Below, piece after piece: positions 1 through 64,000 of a stretch of DNA of 64,000 nt (position 1 is the stretch's first letter; each line of letters begins with the position of its first letter). A model generated the notes under the pieces. The model made no database searches. It saw only the letters and a list, made by a program, of their open reading frames with translations, and was not told the origin of the DNA. A program made the position numbers and the translations under genes. This DNA is from Methylocystis sp. KS32 (lineage in GTDB: Bacteria > Pseudomonadota > Alphaproteobacteria > Rhizobiales > Beijerinckiaceae): assembly GCA_002862095.1 (NCBI GenBank), contig PHSQ01000001.1, positions 992,001 to 1,056,000 on the forward strand, in the 5' to 3' direction.

Positions 1-3996
<3,996 letters not shown>

Positions 3997-4066
3997 GGTC
4001 TTCTCCTCTGGACGCGGTGCGCTGGAGGGCTTTGGCCGCCCGCGTCCGGTCGTCGAATTTCAAAAG

Positions 4067-4097
4067 CCCTCGCGCTGGCCGTCGAACCGCGCGAGGG
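4067..4097 (-). other. rpoB-rpoC intergenic stem-loop
   Basis: A perfect 8-bp inverted repeat (CCCTCGCG / CGCGAGGG, arms 4067-4074 and 4090-4097, 15-nt loop) lies between rpoB and rpoC. In the transcript it is followed by only a four-base T run, so it is a weak terminator at best. An RNA processing or stability element is as likely. Confidence 0.4.
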
Positions 4098-4134
4098 AAG
4101 GCGCACCGCCTGAATTTTCAGGCCGTGCGTGTTG

Positions 4135-8277
<4,143 letters not shown>

Positions 8278-8436
8278 GTCGCCTCTCGACCCTCTTCTCC
8301 CTAACGGTCGGTCTCATAGCGAGAAACCGGAGCGCAGGAGCGCGCGCCGCCCGACCGTCCCGCCGACAAATCCGAAAACAACTTTCGATTCTGCGGCGCC
8401 TGCACTTCGCGAATATCGTATTTTCCTAAATCACGA

Positions 8437-8464
8437 GCGGTCCCGGCGCGTGCGCCGGGACCGC
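8437..8464. other. Perfect 13-bp hairpin in rplL-rpoB spacer
   Basis: GCGGTCCCGGCGC (8437-8449) and its exact complement (8452-8464) form a very stable GC-rich hairpin with a 2-4 nt loop in the 224-bp spacer between rplL and rpoB. No T run follows in the transcribed direction. In E. coli the equivalent spacer carries an attenuator and an RNase III site that set the ratio of L7/L12 to RNA polymerase. A similar role here is inference from position. Confidence 0.6.
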
Positions 8465-8501
8465 AAATGTCGTCATCGAGTCGCCGTGGCGGCCAAATAC
8501 A

Positions 8502-8879
8502 TTACTTGAGTTCGACCTTGGCGCCGACCTTCTCCAGGGCGGCCTTGATCTTCTCGGCTTCTTCCTTGCCAGCGCCTTCCTTGACCGGCTTCGGAGCGCC
8601 TTCGACCAGATCCTTGGCTTCCTTGAGGCCGAGGCCCGTGATCACGCGAACTTCCTTGATGACCTCGATCTTCTTGTCGCCAGCGGCGGCCAGGATAACG
8701 TTGAATTCGGTCTTCTCCTCGACGGGAGCGGCGGCGGCGGCGGCGCCCGGCGCGGCGGCCACGGCAACCGCGGCGGCGGCGGACACGCCCCACTTCTCCT
8801 CGAGCATTTTCGCCAGTTCGGCGGCCTCGAGAACTGTGAGGGAGGACAGGTCTTCAACGATCTTTTCGAGATTGGCCAT
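8502..8879 (-). CDS. rplL: 50S ribosomal protein L7/L12
   Basis: Stalk protein of the large ribosomal subunit, 125 residues. The N-terminal dimerisation part (about 1-35, [25 protein letters not shown]) is followed by an Ala/Pro-rich hinge (about 36-55) and the C-terminal factor-binding domain ([23 protein letters not shown], then [16 protein letters not shown]). It lies 54 bp after rplJ in the same direction and precedes rpoB, the standard order. Confidence 0.98.
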
Positions 8880-8933
8880 TTTGTTTCGTCCTTTGAATTT
8901 GGTTCTTCGCGAGTGGTTTTGCCGGCCTTGTTA

Positions 8934-9449
8934 TCAGGCCGCGTCTCGGTTGGCGTAAGCCCCGAACACGCGCGCGAGCTTGGCGGCTGGCGCGGTCGAC
9001 AGCTGCGCGATTTTGGTCGCGGGCGCCTGAACGAGGCCCACGAGCTTTGCGCGCAATTCGTCGAGCGAAGGCATGGTCGCAAGCGACTTCACGCCGTCCG
9101 GGCTGAGGGCTGTCGCGCCCAGCGCGCCGCCAAGGATGACGAATTTGTCATGATCCTTGGCGAAGGCCGCGGCGACTTTTGGCGCCGCCACCGGATCGTC
9201 CGAATAGGCGATCAGGGTCGGCCCCTTGAGCAAGGGGCCGATGGAAGCGACGCTCGTGCCATCGAGAGCGATCTTGGCGAGGCGGTTCTTGGCGACCTGC
9301 ACGGCGGCGCCCTGTTCGCGAGCCCGCTTGCGCAGGTTTTGCATCTGGGCGACCGTCAGGCCGGAGTAATGCGCTACGACGACGACCGAGGCCTTGGTGA
9401 AGACCTCGTTCAGCGCCGCGACGGCTTGGGTTTTCTCCGCTCTGTCCAC
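8934..9449 (-). CDS. rplJ: 50S ribosomal protein L10
   Basis: Ribosomal stalk base protein that binds 23S rRNA and L7/L12 dimers. With the GTG at 9449 the protein has 171 residues, the normal family length. A GAGGAGAG sequence lies at proper distance upstream. The frame stays open further upstream (to 9638), but that translation looks non-coding. Typical sequence: [16 protein letters not shown], then [14 protein letters not shown], and KNRLAKIAL. The promoter and leader lie in the roughly 500-bp gap behind the pheT operon. In many bacteria L10 represses its own operon through the leader. Confidence 0.96.
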
Positions 9450-9959
9450 GGGTGCTCTCTCCTCGAGCGGGGCGACGAGGCCCCGCCGGTTTGCGACATG
9501 TCGCCATCTCGCCGCAGTCAGCGGAAAGAAGACGACGCCGTAGATCCTGTCCCCCAAGCAAAGCGCTCGGGTTGAAGGGGCGCCAAACCAAATTCGAAGG
9601 ACTCGGCGCGGCTCATTCGAGCCTCGCCTGTCCGGCAATGCTTGGTTTTCCCCGTCTGTGCAGGCTGCTCCCCGCGCAGCGTCAGCGTTGCTGGGAGCTT
9701 ATTAAGCCGTGAGGGCGAACCCCAACGGCGCCGGCAGTCTCGGACAGGATATGGCCGGAATGGACGCGAGGCGAAGCCCCGATCCTCCGGCCTATCCACC
9801 GTTTTCCCCTTTTGTTGGGACGCAAGAGCAAAACGGAAGCTCAAATCTGAAAAAGAGAGACGGGTTGTGTCCGTCCTCAAGGTTGCCTTATCTATCTGTC
9901 TGTGACGGCTTTGCCAAGAGGGCATGTTAAACAATTACGACTTTCGTCGATCGCGTCCG
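9450..9959 (-). promoter_or_regulatory. rplJL-rpoBC leader region (no gene seen)
   Basis: This 510-bp stretch between the small exported protein after pheT and rplJ has no convincing coding sequence in six frames. It probably holds the promoter and an untranslated leader for rplJ. Short inverted repeats occur (for example GACGG/CCGTC around 9860-9876). The gap is where an L10-binding autoregulatory leader would be expected; no specific fold was identified by eye. Confidence 0.5.
9889..9917 (-). promoter_or_regulatory. Candidate sigma-70-type promoter for rplJ
   Basis: On the reverse strand TTGGCA (9912-9917) and TAGATA (9889-9894) are separated by 17 bp. The -35 is good, the -10 is weak. It would give a leader of about 430 nt before the rplJ GTG. 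This is a pattern match only. Confidence 0.3.
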
Positions 9960-10265
9960 CTAACGTCGGGGAGTGAACTCCATGCGGACGCGCCCCGACG
10001 CCCCGCGTCGGATCGTGGTCCCCGCGAAACTCGGTCCGCTTTGGCGCCTGTGGACTCTGCGCCCGCTGGCGGGCGGTGAGACCTCGGCCGGAGCATGGCG
10101 CCCGCCGCCGACATGACCGACCGCCGGGCCGAACGCGGCGAGACATTCGTTATAGGCGAGCGGCGCCTCTATCTTTTCGCAGTCGGCGATGCTGCGTGGC
10201 GCCGCCGAAGCCGCGACGGCGGCGGTCATGCCGGCGATGAGCGCGGATGCGCGCAAAAGCCTCAT
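9960..10265 (-). CDS. Small putative exported protein after pheT
   Basis: A 101-residue protein of unknown function. It begins with a signal peptide (MRLLRASALIAGMTAAVAASAA, cleavage near residue 22). A short conserved-looking stretch follows (DCEKIEAPLAYNECLAAFGP) with two cysteines that could pair, then a basic, low-complexity tail. Its ATG overlaps the pheT stop by four bases (ATGA), so it is probably translationally coupled to pheT. Similar short exported proteins with a two-Cys AYNxCLAxFGP stretch are, as far as recalled, found in other Rhizobiales. No role can be given. Confidence 0.7.
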   Translation of the reverse strand: MRLLRASALIAGMTAAVAASAAPRSIADCEKIEAPLAYNECLAAFGPAVGHVGGGRHAPAEVSPPASGRRVHRRQSGPSFAGTTIRRGASGRVRMEFTPRR

Positions 10266-12685
10266 GCCCGCAGCGTCGCTCGGCTTTTCCTTTCCGCCTC
10301 GGCGACGATCTTTCGAGCCAAAGCGTCGATTTCGACGTCGGTCAGGGTCTTCTCGCGGGGTTGGACCGTGACCGCGACGCCAATGGATTTTTTCCCCTCT
10401 GGCACGCCGGCGCCTTCGTAAACGTCGAAAATCCGCGCGTCTGCGATCAGGGCTTTGTCGGCGCCGAGCACCGCCTTGAGCAATTCGCCGGCTTGGGCCT
10501 CCCGGTCCACGATGAAGGCGAAATCGCGGGAAAGCGGCTGCAGGTCCGAAAGCTCCAGCTGGGGCTTGGTTCTGGTGGCTTTCGCTTTCGGCGCGGGGAG
10601 GGCGTCGAGGTAAATCTCGAAGGCGGCGATCGGTCCCTCGACGTCAAGCTCCATGAGCAGGCGCGGATGCAGTTCGCCGAAATAGCCCACTACCGCCTTG
10701 GGGCCGAATTGCAAGGTTCCAGAGCGGCCGGGATGAAACCAGGCCGGCGCGCCGCCTATGACCTGCATTCCGCCCGTCGCTGTTCCCAAAGCCTGAAGGA
10801 GCGCGAAAGCGTCGGCCTTGGCGTCATAGGCCCCCGCCCTCTTCGTGGGCGTGGCCCAGTTGCGGCCTTCCGCCTGAGCCGTCGCAAGACCGCGGCGCAA
10901 GCCGGCGGCGGCGATCCTTTGTCCCTTTTCGTCTTCGCCGAGGAAAATCTGCCCAGCCTCGAACAATGCGCTGTCCGCGAAGCCACGCGCCGCATTGCGT
11001 CCCGCCGCCGCCACAAGGCCGGGCAGCAGGCTCGGCCGCATGTCGGAAAGTTCGCTCGCGATTGGGTTGGCGAGCTTAAGCGTCGGGTTTCCGCCGCCAA
11101 AACCTTGCGCCTGCTTCTCCGAGACAAAAGACCAGGTGACCGCCTCCACGAGCCCTTGAGCGGCGAGCGCTCGCCGCGCCGTGCGAATGCGCTTCTGCAA
11201 AGGCGTCAGCACCGGAGCGGCGACTCCCTCCATGCGAGCGAGCGGGGTCGAAACTATTTCGTCGACGCCCTTGATGCGCAGAATTTCCTCGACGATGTCG
11301 GCCTTGCCCTCGATATCCGGGCGCCAGCTCGGCGCGGTCACACTGGCGCGACCTTCGCCAATAACGGCGACCGCGAATCCAAGCCGCGTCAATATGGTCG
11401 TCGCTTCGTCGTTTTCGATATCGAGACCGGTGAGTCGCTTCGTTTCGCCAAACGGAAAATCGACGACCCGCGTCCCCTGTGGAGCGGCTCCCGCCACGAC
11501 GATTTTCGACGCCTCGCCGCCGCAAAGCTCCCGCACGAGCTGAGTGGCGAGCTCCAGTCCGGGCAGAGCGAAAGCCGGATCGACGCCGCGCTCGAAGCGG
11601 TAACGCGCGTCGGTCACGATCCCGAGCTTGCGGCCGGTGTGGGCGATGTTGTGCGGATCCCAGAGGGCGGATTCTATCAGCACGTCGGTGGTCTGCTCGT
11701 CGCAACCGGAGGCCTCGCCGCCCATGACGCCTGCGAGCGACAGAGGGCCGGCGAGGTCGGCGATGACGACCATTTCCGGATCGAGCTTATAGGTCTTTCC
11801 GTCGAGAGCCAGCAACTCTTCGCCCTCGCGGGCGCGACGAACCACGAGGTCGTCTTTCACCTTTTTGGCGTCGAAGACATGCAGCGGCCGGGAGCGGTCG
11901 AAAGTGAGGAAGTTGGTGATGTCGACCAGCCTATTGATGGGGCGCAGGCCGATGGAGCGTAGGCGATCCTGAAGCCAAGCGGGGCTCGGGCCGTTCTTTA
12001 CGCCGCGCACGAGGCGCAAGGCGAAGAGCGGCGCCAGATACGCGTCGTCGGCTGCGAAATCCAGCTTGACGCCGACGGGGCAGGGGAAAGCGCCCTCGAC
12101 GGGCGTCGGCGGTTGCGTTTTGAACACGCCGAGCCCTGCGGCGGCGAGGTCGCGGGCGACGCCGGAGACGCCGGCGGCGTCGGGCCGGTTCGGGGTCAGA
12201 TTGATGTCGATGACGGGATCCCCGAGCCGCGCCCATTGCGCGTAAACGGCGCCGACCGGCGCGTCCTCGGGAAGCTCCATGATGCCGTCGGCGTCGCCGG
12301 GCAATTCGAGTTCGCTCGCCGAGCACAGCATCCCGAGCGACTCGACGCCGCGGATGACGCCCTTGCCGAGTGTGAATTTCTTGGCCGGGATGTATGTTCC
12401 CGGCGCCGCGAATACGGTTTTCAGGCCCGCGCGGGCGTTGGGCGCCCCGCAGACCACCTGCAAGGGCGCGCCGGCCCCCGTGTCGACCATGCAGACCTGC
12501 AAACGGTCGGCATTGGGATGCGGCGCGGCGTCGATCACTTGCGCGACGATGAAATCCTCGAGCTGCGCGGCGGGATCATGAACATTCTCGACCTCGAGGC
12601 CGGTGCGCGTGAGCGTGTTGGCGATCTCGGTCAGCGAGGCCGAGGTTTCGAGATGGGTTTTGAGCCAGGAGAGAGTGAGTTTCAT
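10262..12685 (-). CDS. pheT: Phenylalanine--tRNA ligase beta subunit
   Basis: Beta chain of the alpha2beta2 PheRS, 807 residues from the ATG at 12685 (MKLTLSWLKTHL, the standard N-terminus). Domains in order: tRNA-binding/OB fold (about 40-150, with the VCGAPNAR motif), B3/B4 editing domain (about 210-390, LTPNRPDAAGVSGVARDLA), B5 (about 410-475), synthetase-like core (about 480-680) and C-terminal anticodon-binding FDX-ACB domain (about 710-807, DFAFIVDREAQAGELL). The frame is open further upstream to 12916, but those residues do not fit the family. It is separated from pheS by 269 bp, which is unusually wide. Confidence 0.97.
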   Translation of the reverse strand: MKLTLSWLKTHLETSASLTEIANTLTRTGLEVENVHDPAAQLEDFIVAQVIDAAPHPNADRLQVCMVDTGAGAPLQVVCGAPNARAGLKTVFAAPGTYIPAKKFTLGKGVIRGVESLGMLCSASELELPGDADGIMELPEDAPVGAVYAQWARLGDPVIDINLTPNRPDAAGVSGVARDLAAAGLGVFKTQPPTPVEGAFPCPVGVKLDFAADDAYLAPLFALRLVRGVKNGPSPAWLQDRLRSIGLRPINRLVDITNFLTFDRSRPLHVFDAKKVKDDLVVRRAREGEELLALDGKTYKLDPEMVVIADLAGPLSLAGVMGGEASGCDEQTTDVLIESALWDPHNIAHTGRKLGIVTDARYRFERGVDPAFALPGLELATQLVRELCGGEASKIVVAGAAPQGTRVVDFPFGETKRLTGLDIENDEATTILTRLGFAVAVIGEGRASVTAPSWRPDIEGKADIVEEILRIKGVDEIVSTPLARMEGVAAPVLTPLQKRIRTARRALAAQGLVEAVTWSFVSEKQAQGFGGGNPTLKLANPIASELSDMRPSLLPGLVAAAGRNAARGFADSALFEAGQIFLGEDEKGQRIAAAGLRRGLATAQAEGRNWATPTKRAGAYDAKADAFALLQALGTATGGMQVIGGAPAWFHPGRSGTLQFGPKAVVGYFGELHPRLLMELDVEGPIAAFEIYLDALPAPKAKATRTKPQLELSDLQPLSRDFAFIVDREAQAGELLKAVLGADKALIADARIFDVYEGAGVPEGKKSIGVAVTVQPREKTLTDVEIDALARKIVAEAERKSRATLRA

Positions 12686-12693
12686 TGCATCTT

Positions 12694-12849
12694 CTATAAA
12701 TTGAAAGTTTGCTCCAAAATGGCGTGAAGCTGTTTCGCAGACTCTCGACCAAATTGCAGCGTTTGGCTTTGCTTGCCAGGGATGCGGCGCCCGGATGATA
12801 CAAACGTATCGATTTGCATGACTGGCGTGCCGTCGAGTGTATGAAACAC
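12694..12849 (-). CDS. Small coding-like ORF between pheS and pheT, possibly frameshifted
   Basis: The pheS-pheT gap contains a 51-codon reverse frame ending at a TAG (12694-12696). Its translation looks like a real protein (core QIDTFVSSGRRIPGKQSQTL, then FGRESAKQLHAILEQTF). The only starts in frame are GTG at 12849 and ATG at 12819, neither with a good ribosome site. In a neighbouring frame an ATG at about 12926 does have a GAGGA site and encodes MAWVDAVKKEEGEG. One missing base near 12850 would join the two into a protein of roughly 77 residues. So this is a small gene that either starts internally or carries a frameshift. Function unknown. Confidence 0.4.
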   Translation of the reverse strand: MFHTLDGTPVMQIDTFVSSGRRIPGKQSQTLQFGRESAKQLHAILEQTFNL

Positions 12850-12954
12850 TTTGCCATGGGCGGGACTTGAGTGGCCTGTATGCGCCCCTCACCCTCTTCC
12901 TTTTTGACCGCGTCAACCCAAGCCATTTGTTTCGTCCTCTTCAAAAGGCTCCCA

Positions 12955-14037
12955 TCACCCGCTCAACCCGCCCGCCAGCGTCGGGAAATCCAGGGGTCTG
13001 AAGCCATAGTGCCGCAGCCAGCGCACATCCGCTTCGAAAAATGCGCGCAGATCCGGCATGCCATATTTGAGCATGGCGAGGCGGTCGATGCCGACGCCGA
13101 AGGCGAAGCCCCGATAGACGTCCGGATCGAGACCGCAGTTTTTCAGCACATTGGGATGAACCATGCCGCAGCCGAGTATTTCCATGAAATCCTCGCCCTC
13201 GCCGAAACGGATTTCGCCGCCCTGGCGCCGGCATTGGACGTCGACCTCCATCGAAGGCTCGGTGAAGGGGAAGAAAGAAGGACGAAAGCGCAGATTGACC
13301 GACTTCACCTCGAAAAAGGCTTTCAGAAACTCTTCTAGAACCCATTTGAGGTGGCCGATATGGGTTGTCTCGTCGATGACGAGCCCCTCGACCTGGTGGA
13401 ACATCGGCGTATGCGTCTGGTCGCTGTCGCAGCGATAGGTGCGGCCCGGGCAGATCACCCGGATCGGCGGCTTCTGCGTCAGCATCGTGCGCACCTGAAC
13501 CGGGCTCGTATGGGTTCGAAGCAGTTTGCGCCTGCCGTCGGGGCCGGGTTGGAAAAAGAACGTGTCGTGCATTTCCCTGGCCGGGTGGCCTTCGGGAAAG
13601 TTCAGTTTGGTGAAGTTGTAATCGTCGGACTCGATGTCGGGCCCTTCCGCGACCGCAAAGCCCAGATCCGCGAAAATGGCGGTGAGTTCGTCCATGACTT
13701 CGGAAAGCGGATGCAGCCGTCCCCGCTCGAGAGCGCTTGAGGGAGGAGAGAGGGTGACGTCCAGCGTCTCCGATTTGAGGCGGGCTTCCAGCGCCTCGTT
13801 CTCCAGCGCTGCGCGCCGGGCGGCGAGCCGCTCCGTTACGACGTCCTTCAGCGCGTTGATTTTCGCGCCTTGCGTTTTGCGTTCTTCTGGAGACATGCGC
13901 CCGAGCGTCGCGAGCAAGGCCGAGATCGCGCCTTTCTTACCGAGCGCCGCCACACGCACGGCGTCCAACGCCGCCTCGTTGTCCGCCGCCTCGATCTGGC
14001 GGAGAGTTTCTTGTTCGAGTTCTGTTAAGTCGGTCAT
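12955..14037 (-). CDS. pheS: Phenylalanine--tRNA ligase alpha subunit
   Basis: Catalytic alpha chain of PheRS, 360 residues, normal length. An N-terminal coiled-coil tRNA-binding arm (about 1-90) is followed by the class II synthetase core. Motif 2 region: [14 protein letters not shown] and [21 protein letters not shown]. Motif 3 region: [21 protein letters not shown]. An AAGGAAGA ribosome site precedes the ATG. It is first in the pheS-pheT unit. The Ala-to-Gly relaxed-specificity site cannot be judged by eye. Confidence 0.97.
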
Positions 14038-14112
14038 TTCTTCCTTGGCTCGCCCCGGAAATTTGACCCGGGTTCTGCCACGGGCGCCGCAATATGTCGA
14101 GTTCGCTCGCGA

Positions 14113-14568
14113 TCAGTTCCCTTCTTCGACCTGACGGATTCGCGCCCTGAGCGCGAAGAGCTTTTCCAGCGCCATGCCCCCGAACATCGCCGCTGCGAAA
14201 ATCACGGCTTTCTCGCCGAAAAGCGCGAGATTGACGATGGCGGGACCGGGGCAGACGCCCGAGAGGCCCCAGCCCACGCCAAAAATCGCGCTGCCGATCA
14301 GCAGTTGACCGTCGACGCCGCTTTCGGGCGGAAATTTGAAAGGCTCGCCGAGAAGTGATTGGTCGAGCCGACGGGAAAGCCAAAAACCAACCAGTCCGAC
14401 CGCCACGGCGCCTCCCATGACAAGGGCGAGCGAGGGGTCCCAATGGCCGAATACATCGAGAAAACCCTGCACTTTCGTAGGCTGCGTCATGCCCGAGAGG
14501 CAAAGTCCGAAGCCGAATAAGAGGCCGAGAGCGAAAGCGGGAATGAAGCTTCTTTTTGGAGTGTTCAT
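14113..14568 (-). CDS. YeeE/YedE family membrane protein (DUF6691 half)
   Basis: A 151-residue integral membrane protein with four hydrophobic segments. It is one half of the split YeeE/YedE sulfur-compound transporter family, whose members import thiosulfate or related sulfur species. The family signature cysteines are seen as [17 protein letters not shown] near residue 22 and [13 protein letters not shown] near residue 108. The ATG at 14568 overlaps the stop of the other half (14565), a four-base coupling. The frame extends much further upstream but there overlaps a better gene. The substrate is inferred from the family only. Confidence 0.85.
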
Positions 14569-14996
14569 TGGACGATGTGCCGGACGAAAAAGACAGTGAG
14601 CAGCGCGGCGCCCATGAAGGTCGCTGTCGCGACGGCGGAGCGCGGGGACAGTCGTGACAGGCCGCAAACGCCGTGGCCGCTGGTGCAGCCGGAGCCAAGC
14701 CTCGCGCCAAATCCGACCAAGAGGCCCGCCAGGACAAGGGTCGCGGCGCTGGCGTCGAATTCGGGCGCTGCGACAGGCCACGCCAAGGCGAAAGCCAGTG
14801 GCGCCGCCAGCAAACCGGCGACGAAAGCCAATCGCCACCCCACATCGCCGGGCCGTGGGGGAGCGAGTCCGGCGAGAATTCCGCTGACGCCGGCGACGCG
14901 CCCCAGCAGAAGGGCGCAAAGTCCGGCCGCGAGGCCTATCGTGGCCCCGCCCGCGAGCGCGCTCAGGGGCGTAAAGTTTTGCCAATCGATTTGCAA
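14565..14996 (-). CDS. YeeE/YedE family membrane protein (first half)
   Basis: A 143-residue membrane protein with about four hydrophobic segments and the family cysteine motif [17 protein letters not shown] near residue 98. It pairs with the overlapping downstream half to make a complete YeeE/YedE-type channel. The start chosen is the TTG at 14996, because GGAGGAGC lies just before it and the acyltransferase gene ends ten bases upstream. The alternative ATG at 15050 would overlap that gene by 44 bp. The pair is usual in sulfur-handling loci. Here it sits in an operon with a phosphate acyltransferase, so the link to sulfur is not evident locally. Confidence 0.8.
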
Positions 14997-15006
14997 TCGC
15001 TCCTCC

Positions 15007-15960
15007 TCACTTGCCGGCGGAGCGACTGACTTCGCCGCGCCAATGCGCAAAGATCTGGGCGAGAGCGCTGGAAGCGGCGCGGGCCTTCACGTCGTCGGCG
15101 CGGCTCGTCAGAACGATCGGCGCGCGTGCGCCCAGCGCAAGGCCGGCGGTTTCCGCGCCCGCTAGAAACACCAGTTGTTTCGCCAATATGTTGCCTGCGT
15201 CAAGCTCCGGAGCCACCAAAATGTCCGCGTCGCCCGCCACGATCGACTTTATTCCCTTGGTCGCGGCCGCCTCGCGCGAGATGGCGTTGTCAAAAGCCAG
15301 CGGCCCATCGAGATCGGCGCCGAGGATCTGGCCGCGATCCGCCATTTTGCAGAGGGCCGCCGCGTCTATGGTCGAGGGAATCTTGGCTTCCACTTCCTCG
15401 ACCGCGGAGAGCAGCGCCACTTTCGGCCGCTCGATCCCCAGCGCATGGGCGAGGTCCACCGCATTGCGGACGATATCGCGCTTTTCGTCCAGCGTTGGCG
15501 CGATATTGATCGCGGCGTCGGTCACGAGAAGCGGCTTGGGATAGGTTTTCACGTCCAGCACGAAGACATGGCTCATCCGCCGGTCGGTGCGCAGACCATG
15601 TTGTTTATCGACCACCGCCTCCATTAATTCTCCGGTGTGGAGAGAGCCCTTCATGAGGGCGTGGAGCTCGCACCGGCGGGCCAGCGCCACGCCTAGCGCG
15701 GCGGCTGCATGACTGTGAGGGGCGTCGATCATTTCTGTCCCCGCCAGCGAGATCCCGGCCGCCATTGCGACCGCCTCTATCTTGCCGCGGGGGCCGATGA
15801 GAACGGGGACGATCAAACCGAGGTCGCGCGCGGCTATCGCGCCTTCCAGAGAAGGGACGTCGCAAGGATGCACCACTCCCATTTTAATCGGGGGCAGCAC
15901 GGCTGCGCGCCGGATCAGATCCTCGAAGAATCGCCCGCTGGCGGCATGTGGCGCTTGCAT
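15007..15960 (-). CDS. Phosphate acetyl/butyryltransferase family protein
   Basis: A 317-residue PTA_PTB-domain enzyme that interconverts acyl-CoA and acyl phosphate. Seen: [46 protein letters not shown] and the C-terminal [14 protein letters not shown] and [13 protein letters not shown] stretches, as in the single-domain or MaoC-fused acyltransferases of alphaproteobacteria. The start is ATG 15960, after GGGAGAAA; a longer frame to 16116 has no family match. No acetate kinase is adjacent, so the partner is outside the window. It is first in an operon with the YeeE/YedE halves. Whether acetyl- or butyryl-CoA is preferred cannot be told. Confidence 0.85.
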
Positions 15961-16033
15961 GATTTTCTCCCGTCCGGTTTCGCGCATCTTGAAGGCTGAA
16001 CACGGCAAGGCTGCGCGCCTCCCGAATCGCCTT

Positions 16034-16429
16034 TTAAGGCGCCCGAACGCAGCTGTCCGAGATTTTTTCGGCGATCGAGGCGAGGCCGATCCACGCATGG
16101 ACGCGATCGGGGTCAAATCCGGATTCGCAGCGCTCCCCCACCTGCATCAGGGGCCGCCGAATGAGCAAAGGATCGGCGAGCATGAGGGAGAGGGCCTCTT
16201 CCTGCTCTATCGCATCGATCTGGATTTCGCCCGACTTCACACGAGGCGACGCAGGGTTAAACCATTCCCGCACCGGCCTGTGGTCAAAAAAGCTCGCGAG
16301 CCGGGGCGCGGTCCAGGGTTCGGCCAGGAGGCTGCGAACCTCCAATTCGTGCCCGGACGCGCGCAACAACGCCTTTTGTCTAGCGTTTCCCGCGCAGCCG
16401 GGCTTTTCGAAAAAAATGACATGCGCCAT
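16034..16429 (-). CDS. Nitrogenase-associated ArsC/Spx-like protein, copy 1
   Basis: A 131-residue protein of the ArsC/Spx thioredoxin-fold family, of the type named nitrogenase-associated protein (NifO-like). N-terminal strand and cysteine: HVIFFEKPGCAGNARQKALL. The C-terminal RPLMQVGERCESGFDPDRVHAWIGL is characteristic. It lies directly behind a paralogue (16493-16948) in the same direction. True arsenate reductases have CX5R; here C is followed by AGNAR, so R is at +5, but the residues otherwise follow the nitrogenase-associated group. No nif genes are in the window, so the role is from family naming only. Confidence 0.8.
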   Translation of the reverse strand: MAHVIFFEKPGCAGNARQKALLRASGHELEVRSLLAEPWTAPRLASFFDHRPVREWFNPASPRVKSGEIQIDAIEQEEALSLMLADPLLIRRPLMQVGERCESGFDPDRVHAWIGLASIAEKISDSCVRAP

Positions 16430-16492
16430 GGGGTTCTTCCAGCGCCTTCAACGATCCTTCGTTGGGTCCCTGTCGTTATTACATGGAGGCGA

Positions 16493-16948
16493 CTATTCCG
16501 CTGCGCCCTTGGCCGCCTCGCCCAGTCTGGGTTCCGGCGGCGCGCTAGGCGCGCTCACGGAAAAGGGAAGCATTTGGGTCTCCTGTCGCTCCGCCGGCGT
16601 CAATCCCAGCCAAATTTGAATTCGTTCGGGGTCGAAACCCGCCTCGCACCGGTCTCCAATGCGCAACAGCGGGGCGTGTATCAACGTGGGATCGAGTATC
16701 ATCGCCACGAGAGCCGACTGCGGAGTGATGTTCTCCAGATCAATCTCGCCCGATTTTATCCTTGGGGCGTTGGCGTCGAACCAATCTCGCACCTTTTTTT
16801 CGGCGAAGAAAGGCCTCAAACTTGAAACGCTCCAAGGTTCTGAAATTACATCCCGTGTTTCGACTGAATGACCGGCGGCGGTCAGAAGGGCTTTCTGACG
16901 CGCATGTTCGGCGCAAGCGGGGTTCTCATAAAAGATCACCTGGGCCAT
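16493..16948 (-). CDS. Nitrogenase-associated ArsC/Spx-like protein, copy 2
   Basis: A 151-residue paralogue of the protein at 16034-16429, with the same layout: QVIFYENPACAEHARQKALL at the N-terminus and APLLRIGDRCEAGFDPERIQIWLGL near the end. An extra Ala/Pro-rich C-terminal tail of about 25 residues follows. The two copies are side by side in one direction 63 bp apart, a tandem duplication that has diverged. A perfect palindrome lies about 23 bp upstream of its ATG, overlapping a possible -35 TTGACC. Function as for copy 1, likely in regulation or protection linked to nitrogen fixation, by family name only. Confidence 0.8.
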   Translation of the reverse strand: MAQVIFYENPACAEHARQKALLTAAGHSVETRDVISEPWSVSSLRPFFAEKKVRDWFDANAPRIKSGEIDLENITPQSALVAMILDPTLIHAPLLRIGDRCEAGFDPERIQIWLGLTPAERQETQMLPFSVSAPSAPPEPRLGEAAKGAAE

Positions 16949-16970
16949 CTGGATCGCTCGTCATGTTGAA

Positions 16971-16989
16971 TGACCATGGAACATGGTCA
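16971..16989. promoter_or_regulatory. Candidate operator: perfect palindrome upstream of the ArsC-like pair
   Basis: TGACCATG-GAA-CATGGTCA, a perfect 8+8 bp inverted repeat with a 3-bp spacer, lies 23 bp upstream of the ATG of the first ArsC-like gene. On the reverse strand it overlaps TTGACC, a possible -35 box. Size and symmetry fit a dimeric repressor or activator site. The regulator is not identified. Confidence 0.45.
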
Positions 16990-17167
16990 AGAGAGCACAA
17001 GCCTAACTCATTTTTGTGCATCGCGATATGTCTGAAATTGATTCGCCTAAAATTCTCTATTGCGCGAGTCTTCGGTTGCGCTTGACATCGACGGAACATA
17101 AGGCGCCCGCGTGTCGAGCACGAATAACGCGCTTAGCGCCTTTTTCTTCCGCACTCGCACAACGTTT

Positions 17168-17941
17168 TCATCGCGCCGCTCCATATTTGTGCAATTGCGC
17201 GCCGTGAGACGAGAGCCAGGCTTCGGCGCGATCCACGTCCTCTGATAATTCATGGGCGAGCGCCCAGAAGCGCGGGGAGTGATTTAGATGGACGAGATGC
17301 GCCACCTCATGCGCAGCGAGGTAATCCAGCACGAATGGCGGCGCCATGATCAGTCGCCACGAGAAATTCAAGGAGCCGGTGGCCGAGCAGGAACCCCATC
17401 GACTGACCGGATCGCGCAGCCCTATCGTTCGCGCGGGAAGACCGAGACGCCTCGTGTGCCGAGCAACCGAGGCCTCGAGGTCGCGTTGAGCTTCTCGCTT
17501 AAGGAAGTCTCGCACGCGACGCGGCATGTGCTCGCGCGCCCCCGTGACATAGAGGGCGTGGGCGGGGCCTTGCGCAGCCGCTTCTCGCAAGGGTTCGCTC
17601 CACACGACGCCCCGCGCGTTCGGAACATTTATCAACAAATGATCGAGGCCGCGCAAAGGAGCGACGGCGCCGTCGTCAAACGGAATGATCTCGGGCAATC
17701 TCTTGAGGCGGGCGGCGATCCAGGCGGCGTATCGCTCCGCGAAAGCGCGGGCGTCGCGTATCGAGCCGCGTTGCGGCATGGTCAGCACGGCGTCGCGCGC
17801 AGCGAAACGAACCCGTAAAGTGTATCGTCTCGCGCTTCGTAAACGCCGCAATGTCACCACGATCGTCTCGCCCGCGTGCGTCAGAACGAGCTGAGATGAG
17901 TCCGCGATGGACACAGGCTCTTTGCGCATGAAGGACAGCAT
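17168..17941 (-). CDS. YgjP-type (DUF45/M48-like) metallopeptidase
   Basis: A 257-residue protein of the YgjP/WLM zinc peptidase-like family. The metal site is seen as HEVAHLVHLNHSPRFW (HExxH plus a third His five residues on), about residues 210-225. The upstream RWGSCSATGSLNFSWRL motif is diagnostic for this family. No signal peptide is present, so it acts in the cytoplasm. The substrate is unknown in the family generally. It stands alone between a Sco gene and the ArsC-like pair, same strand, with intergenic gaps of 80-220 bp. Confidence 0.88.
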   Translation of the reverse strand: MLSFMRKEPVSIADSSQLVLTHAGETIVVTLRRLRSARRYTLRVRFAARDAVLTMPQRGSIRDARAFAERYAAWIAARLKRLPEIIPFDDGAVAPLRGLDHLLINVPNARGVVWSEPLREAAAQGPAHALYVTGAREHMPRRVRDFLKREAQRDLEASVARHTRRLGLPARTIGLRDPVSRWGSCSATGSLNFSWRLIMAPPFVLDYLAAHEVAHLVHLNHSPRFWALAHELSEDVDRAEAWLSSHGAQLHKYGAAR

Positions 17942-18020
17942 AACGACATGCTAGCGCAAAATGCGATTGAGTCGCGACCGGCTTCCTTGGCGAGTGAAGA
18001 ATTTTTTTTGACGGCGCGCT

Positions 18021-18668
18021 TTATAAGTAGCGCCGGAGTTCGCGCGCGGCTTCGATTGGTTTGCGCGAGACGTTGAACGCGCTTACGAATTTACCTTCCT
18101 TGTCCATCAGATAGACGATGCTGGTGTGATCCACGCCATAATCCGAATTGTCGCCGGGCGTGCGCTTCGCATAGATGCGGTATTCCTTCAACATCGGATC
18201 GAGGGCGTCATGCGGCCCGGTCAGTCCAATGATGCGGGGATCGAAACTCGAGAGATAATCCTTCAGGGTTTGCGGCGTGTCGCGCTCTGGATCCACGGTT
18301 ACGAAGAGCGCTCCAATATTGGCGTCCGGCCCGAGCGCGCGCAACGCTTCGGATAATTCGAATAGCGTCGTATGGCAGATATCAGGACAATGGGTGTAGC
18401 CAAAGAATACAAGATAGGGGCGACCCCGCATTTCCGCGTTGGTGTAGCTTCCCCCATTATGAGTCGTCAGTGTGAATGGTCCGCCAATGTCCGCGGTAGC
18501 CGCCGGTTTGCTGGTGAAGGCCACGAACGCCGTGAACAGTAGTGCGCAACAGAAGCCAATCGCAATCAGCGGTTTGGCTGCGATAGAAGGCCCTTTGCCG
18601 TTGTTCGCGGCGTTTTTCCTTGCGTTGCGCCCTGGCGTTCTTTTGGCTTTGATTGAACCATTAGACAT
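18021..18668 (-). CDS. SCO1/SenC family copper-binding redox protein
   Basis: A 215-residue membrane-anchored thioredoxin-fold protein that delivers copper to cytochrome oxidase or reduces its cysteines. A single N-terminal membrane segment (about 33-52) is followed by the periplasmic Sco domain. The copper motif is FGYTHCPDICHTTL (CxxxC), and the third ligand His lies in DYGVDHTSIVYLMD. FVTVDPERDTPQTLKDYLSSFD is also typical. Upstream on the same strand is a 121-residue exported protein, possibly co-transcribed. No oxidase genes are in the window. Confidence 0.92.
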   Translation of the reverse strand: MSNGSIKAKRTPGRNARKNAANNGKGPSIAAKPLIAIGFCCALLFTAFVAFTSKPAATADIGGPFTLTTHNGGSYTNAEMRGRPYLVFFGYTHCPDICHTTLFELSEALRALGPDANIGALFVTVDPERDTPQTLKDYLSSFDPRIIGLTGPHDALDPMLKEYRIYAKRTPGDNSDYGVDHTSIVYLMDKEGKFVSAFNVSRKPIEAARELRRYL

Positions 18669-18792
18669 AAGTGCGTTTCCTGGGGAAGTTAGCTTGCCGA
18701 TGCTCTTGGCGGCGTCTTTTGTTTTTGCGGGGCGAAAACAACTGCTGGTCTCGTCGCTTCGTTAGGATCAAAGAGGCGTTCGCGCGGTCATT

Positions 18793-19158
18793 TCAATCCA
18801 CCAACACGATATGCGCATCGTTGCACAGGTCCACTGCTCCAACGTCATCCGCATCCTCGAATTTCCAGCGCGCCTCGAAAACGCAGCCCTTCGGCTTTTC
18901 GAGCTTCATGTCGATTTTTTCGCCCGCGGGGAGCGGCTTCTCCAGCTTCCCGACGATTATTTCCGGGGAACGGCCTGCTCCCGCCATGACAATGAGGAAG
19001 CTTTGGAGCGCCACGGCCCTTTTGTTTTCGAGCGTGACCATGGCGGGAGGCGATTTCCGACGCGCGTCATGTTTCGCGGCTGCGTTCGCCGTCGCGCCTG
19101 GCGTCAAGAAAACGCAGGCCATGAACGCCAAGCGGGCGAGCGCTAACCGGGAACTCAT
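18793..19158 (-). CDS. Small exported protein of unknown function
   Basis: A 121-residue protein with a signal peptide (cleavage near ANA-AAK, residue 27), then a compact domain with two cysteines (KGCVFEARW and VDLCNDAH) that may form a disulfide. The family is not recognised. It precedes the Sco gene by 124 bp on the same strand, so a role in envelope or metal handling is possible but unproven. Confidence 0.75.
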   Translation of the reverse strand: MSSRLALARLAFMACVFLTPGATANAAAKHDARRKSPPAMVTLENKRAVALQSFLIVMAGAGRSPEIIVGKLEKPLPAGEKIDMKLEKPKGCVFEARWKFEDADDVGAVDLCNDAHIVLVD

Positions 19159-19313
19159 TGACGATTGATCCTATTTGGCCTTGGATCTTATCTTGCTTGC
19201 CGCTTTTCGCCAAGGGCGCGCTGCGTCGGGCGAAAAATTAACCGAGAGATCAGGACGACGAAGATTCGAGCCGCCGCGACAGCGCTGTGCTCCGCCATCA
19301 AGGAAATGGACGG

Positions 19314-19336
19314 ATCCGTTCCAAGCGGGAACGGAT
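19314..19336 (-). other. Stem-loop after the SDR gene
   Basis: A 9-bp perfect inverted repeat (ATCCGTTCC / GGAACGGAT, 5-nt loop) begins 14 bp after the SDR stop. It is positioned like a terminator but lacks a T run, so it may be a 3'-end stabiliser or a rho-dependent end. Confidence 0.4.
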
Positions 19337-19349
19337 TGGGGGCGACGAC

Positions 19350-20225
<876 letters not shown>

Positions 20226-20305
20226 GGATGTTCCATTGTTCGGGGGCTGTTGAGTAGGGGAACCTAGCCGTTATTTTCCCGTCGGCAAGCGTGGCGGCGA
20301 CTCCC

Positions 20306-21304
20306 TCAACTTTCCTCCAGCCTTGCCGCGAGGCGGCTCCACAGCGCGTTTTCCGCGTGAAAAACATAATCCAGCCGCCCGCTTGTCACTGTTTTGGCGC
20401 CATGCCCTATCAACCAGTCGGCGAGCGCCGGCACTTTGCTCGCTGGCGCGCTGAGAGCGATTTGGCCATTGCCGTTCCGCTCGCGCAGAGACGCCCCAAA
20501 TTTGCTTTCCGCCTTGCGCAGAAGCTTGTCCGTAACTTCGCTCAGGCGGGTTCGCACTTCGCGCGTCGTACGGGCTTCCTCTTCAGCGGCGATGCGCGAA
20601 AGAATGACGCGCGCCGCCTCTCGCGCCTGTTCGCCCCAGGGCGCGCCGAGCGAGGCCGCCAGATTGGCTTGCGAACGCAATATCACGCCGTCATCCAAGG
20701 TCTTCAGAGCGTTCGCCGCGAGGGTCGCTCCCGTCGTGGTGATATCGACGATCAAATCCGCCGAACCCGCTGCGGGAGCGCCTTCCGTGGCGCCGGAGCT
20801 CTCCACGATGCGATAGTCGTTGATCCCATGCGCCGCGAAAAAACGTCGCGTCGTGTTCACATATTTTGTCGCGACGCGCAGGCCGCGGCCATGGCGGGCG
20901 CGGAATCCGCCCGCGACGTCGGCGAGATCTGCCATGTCGCGAACGTCGATCCATGCCTGCGGCGCGGCGACAACTACATTGGCCGCGCCGAATCCAAGCG
21001 GCGCCAGAAGTTCGACGCGCTGACGCACGTCGTCGATTTCCTCTCGTATGAGGTCTTCGCCGGTGACGCCAAAGTGAACTTCGCCCCGCGCCAGCCGCCC
21101 GGTAATCTCCGAAGCCGAAAGGAACGCGGCTTCGACATTTTCGACGCCCGCCACCCTACCGCGATAGTCTCGCGCCCCACGACCCTGTTGAAGCTCAAGG
21201 CCGGCCCGGGCGAAAAAGGCGAAGGCGTTCTCCTGCAGTCGCCCCTTCGACGGCACGGCTAAGATAAGCATGTCCGAGCGATTTTTTTCGCCTTGGCTCG
21301 TCAT
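20306..21304 (-). CDS. hisG: ATP phosphoribosyltransferase catalytic subunit
   Basis: First step of histidine synthesis: PRPP and ATP give phosphoribosyl-ATP. 332 residues. N-terminal [19 protein letters not shown], the [11 protein letters not shown] segment, and the PRPP loop [16 protein letters not shown]. The C-terminal part (about 215-332) is longer than in minimal short-form HisG, as usual in Rhizobiales, which still need HisZ. The ATG at 21304 overlaps the hisZ stop by four bases, so the two subunits are coupled. Confidence 0.95.
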
Positions 21305-22419
21305 TGCGATTCTCCCGAGAGGCGATTGATCCAGATCGCGGCGCCGACCGCCGGAACGTCCCGGGCGGCTCCGAGCGTCCTCAACAACCTGTCGTAGCGC
21401 CCACCGGCGATGACCGGCGCCGCGTCGGGGCGGTTCGCCAGCCTCGCCTCGAAAACGAAGCCTGAGTAATAGTCGAGCCGGCGCGCGAAACTGGTCGAAA
21501 AGGACATCTGGTCGAGAGCGAGCCCCCGCGCGGCGATGAAGCTCGAACGCGTGTCGAACGAATCCAAGGTGAAGCCGAGATCGAGTTTTGCCTCGCGCGC
21601 GAGGGCGCGCAGTTGCGCCGAGGTCGCGTCCGGCGTTCCGCCGACCGCGAAAAAAGCCTCCAAAAGGGCGCGCTTTTCCTGGTCTACGCCCGCGCCGCTC
21701 TCCAGCGAGGCCTGTTCGAGGAAGCGTTCGGCGATTTCGCTGGCGGCGCGGCCGCCGACGGTCGAAATGCCGGCGATGGACAGCAGGTCTTCAACCAGCT
21801 TTCGTGCATCCCCGCTTTCGGCTTTTTCGAGCGCGGCGATTACGCCGGAGCCCACGCCATTATCCTTGCGGGGGGGCGCGTTAAGGATTTTGAGCAGGGG
21901 CTCTCCCCGCCCATGCCCGATTTCGAAGCGCCGCCGCCAGGCCGCCGGAAGATCGAGCCGGTCGAGAAATGTCTTCACCAATCCGGCGTCGCCGAGATGT
22001 ATCGTCAAGGGGGCGGCCCCCGCGTCGGCGGCGGCGTCGAGAGCGACGCCGAGGATTTCGGCGTCGGCGGCTTCACGGTCGTCGCGGCCGAAGCTCTCGA
22101 GGCCGGTTTGAAGCGTCTCGCCCTCGCCACAGCGGAAAATCTGGCCGCCATAGGCGAGCGCCGCCGGTTGCCCGGGTTCGAAAATTGAGAGATATTCGAG
22201 GCATACTGGGATCGTATATTCCGGCCGCAGGCAAAGCTCGGCCTCGCCGTCGCTGGTCAGGTAAAGCTTGCCCCGGAAATCCTCGCCCAGACGATCGAGA
22301 AGAACCCCGGCCGGCTGCAACAGCGGCGGCTCGAGCCGGGAAAATCCCTCCGCGGCGAAGCGCTCCAGCGCCGCGTCCAAGCGTGTCTGGTCCGAAGGGC
22401 GGTTTCTAGCCTGGGTCAC
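21301..22419 (-). CDS. hisZ: ATP phosphoribosyltransferase regulatory subunit
   Basis: A histidyl-tRNA synthetase-like regulatory subunit that forms the hetero-octamer with HisG and gives histidine feedback control. 372 residues from a GTG at 22419 preceded by AAGGA. The class II fold is seen with [25 protein letters not shown] (motif 2 region) and [14 protein letters not shown], then [12 protein letters not shown]. The anticodon-binding domain is absent, as expected for HisZ. It is first of the hisZ-hisG pair. Confidence 0.94.
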
Positions 22420-22577
22420 GGTCGAAATCCTTCATTTTCGCGCCCTCTTTAGCAATTGCGAAACCTCGACGCATCCGTCTTCGTCGGAAACGGTGAATAT
22501 GAAGAGCGACGGCGGTCTGGCGCCCGGCGGGAGGCGCATTACCTGATCGGACAATCCCTGAACTGGAGGAGGACGGC

Positions 22578-23462
22578 ATGAGCGAAGGCGTAGCCGAAAA
22601 CGAGCGTTCGGGTAAAGGCGTCAGTTTGAGGATATTGGCGTCTCGCGAAGAGGTCGGTGCGGGCCTCTCGGTGCTTCGCGCGCTGCCGAAGCCGGCTTTG
22701 GAGGCCGTCGGCCCCTTTGTCTTCCTCGATCACATGGGGCCTGCAATACCCCCCGCCGGCGGCGTGCCAGCGCATCCTCATGCTGGAATCGAGGTCATCA
22801 CCTATCTTTTGGAAGGGAATAATGAGCACAGGGATTCTTTCGGCAACAGAAGCTCGATCCTTTCGGGCGGCGCGCAATGGATCGTGTCGGGGAGCGGAAT
22901 GTTGCACGCCGAATTCCCCCATGGCGGGGAAAACGGCCTCGTGGAGGGGGTGCAGCTTTGGGCGCGTCAGCCCTCGGCATTCGACGATCAGCCGCCGCGT
23001 TATTTTGCGGTTTCTCCGCGGGATTTCCCACAAGTGGAAATCGAAGGCGCGCGTTTGCGCCTGCTCGCCGGCGCAATGCCGATTTTTTTCACGCAACCGG
23101 GACCGATTCGCCTCGGCGCTCCCGCGCAACTCGCGCATATCGTGCTCGCGCCCGGCTCGAACGTGACCTTGCCGCTCAAAAAATCCTGCGAGATGGGGGT
23201 CTATGGCCTTTCGGGGGTCGGGCTCCTCGAAGGCGAGATCCTGCAAAGAGGCGAGTTGGCCCTTCTACGGCCGGCGTCGACGGTGACGCTTGCCAACCAG
23301 AGTTCCGAACCGCTTGGGGCGTTGCTGCTCGGCGGCGAGCCCGCGCCGCGTCCGCTGGTGTTTCGCGGTCCTTTCGTGTTCAACTCGGCAGACCGGATGG
23401 AGCGCGCCTTCGCCGATTACGCGGCGGGTCGAATGGGAAGGCTGGACGGCGCGCCTTTTTGA
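22578..23462 (+). CDS. Pirin family protein
   Basis: A 294-residue bicupin protein of the pirin family; some members are quercetin 2,3-dioxygenases, others are regulators. The N-terminal cupin metal ligands are seen as PAHPHAGIEVITYLLEG (H, H), NEHRDSFGN (H) and SGSGMLHAEFP (E). ARQPSAFDDQPPRYF follows. A strong GGAGGAGGA site precedes the ATG. It is divergent from hisZ across a 158-bp spacer. Physiological substrate unknown. Confidence 0.92.
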   Translation: MSEGVAENERSGKGVSLRILASREEVGAGLSVLRALPKPALEAVGPFVFLDHMGPAIPPAGGVPAHPHAGIEVITYLLEGNNEHRDSFGNRSSILSGGAQWIVSGSGMLHAEFPHGGENGLVEGVQLWARQPSAFDDQPPRYFAVSPRDFPQVEIEGARLRLLAGAMPIFFTQPGPIRLGAPAQLAHIVLAPGSNVTLPLKKSCEMGVYGLSGVGLLEGEILQRGELALLRPASTVTLANQSSEPLGALLLGGEPAPRPLVFRGPFVFNSADRMERAFADYAAGRMGRLDGAPF

Positions 23463-23521
23463 CCCAATAAAAGAGCAGCGTTTGCCGCAAGCTCGATGTT
23501 TTCTCCAATCAGGCGGACTTG

Positions 23522-24001
23522 ATGACGAAGATCGAACGACGGGATTTTTGCTTTGGCGCGGCGAGCGCCGCAGCGATGAGCTTTATCAAGGCGCCCGCTA
23601 TGGCTGAGCCGCGAACGCGCGTCCTGGTTCATAAGGATGCGAGTTGCGGTTGCTGCGGCCGCTGGGTGAAGAAGCTTCAGGACGCCGGCTTTCAGGTTGA
23701 AGTCGTCAATGAGCCGGACATGAAATCCGTCAAGGCCCGGCTGGGCGTCCCCGCTTCGCTGACCGCCTGCCATACGGCGGAAGTGGGGGGCTATGTCGTC
23801 GAAGGCCATACGCCCGTAGCGGCGATGAGGCGGCTCTTGGACGAAAAGCCAAAAGGCGCGGCCGGCGTCGCCGTTCCCGGAATGCCCGCCGGCTCGCCGG
23901 GCATGGAGATGGGCGGCGAAGCCGAATCTTACGAGGTCATTCTGTTTGGGCCGGACGGCCAGAGCGGTTTTGGAAAGTTTAGGGGGGAGCAGGCGGTCTA
24001 G
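23522..24001 (+). CDS. DUF411 metal-binding exported protein
   Basis: A 159-residue DUF411 protein, a family linked to copper and other metal resistance. A Tat-like signal (RRDFCFGAASAAAM) ends near AMA-EP. The signature is VLVHKDASCGCCGRWVKKL with CxCC, then VPASLTACHTAEVGGYVVEGHTP with Cys-His. The start is taken at ATG 23522; a TTG immediately before it is also in frame. A Gly/Met-rich region (MPAGSPGMEMGG) near the end could add soft-metal ligands. Confidence 0.88.
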   Translation: MTKIERRDFCFGAASAAAMSFIKAPAMAEPRTRVLVHKDASCGCCGRWVKKLQDAGFQVEVVNEPDMKSVKARLGVPASLTACHTAEVGGYVVEGHTPVAAMRRLLDEKPKGAAGVAVPGMPAGSPGMEMGGEAESYEVILFGPDGQSGFGKFRGEQAV

Positions 24002-24003
24002 AG

Positions 24004-24023
24004 CTTATCGTTCGAACGATAAG
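24004..24023. repeat. Perfect 20-bp palindrome at a convergent gene junction
   Basis: CTTATCGTTC followed directly by its complement, with no spacer, lies two bases after the DUF411 stop. The 3' end of the convergent flavoprotein gene is 72 bp on. A partial copy (ATCGTTC) follows at 24026. It could be a bidirectional terminator without a T run, a binding site, or a dispersed palindromic repeat. Confidence 0.5.
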
Positions 24024-24095
24024 AAATCGTTCAAACTCAGAAGCTTGGAGTGAATTCCGATCGTAACCGTCGATCAACTTTTGTGAAAATTCGCT

Positions 24096-25307
24096 CTACC
24101 CGCTCAATCCGAGGCGCCGCGCCGCGCCCTGGCCCGCGGCGAAGCCGGTGGCGAAAGCCGTCTGCAACAAATAGCCGCCGGTCGGCGCATCGAAGTCCAG
24201 CATTTCGCCAGCGACAAAAACACCGGGGCGTTTCTTTAGCATCAGTGCGGAGTCGAGTTCATCGAACTCAATTCCACCGGATGAAGAAATCGCCCGCTCG
24301 AAACCCGCGACGCCCTTCACCGTAAGCGGCAGTTTCTTGATCGGGGCGGCGAGTTCGGCTCTGTCACGGGGCAGGGATTCCCTTTGAGACTCTCTCAACA
24401 AAGCGATCTCGATCTTGCCGAGCCCCAGCGATTTCCGCAGGAAAGTCGAAAGGGATTGCTTGCCGGTTTCCCGCGTTAGCCTGCGCGCGATTTCGGCCTC
24501 GTCGAGGTCGGGACGCAAGTCGAGATAGACGACGGCGGCTGCTTCTTTGGCGACTGTCTCGCGAAGCTTGGACGCAAGCGCGTAAATCGGGCCTCCTTCA
24601 AGGCCAAGGCGCGTCGCCACCAGATCGCCGCGAAAGGACGCGCCTGCGTGGCTTATGCGGATGGTCTTTATCGGCCGCCCTTCGAAATGCTCGCGGAAAT
24701 GGACGCTCCAGTCGATCAGTGCGCCGCAATTTGCCGGCGCGAGCGGAGCAATCTTGACGCCCAAGGCGGAAAAAGCATCGACCCACGCGCCGCTCGAGCC
24801 CAACCTCGGCCAGGAAGCCCCGCCTAGAGCCAAAACCGTAGCTTGTGGAAATAAGACGGTCTCCGTTTCGCCTTGGCGAAAGCGCAGGCCGCCATCGTCC
24901 AAAAAGCCGAGGAAAGAGCAGCGCATTTGGAATTGTGCGCCTTGGCGCGAGAGGCGGGCGAGCCAAGCCCGCAACAGTGGCGACGCCTTGAAGCTTTTGG
25001 GAAAAACCCGGCCGCTGGAGCCAATGAAGGTTGGTTCGCCCAATTCCGCACAAAATTCGCGCAACCGTTGGGGCGGAAAGGCGCGGATCGAGGGCGCGAG
25101 CCATTGGGAGGCAGAGCCGTAGCGGGTGAGAAAACTTTCCAGCGCTTCGCTGTGGGTGAGATTGAGTCCGCCGCGTCCGGCCATTAAAAATTTGCGCGCG
25201 GGCCTCGCATTGTGGTCAAAGACCGTGACTCGCCCGCCCGCCTTGGACAAGACGTCGGCGGCCATGAGGCCGGCCGGCCCGGCGCCGATGACGGCGCAAA
25301 ATGGCAT
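24096..25307 (-). CDS. HI0933/BaiN-family NAD(P)/FAD-dependent oxidoreductase
   Basis: A 403-residue flavoprotein. Dinucleotide-binding GAGPAGLMAADVLSKAGGRVTVFDH near the N-terminus, then the family mark KFLMAGRGGLNLTHSE (about 40-55), and the C-terminal FAD segment GEMLDFDAPTGGYLLQTAFATGFAAG. It belongs to the subgroup (TIGR03862 type) common in alphaproteobacteria. The reaction is not established for most members. It diverges from the pseudouridine synthase gene across 81 bp. Confidence 0.9.
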   Translation of the reverse strand: MPFCAVIGAGPAGLMAADVLSKAGGRVTVFDHNARPARKFLMAGRGGLNLTHSEALESFLTRYGSASQWLAPSIRAFPPQRLREFCAELGEPTFIGSSGRVFPKSFKASPLLRAWLARLSRQGAQFQMRCSFLGFLDDGGLRFRQGETETVLFPQATVLALGGASWPRLGSSGAWVDAFSALGVKIAPLAPANCGALIDWSVHFREHFEGRPIKTIRISHAGASFRGDLVATRLGLEGGPIYALASKLRETVAKEAAAVVYLDLRPDLDEAEIARRLTRETGKQSLSTFLRKSLGLGKIEIALLRESQRESLPRDRAELAAPIKKLPLTVKGVAGFERAISSSGGIEFDELDSALMLKKRPGVFVAGEMLDFDAPTGGYLLQTAFATGFAAGQGAARRLGLSG

Positions 25308-25388
25308 GGTGGCGGCTATTGGTCGAGTCCCCCATTGAACATGGGGGGAACTAGCACAGGCCGCGCGAAACGGAAAAGATTCTGAGGA

Positions 25389-26405
25389 ATGCCGTTAGAA
25401 AACATCCTGTCCGAACATTCGGAACTGTTCGCTTTCACTGTCGCCGAGGGAGAGGCGGGCTGCCGTCTGGACAAATTTCTGGCCGATCGGGAAGACGTCT
25501 CTGCCGCGCATATTTCGCGAACAAGGGTGAAGACGCTGATCGAACAGGGGCGGGCGACCGTCGCGGGCAGCGTCGCCACGGACGCGAACCACCGGCTTTC
25601 CGCGGGCGAAGCCGTCACGCTCAAAGTGCCGCCTCCCGAGCCGGCCCAACCGCAGGGCGAGGACATCGCGCTAAACATCGTCTATGAAGATTCGCATCTT
25701 CTCGTCGTCGACAAGCCGGCGGGACTCGTCGTGCATCCCGCGTCAGGGCACGAAAGCGGGACACTGGTCAATGCGCTCATCGGGCATTGCGGCGATTCGC
25801 TGTCCGGTATCGGTGGAGTCAAAAAGCCGGGCGTCGTTCACCGCATCGATAAGGACACCAGCGGCTTGCTGGTTGTGGCGAAAACGGACGCCGCCCATAT
25901 CGGGCTGTCGCGCTTGTTCGAGGATCATGGACGCGAATTGTTGCTGGTGCGAGAATATCTCGCCTTCGTTTGGGGCGTTCCAGGACGACGTCACGGCGTG
26001 ATCGACGCGCCCATTGGCCGGCACGCGACACATAGGGAGCGCATGGCGGTGGTGTCCGCCGCGCGGGGTCGAGAGGCCGTCACTCACTACGAGACGCTTC
26101 AGGAACTCGGCGTCGCCGCGCTGGTCAAATGCCGGCTGGAAACTGGCCGCACCCATCAGATTCGGGTCCACATGGCGCACATCGGCCACCCGCTGATCGG
26201 CGACGCCACATATGGGTCGGGGTTTAAAACCAAGGTCGCTTTGCTTTCGGCTGATTCGCGCGCGGCCGCGACCGCTCTCGGCCGTCAGGCGTTGCATGCG
26301 GCGACGCTGGGTTTCGAGCATCCCGTCACCAGGGCAGAAATGTTTTTCGAAAGCCGATTGCCCCGCGATCTCGAAAAGTTAAAAGAATCGTTGGCCAAAG
26401 GGTGA
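25389..26405 (+). CDS. rluD: RluA/RluD-family 23S rRNA pseudouridine synthase
   Basis: A 338-residue pseudouridine synthase. N-terminal S4 RNA-binding domain (CRLDKFLADREDVSAAHISRT, about 20-75), then the catalytic domain with the active Asp in GVVHRIDKDTSGLLVVAK (about 153-170) and the C-terminal LETGRTHQIRVHMAHIGHPLIGD. Domain order and length fit RluD (positions 1911/1915/1917), though RluC-like targets cannot be excluded, so the symbol is tentative. Confidence 0.88.
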   Translation: MPLENILSEHSELFAFTVAEGEAGCRLDKFLADREDVSAAHISRTRVKTLIEQGRATVAGSVATDANHRLSAGEAVTLKVPPPEPAQPQGEDIALNIVYEDSHLLVVDKPAGLVVHPASGHESGTLVNALIGHCGDSLSGIGGVKKPGVVHRIDKDTSGLLVVAKTDAAHIGLSRLFEDHGRELLLVREYLAFVWGVPGRRHGVIDAPIGRHATHRERMAVVSAARGREAVTHYETLQELGVAALVKCRLETGRTHQIRVHMAHIGHPLIGDATYGSGFKTKVALLSADSRAAATALGRQALHAATLGFEHPVTRAEMFFESRLPRDLEKLKESLAKG

Positions 26406-26501
26406 CCGCGGCGGCGTCCTTCCAATCCGCAAGGCTCTTGCCTTTTGCGGGCTGGCTCGCGACTGTGCGGCGGAGCCTATCTTGTTCTGGAGAATGGAAT
26501 C

Positions 26502-27020
26502 ATGCGGCGAGCTTTGATCTGCGCTTTTCTTTCTACTTTGGTGGCGGGATGCAACCAGTCCTCCCCCGATCTCAGCGCCGCTGCTTTCAATCCAGCCGAC
26601 GCGGCTTATATCCGCACGCCCGGCTCGGCGAGCATCTCGGGTCAGGCCGCCATGATCGACCCGAATAACGCGGGAGAGACCCGTTACGCCTCCGGTGAAG
26701 TGGTTCGGCTCATTCCGGCGACAGCCTACGCTCAAGCGCGCATCGCACATTTTTACGGGGCGTCGAAATTCGTCGCCGCGGACGCTATGCCCAAGGTCAC
26801 GCCCGATCCCGACTATGTGGCTTATACGCGCGCTACCAAGGCGAATAAGGAAGGCCGCTTCACCTTCGATCATGTCGCGCCTGGCCGTTATTTTCTGACG
26901 ACGCAGATCGTTTGGAAAGCCAAGGGCGCGGCGCAGCCTCAAGGCGGCGCGGTTTATCAAGCAGTCACGGTTCCGACGGGAGAGGCCGGTCCGATCGACG
27001 TCTCACTGTCCGGCAATTGA
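26502..27020 (+). CDS. Lipoprotein with carboxypeptidase-regulatory-like fold
   Basis: A 172-residue putative lipoprotein. Signal and lipobox are seen as MRRALICAFLSTLVAGC with Cys at residue 17. The mature part has a GRFTFDHVAPGRYFLTTQI segment, as in beta-sandwich carboxypeptidase-regulatory-like or transthyretin-like domains. The start is chosen at ATG 26502 to fit the signal peptide and the upstream GGAGAATGG. Its stop overlaps the probable TTG start of mutT. Function unknown. Confidence 0.75.
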   Translation: MRRALICAFLSTLVAGCNQSSPDLSAAAFNPADAAYIRTPGSASISGQAAMIDPNNAGETRYASGEVVRLIPATAYAQARIAHFYGASKFVAADAMPKVTPDPDYVAYTRATKANKEGRFTFDHVAPGRYFLTTQIVWKAKGAAQPQGGAVYQAVTVPTGEAGPIDVSLSGN

Positions 27021-27439
27021 TCGCGCCGCTCGCTCCAACAAAACTCCTTCTGGTTGTCGCGGCCGCGCTCGTGGACGCCGATGGTCGGGTGCTCATCGCG
27101 CAGCGGCCGCCGGGCAAGCAACTCGCGGGGCTGTGGGAGTTTCCGGGCGGTAAGATCGATCCGGGCGAGAGACCCGAGCACGCCCTGGCGCGGGAGCTTG
27201 CGGAGGAACTCGGCATAGACGCATGTGTTTCCTGTATGCAACCGCTCGCCTTCGCGAGCCATGCCTATGAAGACTTTCACTTGCTAATGCCGTTGTTCGT
27301 ATGTCGGCGATGGGACGGAATCGCCGCGTCGAGGGAGGGGCAGGCGCTCAAATGGGCGCGTCCCCGCGAATTGCGCAAATATCCCATGCCGCCGGCGGAC
27401 GCGCCGCTGATTGATCCTCTGATCGTGCTTTTGGGGTGA
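27017..27439 (+). CDS. mutT: 8-oxo-dGTP diphosphatase (MutT-like Nudix hydrolase)
   Basis: Removes oxidised dGTP from the nucleotide pool. 140 residues from a TTG at 27017 that overlaps the lipoprotein stop (TTGA), the usual MutT length. The Nudix box is complete: GGKIDPGERPEHALARELAEELGI (about 36-59). VVAAALVDADGRVLIAQRPPGKQLAGLWEFPGG before it is typical of MutT. The frame continues upstream to 26912, but those residues do not fit. The start codon is uncertain. Confidence 0.85.
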   Translation: MIAPLAPTKLLLVVAAALVDADGRVLIAQRPPGKQLAGLWEFPGGKIDPGERPEHALARELAEELGIDACVSCMQPLAFASHAYEDFHLLMPLFVCRRWDGIAASREGQALKWARPRELRKYPMPPADAPLIDPLIVLLG

Positions 27440-27511
27440 CTTTTAGGACTGGACGCGCGATGTTTCCGGTTTCCTCTTGGCGGCTACGCCGCCGTTCCGT
27501 GGGATAGTTTC

Positions 27512-28915
27512 ATGATCGAGAGCACGCGGCATCCTCAGCCCCCGTCATCGCAGGCCTTTCGCCATCGGCCAATCGAAGAACGTTACGCGGCGGGAAAAAT
27601 TCTGCGCGAGAAAACGCCTCGAGAAATTCTGGCCGATTTCACGGCGCCCAACCGCGATCCTGTCACGATTTTCGACGAAACCAATCGGACTCGCTTGCCG
27701 GCGCTGCTGCCGATCCGCGTCCAGCGCATGGCGGAGTCGCCCTTCTCTTTCCTGCGCGGCGCGGCGGCGCTCATGGCCGCCGATCTCGCGTCCCAGCCCG
27801 CGCCGGGCCTCAAGACGCAGGCCTGCGGCGATTGCCATTTGATGAACTTCGGGGCCTTCATCTCGCCCGAGGGAAATGTGCTGTTCGACATAAATGATTT
27901 CGACGAAACATTGCCCGACATCGATTTCACGGTGGACCTCAAGCGGCTCGCCGCGAGCTTTTCGGTCGCCGCGCTCGCCGCCGGCGCATCGGATAAAACG
28001 GCGAGGCGCATCGCCGGGAATGTGGCGACAGCTTATCGCGAGCGCATGTCCAAGCTCGCAAGGCTATCGCCGCTCGAAGCATGGCACGCGCGGATCCTGC
28101 TGACGCGGGAAGCGAGCGATCTCTTCGACGACGCGCTGCTTCGCAAGCTTCATGTGGCGGCGCGCCAGAAGCACGCCGACCGCGACGAAGACGCTAATTT
28201 TCCGCATCTCACCTGCGACCTTGTGACAGGCGCCTGGCGCATCACGGACCATCCGCCTCTGATTTATCATGTGCCGCAAAACGAAAACGCCTCCATCCAT
28301 GTGGATATCGCCAAGGTTTTCGAGGGCGTGGCGACCACTCTCGCGCCTGAAATCTCGACCCTGCTTGCTCGCTACAGGCTGACCGATAGCGCCTTCAAGG
28401 TCGTGGGCGTCGGCAGCGTGGGGACTTACTGTGCGATTGGCCTCTTCATGACTCACGACGGCGACCCGCTATTCCTGCAGGTGAAGGAGGCGCTGCCTTC
28501 GGCTCTGGAGCACCTGCGCGGCGAGCCGTGGCAGGGTCAGCAGGGCGCCAGAGTCGTCTCCGGCCAGCGGATCATGCAGGCCGCGACGGATACGTTCCTT
28601 GGCTGGACCACCGATCCTGTGTCTGGCCGCCAGTTCTATGTTCGCCACCTCAAGAACAAGCGCCTGGGGACGGTGAGCGAAATGCTGGAATCAAAGGCGC
28701 TGCCCCAATATGCGACTCTGTGCGGTCGCACGCTCGCTCGCGCTCACGCGCGTTCGGCCGACGCGGCGACGATATGGGGGTATATGGGAAAAAAGGACGT
28801 GTTCGACGACGCCATAGCCTCCTTCTCCATGCTTTACGCTGCGCAAAACAAAGCGGACTACGACAAATTCACGTCCCGAGTCGCCGCTCTTTCACCGGCG
28901 TCGCGCGGCGCGTGA
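27512..28915 (+). CDS. DUF2252 domain-containing protein
   Basis: A 467-residue cytoplasmic protein of the DUF2252 family, which resembles kinase/aminoglycoside phosphotransferase folds; no reaction is established. Family features are visible: RMAESPFSFLRGAAALMAADLA (about 75-96), CGDCHLMNFGAF (about 111-122), FDINDFDETLPDIDFTVDLKRLAAS (about 130-155), VGVGSVGTYC and the C-terminal RTLARAHARSADAATIWGYMG. It is a single gene, with no operon partner in the same direction after it. Confidence 0.9.
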   Translation: MIESTRHPQPPSSQAFRHRPIEERYAAGKILREKTPREILADFTAPNRDPVTIFDETNRTRLPALLPIRVQRMAESPFSFLRGAAALMAADLASQPAPGLKTQACGDCHLMNFGAFISPEGNVLFDINDFDETLPDIDFTVDLKRLAASFSVAALAAGASDKTARRIAGNVATAYRERMSKLARLSPLEAWHARILLTREASDLFDDALLRKLHVAARQKHADRDEDANFPHLTCDLVTGAWRITDHPPLIYHVPQNENASIHVDIAKVFEGVATTLAPEISTLLARYRLTDSAFKVVGVGSVGTYCAIGLFMTHDGDPLFLQVKEALPSALEHLRGEPWQGQQGARVVSGQRIMQAATDTFLGWTTDPVSGRQFYVRHLKNKRLGTVSEMLESKALPQYATLCGRTLARAHARSADAATIWGYMGKKDVFDDAIASFSMLYAAQNKADYDKFTSRVAALSPASRGA

Positions 28916-28962
28916 GGATCGCCTCGCGGCGCGCGGGACGTGTCCGGCAAGTCCGGTTCAAG

Positions 28963-29460
28963 CTACAGCCGCCGCCGAAACGCTCGAAAGACCCAGAAGC
29001 GGCATAGAATGAAGCACGCAATGGTATAGCTCGCCATCGCGGCGCATTGCGCCAAGACCGGCCCCGGCGCATTCGGCAGACGGCCCTCCAAAAGAGCCAG
29101 GACAGCTTGGTTGAACGCGAAAGCCAAGGCCACCGCGATCGCGTAGCGAACAGCGATCCATCTATTACGGCTTCGTTCGCGAAAGACGAACATGCGGCTC
29201 AGTAAAAAGCCGGCGATCATCCCGGTCCCGAAACCAGCCGCATTGGCGAGTGACGGAGGCGCGCCACAGCCCCATTCGAGCGCAAGAATGGTGCAACCGC
29301 CGATCAAGGTATTCAATCCGCCAGCGGCGCCAACAGTCGTGCGGATCGCGAATCCGAGCAGGACGGCTACGGCTGTCATCCCGACCAAAGGATCCGGGAA
29401 GTAGATCCGAAGCCCCCCACGACTGAAAGAGATTGGGAGCTGACTTTCGGAAGCGTCCAT
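28963..29460 (-). CDS. GtrA-like membrane protein
   Basis: A 165-residue membrane protein with four hydrophobic segments arranged as in GtrA-like flippases for lipid-linked sugars. Segments lie at about 23-45, 57-70, 100-120 and 135-158, with the typical N(A)AGFGTGMIAGFLLSRMFVFRER and the closing FILCRFWVFR. The first 20 residues are extra. No glycosyltransferase is adjacent, so the partner is unknown. Confidence 0.75.
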   Translation of the reverse strand: MDASESQLPISFSRGGLRIYFPDPLVGMTAVAVLLGFAIRTTVGAAGGLNTLIGGCTILALEWGCGAPPSLANAAGFGTGMIAGFLLSRMFVFRERSRNRWIAVRYAIAVALAFAFNQAVLALLEGRLPNAPGPVLAQCAAMASYTIACFILCRFWVFRAFRRRL

Positions 29461-29551
29461 CCGCGATCGCTTTCATCTTTTGAGTTGATCGCCGGAGGAA
29501 TTTACGATTGATTGTCTGACCGACCATTAACAGTAGTCGTGTTGATGGGCG

Positions 29552-29707
29552 TTGGCGTTGGTGATCGAAGCTGAGGATTTGGTTCATCTCACGACGATTG
29601 CGCGCGCTTCACGCGCCTCGCCGGCCTATCGCCGCGAGCCGTCGTTTTTCGCCATCGGCCGGGTGCTGGGATTGCACCATCGGACGGTGTTGCGCTGCGT
29701 CGAACCG
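29552..29707 (+). pseudogene. Remnant of an IS630-type transposase N-terminus (HTH)
   Basis: About 52 codons resemble the N-terminal helix-turn-helix of IS630-family transposases: LVIEAEDLVHLTTIARASRASPA and then IGRVLGLHHRTVLRCVE, where the usual form is LGLHHQTVQRCVE. The rest of the transposase is missing, and the frame runs into the 3' end of the histidine kinase gene on the other strand. The middle is degraded. The assignment is by remembered motif only. Confidence 0.4.
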
Positions 29708-29716
29708 CGACGCGGC

Positions 29717-30760
29717 TCACTTGACCACCGTCCATGTCGCTGGAGCGGAGAGGGTCCAAATGAACCCCTCGGGGGAAAAGTCAAGAATGGTTTCGCCGTC
29801 GAGAGCCTGAGGAACAAGACGTCTGATGACCTTGTGGCCAAACCCCTCCCGCCGGGGCGGCGATACTCTAGGCCCGCCGCTCTCTCGCCATTCCACGAGG
29901 AATCTCCCGTTGTCGAGACGCCAGCTCAAAGCGACTTTTCCGGAGCTGTAGGAGAGGGCGCCATAGGCCAGCGCGTTTGTCGCCAGTTCGTGCAGAGCGA
30001 GGCCGATATTTTGCGCCGCTTCCGGCTTCAGCATCAGTTTTGGGCCTTCGATGCGCGCGTGTTCCGTGATTTCGCCGGCGCCAACGTCGAGACAATAGGC
30101 CATTTGCGCACGCGCCAAATCATGCATCGAGGCTCCGCGCCAATCGTGAGATATCAGCAGATCGTGCGCCATGGAGAGCGCCTGTAGGCGGGCCGAGAAC
30201 TTGCGCTGAAAGTCCTCGATGGAATCAGAGCCCGACGCGGTCTGGCGCGACATGGCCTGCACCACGGCGAGTAGATTCTTCGATCGGTGCACCAATTCAC
30301 GCAACAGGTTGCGGACATGCTGCTCGCGATGTTTGCGTTCGGTCACGTCGCGAACGGTGCCCACGATACGGACGGCGCGGCCCCCCTCGAAGAAAGTGCG
30401 CCCCCGAACGGAAACCCAGCGTTCGACGCGGTCCGTCAGGCCGAGGACGCGATATTCGCTCTCGTAATCGTCCTGATAGTTAGGGTCCAGCGCCTGCTCG
30501 ATCGCTTCCTTCGTGCGCTTTTTATCTTGAGGGTGCAGCGCTCTACGGAAAACGTCCAGATTGGCCGGCATGTCCGGCGTCAAGCCCCAAAGGGCGCGAA
30601 CGCGGGCGTCGAGATGCACCTCGCCCGTGATGAGATTCCAGTCCCAAATCCCGGTTTGGCCCGCGTCCAATGCGAGTTTCATGCGTTCCAGCATAAAGCT
30701 CTGTTCGTTGATCGACTCGCAGCCCGATCTTGCGGGCGCCGGGATAATTGTCTCCGTCAC
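29717..30760 (-). CDS. PAS-domain sensor histidine kinase, HWE family
   Basis: A 347-residue cytoplasmic sensor kinase. A PAS/PAC module (about 25-150: TGIWDWNLITGEVHLD, then GTVRDVTERKHRE) is followed by the HWE-type kinase. The phospho-acceptor His lies in LRELVHRSKNLLAVVQAMSRQT (about 155-176). The N box is HELATNALAYGALS and the tryptophan-glutamate signature is VEWRESGGP; the G-region GFGHKVI follows. No membrane segment is present. It starts at GTG 30760. No response regulator is adjacent, so its partner and signal are unknown. HWE kinases of alphaproteobacteria often feed the general stress response or light responses. Confidence 0.88.
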   Translation of the reverse strand: MTETIIPAPARSGCESINEQSFMLERMKLALDAGQTGIWDWNLITGEVHLDARVRALWGLTPDMPANLDVFRRALHPQDKKRTKEAIEQALDPNYQDDYESEYRVLGLTDRVERWVSVRGRTFFEGGRAVRIVGTVRDVTERKHREQHVRNLLRELVHRSKNLLAVVQAMSRQTASGSDSIEDFQRKFSARLQALSMAHDLLISHDWRGASMHDLARAQMAYCLDVGAGEITEHARIEGPKLMLKPEAAQNIGLALHELATNALAYGALSYSSGKVALSWRLDNGRFLVEWRESGGPRVSPPRREGFGHKVIRRLVPQALDGETILDFSPEGFIWTLSAPATWTVVK

Positions 30761-30926
30761 GCGACCATCCTAAGCTTGCCGCCGTCATTAGAAAGGCGGC
30801 GTTTGAAAGCGGCGCGTTCTCGCCCGTCGATCGCATCGATACGCCAAAGCACATCGCCGCGGGAGTCCGCAAAGGTTGTGAAATCTCTCCCTCGAACGTC
30901 GCGAATCGCCGCTCATCGGAGCGCGG

Positions 30927-31358
30927 TCATTTTTCCGCCCGATCGGCCTCGCCAGCAAGCTCCATCACGATGCGCCATTCTTCACCGGTGACCGGTTGCA
31001 CGGAAAGGCGTGAATTATTCACCAGGACCATGTTCGCAAGGCGTGGCTCCGCCTTGATTTGGGCCAGGGAGACTTTTTCTTTCAAGGGCTTGACAGCGCG
31101 CACGTCCACCATGCCGAATTTGCCGGTTTCGTCGGTGTGGTCGGGATAATAGGGCTTTATGACCTCGACGACGCCAATGATCGCCTTGTCTTCGTTCGAG
31201 TGGTAGAAAAACCCCAGATCTCCCGCCTTCATCGCCATCATATGTTTTTTGGCCAAGTGGTTGCGGACGCCATTCCAAAAGGTTCCCTTTTCGCCAGCCT
31301 CAAGCTGCTGCTGGAAGGACCAGGTCGCGGGTTCGCTTTTGAATAACCAACGGGCCAT
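30927..31358 (-). CDS. EVE domain-containing protein
   Basis: A 143-residue single EVE domain (PUA-like fold, thought to bind modified bases in DNA or RNA). Seen: ARWLFKSEPATWSF, the FWNGVRNHLAKKHM motif and LGFFYHSNEDKAIIGVVEV, all standard for the family. It starts two bases after the stop of the YciI gene, so the two form an operon. This pair is widespread and housekeeping-like; nothing nearby suggests a defence role. Confidence 0.92.
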   Translation of the reverse strand: MARWLFKSEPATWSFQQQLEAGEKGTFWNGVRNHLAKKHMMAMKAGDLGFFYHSNEDKAIIGVVEVIKPYYPDHTDETGKFGMVDVRAVKPLKEKVSLAQIKAEPRLANMVLVNNSRLSVQPVTGEEWRIVMELAGEADRAEK

Positions 31359-31360
31359 TG

Positions 31361-31645
31361 TTAGAGCGCCGCTCCAATCACCTGGCGCCAGGGCCTGAGT
31401 TGAACTTTCGCGAAGAGGCCCGCTTTGGCGTAAGGGTCGTCATTCAGAAGCGCTTGCGCCGCGGCGAGGTCCGGGCATTCCAAAATCAGCAATGATCCCA
31501 CGGGCTTTTCGGCCTCGTCGAGAAACGGTCCGCCAAGTTTGACCTGGGCCTTATGCGCTTCGAGGAATGCTAGGTGGGCCGCTCGCGTGGCGAGACGCAA
31601 ATCGATCTGGCCGGGCTTGTCGATACAAATGGCGGCGAACAGCAC
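31361..31645 (-). CDS. YciI family protein
   Basis: A 94-residue ferredoxin-like-fold YciI/YCII-domain protein. The start is taken at GTG 31645, because the translation then begins MLFAAICIDKPG as in the family, with AGAGG upstream; a TTG two codons earlier is possible. ATRAAHLAFLEAHKAQVKLGGPFLD and the catalytic-like His/Asp region are present. It overlaps in operon with the EVE gene. Biochemical role uncertain. Confidence 0.88.
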   Translation of the reverse strand: MLFAAICIDKPGQIDLRLATRAAHLAFLEAHKAQVKLGGPFLDEAEKPVGSLLILECPDLAAAQALLNDDPYAKAGLFAKVQLRPWRQVIGAAL

Positions 31646-31762
31646 GCGCAACCTCTTGGGGTTTGAAGTTCATCGGAACATTATATGTTCCAAAGGGCGA
31701 GCTCGCGGTCAAGCCGAGGAATGGCCCCTTCTCCCTTCGCCTGCTTGCAATGGGGGCGGCGT

Positions 31763-32794
31763 TCAGGCCCGTTTGGCCGCCGGGGCGCTTTCATGTGCAG
31801 CGCCGCGCGGCGCATCACCGGTGATTCGTGTTGCAAGATCCGTTATTTCCTTGCGCAATTCGGCGATGTCTTGGGCGTCGTTCACGGTCCCGGATCGGCG
31901 TCGGGCGTGGTCGGCGCGCAAGGCTTCGATAGCGCCTTGCAACATCGAGTTGTCCGCCCGCGCCATCTCCAGCTTGTCCGCATTATCTCTCGCTTCGGCG
32001 CGGGCGAGGCGCAGCGCGTTTTCCAGATGGGCGATCTCGCCCGCCTGAAATGCTTCTTCCTCCTTGGCGCGGGAGCGCTGGCTGGCGAGAGTCTCTTCGA
32101 GCGCGATCTTGACGGCTGAGACCTTTTTCAGGTCGTCGCTCACGCGGATGAGTTCCGCGTCGGCCGCGCCAAGGCGTTTGGCCTCGGCCGTGACTTCCGC
32201 GAAATCAGCCTGTAATTTACTAAGTTCACGTTTCAGCTCGGTATTTTCCTGGTGTAGATCGCCCATTCTCGTCTCGTGAGCCGCGACGCGGGTCAGCGCC
32301 TGCGCCTTCTCACGACCAAGCTCTTCGTGATCGGTTCTGAGCGCCCGCAGGCTCGCCACGCCGCGCTCCGCGTGCTGAGTGACCTCGAGCAACGCCATTT
32401 CGGTGGAATTCAGCAACTCGGCGCGTTCGGACAGGGTCTTGCGAGCTTCCTCAAGCTCGTGTTGAAGCTCTCGGCCTTGCGCCTGGGACTTTTTGAGCAA
32501 TTCATCGAGGTTCGCGATCCTAACGGCATGGCGTCCGACATCAAGCAGGTCCTGCGCCTTGGAGGCCTTTATCGCCGTCATCTCCTGTTCCAGACGCCGC
32601 TCTCGCACCGCGAACTCGGCGCGCAGAAGATCGCGTTCCGCGATGGCTTCCTCGCGGGAGAGGGGCGCCAGCATCTGCAGGCGCCGCATGGAAAGCCTCA
32701 TCGCTCGCCGCCAAATGGCGGGCGTGAACATGAGCGCGAAAAGCCCCGCGATCAGAAACCCGAGCGCAAAATACATCGCCTGTTCTATCGACAC
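31763..32794 (-). CDS. Membrane-anchored coiled-coil protein
   Basis: A 343-residue protein starting at a GTG. One N-terminal membrane segment (about residues 8-26, ALGFLIAGLFALMF) is followed by a very long alpha-helical, charged coiled-coil region (about 45-300) rich in Glu, Arg, Leu and Ala, and a short Ala-rich tail. The layout resembles other inner-membrane coiled-coil proteins of alphaproteobacteria, such as RmuC-like N-termini, but no nuclease domain is present. No family is recognised. It lies 79 bp downstream of the K+ channel on the same strand. Confidence 0.7.
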   Translation of the reverse strand: MSIEQAMYFALGFLIAGLFALMFTPAIWRRAMRLSMRRLQMLAPLSREEAIAERDLLRAEFAVRERRLEQEMTAIKASKAQDLLDVGRHAVRIANLDELLKKSQAQGRELQHELEEARKTLSERAELLNSTEMALLEVTQHAERGVASLRALRTDHEELGREKAQALTRVAAHETRMGDLHQENTELKRELSKLQADFAEVTAEAKRLGAADAELIRVSDDLKKVSAVKIALEETLASQRSRAKEEEAFQAGEIAHLENALRLARAEARDNADKLEMARADNSMLQGAIEALRADHARRRSGTVNDAQDIAELRKEITDLATRITGDAPRGAAHESAPAAKRA

Positions 32795-32873
32795 GCGTTC
32801 GTCCTTGCCTACCTGCCTGACGCCCTGGGCCTCGGCGTCGTCAGCGGCTTTTTTAAAGCAGCGCCCGAGGAAA

Positions 32874-33812
32874 TCAAATTGTGTCCGAACCGGGGCTTTT
32901 CCGCCGCGCAGGCTTGATGTCGTGAAATTTGGTGTAGTCGAAAGTCATCGCCCCATTCTGGTCCAGCCGGGTGATGTCCGCGTATTCGTGATCCACCACC
33001 ACGTCTCTCACCGAGTAAATCCTGCGGCCGCGCACCGCTTGATTGGAGCTCTCATCGTGCCCGCTGAAAATGACGATCAGGCTGGCGTCGGAGGCGTCGA
33101 AATCTTCCTGCGCCCAGCCATAAAGCGGGCTGGTCTCGTCGATCACGTGCATGATGGTCCAACTCAGCGCGAAGATAGGGTTCTCGTCGCGCGTGAGCTT
33201 CAAGGGATAAAATCTGCGAAAAGCCGAGCCTTCCAGCGTGCGCTCGCTGCGGATCAGCCATAATTTGGCGCTCGCCTCGGTGATGGCGTTATGTCGCTCG
33301 TTGGCGAAGCGAAGCATCAGCGTCGGCGCGCCCTCATGCTCGGCCACGACCAGATTCCGGGCGAAAAGCAGCCGCGCCTGGGGTTGCGCGAAGCGGGCGA
33401 AAGTCAGTCCGGCCGTGATGGCCATCGAGCATATGCCGGTGAAAGTGGCGACCGTGGCGATGACATGACCCCAGAGCGAGTGCGGGTGCATGTCGCCATA
33501 TCCAACCGTGGCGAGCGTCTCGACGCTGAAGAAGAAATAATCCAGAAAGGCGCCCGGCCGCGCGTTGGCGATGGGGTCGTCGCCAAAATAGGCGCCCAGC
33601 CAATACAGGCTGGCGAAAAACAGATTGATGAGCGTGAAGAGGAGCGCCAGTGTCGCGAAAAAGGCGGGCCAGCCGGCCGTCATGGCGTAGTGGTGCTGAT
33701 CCGACCAGACGTTGCGCGGCAAGCCCTCGGAAATCAGCGTTCTCTCGCCGATGCGGATGACCCGGCTTGCAGGCTGGCCAAACAACCGTTCGCGAACACG
33801 TCCCGGGATCAA
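32874..33812 (-). CDS. Inward-rectifier-type potassium channel (KirBac family)
   Basis: A 312-residue prokaryotic Kir channel. Slide helix region, TM1 (about 48-72, FFATLALLFTLINLFFASLYWL), pore helix and selectivity filter VETLATVGYGDMHP (about 98-111), TM2 (about 118-142), then the cytoplasmic immunoglobulin-like Kir domain (about 150-300) with the VVAEHEGAPTLMLRFANERHN stretch. Its ATG overlaps the stop of the upstream EipA-like gene? No: it is downstream-coupled the other way; the DUF1134 gene ends at 33809 inside this gene's start codon (ATGA). Gating ligand unknown. Confidence 0.93.
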   Translation of the reverse strand: MIPGRVRERLFGQPASRVIRIGERTLISEGLPRNVWSDQHHYAMTAGWPAFFATLALLFTLINLFFASLYWLGAYFGDDPIANARPGAFLDYFFFSVETLATVGYGDMHPHSLWGHVIATVATFTGICSMAITAGLTFARFAQPQARLLFARNLVVAEHEGAPTLMLRFANERHNAITEASAKLWLIRSERTLEGSAFRRFYPLKLTRDENPIFALSWTIMHVIDETSPLYGWAQEDFDASDASLIVIFSGHDESSNQAVRGRRIYSVRDVVVDHEYADITRLDQNGAMTFDYTKFHDIKPARRKSPGSDTI

Positions 33813-34429
33813 AATGGATTCCAGGTCGAACGTTCGGTGAACTTGAGATAGCCGAGGTTCAATCCAAGCCTTGCGCCGACCCCCGAACGAACCGGCACGA
33901 CAACCACATCATTGGCGGTGAGCGCGGTAAAACCAAGGCCGCCGACGAGATAGGCCGAACCGTCCACGCCGCTAAATCGTTGATATATGGCGTCGACCGA
34001 AGGGAGATTATAGACCAGCATCATTGTCCGGTCACCGTCCGCTCCTGCGTCGAAGCCGAGAGACGGCCCCTGCCAATAGATGTGCCTCTGGCCGGCGTTG
34101 CGGGTGTACATATCGCCTTCGCCGTAACGAACGCCGCCGATGAATGCGCCGCCCGCTTCCTGGCCGAGCACATAGGCGTTGGGCTTCCCCCAGCGGCGCG
34201 TGGCGGTTTCCACGCCGTCCGCGAGACCACGGGAAATCGAACCGAAGAATTTGTGGCCGCTCGCGATCACTTCGTTATCCGAAAAGCTGTCGGGAGGGTT
34301 CGGCGGCGCTTGGCGTCCCAGCGCTTCCCGCCCCGCGAGGGCCAGGCTGCAAAAAGCCCCCATCCGAAGCGCGGCCCGACGGGAGACCGGTGAGCCCAAA
34401 TGTTGCTTGGAGTTGTCGTCGGCGCTCAT
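33809..34429 (-). CDS. EipA-like (DUF1134) envelope protein
   Basis: A 206-residue exported protein of the DUF1134 family, whose Brucella member EipA supports envelope integrity. The start at ATG 34429 gives a Tat-like signal (SRRAALRMGAFCSLALAGREALG). The conserved domain covers about 60-206: FFGSISRGLADGVETATRRWGKPNAYVLGQEAGGAFIGGVRYGEG. Its stop overlaps the K+ channel start by four bases, so the two are translationally coupled. The frame is open further upstream but would run into cysQ. Confidence 0.88.
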   Translation of the reverse strand: MSADDNSKQHLGSPVSRRAALRMGAFCSLALAGREALGRQAPPNPPDSFSDNEVIASGHKFFGSISRGLADGVETATRRWGKPNAYVLGQEAGGAFIGGVRYGEGDMYTRNAGQRHIYWQGPSLGFDAGADGDRTMMLVYNLPSVDAIYQRFSGVDGSAYLVGGLGFTALTANDVVVVPVRSGVGARLGLNLGYLKFTERSTWNPF

Positions 34430-34550
34430 CTTGACTCTCTCCCTGGCGCGTAACGCCCCTAAAATCGAAGCGAAGATCGCCGGCGGCGTGGCGCTGCGGC
34501 GCCGTGAGTGTGGCGGCGATCGCACAGACGATGAATTTGCCTTTTCGTCC

Positions 34551-35375
34551 TTAACAAAGGGTTGCCGAAGCAGGATCGCCATAAGAGATAAAGGGACCGT
34601 TGCGGTAATTGTCGGCCGTCTTTCCGTATAACAGGGGCCTGCCTTCCGGGGTCAGCGTCACCCCGCCGGCGGCGCGCAGCACGGCGTCTCCCGCCGCGGT
34701 GTCCCATTCCATCGTGGGGCCAAAACGCGGATAAATATCCGCGACGCCCTCCGCCAGCCGGCAGAACTTCAGCGAGGAACCAGCGTCGATCCTTTGCCGG
34801 ATATTCTGGCGCGCGAGAAATGCCTCGGTCAGCGGATCGCAATGAGAGCGGCTCACTAGGGCTGTCGCCCCTTCCCTGGGGCGGGGCCTCGTATGCAATT
34901 CGCGCCAGTCCTCGGCGGGCGGTAGCGCGGCGCCGGGCGCGGCCTTCGCGAAATAGGACTTTACGCCGCCGAACCATAATGCGCCCAAAGCAGGCGCATA
35001 GACGGCGCCGGCCATCGGCCGGCCGTCTTCCACATAGCCGATATTCACCGTGAATTCGGCGCGCCGTTCGATGAATTCGCGGGTGCCGTCGAGTGGGTCC
35101 ACCAAAGCGAAACGGCCTGTCTGCGACGGCGTAAACCCATGGGCCGCGCTTTCCTCGGCGATCGCCGGAAGCCGGGGCAGACTGTGCGCAAGTCTATCCA
35201 ACAGAAAGATTTCAGCGCGCTCGTCGGCCTCGCTGACAGGGCTGCTGTCGTCTTTGATTCTTGTCTCGATCGCAGGGCGCCCGAACACTTCCATGACGAT
35301 CGCGCCCGCGCCAAGGCAGAGCTCGGCGAAAAGCCGCGCCAGCGCGTCGGGGTCATCGGGCGTTTGGGCGGCCAT
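34551..35375 (-). CDS. cysQ: 3'(2'),5'-bisphosphate nucleotidase (inositol monophosphatase family)
   Basis: Hydrolyses PAP/PAPS left from sulfate assimilation. 274 residues from ATG 35375, which has AAGGAG at proper distance; an ATG six codons earlier lies on that site. Metal-binding motifs are seen: PAIAEESA (E), LVDPLDGTREFIERR (DPLDGT) and the C-terminal MEWDTAAGDAVLRAAGG (WDTAAGDA). Lengths and motifs fit CysQ. It is followed on the same strand by the EipA-like gene after 121 bp. Confidence 0.92.
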   Translation of the reverse strand: MAAQTPDDPDALARLFAELCLGAGAIVMEVFGRPAIETRIKDDSSPVSEADERAEIFLLDRLAHSLPRLPAIAEESAAHGFTPSQTGRFALVDPLDGTREFIERRAEFTVNIGYVEDGRPMAGAVYAPALGALWFGGVKSYFAKAAPGAALPPAEDWRELHTRPRPREGATALVSRSHCDPLTEAFLARQNIRQRIDAGSSLKFCRLAEGVADIYPRFGPTMEWDTAAGDAVLRAAGGVTLTPEGRPLLYGKTADNYRNGPFISYGDPASATLC

Positions 35376-35547
35376 ATTTGGGGGCTCCTTCACCGCGGGC
35401 GCGGGGGCGATTTCGCGCTGACATATTGAGCCGATTGGCCGCCAAGGGAAGCCCGCTTGGTCCGAATTGGAGTGAGGACCGGGATTTTTCGACGGAAGAG
35501 GGACAGGCAGCCTTGGCGCACGATCAAGTAAGCCCTAAAGAAAATCG

Positions 35548-36348
35548 ATGCGCTCTTCTCGCTTCTGGGCCGAACTTTCGACTCGCGACTTCGCCGCCAT
35601 CGACTGGGAGCGGACGATCGTCGTCGCGCCAGTCGCCGCCGTCGAGCAGCACGGACCTCATCTGCCGCTTGGGGTCGACGCGCAAATCATGGAGGGATGC
35701 GTCTCGCGGGTTGTCGCGCGCCTGCCGAAAGACCTCGATGTGCTCTTCCTGCCCGCCCAGAACATTGGCGTTTCCACCGAACATAAGGGATTTCGCGGCA
35801 CTTTGTCGCTTTCGCCCGCGACGGCGCTGCTGGCCTTGATCGAAATCATGGAGGGCGTCATCGCCGCCGGCGCGAGAAAACTCGTGCTGCTGAGCTCTCA
35901 TGGCGGCAATTCCGCGCTGATTTCCCAAGCCGCGCTGGAATTGCGGGCGCGCCACGGAACGCTGGCGGTCACCTGCTCATGGAGCCGTTTCGGCTACCCG
36001 GACGGGCTTTTCGGCGCCGACGAATTGCGTCACGGCATCCACGGAGGAGAGATCGAGACGTCGCTGATGCTCGCCTTCCGTCCCGAACTCGTCGATATGG
36101 CGCGAGCGCGGAATTTCATACCCGCGAGCAAGGATTTCGAGCGCGACTTCACCTGGCTGCGCGCCGACCGGCCGGCCGGCTTCGGCTGGATGGCGCAGGA
36201 TCTTTGTCCTGCGGGGGTGATGGGGGACGCCTCGAAGGCCACGGCGGAAAAGGGCGTGGCGGCGGCGGATTATTGGGCGACGGCCTTTATCGAACTGCTG
36301 CGGGACGTGGAGGCTTTCGACCTGGAGCGGCTCAAGGACCCGATTTAG
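35548..36348 (+). CDS. Creatininase family protein
   Basis: A 266-residue amidohydrolase-like metalloprotein. Family landmarks: VVAPVAAVEQHGPHLPLGVDAQI (E and H ligands, about 27-50), VSTEHKGFRGTLSL, SSHGGNSALI (about 113-122) and RHGIHGGEIETSLML (about 158-172). Relatives include creatininase, MftE and FAPy deformylase, so the substrate cannot be named. It stands alone upstream of tRNA-Asp. Confidence 0.9.
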   Translation: MRSSRFWAELSTRDFAAIDWERTIVVAPVAAVEQHGPHLPLGVDAQIMEGCVSRVVARLPKDLDVLFLPAQNIGVSTEHKGFRGTLSLSPATALLALIEIMEGVIAAGARKLVLLSSHGGNSALISQAALELRARHGTLAVTCSWSRFGYPDGLFGADELRHGIHGGEIETSLMLAFRPELVDMARARNFIPASKDFERDFTWLRADRPAGFGWMAQDLCPAGVMGDASKATAEKGVAAADYWATAFIELLRDVEAFDLERLKDPI

Positions 36349-36455
36349 CTTCGTTGCTTCCCTTTTTGCGAGCGAAGGCCTCTCTTTATCGGGGGCACGT
36401 CGGGGATTTTCTCCCGCTTGCGGCAACTGTTTTTCAAATTTTAAAAGTTTGAGAA

Positions 36456-36532
<77 letters not shown>

Positions 36533-36731
36533 GCAACACGCTGTTGCGTTGGGGCCGAATAGGACATGCGTTCGGCGAAGTCAACACCTCGAACGCCATT
36601 TGCGGCGCCGTCGCCAAGAACCAATAGCCTCGCGAAGCCTTTTCTTCAGCGCCCCGCTGGACTCGCGCCGCGTCGAGGCCCTATGTCAGGCCCGACCCTC
36701 GATATCTCTACTCCGCCCCGTGCGAAAACTC

Positions 36732-37046
36732 ATGACTGGCGACAGCGCTCCCTCGAAGACCAACAAGAAATTGGTCCCGGATGAACTGGACTTGATCCGC
36801 CGCCGCATCCGTGTCCGCGCCTGGCGCAGGGGGATGCGGGAAATGGACATTATTCTCGGCGAATTCGTCGATGCGCGCGTCGAGACGCTCGACAGCGAGG
36901 AACTGGCGCAACTCGAGGCCCTTCTCGATGCGGAAGACGACCAAGCTTTTCGCTGGTTCAGCTCCGGCGCGGCTCCGGCGTCCCACGACACCTCGCTGTT
37001 TCGCAAGATCGCGGCCTTCCACGCCGAAAAGGACAGAACTTCTTGA
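36732..37046 (+). CDS. sdhE: Succinate dehydrogenase assembly factor 2 (FAD assembly)
   Basis: A 104-residue SdhE/SDHAF2/YgfY protein that helps attach FAD to SdhA. The diagnostic RGxxExD motif is RRGMREMDIILGEF (about 33-46), then LDSEELAQLEALLDAEDDQAFRWF. Starts at ATG 36732. Its stop overlaps the TTG start of mfd, a pairing common in alphaproteobacteria. Confidence 0.94.
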   Translation: MTGDSAPSKTNKKLVPDELDLIRRRIRVRAWRRGMREMDIILGEFVDARVETLDSEELAQLEALLDAEDDQAFRWFSSGAAPASHDTSLFRKIAAFHAEKDRTS

Positions 37047-40000
37047 AACCGCGCACCGATGTCGGCGCCCAGGCGGCGGGAACGTTGAAAACCGCGCTTT
37101 CACGCCTCGACGCGGGAGAAAATCTGCTTTTTGCTCGGGCGCCGGAAGGGTTCGACGCCTTCGTCGCGGCCGATCTTGCGCGCGCGCTTGCCGTCAGGGC
37201 CGAAGGCGAGCCCGCCGTCTTCGTGCATGTGGCGCGGGACGCCTCGCGTTCGGCTCAATTTCGCGAAGCGTTGCGCTTTGCTGCGCCCTTCGTCGAGGTT
37301 CTGGATATTCCCGGCTGGGACTGTCAGCCTTACGACCGCGTTTCGCCGAACGCCGCCATCGCCTCGCGGCGCATGACCGGCCTTTCCCGTCTCGCGCGTT
37401 CAAAATCCTCGGCCGAGCAACCCCGCGCCATCGTCACGACCGTCGATTGTCTTCTCCAGCGCGTGCCCCCGCGCGCGAAAATCGCCGCCGACAGTTTTTC
37501 CGCCGCGCCCGGCAATGTGGTGGAAATGGATGTTTTGACCCACTGGCTGGAGAACAACGGCTTCCTGCGTTCAAGCACGGTGCGCGAACCGGGCGAATAT
37601 GCTCAGCGCGGCGGAATCATCGATCTTTTCGCGCCCAGCATGCCCGTTCCGATCAGGCTGGACTTCTTCGGAAACACATTGGAGTCGATTCGGGCCTTCG
37701 ATTCCGAAACCCAGCGCACGACCGGGCAGCTTCGCGCGCTCGACCTTGTCCCGATGAGCGAATTGCAACTCGTCAGCGAGACGATGCGGCGCTTTCGCCA
37801 GGGATACACCACGCGTTTCGGCGGGGAGACGCGGGGCGACGCGCTCTACGAGGCGATCAGCGAGGGCCGCCGCCACCCCGGCGCGGAACATTGGCTGCCG
37901 CTGTTTTACGAGCGGCTCGACACATTGTTCGATTATTTCGGCGACGCGCCTCTTCTGCTCGACGCCCATTACGACGACGCGGCCAACGAACGGCTGGCCC
38001 AGATCGCGGATTATTATCAGGCGCGCAAGAGCGCTTACGATCTCGATCACACCCGCTCGAACTACAAGCCGCTCGAACCAGGCGAGCTTTATCTCACGCA
38101 GGAGGAGTGGCGGGAGAGACTGGAGAGCCGGGCCCAGGGCCGTTTCTCCCCTTTCGCCGCGCCCGAGGGTGAAACCGCGGCGATAGATTTCGCGGCGCGA
38201 CCAGGCCGGGATTTCGCGCCCGAACGCAATCAGCCGGAAGCGAATGTCTTCGAGGCCGCCGTCGATCATATCAAGGCTCTGGCGGGGAAGGGCAAGACGG
38301 TCGTCGTCGCCGCCTGGTCCGACGGTTCGCGGGAGCGCCTCGGCCATGTGCTGACCGAGCACGGCTTGCAGGCGTCGGCGTTGGCGGCTTCCCTGCCGGC
38401 GGCTTTTTCGCTTGGCAAGGGAAAGATTTCGCTCGCGGTGCTTGGCGTCGAGCACGGCTTCGAGACGGAAGACCTCGCCGTCGTCGGCGAGCAGGACATT
38501 CTCGGCGACAGGCTTGTGCGTCGCCGCCGCAAGGCCAAGCGCGTCGAAAATCTGCTCGGGGAGATCGGTTCTCTCTCCGCGGGCGATCTTGTCGTCCATG
38601 TCGATCACGGCATCGGGCGCTTCGTGGGTCTCGAGTCGATCATCGCCGCGGGCGCTCCCCACGATTGCCTGGAAATCCGTTATGCGGGCGGCGACAAATT
38701 GTTCCTGCCCGTCGAAAACATCGAACTGCTGACGCGCTACGGGTCCGAGGACACAGAAGTCGCGCTCGACCGGCTTGGCGGCGCCGGCTGGCAGGGCCGC
38801 AAAGCGCGGATGAAAAATCGCATCCGCGAAATGGCCAAGGGCTTGATCGCGATCGCGGCGCAAAGAATGCTCAAGCAGGCGCCGAAGCTCGCCCCGCCCG
38901 AAGGGCTCTACGACGAATTCTGCGCCCGCTTTCCCTATGACGAGACCGAAGACCAGGCCGCGGCGATCGAGGCGGTTCTGGACGATCTCGCCTCGGGGCG
39001 ACCGATGGATCGGCTGGTTTGCGGCGACGTGGGCTTCGGCAAAACGGAAGTCGCGCTCCGCGCGGCTTTTTGCACGGCGATCAACGGCAAACAGGTCGCG
39101 GTAGTGACGCCCACGACGTTGCTGGCCCGTCAGCACTATAAGAATTTCTGCGCGCGTTTTTCCGGATTGCCGATCCGTATCGGCCGATTGTCGCGCATGG
39201 TCGGCTCGGCCGAGACGCGAGAGACGAAAAAGCAACTCGGCGAGGGCAGCGTCGACATCCTGATCGGCACCCACGCCATTCTGGGCAAGGGCGTTAACTT
39301 CAAGGATCTGGGGCTCGTCATTGTCGACGAGGAGCAGCATTTCGGCGTCGGTCACAAGGAAAGGCTGAAAGAACTGCGGGCGGAAGTGCATGTGCTGACT
39401 CTGTCGGCGACGCCGATACCGCGCACTTTGCAGCTTGCGATGACCGGCGTGCGCGAACTCTCGTTGATCGCCACGCCACCGGTCGACCGCCTCGCCGTGC
39501 GCAGTTTCGTTTCGCCCTTCGATCCGCTCATCGTGCGCGAAGCGCTTCTGCGCGAGCGATATCGCGGCGGGCAAGCCTTCTTCGTCTGTCCGCGCATCGA
39601 AGACCTCGAAGAAGCGGCCGCCTTCTTGCGCGAAAATATTCCCGAAGCGAAATTCGTCGTCGCCCATGGCCAGATGGCGCCGACGGAACTCGAAGAAAAA
39701 ATGTCGGCCTTCTATGACGGCGGATACGACATTCTGCTTTCGACGACCATCGTCGAATCGGGGCTGGATATTCCAACCGCGAACACGCTGATCGTTTGGC
39801 GCGCGGACATGTTCGGCTTGGCCCAGCTCTATCAATTGCGCGGGCGCGTCGGCCGGGGCAAGACCCGCGCCTATGCGCTTTTCACGACTCCGGCCAATCG
39901 CACCATCACGCCGCAGGCGCAAAAACGTCTCGACGTGCTGCAATCGCTGGATACGCTCGGGGCGGGTTTCCAGCTCGCCACGCACGATCTCGACATTCGT

Positions 40001-40594
40001 GGCGCCGGCAATCTGCTTGGCGACGAACAATCTGGCCATATCAAGGAGGTGGGATACGAACTCTACCAGCAGATGCTGCACGACGCGATCGAGCTTTTGA
40101 AGGCTGGCGTCGAAGAGCCGGAGGAGGAAGCCTGGTCGCCCGCCATCGCTCTTGGCGCACCGGTGACGATCCCCGAAGATTACGTCGCCGATCTCGGTTT
40201 GCGCCTGCAACTTTACCGGCGGCTCTCAACTCTGGAGACCGACGCCGACATCGACAGCTTCGCCGCGGAAATGGTCGACCGGTTCGGGCCGACGCCGCCC
40301 GAAGTGCAACAATTGCTGAAAATCGTGGCGATCAAGGCGCTATGCCGCCGCGCCCATGTCGAAAAGGTCGACGCCGGTCCCAAGGGCGTCATCATCGCGT
40401 TCAAGGACAATCTCTTCGCCGATCCCCCTGGCCTCGTTCGCTTCGTGTCGCAGCCGGGCTCATACGCCAAGGTGCGGCCGGACATGAAAATCGTCTTTGC
40501 GCGCGATTTCGACAGCTTGCGGGAGCGGCTGGAGGGGACCAGGGAGATACTCCGCTCCCTTGTGAACATCGCCGAGAAAAAACAAAAAAAATAA
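37043..40594 (+). CDS. mfd: Transcription-repair coupling factor
   Basis: A 1183-residue DNA translocase that removes stalled RNA polymerase and recruits UvrA. Domains in order: UvrB-like N-terminus (about 20-350, with the VREPGEYAQRGGIIDLF segment), RNA polymerase-interaction domain (about 515-585, GDLVVHVDHGIGRFVGL), helicase motor with Walker A GDVGFGKTEVALRAA (about 656-670), DEEQ box (VIVDEEQHFGVGHKE), motif VI-type TTIVESGLDIPTANTLI and QLRGRVGRG, and the C-terminal TRCF domain. It begins at TTG 37043 overlapping sdhE. No defect is seen. Confidence 0.96.
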   Translation: MKPRTDVGAQAAGTLKTALSRLDAGENLLFARAPEGFDAFVAADLARALAVRAEGEPAVFVHVARDASRSAQFREALRFAAPFVEVLDIPGWDCQPYDRVSPNAAIASRRMTGLSRLARSKSSAEQPRAIVTTVDCLLQRVPPRAKIAADSFSAAPGNVVEMDVLTHWLENNGFLRSSTVREPGEYAQRGGIIDLFAPSMPVPIRLDFFGNTLESIRAFDSETQRTTGQLRALDLVPMSELQLVSETMRRFRQGYTTRFGGETRGDALYEAISEGRRHPGAEHWLPLFYERLDTLFDYFGDAPLLLDAHYDDAANERLAQIADYYQARKSAYDLDHTRSNYKPLEPGELYLTQEEWRERLESRAQGRFSPFAAPEGETAAIDFAARPGRDFAPERNQPEANVFEAAVDHIKALAGKGKTVVVAAWSDGSRERLGHVLTEHGLQASALAASLPAAFSLGKGKISLAVLGVEHGFETEDLAVVGEQDILGDRLVRRRRKAKRVENLLGEIGSLSAGDLVVHVDHGIGRFVGLESIIAAGAPHDCLEIRYAGGDKLFLPVENIELLTRYGSEDTEVALDRLGGAGWQGRKARMKNRIREMAKGLIAIAAQRMLKQAPKLAPPEGLYDEFCARFPYDETEDQAAAIEAVLDDLASGRPMDRLVCGDVGFGKTEVALRAAFCTAINGKQVAVVTPTTLLARQHYKNFCARFSGLPIRIGRLSRMVGSAETRETKKQLGEGSVDILIGTHAILGKGVNFKDLGLVIVDEEQHFGVGHKERLKELRAEVHVLTLSATPIPRTLQLAMTGVRELSLIATPPVDRLAVRSFVSPFDPLIVREALLRERYRGGQAFFVCPRIEDLEEAAAFLRENIPEAKFVVAHGQMAPTELEEKMSAFYDGGYDILLSTTIVESGLDIPTANTLIVWRADMFGLAQLYQLRGRVGRGKTRAYALFTTPANRTITPQAQKRLDVLQSLDTLGAGFQLATHDLDIRGAGNLLGDEQSGHIKEVGYELYQQMLHDAIELLKAGVEEPEEEAWSPAIALGAPVTIPEDYVADLGLRLQLYRRLSTLETDADIDSFAAEMVDRFGPTPPEVQQLLKIVAIKALCRRAHVEKVDAGPKGVIIAFKDNLFADPPGLVRFVSQPGSYAKVRPDMKIVFARDFDSLRERLEGTREILRSLVNIAEKKQKK

Positions 40595-40784
40595 TCGTCT
40601 CGCGCGGCAATCTCGGTTTTCGTTGCGCGAAATCATGAGCCTGCGACGTTATGGCAGGATCTGGGCGGGACAAAATCGCGGACAGAAAGTCGCCTCTGGG
40701 GTAATTTGGAATTGTTCGGAAAAAATCGAAGCGACGGTGGCCAAAGTTCTGAACAACAAAGGATTTCATGGGGTTCGTTCCTAA

Positions 40785-40798
40785 TGGAACGAGTTCCA
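40785..40798. promoter_or_regulatory. Short palindrome upstream of the Spy-like gene
   Basis: TGGAAC-GA-GTTCCA, a perfect 6+6 inverted repeat, lies 64 bp before the ATG of the Met/His-rich exported protein, with GTTCGTTCC just before it. It could be an operator or part of a leader hairpin. No regulator is identified. Confidence 0.3.
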
Positions 40799-40862
40799 CT
40801 TGTTTTCTGAACCGCCGGTCATACCTATGCCGTTGCAAATAATGCGCCCAAGGGAGAGCCTC

Positions 40863-41609
40863 ATGACCTCGAAGAATAAATATTTCAGCAAACATTTCTC
40901 TCATGGCGGCATCGCCATCGCCGCAGCCTTCGTTTTGTTTGCCGCAGGCGCCTCCGCGCAAACTCCTGCTCCTGCTCCCGCGCCCCAGGCGGGCGGCGCG
41001 ATGGGTCAGGGCGGACATGACATGAAAGGAATGGGCGGCATGGGCATGATGGACCATGGCGCGGGCGGGGGTATGAGCCATGGCGGTGGTATGATGCACG
41101 AGATGCTCTGCGGCGTTACCGAGCATGTCGAAGGCGGACTCGCCTATCTCAAGACCGAGTTGAAGCTGACCGATCAGCAACAGGGGGCGTGGAACGGTTT
41201 CGCCGACGCCTATCGCGCCGCTACTCAAAAGACTGCGAAAATGTGCGCCGCAAGCGAAGCGGCTGGCGCGGATCACTCCGCCCATCAGGGCGTGGTTGGA
41301 CATCTAGCGATGATGGAGCGCCACATGAGCGATCATCTCGAATCCATTCGGGCGCTGAAGGCGGCGATCGATCCGCTGTATGCGGCTCTGACCGACGAGC
41401 AAAAGAAGACTGCCGACCATGTTATCACCCATGTGATGGGAGTGGGCATGGAGAAAATGATGGGCGGCATGGGTGGCGGCATGGGTCACGGTGACGGTGG
41501 CGCGGGCGGCATGAGTCACGGCATGGGCGGCATGGATCATGGCGCTGGCGGCGGCATGGGTGGAATGGGTGGAATGGATCATGGCGCCGGCGGCGGCATG
41601 GGACATTAA
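40863..41609 (+). CDS. Spy/CpxP-like exported protein with Met/His/Gly-rich ends
   Basis: A 248-residue exported protein. Signal peptide from ATG 40863 (GGGAGAG upstream), cleavage near ASA-QT. The core has two LTxxQ motifs (KLTDQQQGAW and ALTDEQKKTAD), the mark of the Spy/CpxP family of periplasmic chaperone or stress proteins. Flanking regions (about 35-75 and 195-248) are built of Gly, Met and His (repeats like GGMDHGAGGGMG), as in copper-binding periplasmic proteins. Metal binding is inference. No operon partner in the window. Confidence 0.82.
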   Translation: MTSKNKYFSKHFSHGGIAIAAAFVLFAAGASAQTPAPAPAPQAGGAMGQGGHDMKGMGGMGMMDHGAGGGMSHGGGMMHEMLCGVTEHVEGGLAYLKTELKLTDQQQGAWNGFADAYRAATQKTAKMCAASEAAGADHSAHQGVVGHLAMMERHMSDHLESIRALKAAIDPLYAALTDEQKKTADHVITHVMGVGMEKMMGGMGGGMGHGDGGAGGMSHGMGGMDHGAGGGMGGMGGMDHGAGGGMGH

Positions 41610-41729
41610 GCGGGCGAAGGCTCGGAATGAAACCGGGCTGGATTAGCCCAAGAAACGGTTGCGCGTTGTCGGCGAGGATCTTGGCTCATGAATTTCCGCG
41701 CAAGGACACGCCAATTTCGCTGGACAACG

Positions 41730-41750
41730 CGCCTCTTTAGGCGTTTTGTT
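41730..41750 (+). terminator. Probable rho-independent terminator after the Spy-like gene
   Basis: CGCCT-CTTT-AGGCG followed by TTTTGTT, 120 bp after the stop. The stem is only 5 bp (6 with a G-T pair), but the T run is right. Confidence 0.5.
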
Positions 41751-41772
41751 GCATAAAGATGAGATATCGGGT

Positions 41773-41790
41773 CGGCGCGTTTTCGCGCCG
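41773..41790. other. GC-rich hairpin
   Basis: CGGCGCG-TTTT-CGCGCCG, perfect 7-bp stem with a 4-nt loop, followed by TCTCTTAC. It is a second possible transcript end in the same gap. Confidence 0.35.
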
Positions 41791-42048
41791 TCTCTTACTG
41801 TATCCATAAGCGCCGCGCGGAAGGCCCGAAGGGCAAAAATCCTGGAGGTTGATGCGGCGAGCGGCGACAGCGGTCGAGAGAGGCGCGGGGCCTGTTATTT
41901 CTCGCTTAATCGTGGAGAGTCGCTTTAACCAGCACGGAAACGAGTGACCAGGGTCGTCGATGACGCTCGACCGCGCTGGCGGATCTGACTTTGCGGGCCC
42001 AATCAAAGAAGCGATCGCCATCAACGCAGTTTTTAAGTGGAGGAAGCA

Positions 42049-42432
42049 ATGATGAAGTCTACCCTAGCCGCTGCGGCTATTGTTCTCTTGTCCGGAGCCG
42101 CGGCTCAGGCGGGGACCGTCAGATGGAACATCAGCGAAGAGAACTCCGGAGTGCCCAATGCCCAAGGCGTTTGGAATGTCACGGAGAATGGCGACAAGAT
42201 TTCCGGAACGGCCGAACTCCAGCTCTTGAATGGCAATCCACTTTCTTACAAGTTCGAGGGCGCCCTGAAGGACGGGGTTTGGACGGTGAATATGACCGAT
42301 CGCACCGACGGCAAGAAAGGCTGCGTATGGACCGGCCATTCGCCGTCCGGGGGCGGAACCCAAACGACTGGTCTCCTCGGATACGCCAATTGCGATGGTG
42401 GCGTTAAGATCGTTCTCCGCGCCAGCCACTAA
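42049..42432 (+). CDS. Small exported protein of unknown function
   Basis: A 127-residue protein with a clear signal peptide (MMKSTLAAAAIVLLSGAAAQA, cleavage before GTV). The mature part looks like a beta-rich lipocalin or META-like fold: VRWNISEENSG, TENGDKISGTAELQ, LKDGVWTVNMTDR. Two cysteines (KKGCVWTGHS and GYANCDGG) may pair. Start at ATG 42049 after GGAGGAA; the next codon is also ATG. Family not recognised. Confidence 0.72.
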   Translation: MMKSTLAAAAIVLLSGAAAQAGTVRWNISEENSGVPNAQGVWNVTENGDKISGTAELQLLNGNPLSYKFEGALKDGVWTVNMTDRTDGKKGCVWTGHSPSGGGTQTTGLLGYANCDGGVKIVLRASH

Positions 42433-42541
42433 TGGGGGCGGGCGGCTCCGATAAGCTGCTTTTTTCTTATTTTTGGGGGCGGGCAGATGTCCGGCCCCAA
42501 ATTTCATTTCCATGCTTGTCCGGCGTTTTGCCCTTCTGTTT

Positions 42542-42811
42542 TCAATGAAGCCGGAACTCCCCATCGCGCAGGGTGATTTCGGCCGGCTTTATCATGCCGC
42601 AATGGGCGACGGTGACCGCATGGAGACTTCCTTCGAGGCTGCGGGTCCAGAACTCTAAAAATTTCCGCAGTTTGGGAAACTCCGGTTGAAGATCATACTC
42701 CTGCCAGACGTAGGAATGGATAATTTTCGGGTGGTCCGGCAGCCGATAAAGAATGTTTGCCGTCGTCAGCCCATAGCCCTGAAGCTGCAAACGGAACTCC
42801 CGCGAAGCCAT
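42542..42811 (-). CDS. usg: Usg family protein
   Basis: An 89-residue protein of the Usg family, named from the gene upstream of trpF in Caulobacter and sometimes described as a subunit of phosphoribosylanthranilate isomerase. Family sequence is clear: QLQGYGLTTANILYRLPDHP, then YVWQEYDLQPEFPKLRKFLEFW and EGSLHAVTVAH. No trp gene is nearby here. It is convergent with the small exported protein and divergent from the GroES fusion gene. Confidence 0.88.
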   Translation of the reverse strand: MASREFRLQLQGYGLTTANILYRLPDHPKIIHSYVWQEYDLQPEFPKLRKFLEFWTRSLEGSLHAVTVAHCGMIKPAEITLRDGEFRLH

Positions 42812-42912
42812 GCGATTCTCCTTTCCGTTCGGACGAATTGCTGAAAATTCTAGCCAAGGATTAATGTCGAAGGCAAGCTAGGCTTGTGTAAAATTCATTT
42901 TAAAACAATGCG

Positions 42913-42939
42913 CTAGCAGCAAGTTTGAGTGAGCGCCAA
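42913..42939. promoter_or_regulatory. Degenerate CIRCE (HrcA operator)
   Basis: CTAGCAGCA-N9-GAGCGCCAA matches the CIRCE consensus TTAGCACTC-N9-GAGTGCTAA at 12 of 18 positions (5 left, 7 right) with the exact 9-bp spacing. It lies just upstream of the heat-shock promoter of the GroES fusion gene. The left arm is poor, so binding may be weak or lost. Confidence 0.45.
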
Positions 42940-42955
42940 TTTTTTCGTCGAGCCT

Positions 42956-42984
42956 CTTGAAAGTCGCGCGAGGCGTTCCCACCT
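42956..42984 (+). promoter_or_regulatory. RpoH (sigma-32) heat-shock promoter
   Basis: CTTGAAA (42956-42962) and TCCCACCT (42977-42984) are spaced by 14 bp and fit the sigma-32 consensus CTTGAAA-N13/14-CCCCATNT at all -35 positions and most of -10. It is placed about 60 bp before the GroES start, as in groESL operons. Confidence 0.65.
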
Positions 42985-43046
42985 CGCCGCCGAGGCTCGA
43001 GAAGGCCTCGCTTTCGTCATTTCAGACTTTCCTGGGGAGAAGCTTC

Positions 43047-43862
43047 ATGAAGTTTCGTCCATTGCAGGATCGCGTCCTCGTTCGTCGCATTGAGGCCGAC
43101 GAACGCAGCAAGGGCGGCATCATCATCCCAGATGCGGCCAAGGAGCCGCAGGAGGGAGAAATTGTCGCGACTGGAGCCGGCGCCTGCGACGACAGCGGAA
43201 AATTGATTCCTCTCGACCTCAAGGCGGGCGACCGTGTGCTGTTCGGCAAATGGTCCGGAACCGAGGTCAAGATCGAGGGCAAAGACCTGTTAATCAGGAA
43301 GGAAAGCGACATCCTTGGCGTGATCGAGGCGCCTGCCTCGAACCAGAAAAAGGCGGTCGGCGTCGCGGTGATCCGCGTCGGCGTCGCGACGGAAGTCGAA
43401 GTCAAGGAGAAGAAGGACCGCGTCGACGACGCGCTGAACGCCACCCGCGCCGCAGTGGAAGAAGGCGTTCTGCCGGGCGGCGGCGTCGCCTTGCTTCGCG
43501 CGCTGAAGGCGCTCGACGCGCTCAAGCCCGAGAATGGCGATCAGCGCACCGGCGTCGACATCGTTCGCAAGGCCATCCAATGGCCGGCGCGTCAGATCGT
43601 CGACAACGCCGGCGACGACGGCGCCGTCGTAGTTGGCAAGCTGATGGAGTCGAAGGATTATGGCTTCGGCTACGACGCCCAGAACGGCGTTTACGGCGAC
43701 CTGGTCAAGCTCGGCATCATCGACCCGACCAAGGTCGTGCGCACCGCGCTGCAGGACGCGGCCTCGGTCGCCGGACTGTTGATCACGACGGAAGCGATGG
43801 TCACCGAAGTTCCAAAAAAAGAATCCCCGCAGGCCCTGCCCGCCGGAGGGATGGACTACTGA
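43047..43862 (+). CDS. GroES fused in frame to the C-terminal third of GroEL (chaperonin chimera)
   Basis: A 271-residue in-frame chimera. Residues 1 to about 96 are a complete GroES ([60 protein letters not shown]). After a short join (PASNQKKA) the sequence continues as GroEL from about E. coli residue 375 ([41 protein letters not shown]) to a normal C-terminus ending GGMDY. About 370 GroEL residues are missing: the N-terminal equatorial ATP site and the whole apical domain. It cannot be a working GroEL; the GroES part could still work. Ribosome site GGGGAGAAG and heat-shock promoter are intact. Most likely a deleted second groESL copy; a selected fusion is not excluded. Confidence 0.9.
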
Positions 43863-44222
43863 TAAACTGCGGCGCTCGCTTCCACGGGCGCCGTTTTTCC
43901 GAAGGTAAGAGACTGGCGTGGGGCGATATGCTTTTGCGTCTTCTGCTCGTCATTTTCCTGATTGCTCCCACACCCCTTTTTGCCGGCGGTTTGCCGACAC
44001 ACGCCAGGGAATCCGTAGCTCCTGTCGTGCGCGCGGTGACGCCCGGCGTCGTCAATATCGCGACGCATAAAGTTGAATCGGTCGATGTTCCCCTTCTTCG
44101 CGATCCCTTGCTCGAGCAATTTTTTGAAATGCCGACTGCGCGCCTGCGGCGTGAGACGACCTCCGCCGGTTCGGGCGTCATCGTCGACGCCGAAAACGGT
44201 TATATCCTGACCAATGATGGAG

Positions 44223-44233
44223 TGGATGCCCCC
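44223..44233 (+). repeat. Left subterminal inverted repeat of the IS element
   Basis: TGGATGCCCCC, an exact 11-bp inverted match to 45608-45618. It begins 4-5 bp inside the left junction. Confidence 0.85.
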
Positions 44234-44314
44234 TCCTGACGGCATCGAATGTGCCAAGGTGGTGATGTTTTCGCATCCCACGAACGGAGAGAGCATCCAA
44301 CGGAGAGAGCATCC

Positions 44315-45349
44315 ATGGAACAGGTTAGCATCATCGGTCTCGACCTTGCAAAGCGCTCCTTCCAGGCGCACGGCGCCCTCGCCGACGGCGGCGTGGCTTT
44401 CCGCAAGAAGCTTTCCCGAGAGAAAGTTCTCGCCTTCTTTGCCGAGCAGCCACGCTGCGTCGTCGCCATGGAGGCCTGCGGGAGCGCGCACCATTGGGGA
44501 CGGACCATCCGCGACCTTGGCCACGAGGTTCGGTTGATCCCGCCCGCCTACGTCAAACCGTTCGTGAAACGCCAAAAGAACGATGCGGCCGACGCGGAAG
44601 CGATCGCCGAGGCTGCGGTTCGGCCGACGATGCGCTTCGTCGCGGTCAAGACCGAGGAACAGCAAGGGCGCGCCATGCTTTTCCGGACGCGCGATCTTAT
44701 GGTCCGGCAGCGCACGCAACTGATCAATGCGCTCCGCGGTCATTTGTCGGAGCACGGCGTCGTGGCCGCGCAGGGACCCGCGAATGTGAAAGTTCTTGCA
44801 GAGGCGGTCGAGGATCAGGGTCAGGGGACTTCGCTTCCGCTTCTCGTCGTGGAGTTGGCCCGTGTCTTCCTCGATCAGATCGAGGGGTTGTCGAAAAGGA
44901 TCTCCGAACTCGAGAAGGTGACGGTCCACGAAGCCGCGTGCGGAGAAACGACGCGACGTCTGCAGACGATGCCAGGCGTCGGCCCCATCACGGCCTTGGC
45001 GATCGAGACCTTTGCGCCGCCGATGGATGTCTTCAAACGCGGGCGCGATTTCGCCGCCTGGCTCGGGCTCGCGCCCCGGCAACATTCGACCGGCGGCAAG
45101 CAGGTTCTCGGAAAAGTCTCGAAGATGGGGCAGCGTGATATTCGTCGGCTGCTGATCATCGGCGCGATGGCCGTCGTCCGCTCGGCCTCGCGAAAGGGCG
45201 CCCCGGAGGGAAGCTGGCTGCAGCGCTTGCTGGCGCGCAAACCAAAGATGCTGGTGGCGATTGCGCTCGCCAACAAGATGGCCCGGTCGATCTGGGCCAT
45301 GCTGGCGAAGGCGGAGGATTATCGGGTTCCTGTGGCTGCGGCGGCCTGA
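44315..45349 (+). CDS. IS110-family transposase (IS1111 group)
   Basis: A 344-residue DEDD-type recombinase. The N-terminal RuvC-like domain is seen with Asp in IIGLDLAKRSFQAHG (about 6-20), Glu in VVAMEACGSAHHWG (about 50-63) and the DD pair in KNDAADAEAIAEA (about 88-100). The C-terminal Transposase_20 domain has MPGVGPITALAIETF (about 219-233) and the serine region WLGLAPRQHSTGGKQVLGKVSKMGQRDIRRLLI (about 250-282). No stop or frameshift is seen, so the element may be active. Start ATG 44315. Confidence 0.95.
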   Translation: MEQVSIIGLDLAKRSFQAHGALADGGVAFRKKLSREKVLAFFAEQPRCVVAMEACGSAHHWGRTIRDLGHEVRLIPPAYVKPFVKRQKNDAADAEAIAEAAVRPTMRFVAVKTEEQQGRAMLFRTRDLMVRQRTQLINALRGHLSEHGVVAAQGPANVKVLAEAVEDQGQGTSLPLLVVELARVFLDQIEGLSKRISELEKVTVHEAACGETTRRLQTMPGVGPITALAIETFAPPMDVFKRGRDFAAWLGLAPRQHSTGGKQVLGKVSKMGQRDIRRLLIIGAMAVVRSASRKGAPEGSWLQRLLARKPKMLVAIALANKMARSIWAMLAKAEDYRVPVAAAA

Positions 45350-45399
45350 TCGACAATCAGCCAAAGCAACCGGAGGACTGTCGGGCGTGTAGGGAGGTC

Positions 45400-45600
45400 G
45401 ACGAACGGTAAGGTCAAAATGATCGGTTAGATCTGGGTCTGGAAACGCGTTAACATGCACCGAGCTCGACAGCTCGCCCGAATGATCTGCGCCAGATCCG
45501 CTCATCTCCATACCGGCCAGCGGCCAGATCAGGCCGCTTACCAAGGCCTGATACATGACCGCATCCGATCACGCGGACCAAGTCGTTCGAAAACATCTTG
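45400..45600 (+). ncRNA. Candidate IS1111 guide RNA (seekRNA/bridge RNA)
   Basis: The non-coding 3' end of the element is densely structured. Perfect hairpins are CGAGCT-CGAC-AGCTCG (45461-45476), GATCTG-CGC-CAGATC (45484-45498) and AGCGGCC-N6-GGCCGCT (45519-45538). Candidate guides: AATGATC (45418-45424) shares AATGA with the left target flank; AACATGC (45452-45458) is the exact complement of the right target flank GCATGTT (45626-45632); AATGATC again (45481-45487) with CTCCAT (45506-45511, complement of ATGGAG) fits the element's joined ends. IS1111 elements are known to encode such an RNA here. RNA ends and fold are not determined. Confidence 0.55.
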
Positions 45601-45607
45601 CGCGAAC

Positions 45608-45618
45608 GGGGGCATCCA
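45608..45618 (+). repeat. Right subterminal inverted repeat of the IS element
   Basis: GGGGGCATCCA, the exact complement of the left repeat at 44223-44233; it ends 7 bp before the right junction. Confidence 0.85.
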
Positions 45619-46433
45619 TACATGAGCATGTTGTGAGAGGAGCCTCGATCGTCGAGGTCGCGACCAAGGACGACCGGCGCTTTCGCGCGAAGGTGATTGG
45701 GCGCGACAAGACCACGGACATCGCCGTTCTCAAGATAGACGCCAATCATCTTACCGCGGTTCCGATGGGCGACAGTTCTTCGCTGGAGGTTGGCGATTTC
45801 GTCCTTGCCATCGGCAATCCCTTTGGCCTCGGGCAAACCGTGACCTCCGGCGTCGTTTCCGCGCTCGGCCGCACTGGGCTTGGCATCGAAGGCTATGAGG
45901 ACTTCATCCAGACGGACGCCTCGATCAATCCCGGCAATTCCGGCGGCGCGCTGGTCACTCTCGATGGTCAGCTTGTTGGGATAAACACGGCTATCCTTTC
46001 GAAGTCAGGAGCCAGTAATGGCATTGGCTTCGCGATTCCAATCGACATCGCGCGCCACGTCATGCAGCAGCTTGTCCAAAATGGCGAAGTGCGTCGCGGG
46101 CATGTCGGTCTCGGGCTGCGGAATAGTCCTGATCGCGGCTCCGGAGAGGCTGGCGTCGAGATCGCTTCGGTTGAGACCGCGTCCCCGGCGGCGGCGGCGG
46201 GTCTCGAAAAGGGCGACGTGATACTCTCTTTCAATGGGAGGAGAGTCGGGAGCGCGAACCAATTGCGCGCACTGATCAGTCTCGCGCCCGTGGGTCAGGA
46301 AATCGACCTGCGCTACCGCAGAGGAGGGACGACGGCCGTGGCGTCGGTGCGCATTGCGGCAGGGGAAGCAAGAGCTGCGGAACGGCGCAAGAAGCCGTGA
46401 TCTCTCTCTTGGGCTCAAAGAGAGGGAACGCGG

Positions 46434-48473
46434 CTATCTTCCACCGCCGAACAAGCCCCGCATCGCGGCTAAAAGGCCCTTCGGCTTCGGCTTCGGCGGC
46501 TCGGGTTCGGGCGCAGGCGGCTCCTGCGTCTTGATCCTTGCGGACTCGGCCTTGGCGTCGCGGAAATGCGCCAAGAGCGCCGCCAGCGCCGTCGCTTTGG
46601 TCAAGGAGACGAAATCACCCGCGTTCCGTGCGCGGATGTATCCGCGGAAGTCCTGGGCCGATTGCGCATCGCCTTGCCTCTCGTAAAAGGCGGCCGCCTC
46701 TTCGAGAGCACGCAGGTCCGCGAGTTCGTCGGCGACGGTCAGCGGGTCCGCGTTTCCCTGATTGTCGAGCGTCAGCCTCGCCGCCCGCAGTCTTTGTGGG
46801 TCCGATGTTTCGAGGAGCCGAGAAAAAGCGTGCGCCTGTTCCGCTACGGAGGCTCGCGGCGGCAGAAGGTTCTCCGCGTCGCAGAGTCTCGCAAAGCGAT
46901 ATGTCAGCGGCGCATGGGCTTGAGATCCGAGCCCGTCGGCCAGATCACCGCCCCATCGGGGATGCAAAACGAGCGCGGCGAAAAGGGAAGGGGTGAGTCG
47001 ATAGGAGCGATAGCCTCCCAGGCGCGCGGCAAGCGCGCGACCGGCGGGCTCCGCTTCTCGTAGCAGCGCCAGGAAATTGAGCAGCAGCAGCGGCGAGAGG
47101 GGCTCCCAGGGAGTGAAGCTGTCGAAGCCGCTGGCGTCATCGAGGCGGGCAAGAGCCGCGTTCAGCAAATGCGCGGCCTTTTCGCGGCGCGCCTGAAGGC
47201 CTGCGGCCCTTTCGAGCATTGCGCGGGAAGTCGATGCGGCGAGCGCGTTCTCGTCGTGAGACGCGGTTCGCAGAATCTCCGCCGCCAAAGGATCGTCTTC
47301 GGCCAGTTTTCGTGGCCGCACGCCTTCGGCCTCGACGCGGAAAAGGCGGATATTGGGGGCGTTGCCGGCTATTCGGGACAGGGTCCAGGCCTCGCCCGCT
47401 TCCCCGTTCAGGCTGATGAGAGTTATGTCGTCGCCCAAAGCCGCGCCATAGAAATCGAGCTCCAAGGTCGTTCCGATCGACGCGGCGGCGGAGCCTGCAT
47501 TAATAGTCCCGTTGGGCGTCGAACGTCTTATCGTTAGCCCGTCGAGCGGGACATCCTCGGGAGCTGTCGCCAGTTTCAGCAGGTTGTAAACGACGATTGG
47601 CTCGTGCGTCCAAACGGCGTCAGGGCATTCCTCGAGTTGCCCGGTCGCTTGACGAATGTCTTCGATGGACAGCGGCGCGATGACCGGCTCGCCCGCATCC
47701 TGCTGTTCGCGAGTCCAGTCGCGCATCCGTCTTCGTTGATGCATCACCAGCGCCAGGCTTATCCGACCGAGCACATGCGCGATTTCTTCCAAGGGTTCGA
47801 ATAGGCGTATGCGCAATAGGGGGCGAGGCGCGCCGCCTTCGCGCAACCATTGCTCCATTATTGCGAAGGGAGCTTCGCGGCGATCCTCGAAGCCGTCGGG
47901 AGGATAATCGGCGCCTTCCACGGCGAGGCGGACGCGCATGGGAGGAAAAAGCTGGCTGGCGGGCCAGATGCGGAGGAACTGCGTCCCGCCCTCGCCGCGC
48001 GCGAGAAGGCGCCTGTATCCGCAGGCCCAAGCCAGTCTGGCTCCCGCGAGGGAGAATTGATCCCGGGCGAAACGCTGGAAGTCGCTCCGCGCCGAACATG
48101 TAACCTTGCGTACGACTGGCGGCTCGTTGATCGCCCCTTCCGGCAGCACGGTCAGGGCGAGACGCCATTCGCCGAGGTCGTCCCCCTCGGTTTCCTCGAG
48201 AGACAGCTTCGCTTCCGAGCCGTCGGAGGCGAGCAAGAGGAGGTGTTTGTGTCCGGAGGCCACGTCCACCAGACAAGCGCCGGCGCGCCAGCGGGTCGCG
48301 TCCAACCGGTCGACAAAGAAGGTCTCGCCGGAAAAGTCGGGGCTGTTCGAGGAAATAATGGTGAGATCGGGGCTAGCCGCTTTTGGGCCGGCGATTTCGC
48401 CGCCCGATTCGAAGAACCCGAACAGCATCGAGCGCTCGCCATCCCAAAATACGTCCAATTGTTCCTGCCACAT
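46434..48473 (-). CDS. Large protein of unknown function
   Basis: About 679 residues from ATG 48473 (MWQEQLDVFWDGERSMLFGFFESGG); a TTG at 48536 would add 21 residues. No signal peptide or membrane segment is evident. The N-terminal half (about 1-330) looks mixed alpha/beta with no recognised motif; the C-terminal half (about 400-640) is Ala/Leu/Arg-rich helical. The end is a Pro/Glu/Lys-rich linker (PPAPEPEPPKPKPKG) followed by a short Gly/Phe tail (MRGLFGGGR). Codon use matches neighbours and the frame is clean, so it is a real gene. No family was recognised. It is convergent with the split protease gene. Confidence 0.75.
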   Translation of the reverse strand: MWQEQLDVFWDGERSMLFGFFESGGEIAGPKAASPDLTIISSNSPDFSGETFFVDRLDATRWRAGACLVDVASGHKHLLLLASDGSEAKLSLEETEGDDLGEWRLALTVLPEGAINEPPVVRKVTCSARSDFQRFARDQFSLAGARLAWACGYRRLLARGEGGTQFLRIWPASQLFPPMRVRLAVEGADYPPDGFEDRREAPFAIMEQWLREGGAPRPLLRIRLFEPLEEIAHVLGRISLALVMHQRRRMRDWTREQQDAGEPVIAPLSIEDIRQATGQLEECPDAVWTHEPIVVYNLLKLATAPEDVPLDGLTIRRSTPNGTINAGSAAASIGTTLELDFYGAALGDDITLISLNGEAGEAWTLSRIAGNAPNIRLFRVEAEGVRPRKLAEDDPLAAEILRTASHDENALAASTSRAMLERAAGLQARREKAAHLLNAALARLDDASGFDSFTPWEPLSPLLLLNFLALLREAEPAGRALAARLGGYRSYRLTPSLFAALVLHPRWGGDLADGLGSQAHAPLTYRFARLCDAENLLPPRASVAEQAHAFSRLLETSDPQRLRAARLTLDNQGNADPLTVADELADLRALEEAAAFYERQGDAQSAQDFRGYIRARNAGDFVSLTKATALAALLAHFRDAKAESARIKTQEPPAPEPEPPKPKPKGLLAAMRGLFGGGR

Positions 48474-48756
48474 GGACTTTGCGCGCCCCTTCGTCTTCGA
48501 CGATCCGAAATTATCTGTTTCCGCCGGTTGAGCCAATCCGTCGGTTTTTTTGTGCGCGGAGACGCGTGGCTGAGCAATTGCCGAAAAGAGGAAGCAGGCA
48601 ACCGGGGGCGACTATCGCCGGCGCAACGTCGCCTAGAATGGCCGCGGCGCGGGGTCTATGGCCGTAATGGCTGGCGGCGTGGAGGTTGCGTTGGCCGTGG
48701 TTGGCGCGATGGCGATGATGGTTATCGTCACTGACCGCCGGGACAGGTTCTCCAAT

Positions 48757-49965
48757 CTAATCCTTGGGGAGGTAACCTAATGCCCGTAGGAGTGGCGGCA
48801 TCGTCAGTCCCTGGGCGATGATCGAAAAGGCGACGACGCCAAAGGTGACGACCAATATGTCCTGGCGCAGCGGGAGCGTCGCGGGCAGGGAAAGCGCCAA
48901 TGCGAGCGAGAGGGCTCCGCGCAGTCCTCCCCACCACATCACGTTCAGTTCCTTGAAACTTATCGCCCAAGGCGAGCGGTAAAGACACAAGCCGAGAGGA
49001 TAGACCGTGACCGCGCGGCCCAAAAGCGCGACGCCAAAAGACCCCGCCAGCATCCAGCCTCCATGGGAGACGAAGGGCAGTTCCGCCGCATCAACGCCAA
49101 TGAGCAGAAACACGAGGGAGTTTCCGAGGAATGCGGCGAACTCCCAGAAGGAGACCACGAATTCGCGTCCCCTGGGGCTGAGAAAGGCGCTTCTTATTTT
49201 CGACGAAACGCCGAGATTGCCGATTATGAGACCGGTGACCACCGTGGCTAGAACGCCCGAGGCGTGAAAATATTCTGCGGTGAGAAATGAACCGAAGGCT
49301 GCGATTGTGGTGAGCGTCGATTCAATCAGATGGTCCGAGGTTCTACCGGCGCTGAGAATGGCCACGCCGCCGAAAATCGCGCCTACGCCAAGTCCGCCCA
49401 GCACGATTCGAGCCAGATTCAACGTTATTCCAAGGCCCGTCCAAGTCCCGTCTCCCGAAACAGCCCAATCCACGCTCAGCCCGAACAGAATTGCCGCGGC
49501 GCCGTCGTTCAGCAAGCTTTCGCTTTCAATGAGAAGCCGCAGACGCCCCTCCATGCCAATGTCCTTGAACATTGCGATGATCGAGACCGGGTCAGTCGCG
49601 GCGATCAGGGAGCCGAACACCAGCGCAGGCGCCAAGGGCCAATGCAAGGCCATCGTCATGGCCGCCGTCACTGTCGCCATTGAAAGGACGGAGCCCAGCG
49701 TCGAGAACAGCAGAATCGGCGCAAGATCGCGCTTCAGCTCCCGCCAATGGATCGAGAGGGCGGCTTCGAAGAGCAGCGGGGGCAAGATTAGGTCGAAAAT
49801 GAGGTCGTGAGTAAGGTGCGGTCCAATGTTGCTGCTGAAGGAAGCCAGAGCGGCGCCGACAAAGACAAGGCCCACCGTGTATGGTTGTCTAAATCGACGC
49901 GCGGCGATCGCCACGGTCATCGCGACCGCCAGCAGGGCTATGATTTGTCTTAAGCCTTCGTCCAT
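48757..49965 (-). CDS. Na+/H+ antiporter of the CPA1/NhaP type
   Basis: A 402-residue membrane protein with about 12 hydrophobic segments, of the cation:proton antiporter-1 (sodium/proton exchanger) family. Ion-site motif FGSLIAATDPVSIIAMFKDIG (ATDPV, about 131-151) and LLIESESLLNDGAAAILFGL (ND pair, about 162-181) are present, as is WWGGLRGALSLALALSLP (about 342-359). No cytoplasmic C-terminal domain. Exchanges Na+ (or K+) for H+ at the inner membrane. Stands alone. Confidence 0.92.
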   Translation of the reverse strand: MDEGLRQIIALLAVAMTVAIAARRFRQPYTVGLVFVGAALASFSSNIGPHLTHDLIFDLILPPLLFEAALSIHWRELKRDLAPILLFSTLGSVLSMATVTAAMTMALHWPLAPALVFGSLIAATDPVSIIAMFKDIGMEGRLRLLIESESLLNDGAAAILFGLSVDWAVSGDGTWTGLGITLNLARIVLGGLGVGAIFGGVAILSAGRTSDHLIESTLTTIAAFGSFLTAEYFHASGVLATVVTGLIIGNLGVSSKIRSAFLSPRGREFVVSFWEFAAFLGNSLVFLLIGVDAAELPFVSHGGWMLAGSFGVALLGRAVTVYPLGLCLYRSPWAISFKELNVMWWGGLRGALSLALALSLPATLPLRQDILVVTFGVVAFSIIAQGLTMPPLLRALGYLPKD

Positions 49966-50140
49966 GAAATCGGCTTTCGTGAGCGGCGGGCGGTTTTGTC
50001 GAGGCGCGCCCGGAGAGCGTTTTGTTCGCTGTCATAATGGCCTCGACGAGCGTCGAAAGCTCCGGCGGAGTCATATCTCCATTCTATCGGGCGCGCGCTC
50101 GAGTTTGACCGAACCGCAAACGATATAGCAGCATATCAAA

Positions 50141-50311
50141 ATGGACCGGCCTTCAATCGATCCCTTGATCGCGGCGGGGGTGGCGTCATTGGCGGCCATC
50201 GTTTCCTGGATCGGCGGCTTTCTCTCAATCGAGGCGCTCGATCGCCTCGCCCCGGCGCGCCCTAAAGAAATGGACTTGCGCAAAGCCGCAGCGGAGCAAA
50301 TCTCTACTTAA
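50141..50311 (+). CDS. Possible 56-residue membrane peptide
   Basis: A short frame with one hydrophobic stretch (AAGVASLAAIVSWIGGFL, about 10-27) and a charged C-terminus. Its TAA overlaps the AAGGAAGG ribosome site of the phosphoribosyltransferase gene that starts 8 bp later. No strong ribosome site of its own. It could be a small operon member or chance. Confidence 0.35.
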   Translation: MDRPSIDPLIAAGVASLAAIVSWIGGFLSIEALDRLAPARPKEMDLRKAAAEQIST

Positions 50312-50318
50312 GGAAGGC

Positions 50319-51002
50319 ATGATCGCGAGGCAGGACATGGGCTTTTATGATCGAACGGATGCGGGAAAGCGACTTGTCGCGCCTCTTGCCAAATACAAGG
50401 GCCAGGATATCGTCGTGCTCGCCCTCCCGCGAGGAGGCGTTCCCGTGGCGGCGCCAATCGCCGCCGCTCTTTCCGCGCCGCTCGATCTCATACTCGTGCG
50501 TAAGATCGGCGTGCCCGATCAGCCGGAACTCGCCATGGGCGCGGTGGTGGATGGCGAGCATCCGCTCGTCGTCCGCAACGAGGACGTCATCGCATTGGCG
50601 GGGGTCGATGAAGCCGAATTCGAGACGGCATGCGAGAGGGAACTCAAGGAAATCGAGCGGCGTAGACGCTTTTATCTCGGCGGGCGCGTCCGCCCCGATG
50701 TCGAGAGCCGGATTGTGATCGTCGTCGATGACGGGGTGGCGACTGGCGCGACGACGCGGGCCGCGCTCCACTCCATTCGAGCGCGCAACCCCAAAAAGCT
50801 GGTCCTCGCCGTGCCGGTGGCGCCGCCGGATACGCTGGCTTTGCTGGAGAAGGAGGTTGACGAGGCCCTATGTCTGGAGACGCCCGCCGATTTCGGAGCG
50901 ATTGGCTGCTACTACGCCGATTTCCGGCAGATAACGGACGAGGAAGTCATTCGCGTTCTCGACCGTTTCGGCTCTTCGCCCGTGCGCCCGGCGCAACCAT
51001 GA
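50319..51002 (+). CDS. Type I phosphoribosyltransferase
   Basis: A 227-residue phosphoribosyltransferase-fold protein. The PRPP-binding loop is IVIVVDDGVATGATTRAAL (about 129-147). N-terminal FYDRTDAGKRLVAPLAKYKGQDIVVLALPRGGVPVAAPIA is typical of the uncharacterised group often found with stress and dormancy genes. The substrate base is unknown. AAGGAAGG precedes the ATG; a second ATG six codons on is also possible. It heads the forward side of the salvage cluster. Confidence 0.88.
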   Translation: MIARQDMGFYDRTDAGKRLVAPLAKYKGQDIVVLALPRGGVPVAAPIAAALSAPLDLILVRKIGVPDQPELAMGAVVDGEHPLVVRNEDVIALAGVDEAEFETACERELKEIERRRRFYLGGRVRPDVESRIVIVVDDGVATGATTRAALHSIRARNPKKLVLAVPVAPPDTLALLEKEVDEALCLETPADFGAIGCYYADFRQITDEEVIRVLDRFGSSPVRPAQP

Positions 51003-51018
51003 AGAATGCGCTTGCCGT

Positions 51019-51576
51019 TCAGCCGATCCAGCGAATATCCGGCGTTTTACGCGGGACGGGGGCGGGTGGCGCCGAGGCATGGCCGAGGATAATCGGCGCT
51101 ATCGGGTTGTGAGTATCCGGCAGCGCGAGCGCGCGCCTGCCTTCGGCAGTGGCCAGCCAAGGCTGCGACAAGCCTATCCAGCAGGAGCCGAGCCCGAGAC
51201 CATGCGCCGCCAGCATTAGATTTTCGGCAGCCAGCGCGCAGTCCTCCGCCCCCCAGGGGTCTGCGGCAGGGCCGGAAACCACGATCAGCGCCGGGGCGCG
51301 GTAAAAGACGTGAAATTTCGCGTCGGCGAGCTTTTCGTAGAGTTGTTCCGGCAGTTGGAGCGGTCGCTCCGCGGTCATGTATGCTTTGGCCTTGCTGGAG
51401 ACGTCGTCGAGCAGAGCGCGGTCGCGCACGACCGTGAAGACCCAATCCTGACGGTTTACGGCGCTCGGCGCCATAGCCGCCGCCTCGACCGTCCGCCTCA
51501 AAGTATCTTCCGAAGGCGGTTGTGTTGAAAACTCCCGGGTGGAGCGTCGCCCCGAGATTGCGTCGAACAGATCCAT
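51019..51576 (-). CDS. Nitroreductase family protein
   Basis: A 185-residue FMN-dependent nitroreductase-like protein. N-terminal FDAISGRRSTREFSTQPPSEDTLRRTVEAAAMAPSAVNRQDW holds the flavin-contact residues (R-R-S near 10-12, APSAVN near 36-41). ENLMLAAHGLGLGSCWIGL follows and the C-terminal NPIAPIILGHA closes the fold. Substrate unknown; relatives include nitro- and SagB-type reductases. It follows the nicotinamidase gene on the same strand with 42 bp between. Confidence 0.9.
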   Translation of the reverse strand: MDLFDAISGRRSTREFSTQPPSEDTLRRTVEAAAMAPSAVNRQDWVFTVVRDRALLDDVSSKAKAYMTAERPLQLPEQLYEKLADAKFHVFYRAPALIVVSGPAADPWGAEDCALAAENLMLAAHGLGLGSCWIGLSQPWLATAEGRRALALPDTHNPIAPIILGHASAPPAPVPRKTPDIRWIG

Positions 51577-51618
51577 TTCCAGCCCTTTCGCTTTTTGTCT
51601 TCGCCAGGCCCCGCAAGC

Positions 51619-52170
51619 TCAGTGGGCGATCACTCCAGCCGCGGACATTTCATTGATTGCCGCCACGGCGCCCGTTTTAGTCAGTGGGCGGGTCGCCTCC
51701 AGTATTAAATGCGTTTCGAAGCCGGCCGCAACCGCGCTCAATGCGGTCGCGCGCACGCACACCTCCAGCGCCAGGCCACAGACGATCACGCGGCGGACGC
51801 CATGCTCGCGAAGCGATGCGATTGTTGCGGGCGCGAACAGGGCCGAATGTTGATCGTCATTGGGATCGATCCCTTTTGACACGATCCACGCGCTCCGTGG
51901 CAGGCGAAGAGTCGAGAGAAAATTCGCGCCTTCCGTCTCGCGAACGCAATGCTCCGGCCAAGGGCCGCCTCGGCGGTGAAAACTGATATGATTCAGTGGG
52001 TGCCAATCTCGTGAGGCGATCACGATCGCGCCAGCTTCCACCGCCTCTTGTATGAGCTTGTTGATGGGAGCGATGATCCGATCGGCGCCAGGCACAGCAA
52101 GAGCGCCGCTTGGACCAAAATCCGCCTGCATATCCACGACGATCAGAGCGTCGCCTTGACCGAAGCGCAC
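51619..52170 (-). CDS. pncA: Nicotinamidase
   Basis: Converts nicotinamide to nicotinate in NAD salvage. 183 residues from GTG 52170, which has AGGAG nine bases upstream; the frame extends to a GTG at 52203. Catalytic triad visible: Asp in LIVVDMQADFGPSGAL, Lys in WIVSKGIDPNDDQHSALF, Cys in VIVCGLALEVCVRATAL. Metal ligands SRDWHPLNHISF are present. All fit nicotinamidase/pyrazinamidase rather than other isochorismatase-like hydrolases. The product feeds the nicotinate phosphoribosyltransferase encoded at 53309-54682. Confidence 0.92.
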   Translation of the reverse strand: MRFGQGDALIVVDMQADFGPSGALAVPGADRIIAPINKLIQEAVEAGAIVIASRDWHPLNHISFHRRGGPWPEHCVRETEGANFLSTLRLPRSAWIVSKGIDPNDDQHSALFAPATIASLREHGVRRVIVCGLALEVCVRATALSAVAAGFETHLILEATRPLTKTGAVAAINEMSAAGVIAH

Positions 52171-52264
52171 AATCGCCTTCTCCTGAAGATCGCAACGCCC
52201 CACCCCAATCTATTTAGCGTCCGATCGACTTGACGACGCAAGAATCCAGGAATTGGATCAATCG

Positions 52265-53293
52265 ATGAATTCAGCGTCCCGCTTTTTCGCCGCCGCGCAG
52301 GTTAGCCTCGCGGAAAAGGCGCGCTTCTTGAGCGATCCAAAGAGCTATCCGCATACACCCCGCGAGATCATCGTCATAGAGACGCACATGGCGCTCGTTT
52401 TCCTCGCCGGAGAGACGGTTCTGAAGTTAAAAAAGCCGGTTCGATTCCCTTTTCTCGATTTCTCGACGCTCGCGGCGCGCGAGGCCATGTGTCGCGAGGA
52501 ACTGCGGCTAAACCGTAGGCTAAATGATGGGCTCTATGTCGGCGTGCGCCCCGTCAGATTGTCTGCGGCTGGAGCCTTGAACTTTGAAGACGGCGCGATC
52601 GTTGATTGGCTCGTGGAAATGCGACGCCTGCCAAAGGAGAGAATGTTGGATGAGATGATTCGCAGAAAGGAGGTGGGACCGGAAGAGGTCGAACTCCTGT
52701 CCCAAAAGCTGAGCGGTTTTTATCGTCACGCCAAGCCTTCCGCCATTTCGCCCGCGGATTATTTCAACCGCTTCGTGCGCGAGCAAAGCGAAAATCACCG
52801 CGTGCTCGAATCGCGAAGTTTCGCCGTGGATCACGGCCGGGCCGTCACTATTCTGGAGAAGCTCGACGAAAGCCTTTACGTCCATCGCGCGCTGCTCGAA
52901 GAACGAGTTAATTCCGGCAGGATAGTCGACGGCCACGGAGACTTGAGACCGGAGCACATATGTTTCGCTAAAGAAATAGCAATTTTCGATTGCCTGGAAT
53001 TCAATGTCGAACTGCGCCAGGTCGATCCCTTCGACGAACTTGCGTTCCTTGGCATGGAATGCGCTCTTATCGGCGATCCGTTCTTCGGAGAGCAGATCAT
53101 TGCGAGGGTCGGCGAGAATCTCGTCGCTCCTGTTCCCCGCGCGCTTGTTTCATTGTATTCCGCCTGGCGAGCCGCGTTGCGCGCCAGATTGGCGCTTGCG
53201 CATCTTCTAGATCCGCGCCCGCGATTGCCACGGAAATGGGAGCCTTTGGCGACGCGCTATCTTGCTCTCGCGGAGTCGGCGCTTAATCCCTAA
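52265..53293 (+). CDS. Aminoglycoside-phosphotransferase-like kinase (COG2187 N-terminal type)
   Basis: A 342-residue protein with a kinase-like fold. Seen: HMALVFLAGETVLKLKKPVRFPFLDFSTLAAREAMCREELRLNRRL (nucleotide-binding lobe, about 40-90), VEMRRLPKERMLDEMI, and the catalytic-loop-like VDGHGDLRPEHICF (about 222-235) with IFDCLEFNVELRQVDPFDELAFLGMEC (about 240-266). In COG2187 proteins this domain is often fused to a C-terminal P-loop ATPase; here it is alone. The start chosen is ATG 52265; a TTG at 52253 is possible. Phosphorylation target unknown. Confidence 0.85.
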   Translation: MNSASRFFAAAQVSLAEKARFLSDPKSYPHTPREIIVIETHMALVFLAGETVLKLKKPVRFPFLDFSTLAAREAMCREELRLNRRLNDGLYVGVRPVRLSAAGALNFEDGAIVDWLVEMRRLPKERMLDEMIRRKEVGPEEVELLSQKLSGFYRHAKPSAISPADYFNRFVREQSENHRVLESRSFAVDHGRAVTILEKLDESLYVHRALLEERVNSGRIVDGHGDLRPEHICFAKEIAIFDCLEFNVELRQVDPFDELAFLGMECALIGDPFFGEQIIARVGENLVAPVPRALVSLYSAWRAALRARLALAHLLDPRPRLPRKWEPLATRYLALAESALNP

Positions 53294-53308
53294 TGTCGTC
53301 GGGCTCTG

Positions 53309-54682
53309 TTAAGCTCCTTGCGTCATCAGCTTTGTTCGCGTCTCCTGTTCGAGTTGGCTCAAATTGGCGCTGATGGAGACTTGGTAAGGCGACGGAGGAG
53401 GTGAAAGCCCTTGCACGTCATCCGGAAGAGCCGAGAGCGAGGTTAGGGCATAGTCGCGAATCTGCGCGAGCGTGAATCTTTCGTTTTCCTCGCGGCGACC
53501 ATTTTTCATGACACGCCACATCAAGGGTGTTCCCTGCGGGGCTTCATCGCGTAAAGCGATGATGTCTCTCACCGCGCGGCCGCCTTCGAAGCGGCGAAAC
53601 ACTTGTTTGTTTCCCGGCAGGGAGCGCTTGCCCGCGGAGAGTTTCATGCGCGGAACGCCTGCATATTCCGTAAGCTTATAGGCGATATCGAGGGTTGGGG
53701 CGTCGGCCGAGGTCGACATTTCCGCGCCAACGCCGAAAATGTCGATCGGCGCATTATCGGCAGTCAATCGTTCAACCGATTCTTCGTCAAGTCCTCCGCT
53801 CGCAACGATCGCCACGTCTTGCAGTCCCGCCTCGTCGAGTAGATGGCGCGCGGCGCGCGAGAGTTGGTCGAGGTTGCCTGAGTCGAGACGAATTCCCTTA
53901 AACAGGCGCTTCAAACCGCCTGTCTTCGCGAGAGCGATGGCGTTTTTGATCCCCGCGATAGCGTCATAGGTGTCGACGAGCAGAATCGAGTCCGGGAATA
54001 TTTTCGTAAAGCTCTGAAACGCCCCCATCTCCGATGCGCAAGCCTCAATGAAGCTGTGGGCCATGGTGCCCGCGATGGGCAGGCCGTGAGCCAAAGCGCC
54101 CGCGACGTTCGATGTCGAAGCGACGCCGGCGATTGCGAAGGCGCGCGTTGCATTGATGGAAGCGTCTATTCCTTGCGCCCTTCGCGCGCCAAAATCGCTC
54201 ACGACACGACCGCGAGCGGCGGCGACGATCCGCGTTGCTTTCGAGGCGAAAATCGTTTGCGATCCGATGCGGTTCAGAACGAGCGTCTCGAGAAGCTGGA
54301 CTTCGGGGAGCGGCGCCTTGACCTCCAATATCGGTTCATTTTCAAAGAAAGGCGTTCCTTCCCGGAGCGCGAAAATTTCGCCGGAAAAACGAAAGCCGCG
54401 CAGCCATTCGAGAAAAGGCTCCGGAAAATCGCCGAAAGAGCGCAGCTTTTGTATTTCCTCGCCGCCAAAATGCAAGGATTCAATGTCGTCGAGCAGGTCG
54501 CTCAATCCGCCGGCGACGAGAAAATTGCGACGGGTCGGAAGCTTGCGCACGAAGAGACTGAACGTCGCCTCTTCGGTCATATCGAGTTCGAAATATGCCC
54601 GAAGCATCGTGAACTCGTAATAATCCGCGAAAAGAGCATTATTCGCCATGTCGCGCCCGATTGGAAAGGCTGGGGAATTCAA
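53309..54682 (-). CDS. pncB: Nicotinate phosphoribosyltransferase
   Basis: Joins nicotinate and PRPP (with ATP) to nicotinate mononucleotide, the committed step of NAD salvage. 457 residues. Landmarks: LFADYYEFTMLRAYFE near the N-terminus, DFGARRAQGIDASINATRAFAIAGVASTSN (about 163-192), GTMAHSFIEAC, KGIRLDSGNLDQLSR (about 266-280) and the GVGAEMSTSADAPTLDIAYKL segment. Its ATG overlaps the stop of the PRPP synthetase gene by four bases, so the PRPP maker and its user are made together. Confidence 0.93.
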   Translation of the reverse strand: MNSPAFPIGRDMANNALFADYYEFTMLRAYFELDMTEEATFSLFVRKLPTRRNFLVAGGLSDLLDDIESLHFGGEEIQKLRSFGDFPEPFLEWLRGFRFSGEIFALREGTPFFENEPILEVKAPLPEVQLLETLVLNRIGSQTIFASKATRIVAAARGRVVSDFGARRAQGIDASINATRAFAIAGVASTSNVAGALAHGLPIAGTMAHSFIEACASEMGAFQSFTKIFPDSILLVDTYDAIAGIKNAIALAKTGGLKRLFKGIRLDSGNLDQLSRAARHLLDEAGLQDVAIVASGGLDEESVERLTADNAPIDIFGVGAEMSTSADAPTLDIAYKLTEYAGVPRMKLSAGKRSLPGNKQVFRRFEGGRAVRDIIALRDEAPQGTPLMWRVMKNGRREENERFTLAQIRDYALTSLSALPDDVQGLSPPPSPYQVSISANLSQLEQETRTKLMTQGA

Positions 54683-56217
54683 TTCTCGTCGTCGAGCAGT
54701 TTCGTGATGGATCCGCCATTATGACAGCGTTCGATCGCTTGCGCGAACAGAGGAGCGGCGCTGACGACGGACACGCGATTTTTTAGCCCCGGCGTCCGCA
54801 TGAAATTAGGCAAGGGGACGGTGTCGGTGACGACGATGCGGTCGATCGGAGCGCCTTCGAGAGTTTTCGCGGCTCCGCGGGAGAATACGCCATGAGTCGC
54901 CGCGCACCACACTTGTTTCGCGCCATGTTTCCGGCACGCTTGCGCGACCCGCGCCATGGTGCCCCCGCCAGCGATCAAATCGTCCAGCACAATGGCGATG
55001 CGGCCTTTGACGTCACCGGCGAAAATCTCGCCGGTGACTTCGCCCTCGCTGCGTCTTTTGTCCATGAAAGCCTTCTCCACTGGCCGCCCAAGAACTCGCT
55101 CAAACCGCTCGCGAAAAAGCTCCGCCCTCTTTTCACCGCCGAGATCTGGCGATACGACGGCGACCGGCTCCTGGCCAACGAGAGGCGCGAAAGACGACGC
55201 AAAAATCCCCCTCGCGTCGAGATGCTCGGTATCGCAGCGAAAGGCGTTTTGGAAGGCTGCAATGTTATGAGCGTCCATCGTTATCAGAAGATCGGTCCCC
55301 ATCGCCTCTATCAGTTGCGCGAGATAGCGGCTGGTTATGGGATCGCGCGATTTTGTTTGCCGATCCTTGCGCTGAAAACATAGATAGGGAGCGACGACGC
55401 AAATCCGGCCTGTTCCGGCGTCTTTGAGCGCTCCTATAAAGAACAACAGCCGGCACAGCTTTTCCGAGGCGCTCGAGAGCGACGGCGCGCCGCCGACATG
55501 CTCCGCGCCATGCAGGCTGGACAATACATAGACGTCCTTGTTGCGCACATTGCGCAAGGGTCGAATCTTGAATTCGCCGTCTTCAAAAACGCGCTCTTCA
55601 TGCGGCGTAAGGTCGACGTTTATGTAATCGGAAATTCGCTCGCCAAAGGATTTGTTTTGATCGAGACAAAAGACGGACGGCCCTTCATCGAGCGACTTTC
55701 GCCTTGGAAACGGGGCGGCTGCCTCGGCGTAGCTTTTGACCAAAAAAGAAACGAGTACCGCGCCTACCGTTTTTCCATCGTCGGAAAGCGGCGCGAGCAA
55801 GACCTCAACCATCTTCTTGTTTACGCCTTTTTCCATGGCGTCATATTGAGCGACAAAGGGAGTCGCGCATCTTGTGGCTTCCTCCACGAGACGCCTCACT
55901 CTCACCGCTGTCTGGCGGCTCTGGCGTCGTTTGAAGACGTCCGCCGCTTCCAAGCCTCCTAAAAGAACCTTGGCGGCTGCATGACCATCGACAATTACGT
56001 AGTCGCGTCCTCTCTCGCTTCTTTGGCAGATAAAACTGTTCTGAAAAATACCGGGAGACTCGCCTAGAGAAACGGCGCGAGGCATGGTCGCTCCCTTGGT
56101 CGCGGCGTTCCAGCGATCGAATACATTGGCCAGGCTTTCCTCGCATGGCGGCATAGCATAAACCAGCCGTGCGAAAAGCCGCTTCAGGGGGGCCGAGGTT
56201 TGAGCCATCACAGTCAT
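54679..56217 (-). CDS. Ribose-phosphate pyrophosphokinase with N-terminal PAS-like domain
   Basis: 512 residues, against about 310-320 for normal PRPP synthetase. The C-terminal 310 residues are the enzyme: FEDGEFKIRPLRNVRNKDVYVLSSLHG, YLCFQRKDRQTKSRDPITSRYLA, VITMDAH-like LLITMDAHNIAAFQNAF, the flexible loop AFMDKRRSEGEV and the PRPP loop IVLDDLIAGGGTM (about 409-421). The N-terminal 180 residues look like a PAS_5-type sensory domain (FDRWNAATKGATMPR, RDYVIVDGHAAAKVLLGG, VEVLLAPLSDDGKTVGAVLVSFL). This suggests a signal-regulated PRPP synthetase. It is coupled by a four-base overlap to nicotinate phosphoribosyltransferase. The PAS call is by pattern only. Confidence 0.82.
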   Translation of the reverse strand: MTVMAQTSAPLKRLFARLVYAMPPCEESLANVFDRWNAATKGATMPRAVSLGESPGIFQNSFICQRSERGRDYVIVDGHAAAKVLLGGLEAADVFKRRQSRQTAVRVRRLVEEATRCATPFVAQYDAMEKGVNKKMVEVLLAPLSDDGKTVGAVLVSFLVKSYAEAAAPFPRRKSLDEGPSVFCLDQNKSFGERISDYINVDLTPHEERVFEDGEFKIRPLRNVRNKDVYVLSSLHGAEHVGGAPSLSSASEKLCRLLFFIGALKDAGTGRICVVAPYLCFQRKDRQTKSRDPITSRYLAQLIEAMGTDLLITMDAHNIAAFQNAFRCDTEHLDARGIFASSFAPLVGQEPVAVVSPDLGGEKRAELFRERFERVLGRPVEKAFMDKRRSEGEVTGEIFAGDVKGRIAIVLDDLIAGGGTMARVAQACRKHGAKQVWCAATHGVFSRGAAKTLEGAPIDRIVVTDTVPLPNFMRTPGLKNRVSVVSAAPLFAQAIERCHNGGSITKLLDDEN

Positions 56218-56334
56218 CGTTCACCTACGCGCCGGTTTCGTTGGGATTAGGCTTCGCTCCGCTTTCGCCGGATTTTTGAAAGTTAATCGCCTGTTCAGGA
56301 AAGGCCAACGCCAACGCGACTTTTGGTCGCTGGT

Positions 56335-56676
56335 TCAAGCGTTGGACATGCCCTCAAACTGCTCAGGTAATTCCGCCTGTGCGCGTTCCAAAATCCCTTT
56401 CCTCTCAATGGTGAGATTCTTGCCCGCTTTGTTGATATAAAATGTGGGCGTGGACATGGCCGAAAGATAAGGCGGGCTTTCTCGCCTCCCGCTGGCTTCC
56501 GCCGATCTCTTTAGGGAAGATGAGATTTCGGACGGATCATTGAGAGCAAAGACGCTCGCCTCAAGGTCCAGCGCATTGCATTCACGGGTTCCGTCCGCTG
56601 ACCGATAGACGGCTTCTGACTTCGCGCCGGAGACATTGTGGCAATCAGTCATGGCGCGTTTCGTTCCATGCTTCAT
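56335..56676 (-). CDS. DUF3175 domain-containing protein
   Basis: A 113-residue protein of the DUF3175 family. Typical sequence: ALNDPSEISSSLKRSAEASGRRESPPYLSAMSTPTFYINKAGKNLTIERKGILERAQAEL (about 49-107). No known function. It stands alone, 117 bp upstream of the PRPP synthetase gene on the same strand. Confidence 0.82.
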   Translation of the reverse strand: MKHGTKRAMTDCHNVSGAKSEAVYRSADGTRECNALDLEASVFALNDPSEISSSLKRSAEASGRRESPPYLSAMSTPTFYINKAGKNLTIERKGILERAQAELPEQFEGMSNA

Positions 56677-56851
56677 GATGAACCCTGACGGGTCCTTCGC
56701 GTCTTTCGCCGATGCGTTTCATTAAAGGTGGGGGCGAAGTCCAAAATCTCCAGCTCCCATTCCTTGTGGCTGGCAACACCCAAGCCACAGGCAGAGCCTT
56801 AGATCGAAATCAAATGCGTGCGAGCGTCAGTCGATGGACGCTCGGAGCATA

Positions 56852-58132
56852 TCACGCGGCGCGCTCTTCTTGTTCGGCGCCTGAAAGGATCTCTTTCATT
56901 TTCGCTTCGTCGAGGGCTCCTTCCCAACGCGCGATGACGATGGTCGCGACGCCATTGCCGCAAAAATTGGTCAGGGCGCGGCACTCGCTCATGAATTTAT
57001 CCACGCCCAGCAATAGCGCCATGCCCGGGGTCAAGCGGGGATCAATAGCGGCCAGTGTCGCCGCGAGCGTGACGAAACCCGCGCCGGTCACCCCGGACGC
57101 GCCTTTTGACGTCAGCATGGCGACGCCGATGATTACGAGCAACTGCTGAAGCGACAAATCGATTCCCAATGCTTGCGCAATAAAAACAGTGGACAGGGTC
57201 ATGTAGATGTTCGTGCCGTCCAAATTGAACGAATAGCCGGCTGGCGTGACCAGTTTCACGATCGACGGCGCGCAGCCGATGCGCTCCAGCTTTTCCATCA
57301 AGCGCGCCAGGGCGCTCTCCGAGGAAGACGTGCCGAGAACAATCAGAATTTCGTCCTTGATATAGATAAGAAACCGAAAAAGGTTGAAGCCCGCGAGATG
57401 CGCGATGAAGCCGAGGCACAGGCCGATGAAAAGCAGCGACGTGGCGTAAAAGGAGCCGACCAGCCAGCCGAGAGACGCCAGCGCAGGCAGCCCGAATTTG
57501 CCGACCGTATAGGCCATGGCGCCAAAAGCGCCGATCGGCGCGATATGCATGACGAGACCGATGACCCCGAACATTGCATGGCCGATGTCGTCGACAAGGC
57601 CGCGTAGCGCGACGCCCTTTTCTTTCAAAGCTAAAAGAGAGAAGCCGAACAGAATCGCAAAAAGAAGCACCTGAAGAATGTTCCCTTCCGCAAATGCGGA
57701 CACGGCGGTATTTGGAATAATATGGAGCAGGCTGTCGACTACCCCAAGAGTTTGATTAGCCTTTTCCATGTAGCTGGCGACGGCCCCGGTATCCGGCTTG
57801 CCAGGAAACCCCGTCCCCGGCTTCAGCAAAAGCCCAACGAGCAAGCCTAGCGCCAGCGCGAATGTCGAAACGATCTCGAAATAGATAATCGTCTTGAGAC
57901 CGACGCGGCCGACTTTCCTGGCGTCGTCGATATGCGCGATGCCGGACGCCACAGTGCAGAAAATAATGGGAGCAATCGTCATTTTGATGAGTTTGACGAA
58001 GCCGTCTCCCAACGCCCTCACCCACTCGGCTGTCGCCGCATCGGGGAATAGCGCGCCAAAGACGACGCCTGACGAGATCGCCGCAAGCACCTGAACATAA
58101 AGGATTCGATGGAACGGTTTTTGATCTGACAT
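56852..58132 (-). CDS. dctA: C4-dicarboxylate:cation symporter
   Basis: A 426-residue DAACS (SLC1) family transporter for succinate, fumarate and malate. N-terminal FHRILYVQVLAAISSGVVFGALFPD, then about eight membrane segments. The re-entrant serine-rich loop VLGTSSSESALARLMEKL (about 270-287) and the substrate site TPAGYSFNLDGTNIYMTLSTVFIAQA (about 303-328) and MLTSKGASGVTGAGFVTLAATL are all standard. ATG 58132 is chosen by fit to the family; an ATG at 58192 would add 20 residues. No dctBD regulators are adjacent. Confidence 0.92.
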   Translation of the reverse strand: MSDQKPFHRILYVQVLAAISSGVVFGALFPDAATAEWVRALGDGFVKLIKMTIAPIIFCTVASGIAHIDDARKVGRVGLKTIIYFEIVSTFALALGLLVGLLLKPGTGFPGKPDTGAVASYMEKANQTLGVVDSLLHIIPNTAVSAFAEGNILQVLLFAILFGFSLLALKEKGVALRGLVDDIGHAMFGVIGLVMHIAPIGAFGAMAYTVGKFGLPALASLGWLVGSFYATSLLFIGLCLGFIAHLAGFNLFRFLIYIKDEILIVLGTSSSESALARLMEKLERIGCAPSIVKLVTPAGYSFNLDGTNIYMTLSTVFIAQALGIDLSLQQLLVIIGVAMLTSKGASGVTGAGFVTLAATLAAIDPRLTPGMALLLGVDKFMSECRALTNFCGNGVATIVIARWEGALDEAKMKEILSGAEQEERAA

Positions 58133-58390
58133 CGGGAGTTTCGCTGGATCTACCTTAAGCTTTACGGAATTAACTTCGGTTAGGCGGCCCATTGCAACAA
58201 GTTTGTGTTATCGCTCCGCGGCGAAAACAAAAATAAGCTGTTTCACATGAATGGAGATGGTTCTTCCTTCGCGGCCGGCAGGGGTGGCGCCTGTCTTCCC
58301 CAAAACGATCGTTCGGAGGGTGGTTTGCTCCAGTTAGCAGAGTTGATCGTCATTTTCGCGCTTTCGTCGCGCGATGGCGCAAAACCGGCG

Positions 58391-58786
58391 CTAATCGTCC
58401 ATCTCAAGTCTCATTTTCAATGTCTGCACGACGATGGAGACATCCACCGGCTTTAAAAACACGCCGGACACTCCGAGTTCGCCCAAACTAACGGCCCCGA
58501 CGAGCGCCTCGACCGCCGTGCTCACGATATAGACCGGCGGATGGTTGCCGGCTCCATTGAGCCGACTCGCCTCCGAGATGCCGCCGACATCTTGATCTTG
58601 CATCAGATCGAACAGCACTGCGTCAGGCTTGATGCGCGAAACTGTTCGTACGCCCTCGACGCTGTTCGCCGCCTCGCCTACGCTGAAGCCCGCCGCTTCG
58701 AGAGCATTGCGAATAATAGCGCGGGCGTGCGGGTCGGCGTCCACCAGCAGAATGGTCTTGCGCTTGTCTCTCAGGCCAATGTTCAT
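58391..58786 (-). CDS. Single-domain response regulator encoded in the hox operon
   Basis: A 131-residue receiver domain with no output domain. Acidic pocket in ILLVDADPHARAII, phospho-acceptor Asp in DAVLFDLMQDQ (about 58), hydroxyl residue in YIVSTAVEAL and Lys in FLKPVDVS (about 111). After the acceptor Asp there is a short insertion (QDQDVGGISEASRL). The ATG overlaps the hoxW stop by four bases, so it is the last gene of the hydrogenase operon. No kinase is adjacent. Receiver alone: it may act through protein contacts. Confidence 0.85.
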   Translation of the reverse strand: MNIGLRDKRKTILLVDADPHARAIIRNALEAAGFSVGEAANSVEGVRTVSRIKPDAVLFDLMQDQDVGGISEASRLNGAGNHPPVYIVSTAVEALVGAVSLGELGVSGVFLKPVDVSIVVQTLKMRLEMDD

Positions 58787-59259
58787 CGCTGGCCTCCAAT
58801 TTGCGCGCGAATTTCATCGCCCAGATACTCGATTGCTTGTTCGAGGTTATTCCGCGCGGCGGGGGAAAGGGCTTCTCCAAGGTTGAATTCGTAACCACGG
58901 ATGGCGATCATCGACGCCTCCGGCATAGCGTCCAAATATCTGGCCGTGATCGCAAGGAGGGTTTCCGGGGTTAAAGAGTGGCTATCGAAAGTAATATTGG
59001 CGACCGGTTTTACCCCCAGCTTTTCGAATGGCTCGACGCTGCTCTTCGACGAGTCGACGAACCAGACGAAATCATGCGCGGCGACATCGATCGAGTCTTC
59101 TATAGAGAGTTGGTAGGGATCGGCAGTGGACACGCAAGGAAGGCCGAGGCCCGAAATGCGCGCTGCGGCGGCGGGCCCCAGGCCATCGTCCATCCGGCCA
59201 GGATTGCCGTAACCGATTACAAGAATACGCGAGGGTTTTGAGCGCTCGCCGGATTTCAT
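58783..59259 (-). CDS. hoxW: Hydrogenase maturation protease
   Basis: Cleaves the C-terminal extension of HoxH after nickel insertion. 158 residues from ATG 59259. Nickel-sensing motif ILVIGYGNPGRMDDGLGPAAAARI (about 12-35), the DPYQLSIEDSIDVAAHDFVWFVDSS segment (D ligand) and FDSHSLTPETLLAITARYL (His ligand). The start codon overlaps the hoxH stop by four bases (59256-59259). An upstream extension of the frame overlaps hoxH and does not fit the family. Confidence 0.92.
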   Translation of the reverse strand: MKSGERSKPSRILVIGYGNPGRMDDGLGPAAAARISGLGLPCVSTADPYQLSIEDSIDVAAHDFVWFVDSSKSSVEPFEKLGVKPVANITFDSHSLTPETLLAITARYLDAMPEASMIAIRGYEFNLGEALSPAARNNLEQAIEYLGDEIRAQIGGQR

Positions 59260-60707
59260 TGTTTGATCCTTTGTTGAACCAGGCGGCCAGCGGCGTCTTC
59301 GACGCTTACAATGAGCGGCATCCTTCCGAGAGCGTGAGTCGCGCAGGAGAGGCAAGGGTCATAGGCGCGAATCGCGACTTCGATATGGTTCAACAGACCA
59401 TCGGTGATTTCATTTCCCGGAAGATACTTTCTTGCGACGCTCGAGACCGCGCGATTGAGAGCCTCATTATTGCTCGTCGTGGACACGATCAGATTGGCTC
59501 TTGTCACCTGGTCGTTTTCGTCGACTTCGTAATGATGTATAAGAGTTCCCCGCGGCGCCTCGATGCAGGAAACGCCAACTCCGCGCCTATGGCCTGTAAC
59601 GACTAAATCCGCGCCCTGGAGATCGTCGTCGAACAGAAGCTGCTGGATCTTTTCCGCGCTGTGGATGAGGCAGATCAGTCTCGCATAGTGATAAGATAGG
59701 GTGGACTGAATCGGCGCCCCTTCGCCCATTTTCATGAACAGTCGCCGCTCAGCCTCGGCGATCGGCGTATCCACCGACGCGGCGCAATTAATCTGCGCCA
59801 GGGGGCCGACGCGATACCATCCTCGCTCGCGTCCAAGCGAGCGAATATGAGGAAATTTCATGAAGCTCCAAGGACGCGCTTCCTCGATAATTTGTTCTTG
59901 ATATGAGGAGGGTTCGACGCCATCGAAAATGACATTCCCATCGGCGTCGATTGCGCGCAATAGTCCGTCGTAGAGGTCCATGACGCCGTCCGCGCGAACG
60001 AGGCTTAGAAAGTTCGACTCGAAATAAGCGAACTCCTTATGCTCCGCTTCCCTCTCCGCGACAACTCGCTTGAGCCTATCCAACGCCAGCAGACACCAGG
60101 AAAGAATCTGCCCAATGTCTTTCCTTAGCGCGTCGCGATCGGCAATGCTCAAATTCTGATTGACGCCGCCCGGAACTGCGCTGGTCGGGTGTATTTTCTT
60201 CCCGCCCGTCGCCTTGATGACCTCCTGGCCGAATCTACGGATGAAGATCGCCCATTTCCCGATTTCCGGAAAATGCTCGAGAACGGACACAATATTGCGC
60301 TGTTCCACCGGCGCGCCAAAGCCAAACAGCAGGTCCGGCGAAGCAAGATGAAAGATGTGCAGGGCGTTGGACTGGAGCAACTGTCCATAATGCATCAGGC
60401 GCCGGAGCTTGTCCGCCGTTGGCGAGACCGCGTCGACGCCAGCGATTTTATCCATCGCCTTGGCGGCCGCGAGATGGTGACTGACAGGGCAAATGCCACA
60501 AAGCCGTTGGACGATGACCGGGACTTCCCAATAGGGTCTGCCCTGAATGAAGCGCTCGAAGCCCCTGAACTCGACCACATGAAAGCGCGCCTGTTGGACT
60601 TGACCGGAATCGTCGAGATGAATTGTCACTTTCCCGTGACCCTCCACGCGAGTGACCGGGTCGATCACGATCTTGCGCGTTTTGGACTCTACCGAGGCTT
60701 CGCTCAT
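59256..60707 (-). CDS. hoxH: NAD-reducing hydrogenase large subunit, HoxH
   Basis: Carries the NiFe active site of the soluble bidirectional hydrogenase. 483 residues. N-terminal nickel ligands in VQRLCGICPVSHH (C70, C73) and C-terminal ligands in DPCLSCATH (C452, C455). His 458 is followed by a 25-residue extension (ALGRMPLIVSVED...), the part removed by HoxW; its presence shows a protease-dependent precursor. IDPVTRVEGHGKVTIHLD at the N-terminus is typical. Lies 36 bp after hoxY. Confidence 0.96.
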   Translation of the reverse strand: MSEASVESKTRKIVIDPVTRVEGHGKVTIHLDDSGQVQQARFHVVEFRGFERFIQGRPYWEVPVIVQRLCGICPVSHHLAAAKAMDKIAGVDAVSPTADKLRRLMHYGQLLQSNALHIFHLASPDLLFGFGAPVEQRNIVSVLEHFPEIGKWAIFIRRFGQEVIKATGGKKIHPTSAVPGGVNQNLSIADRDALRKDIGQILSWCLLALDRLKRVVAEREAEHKEFAYFESNFLSLVRADGVMDLYDGLLRAIDADGNVIFDGVEPSSYQEQIIEEARPWSFMKFPHIRSLGRERGWYRVGPLAQINCAASVDTPIAEAERRLFMKMGEGAPIQSTLSYHYARLICLIHSAEKIQQLLFDDDLQGADLVVTGHRRGVGVSCIEAPRGTLIHHYEVDENDQVTRANLIVSTTSNNEALNRAVSSVARKYLPGNEITDGLLNHIEVAIRAYDPCLSCATHALGRMPLIVSVEDAAGRLVQQRIKQ

Positions 60708-60743
60708 GCCTTGCTCCTTGCCGGGCTTTGCCGCCTTTTGCGA

Positions 60744-61286
60744 TCAGTCATATTTGAGCATTCGATAGGGCAGGTCCGGTTCGCGCCCAGTGAGCAGCGC
60801 TTTAAGGAAGAACCAGATCGCCTCGCCCGAAGGTGGACAACCCGGAAGGAAATAATCGATCTTCACGACCTCATGCGAGGGGTAAACCCGATCGAGCAGA
60901 AGTGGTAAATCCTCATCGTTTGGGATCATGCCTTTTCCCTCTATGGTCGGGCCGGTGATATAGGCTTCTTCGAGGCATTCTTTCAGGCCGATCATGTTTC
61001 GCATGGCTGGAACGCCGCCTGTGATGGCGCATGCCCCCACGGAGACGAGGATCCGGCAATTTTTCCTGAATTGCCTCAGGGTATGCACATTGTGGTCGTT
61101 GGCGCAGCCGCCTTCGACAAGGCCGATGTCAACGGGGCGGTCAAACTCTTTTTTATCCGTCAGTGGAGACTTATCGAGATCCACGAGGTCTAAAAGCTCG
61201 ACGAGGCGCTCGTCGATATCGAGCAAGGACATATGGCAGCCGAAGCATCCTGCCAGGGAACATGTCGCCAATCGTGGTTTCGCCAT
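60744..61286 (-). CDS. hoxY: NAD-reducing hydrogenase small subunit, HoxY
   Basis: 180 residues. Holds the proximal [4Fe-4S] cluster: SLAGCFGCHMSLLDID (C14, C17), SVGACAITGGVPAMRN and YFLPGCPPSGEAIW give the four cysteines. No signal peptide and no extra cluster domain, as expected of the soluble cytoplasmic HoxY. Lies between hoxU (45 bp upstream) and hoxH. Confidence 0.95.
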   Translation of the reverse strand: MAKPRLATCSLAGCFGCHMSLLDIDERLVELLDLVDLDKSPLTDKKEFDRPVDIGLVEGGCANDHNVHTLRQFRKNCRILVSVGACAITGGVPAMRNMIGLKECLEEAYITGPTIEGKGMIPNDEDLPLLLDRVYPSHEVVKIDYFLPGCPPSGEAIWFFLKALLTGREPDLPYRMLKYD

Positions 61287-61331
61287 CGGATCATTTCCTC
61301 TCGAAGGAGATCGCTTCGGCCGCGTATGGAT

Positions 61332-62054
61332 TCATTCTGGATCGCCGACTTCGCATGCTTCTATGTCGGTTCCTATCGGCGCTTTGTCGAAATGTCGGCG
61401 ACCTATCGGCGTTCGATAGCCCGTCCGCTTGATGACGATACAGCCCACGGGACAAACCTTGGCTGCTTTGTCGATGGCAGCAAAGCTCGTGTCGCTGAGC
61501 TTGGTCTCCGAATCGATGTTCAATCTCATGCCGAGCCCGCGACCGGAAAATCCAAAAATGGACTTCCCGTCGACGTCGCGAGATGCGCGAATACAGCGGG
61601 AGCACAAGACGCAGGTATTGCGATCGATAAAAACGTCCGGATGTGAAGCGTCGATCTCGCGCTTTGGCCATTGATAGGTGAGCGATGGCGCGGTTATCCC
61701 CAGTCTGTAGGCGAGCGCCTGCAACTCGCAATCGCCACTTTTTTCGCATGTGGGACAAAAATGATTGCCCTCGACGAACAGCATATCGAGAACGACGCGA
61801 CGGTCGTTGTTCAATTCCTCATTGTTGCTTACGACGACCATTCCCGGCGCCGCTGGCATGGTGCACGCGCTGGCGCGACGACCGTCGATGTAACAGGAGC
61901 ACAGGCGGCAATGGCCCGCCGGCTTCAGGTCTGGATGGTGGCAGAGCCTCGGGATGTATACGCCCGCGGCGTCGCACGCCGAGATGATGGTTTGTCCCCG
62001 CTTCGCACGGACCTTCATTCCATCGACGGTAATGAGAAAGTCCTGATCGCTCAT
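61332..62054 (-). CDS. hoxU: NAD-reducing hydrogenase diaphorase small subunit, HoxU
   Basis: 240 residues, electron-transfer subunit related to the N-terminus of NuoG. N-terminal [2Fe-2S] ligands C38, C49, C52 and C64; a His-Cys3 [4Fe-4S] site H98, C100, C103, C109 (GNHFCPTCEKSGDC); and a further ferredoxin-type set starting C148, C151, C154 (CVLCSRC) with CPVGC near residue 200. All cluster ligands are present. The ATG overlaps the hoxF stop by four bases. Confidence 0.95.
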   Translation of the reverse strand: MSDQDFLITVDGMKVRAKRGQTIISACDAAGVYIPRLCHHPDLKPAGHCRLCSCYIDGRRASACTMPAAPGMVVVSNNEELNNDRRVVLDMLFVEGNHFCPTCEKSGDCELQALAYRLGITAPSLTYQWPKREIDASHPDVFIDRNTCVLCSRCIRASRDVDGKSIFGFSGRGLGMRLNIDSETKLSDTSFAAIDKAAKVCPVGCIVIKRTGYRTPIGRRHFDKAPIGTDIEACEVGDPE

Positions 62055-63871
62055 CGTTCCTCCACATCGAGCAATCCATGCTCTTGGATGGATTTGGCTT
62101 CCGCCGAAGCCTCCAAAACAGAAAAGCGCGGCAGGAATTCTTCCTCTTGCAGGCGCGCTTCATAGGCTTCCGGGAAATTGCGCATCGAGCCGAGTATAGG
62201 GTTTGGCGCCGATTGGCCCAGGCCACAACGGCTAGTCCGCGCCACGCTGCGGGCCAGACTTTCGAGCGCACGCACATCCGCCAACGTTCCCCGCCCGCGC
62301 AGGATTTTCTCGAGATCTTGTTTAAGCAGAGTGGTGCCGACCCGGCAGGGAACGCACCAGCCGCATGACTCATCGGCGAAGAATTCCGTGAACTGCAAGG
62401 CTGTCGCAATGACGTCCCGCTGGGCTGAGAACACCATGATCGAACCGCCGGTCGAGAGGTCCTCGTAAGCGATGCGTCTGCCATAATCTTTCGCACCGAC
62501 GCATTGTCCCGAGGGTCCCCCGACTTGAACGAACCTGGCGTCGGACGCGCCGACGAGATCGAGAAGTTCGTTGAGCGTCGTCCCGAAGGGGAGCTCGTAC
62601 ACCCCTGGGCGCGGGCAGTCGCCGGATATGCTGAGAAGCTTGGTTCCCGCCGATTCCGCCGTCCCGAAACCACAAAACCAAGCTGCGCCCCGCTCTATTA
62701 CTTTGGCGGCGCAGGCGAAGGTTTCCACATTGTCGACCGCCGTTGGATAACCGAGATAACCCCGGTCCGTGGGGAAGGGTGGACGGTCGCGCGGCGCGCC
62801 TCTTTTTCCTTCGAGAGATTCCAGGAGCGCGGATTCCTCTCCGCAGATATAGGCGCCTGCCCCGAACTGGATACGAATGTCGAAATCGAAATCATTTACG
62901 CCGCCGATATTCGCGCCCAGAAGTCCATCGTTTCGTCGCTTATCGAGCTCGTTTCTCAACGCGGCTTCGAGATAGGCGTATTCCGCGCGTAGGTAAATCA
63001 CGCCCTGTCTGGCTCCGAGAGCCCGGGCCGCAATGGTCATGCCGTCCAGCACGAGGTCCGGCGCCAGCGTGAGAAGCGCGCGATCCTTGAATGTGCCCGG
63101 CTCGCCTTCGTCCGCGTTGCAGACCACATAACGCGTCTCCGCGACCGCCTGCCGGCAAAGCCGCCACTTCAACCCGGTTGGAAAGCCCGCACCGCCGCGC
63201 CCGCGCAGTCTGGCCTTGACGATCTCCTTTACGATCTCCTCCGGCGAGAGTCTCAGAGCCTTTTGTAAGCCGTCGCCGCTGCGTTTATCCCCGAACAGGA
63301 CAGGGCCGGGGCCAAGGAGATTGATAGCGATCCGTGATTGCTTCAGACCCGACGCGTCCGATCCGGGAAAAAGAGGAAGAGCGTTCGTCGTGTCGCGGTT
63401 GCGGCGCAACTCCTCGACCATCGTCCTGACATCGGAAGGCGCCAGAGCGGGGAAAGGCGCGCCATTTATCAGTGCCGAAGGCTCCTGATCCGCCATGCCA
63501 AGATCGGCGGCCCAGTCGAGAGAAAAATCTCCCTCCGCCGAGGTTCCGCCGATTTGCGCGCCAGTCGCCGCGACAAAGGCTCTCGCGACGTCATCCGCGC
63601 CTTTCATCAGGGAGACCGGAGTTCTAGCCAGCCGAATGTGGAACCGTCCCTTCGGGGCGCGATTGAAAAAGGAGTAGAAAGAGGCGGCGTCTTCTATCTC
63701 GGCCGACGGAATGCGAAGACTTGCCGACAAGGCGGAGATCGTCTGTTGTTCGAGACAGCCGAGGCGACGGTGAATTTCCTGAAGAATGTCCATCAGGCGG
63801 TCGCGCGCCCCGCCAAATTTTCCGACTGCGTCTTCGATCGTCGTTGTGTCGACTTGGCCTTCTGGGTCCAT
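62051..63871 (-). CDS. hoxF: NAD-reducing hydrogenase diaphorase large subunit, HoxF
   Basis: 606 residues: NuoE-like domain (about 1-145) fused to a NuoF-like domain. NAD/FMN sites: RGRGGAGFPTGLKWRL (about 227-242), CNADEGEPGTFKDR and GAGAYICGEESALLESLEGKRG. The [4Fe-4S] ligands are ESCGWCVPCRVGTTLL plus TSRCGLGQ. The NuoE-like domain has no cysteine at any of the four places where NuoE binds its [2Fe-2S] cluster (region 79-131; the only Cys before residue 200 is C39). First gene of the operon; GGAGAGAG precedes the ATG. It reduces NAD+ with electrons from H2. Confidence 0.95.
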   Translation of the reverse strand: MDPEGQVDTTTIEDAVGKFGGARDRLMDILQEIHRRLGCLEQQTISALSASLRIPSAEIEDAASFYSFFNRAPKGRFHIRLARTPVSLMKGADDVARAFVAATGAQIGGTSAEGDFSLDWAADLGMADQEPSALINGAPFPALAPSDVRTMVEELRRNRDTTNALPLFPGSDASGLKQSRIAINLLGPGPVLFGDKRSGDGLQKALRLSPEEIVKEIVKARLRGRGGAGFPTGLKWRLCRQAVAETRYVVCNADEGEPGTFKDRALLTLAPDLVLDGMTIAARALGARQGVIYLRAEYAYLEAALRNELDKRRNDGLLGANIGGVNDFDFDIRIQFGAGAYICGEESALLESLEGKRGAPRDRPPFPTDRGYLGYPTAVDNVETFACAAKVIERGAAWFCGFGTAESAGTKLLSISGDCPRPGVYELPFGTTLNELLDLVGASDARFVQVGGPSGQCVGAKDYGRRIAYEDLSTGGSIMVFSAQRDVIATALQFTEFFADESCGWCVPCRVGTTLLKQDLEKILRGRGTLADVRALESLARSVARTSRCGLGQSAPNPILGSMRNFPEAYEARLQEEEFLPRFSVLEASAEAKSIQEHGLLDVEER

Positions 63872-64000
63872 CTCTCTCCAGCCCTCCCGCGCGCCCAGTA
63901 GCCGCGCAAACGAGATGCGCCCGTGGAACCTTCGCGAAGGCGCGCCACAAGGCGCATGTTACAATAAAGCACCCTCTTCCATATGACATAAACAAGAATT
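63872..64000 (-). promoter_or_regulatory. Upstream region of the hox operon (cut by window edge)
   Basis: 129 bp before hoxF with no gene seen. It contains a short inverted repeat GCGCC-ACAA-GGCGC at 63941-63954, which could be a leader hairpin. No sigma-54 -24/-12 pair with correct spacing was found in this part; the promoter may lie beyond the window. Confidence 0.3.

Follow-up and report, generated by a model that had tools for sequence, protein, structure and literature searches.

An IS1111-type insertion sequence in degP of Methylocystis sp. KS32 with a predicted, most likely bispecific guide RNA

Introduction

In 2024, IS110/IS1111 elements were described as inserting under the guidance of an RNA, a finding of interest to genome engineers. 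The window analysed here, the whole stretch of 64,000 nucleotides from Methylocystis sp. KS32, contains an element of ~1.4 kb between two halves of degP. This locus raises the question which segments downstream of the transposase gene read the insertion site, and whether the same RNA also reads the ends of the element, a point that is handled differently for IS1111 RNAs in the accessible parts of PMC11187229 and PMC11208160. A preliminary description had named four short segments as guides in the order left target, right target, left donor, right donor. Its strings are all present (AATGATC at 45418-45424 and 45481-45487, CTCCAT at 45506-45511 and a 6-bp hairpin at 45461-45476), and AACATGC (45452-45458) is indeed the exact complement of the right flank GCATGTT (45626-45632). 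The order that emerges from the data is a different one: right target, left target, right donor, left donor.

Materials and methods

The element's own genome, a set of 397 family genomes and the GTDB collection (80 loci) together contributed 129 loci. Of 130 full-length transposase hits, 38 were not used: the duplicate L020, two Brucella loci that were left out by choice (L057 and L105), and others with missing or unclear ends. Both ends were called for 92 elements, of which 82 remained once duplicates were removed (first set). The guide windows for the first set were picked after inspection of those same elements. The held-out set was composed of 16 plasmid records and five loci of an order-level search, none of which had been used to find the guide register; ends were usable in 15 of these 21 loci and not usable in six. 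The 15 are not all independent, since L175 and L176 have one target and some are kin of first-set elements. Matches of each element to its own flanks or ends were compared with matches to those of the other elements by permutation (2000, or 5000 for the held-out set). These permutations do not fully remove relatedness among the elements; to counter this, one representative per guide class was also used, as were the held-out elements and the co-substitution in L130 described below. Structure was analysed on an alignment (A1) of 47 elements with a protein identity of at least 64% and TG, CG or AG as left core, without duplicates and without three elements with shifted regions. Pairs of the outer helix were counted in 89 of 97 elements, duplicates and short regions being removed.

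Results

An IS1111 element interrupts degP

The features of the locus are listed in Table 1. The proposed insertion inside degP was confirmed by comparison with congeners, as the gene is uninterrupted at this point in 10 of 10 loci compared, seven of which carry AATGA followed by GCATGT at the empty site. Relative to these ten loci no bases were added, and the exact crossover is ambiguous owing to a common ATGA. The ends were fixed by the flanks of the copies: the left junction reads ...TG/ATGGAG-repeat and the right one repeat-TACA-TG/..., so that one TG core is common to target and element. The core dinucleotide is identical at both ends in 75 of the 82 elements. Just upstream of the transposase start lies a 16-bp tandem duplication (44283-44314); copy L004 has 16 bp less between left repeat and start and appears to have a single unit of it.

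Table 1. Position and basis of the features of the degP locus (coordinates in the window)
Feature	Position	Strand	Basis or remark
degP 5' part, interrupted	43928-44214	+	empty site in ten congeners
IS1111-type element	44217-45624	+	ends common to copies in differing flanks; single TG core counted, at the right end
Left subterminal inverted repeat TGGATGCCCCC	44223-44233	+	11 bp, 100% complementary to 45608-45618
DEDD transposase gene, 344 aa	44315-45349	+	PF01548, PF02371
3' non-coding region with predicted guide RNA	45350-45607	+	sequence, guide and structure covariation
Outer helix enclosing both loops	45421-45426/45565-45570	+	covariation above shuffles
Stem closing the target-binding loop	45435-45442/45492-45499	+	7 of 8 pairs with two-sided changes
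Right target guide AACATGCA, including core complement CA	45452-45459	+	covaries in 82 and 15 elements
Hairpin between target guides	45462-45475	+	paired in 98.9% of cells; two-sided changes in 3 of 4 pairs
Left target guide CCCGAATG, including core TG	45477-45484	+	left-target match; covaries
Right donor guide CTCCAT	45506-45511	+	complements ATGGAG, left end 44217-44222; weak covariation
Proposed double hairpin between donor guides	45515-45548	+	92.1% of cells paired
Left donor guide TACATG	45552-45557	+	same strand as right end TACATG, 45619-45624
Right subterminal inverted repeat GGGGGCATCCA	45608-45618	+	pairs with left repeat
degP 3' part	45625-46400	+	trypsin-like and PDZ domains

The transposase scores 317 bits against the NCBIfam model NF033542 (IS110 family RNA-guided transposase; cut-off 140). 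Its translation contains GLAPRQHSTG, an instance of the C-terminal-domain motif GL-P----S(T)G that marks the IS1111 family in the accessible part of PMC11187229, and the perfect 11-bp subterminal repeats fall within the IS1111 range of 7-17 bp given in the part of PMC11208160 consulted. The longer non-coding side lies downstream of the transposase gene, with 258 nt from stop to right repeat versus 81 nt from left repeat to start. In the predicted RNA the top-strand match is located 5' of the bottom-strand match, which is the IS1111 rule and the reverse of the IS110 order (PMC11187229, part consulted). The arrangement of IS621-type elements, with left guide then right guide in each loop and the RNA 5' of the gene, was not found. 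By each feature tested the element belongs to the IS1111 family, and it is not an IS621-type IS110 element. An Rfam search of 44200-45640 returned no family up to E = 1.

Target guides follow the target across relatives

In the window alone the guide-like matches are near chance. A 7-nt complement of the right flank occurs in the same region for 5.6% of 19,500 random window sites, and such a complement together with a 5-nt left match for 2.7% of them. The preliminary argument that order and pairing make chance less likely gains force for the right target guide once relatives are included, and not from the window itself. In the 82 elements the right guide matched its own target at 6.52 of 8 positions versus 4.51 for the targets of others, and the left guide at 6.45 versus 4.51 (0 of 2000 permutations each). 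With 43 guide-distinct representatives the values were 6.44 versus 4.44 (right) and 6.21 versus 4.40 (left; 0 of 2000). The 15 held-out elements gave 7.13 versus 4.44 for the right guide and 6.27 versus 4.52 for the left guide, in both cases with 0 of 5000 permutations. When the core bases were excluded, own matches still exceeded others in the first set (right 4.96 versus 3.66, left 4.77 versus 3.57, of 6), hence the core alone is not the explanation. Poor fits of 3-5 of 8 were seen for the right guide in 17 and for the left guide in 14 of the 82 elements.

The positions are consistent as well. There were 56 cases in which the complement of core and right target matched at 7 or 8 of 8 positions, and in 46 of them its distance to the right repeat was 159-170 nt; for left target and core, at the same threshold, the distance was 135-147 nt in 43 of 54. 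A blind reading of the guides by the hairpin rule was possible for 67 of the 82 first-set and 13 of the 15 held-out elements. Without slack, own matches amounted to 10.87 versus 5.69 for others in the first set, where for 37 of 67 elements no other guide fitted better than their own, and to 9.62 of 16 versus 5.32 in the held-out set. With a register slack of plus or minus one base, introduced after register slips were noticed in the no-slack reading, the 13 held-out elements reached 12.77 of 16 versus 6.85. AACATGC(A) is very strongly placed as right target guide in 82 and 15 elements, and the proposal of an IS1111-type element with a guide-RNA-like region on its 3' side is upheld by guide-target covariation, by the held-out elements and by the covarying target loop.

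The segments earlier assigned to the left side behaved differently. AATGATC at 45418, taken for the left target guide, matched own and other targets alike in the 82 elements (4.57 versus 4.48 of 8; 230 of 2000), without the core (3.73 versus 3.72; 954 of 2000), in the ten nearest kin (5.70 versus 5.54; 1491 of 5000) and in the held-out set (4.07 versus 4.36; 4940 of 5000). It sits in a conserved stem and does not follow the targets. Likewise AATGATC at 45481, taken for the left donor guide, gave 3.38 versus 3.42 in the 82 elements (1714 of 2000); it overlaps the end of the left target guide at 45477-45484.

Donor guides and the ends of the element

The left donor guide matched its own right end at 5.83 of 6 positions versus 4.71 for other ends in the 82 elements (0 of 2000 permutations), and at 5.93 versus 4.73 in the held-out set, where 14 of 15 elements were perfect (0 of 5000). 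Altogether 87 of 97 elements have their own right end at this position. Among the 17 different end sequences, 12 are matched there at least once; the five unmatched ones, each seen once or twice, make up six of the ten misses. CTCCAT retained the donor role that had been proposed for it, as right guide, with moderate to weak support from covariation. Its own match was 5.12 versus 4.79 in the 82 elements (0 of 2000) and 5.33 versus 5.00 in the held-out set (32 of 5000), and on 28 distinct donor pairs 19 of 2000 permutations reached the own match. The position tracks changes of the left end in part, and the right donor guide is the weakest of the four guides. We also noticed that bases 45485-45486, which follow the core of the left target guide, are AT in 66 of 86 elements, like the first two donor bases, and that L128 and L129 have TT in both places. 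These bases may be the counterpart of the IS621 handshake bases.

Compensatory changes in the predicted RNA

Six helices were proposed for the guide RNA. In the 47 aligned regions 94.8% of their cells are standard pairs and 15 of 28 pairs changed on both sides; in the target half alone 11 of 14 pairs have two-sided changes. Covariation of the whole structure was 0.294 versus 0.151 in shuffled alignments (0 of 500), and slid versions of the structure reached at most 0.066. The outer helix was not given by RNAalifold alone on the 47 aligned regions and was then tested by hand. By itself it yielded 0.170 versus 0.108 in shuffles (0 of 500). The donor-side hairpins counted alone did no better than shuffles (97 of 500), and the number of further pair types in the 47 aligned regions was not above shuffles either (174 of 500). 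In 35 of the 47 elements the last hairpin lacks a standard innermost pair. In the lowest-energy fold of the window sequence the donor half is paired differently from the proposed double hairpin, an alternative that leaves only 75.5% of cells paired in the relatives. Folding was stronger than in shuffled sequences, with z -3.1 for 45401-45575 and z -2.7 for 45415-45500. Compensatory changes support the structure of the target loop and the outer helix, not the donor hairpins. A two-state RNA, with 45421-45424 paired to either 45430-45433 or 45567-45570, was also considered. Both helices covary; a switch is not claimed because complete pairing of the near hairpin is seen in 53 of 89 elements versus 77 of 89 in which the four outermost pairs of the outer helix are all standard, and because the changed sequences look, by eye, largely like one clade. 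The target loop with its stem and a small 5' hairpin would measure ~85 nt, the whole RNA ~156 nt.

Copies, insertion sites and natural guide changes

The own genome holds four copies at 99-100% identity, including that of the window, and two at 86%. The non-coding region is identical in all four closest copies, which lie in degP and in IS256-type genes and have AATG and CATGTTG beside the core in common. Two of them, L002 and L004, stand in one duplicated context with an identical 597-bp flank and were therefore counted as one insertion; L003 is found in a second gene of the same IS256-type, with a flank 81% identical to that of L002 and L004. The left pieces of both interrupted target genes match the Mutator-family transposase profile, which we take to correspond to IS256. 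One 86% copy (L006) lies inside a gene with a DDE_3 domain.

At the IS256-type sites the right guide AACATGCA complements TGCATGTT at 8 of 8 positions, and the left guide fits at 6 and 7 of 8. At degP the left half GACCAATG agrees with the left guide at 5 of 8, and the right guide can be aligned with the right half TGAGCATGTT only by skipping two bases (AG). Contrary to the assumption that the guides match degP as their site, the best-fitting site known is a spot in the IS256-type (Mutator-family) transposase gene that holds copies with an identical RNA region. In view of the poor fit at degP compared with 8 of 8 there, the degP copy is probably an imprecise, off-target landing, a near-miss. 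In a search of the own genome for an intact IS256-type target gene, no match besides the interrupted copies covered the part beside the insertion. With one mismatch allowed, RAATGCATGTTGG has eight matches in this genome, all of them imperfect; three of these are right junctions of the element copies. Of 394 family genomes, 23 contain GCNGARTGYATGYTSGTS, a degenerate version of the IS256-type site.

Guides that change together with the target, an expectation raised with the first proposal, were found in a congener. L130 occupies the equivalent position in an IS256-type gene. On either side of the core its target deviates from that of L003 by a single base, and its guides AGCATGCA and CCCGAGTG both carry changes that match the altered target. 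The guide-RNA region of L130 is split by a stretch of ~830 bp (2720-3557), which lies in the right-guide loop between TTAG and CTAG; its ORFs presumably belong to an IS5-type transposase, and the stretch may disable this copy. L021 pairs guide TTAACGCCA with target TGGCGTTA at 8 of 8 positions, and the common guide TTAATGCCA of L005 and L006 fits two different targets at 7 of 8. Several relatives, including L058, L060, L069, L100 and L075, target a CTGTTGCACAAAT-like sequence, which to us resembles the termini of other insertion sequences. Targeting of other mobile elements may be frequent among IS1111 elements. Two more IS1111-like types, with 49% and 54% transposase identity, occupy three places each in the own genome (L007-L018).

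Discussion

Taken together, the comparisons make us rather confident that the degP element is an IS1111-type insertion sequence carrying its own guide RNA, and that this RNA is most likely bispecific. Comparison across relatives has shown that the predicted target guides and the predicted left donor guide covary with flanks or ends, the right donor guide weakly so. The region 3' of the transposase gene would be transcribed, and the transposase would bind the resulting RNA. This RNA could then pair with both target strands and with the joined ends of the element around the common TG dinucleotide core, and recombination at the core would lead to insertion in one orientation without target duplication. 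Beyond the single element, we lean towards the wider reading that a mostly alphaproteobacterial group has a fully bispecific RNA mirroring that of IS110, with right before left in both loops and a long-range helix that closes a multi-branched loop containing the donor guides; these guides and the core (TG, CG or AG) would evolve with the ends as the target guides do with the targets. If true, such a mirror-image RNA would unite what has been described as seekRNA with what has been described as bridge RNA: the short form would correspond to the target half, the long form to the complete molecule.

The most serious competitor of the bispecific reading, which we regard as unlikely, is that the RNA reads the target only and that the transposase recognizes the ends by way of the inverted repeats. 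In this view the TACATG-like segment at 45552 would be a side product, for example a copied end or a signal for processing. This target-only reading draws on the 82-nt seekRNA that is enough for movement of ISEc11 and may not include a donor loop, and on the remark of the ISEc11 authors that end recognition may differ between families (both in the accessible part of PMC11187229). The inverted repeats are conserved among the elements studied here, the right donor guide covaries weakly, and the donor hairpins do not exceed shuffles. Against this stand the agreement of the left donor segment with the own right end, core included, over most elements and most end sequences, and the covariation of the outer helix that encloses this segment.

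The two other readings have far less in their favour. The layout first drawn (left target 45418, right target 45452, left donor 45481, right donor 45506) is now very improbable, even though its strings exist, 45452 and, weakly, 45506 keep their roles, and 45418 fits the left target no worse than 45477 does in a few near kin (of 8, L002 6 and 6, L005 7 and 7, L022 8 and 7). Neither 45418 nor 45481 distinguishes own from other sequences in the 82 elements, 45418 fails likewise in the ten nearest kin and the held-out set, and a CAAATGATC-like sequence is retained at 45418 in elements with other targets. Recognition of the target by protein alone, the matches of the RNA region being due to chance or to flanking DNA copied into the element, could appeal to the near-chance match in the window (2.7% of random sites). 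We give it hardly any credence in view of the consistent positions, strands and order in most of the 82 and 15 elements, the co-substitution in L130 and the compensatory changes in the target-loop structure.

The bispecific reading can be set beside the systems known from the accessible parts of the literature. Like the IS1111 seekRNA elements ISEc11, ISPa11, ISKpn4 and ISPst6 (PMC11187229), the element combines a DEDD transposase, subterminal repeats and an RNA 3' of the transposase gene, with the top-strand match 5' of the bottom-strand match, a guide change between relatives and no target duplication. The predicted sizes agree with the published seekRNA lengths of 70-100 nt (short) and 145-170 nt (long; PMC11187229), which is suggestive only. 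Unlike those descriptions, the target site is not among the ones named in the part of PMC11187229 consulted, and a donor-guide pair is indicated here by covariation, whereas target matches only are given there. With the IS110 bridge RNA of IS621 (PMC11208160, PMC11208158, parts consulted) it would have in common four guides, a core within the guide pairings and a bispecific RNA; it differs in the reversed guide order of each loop, the RNA on the opposite side of the gene, the long inverted repeats and the donor guides in a proposed multi-branched loop. Like IS4321/IS5075, IS1111 members reported to target Tn21-family ends, it prefers another mobile element, but its target would lie inside an IS256-type transposase gene.

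The kind of element itself is already known, and the value of this member lies in the covariation that points to donor guides in IS1111. In a literature search that lacked most subscription papers and all preprints, nothing was found on IS1111 in Methylocystis, nor on IS1111 and a donor-binding loop beyond two Nature papers. The many natural sets of guide, target and donor, together with a co-substituted congeneric sister, make the question of end reading directly testable, and the group supplies a small natural reprogramming series. The degP copy suggests, in addition, that an element aimed at another mobile element can strike a host gene by a near-miss. Outside the element, a single ORF (42957-43862) combines a complete groES (Cpn10) with a C-terminal portion of groEL (positions 320-488 of 490 in the Cpn60 profile) and looks as if a groESL operon had been fused by an internal deletion.
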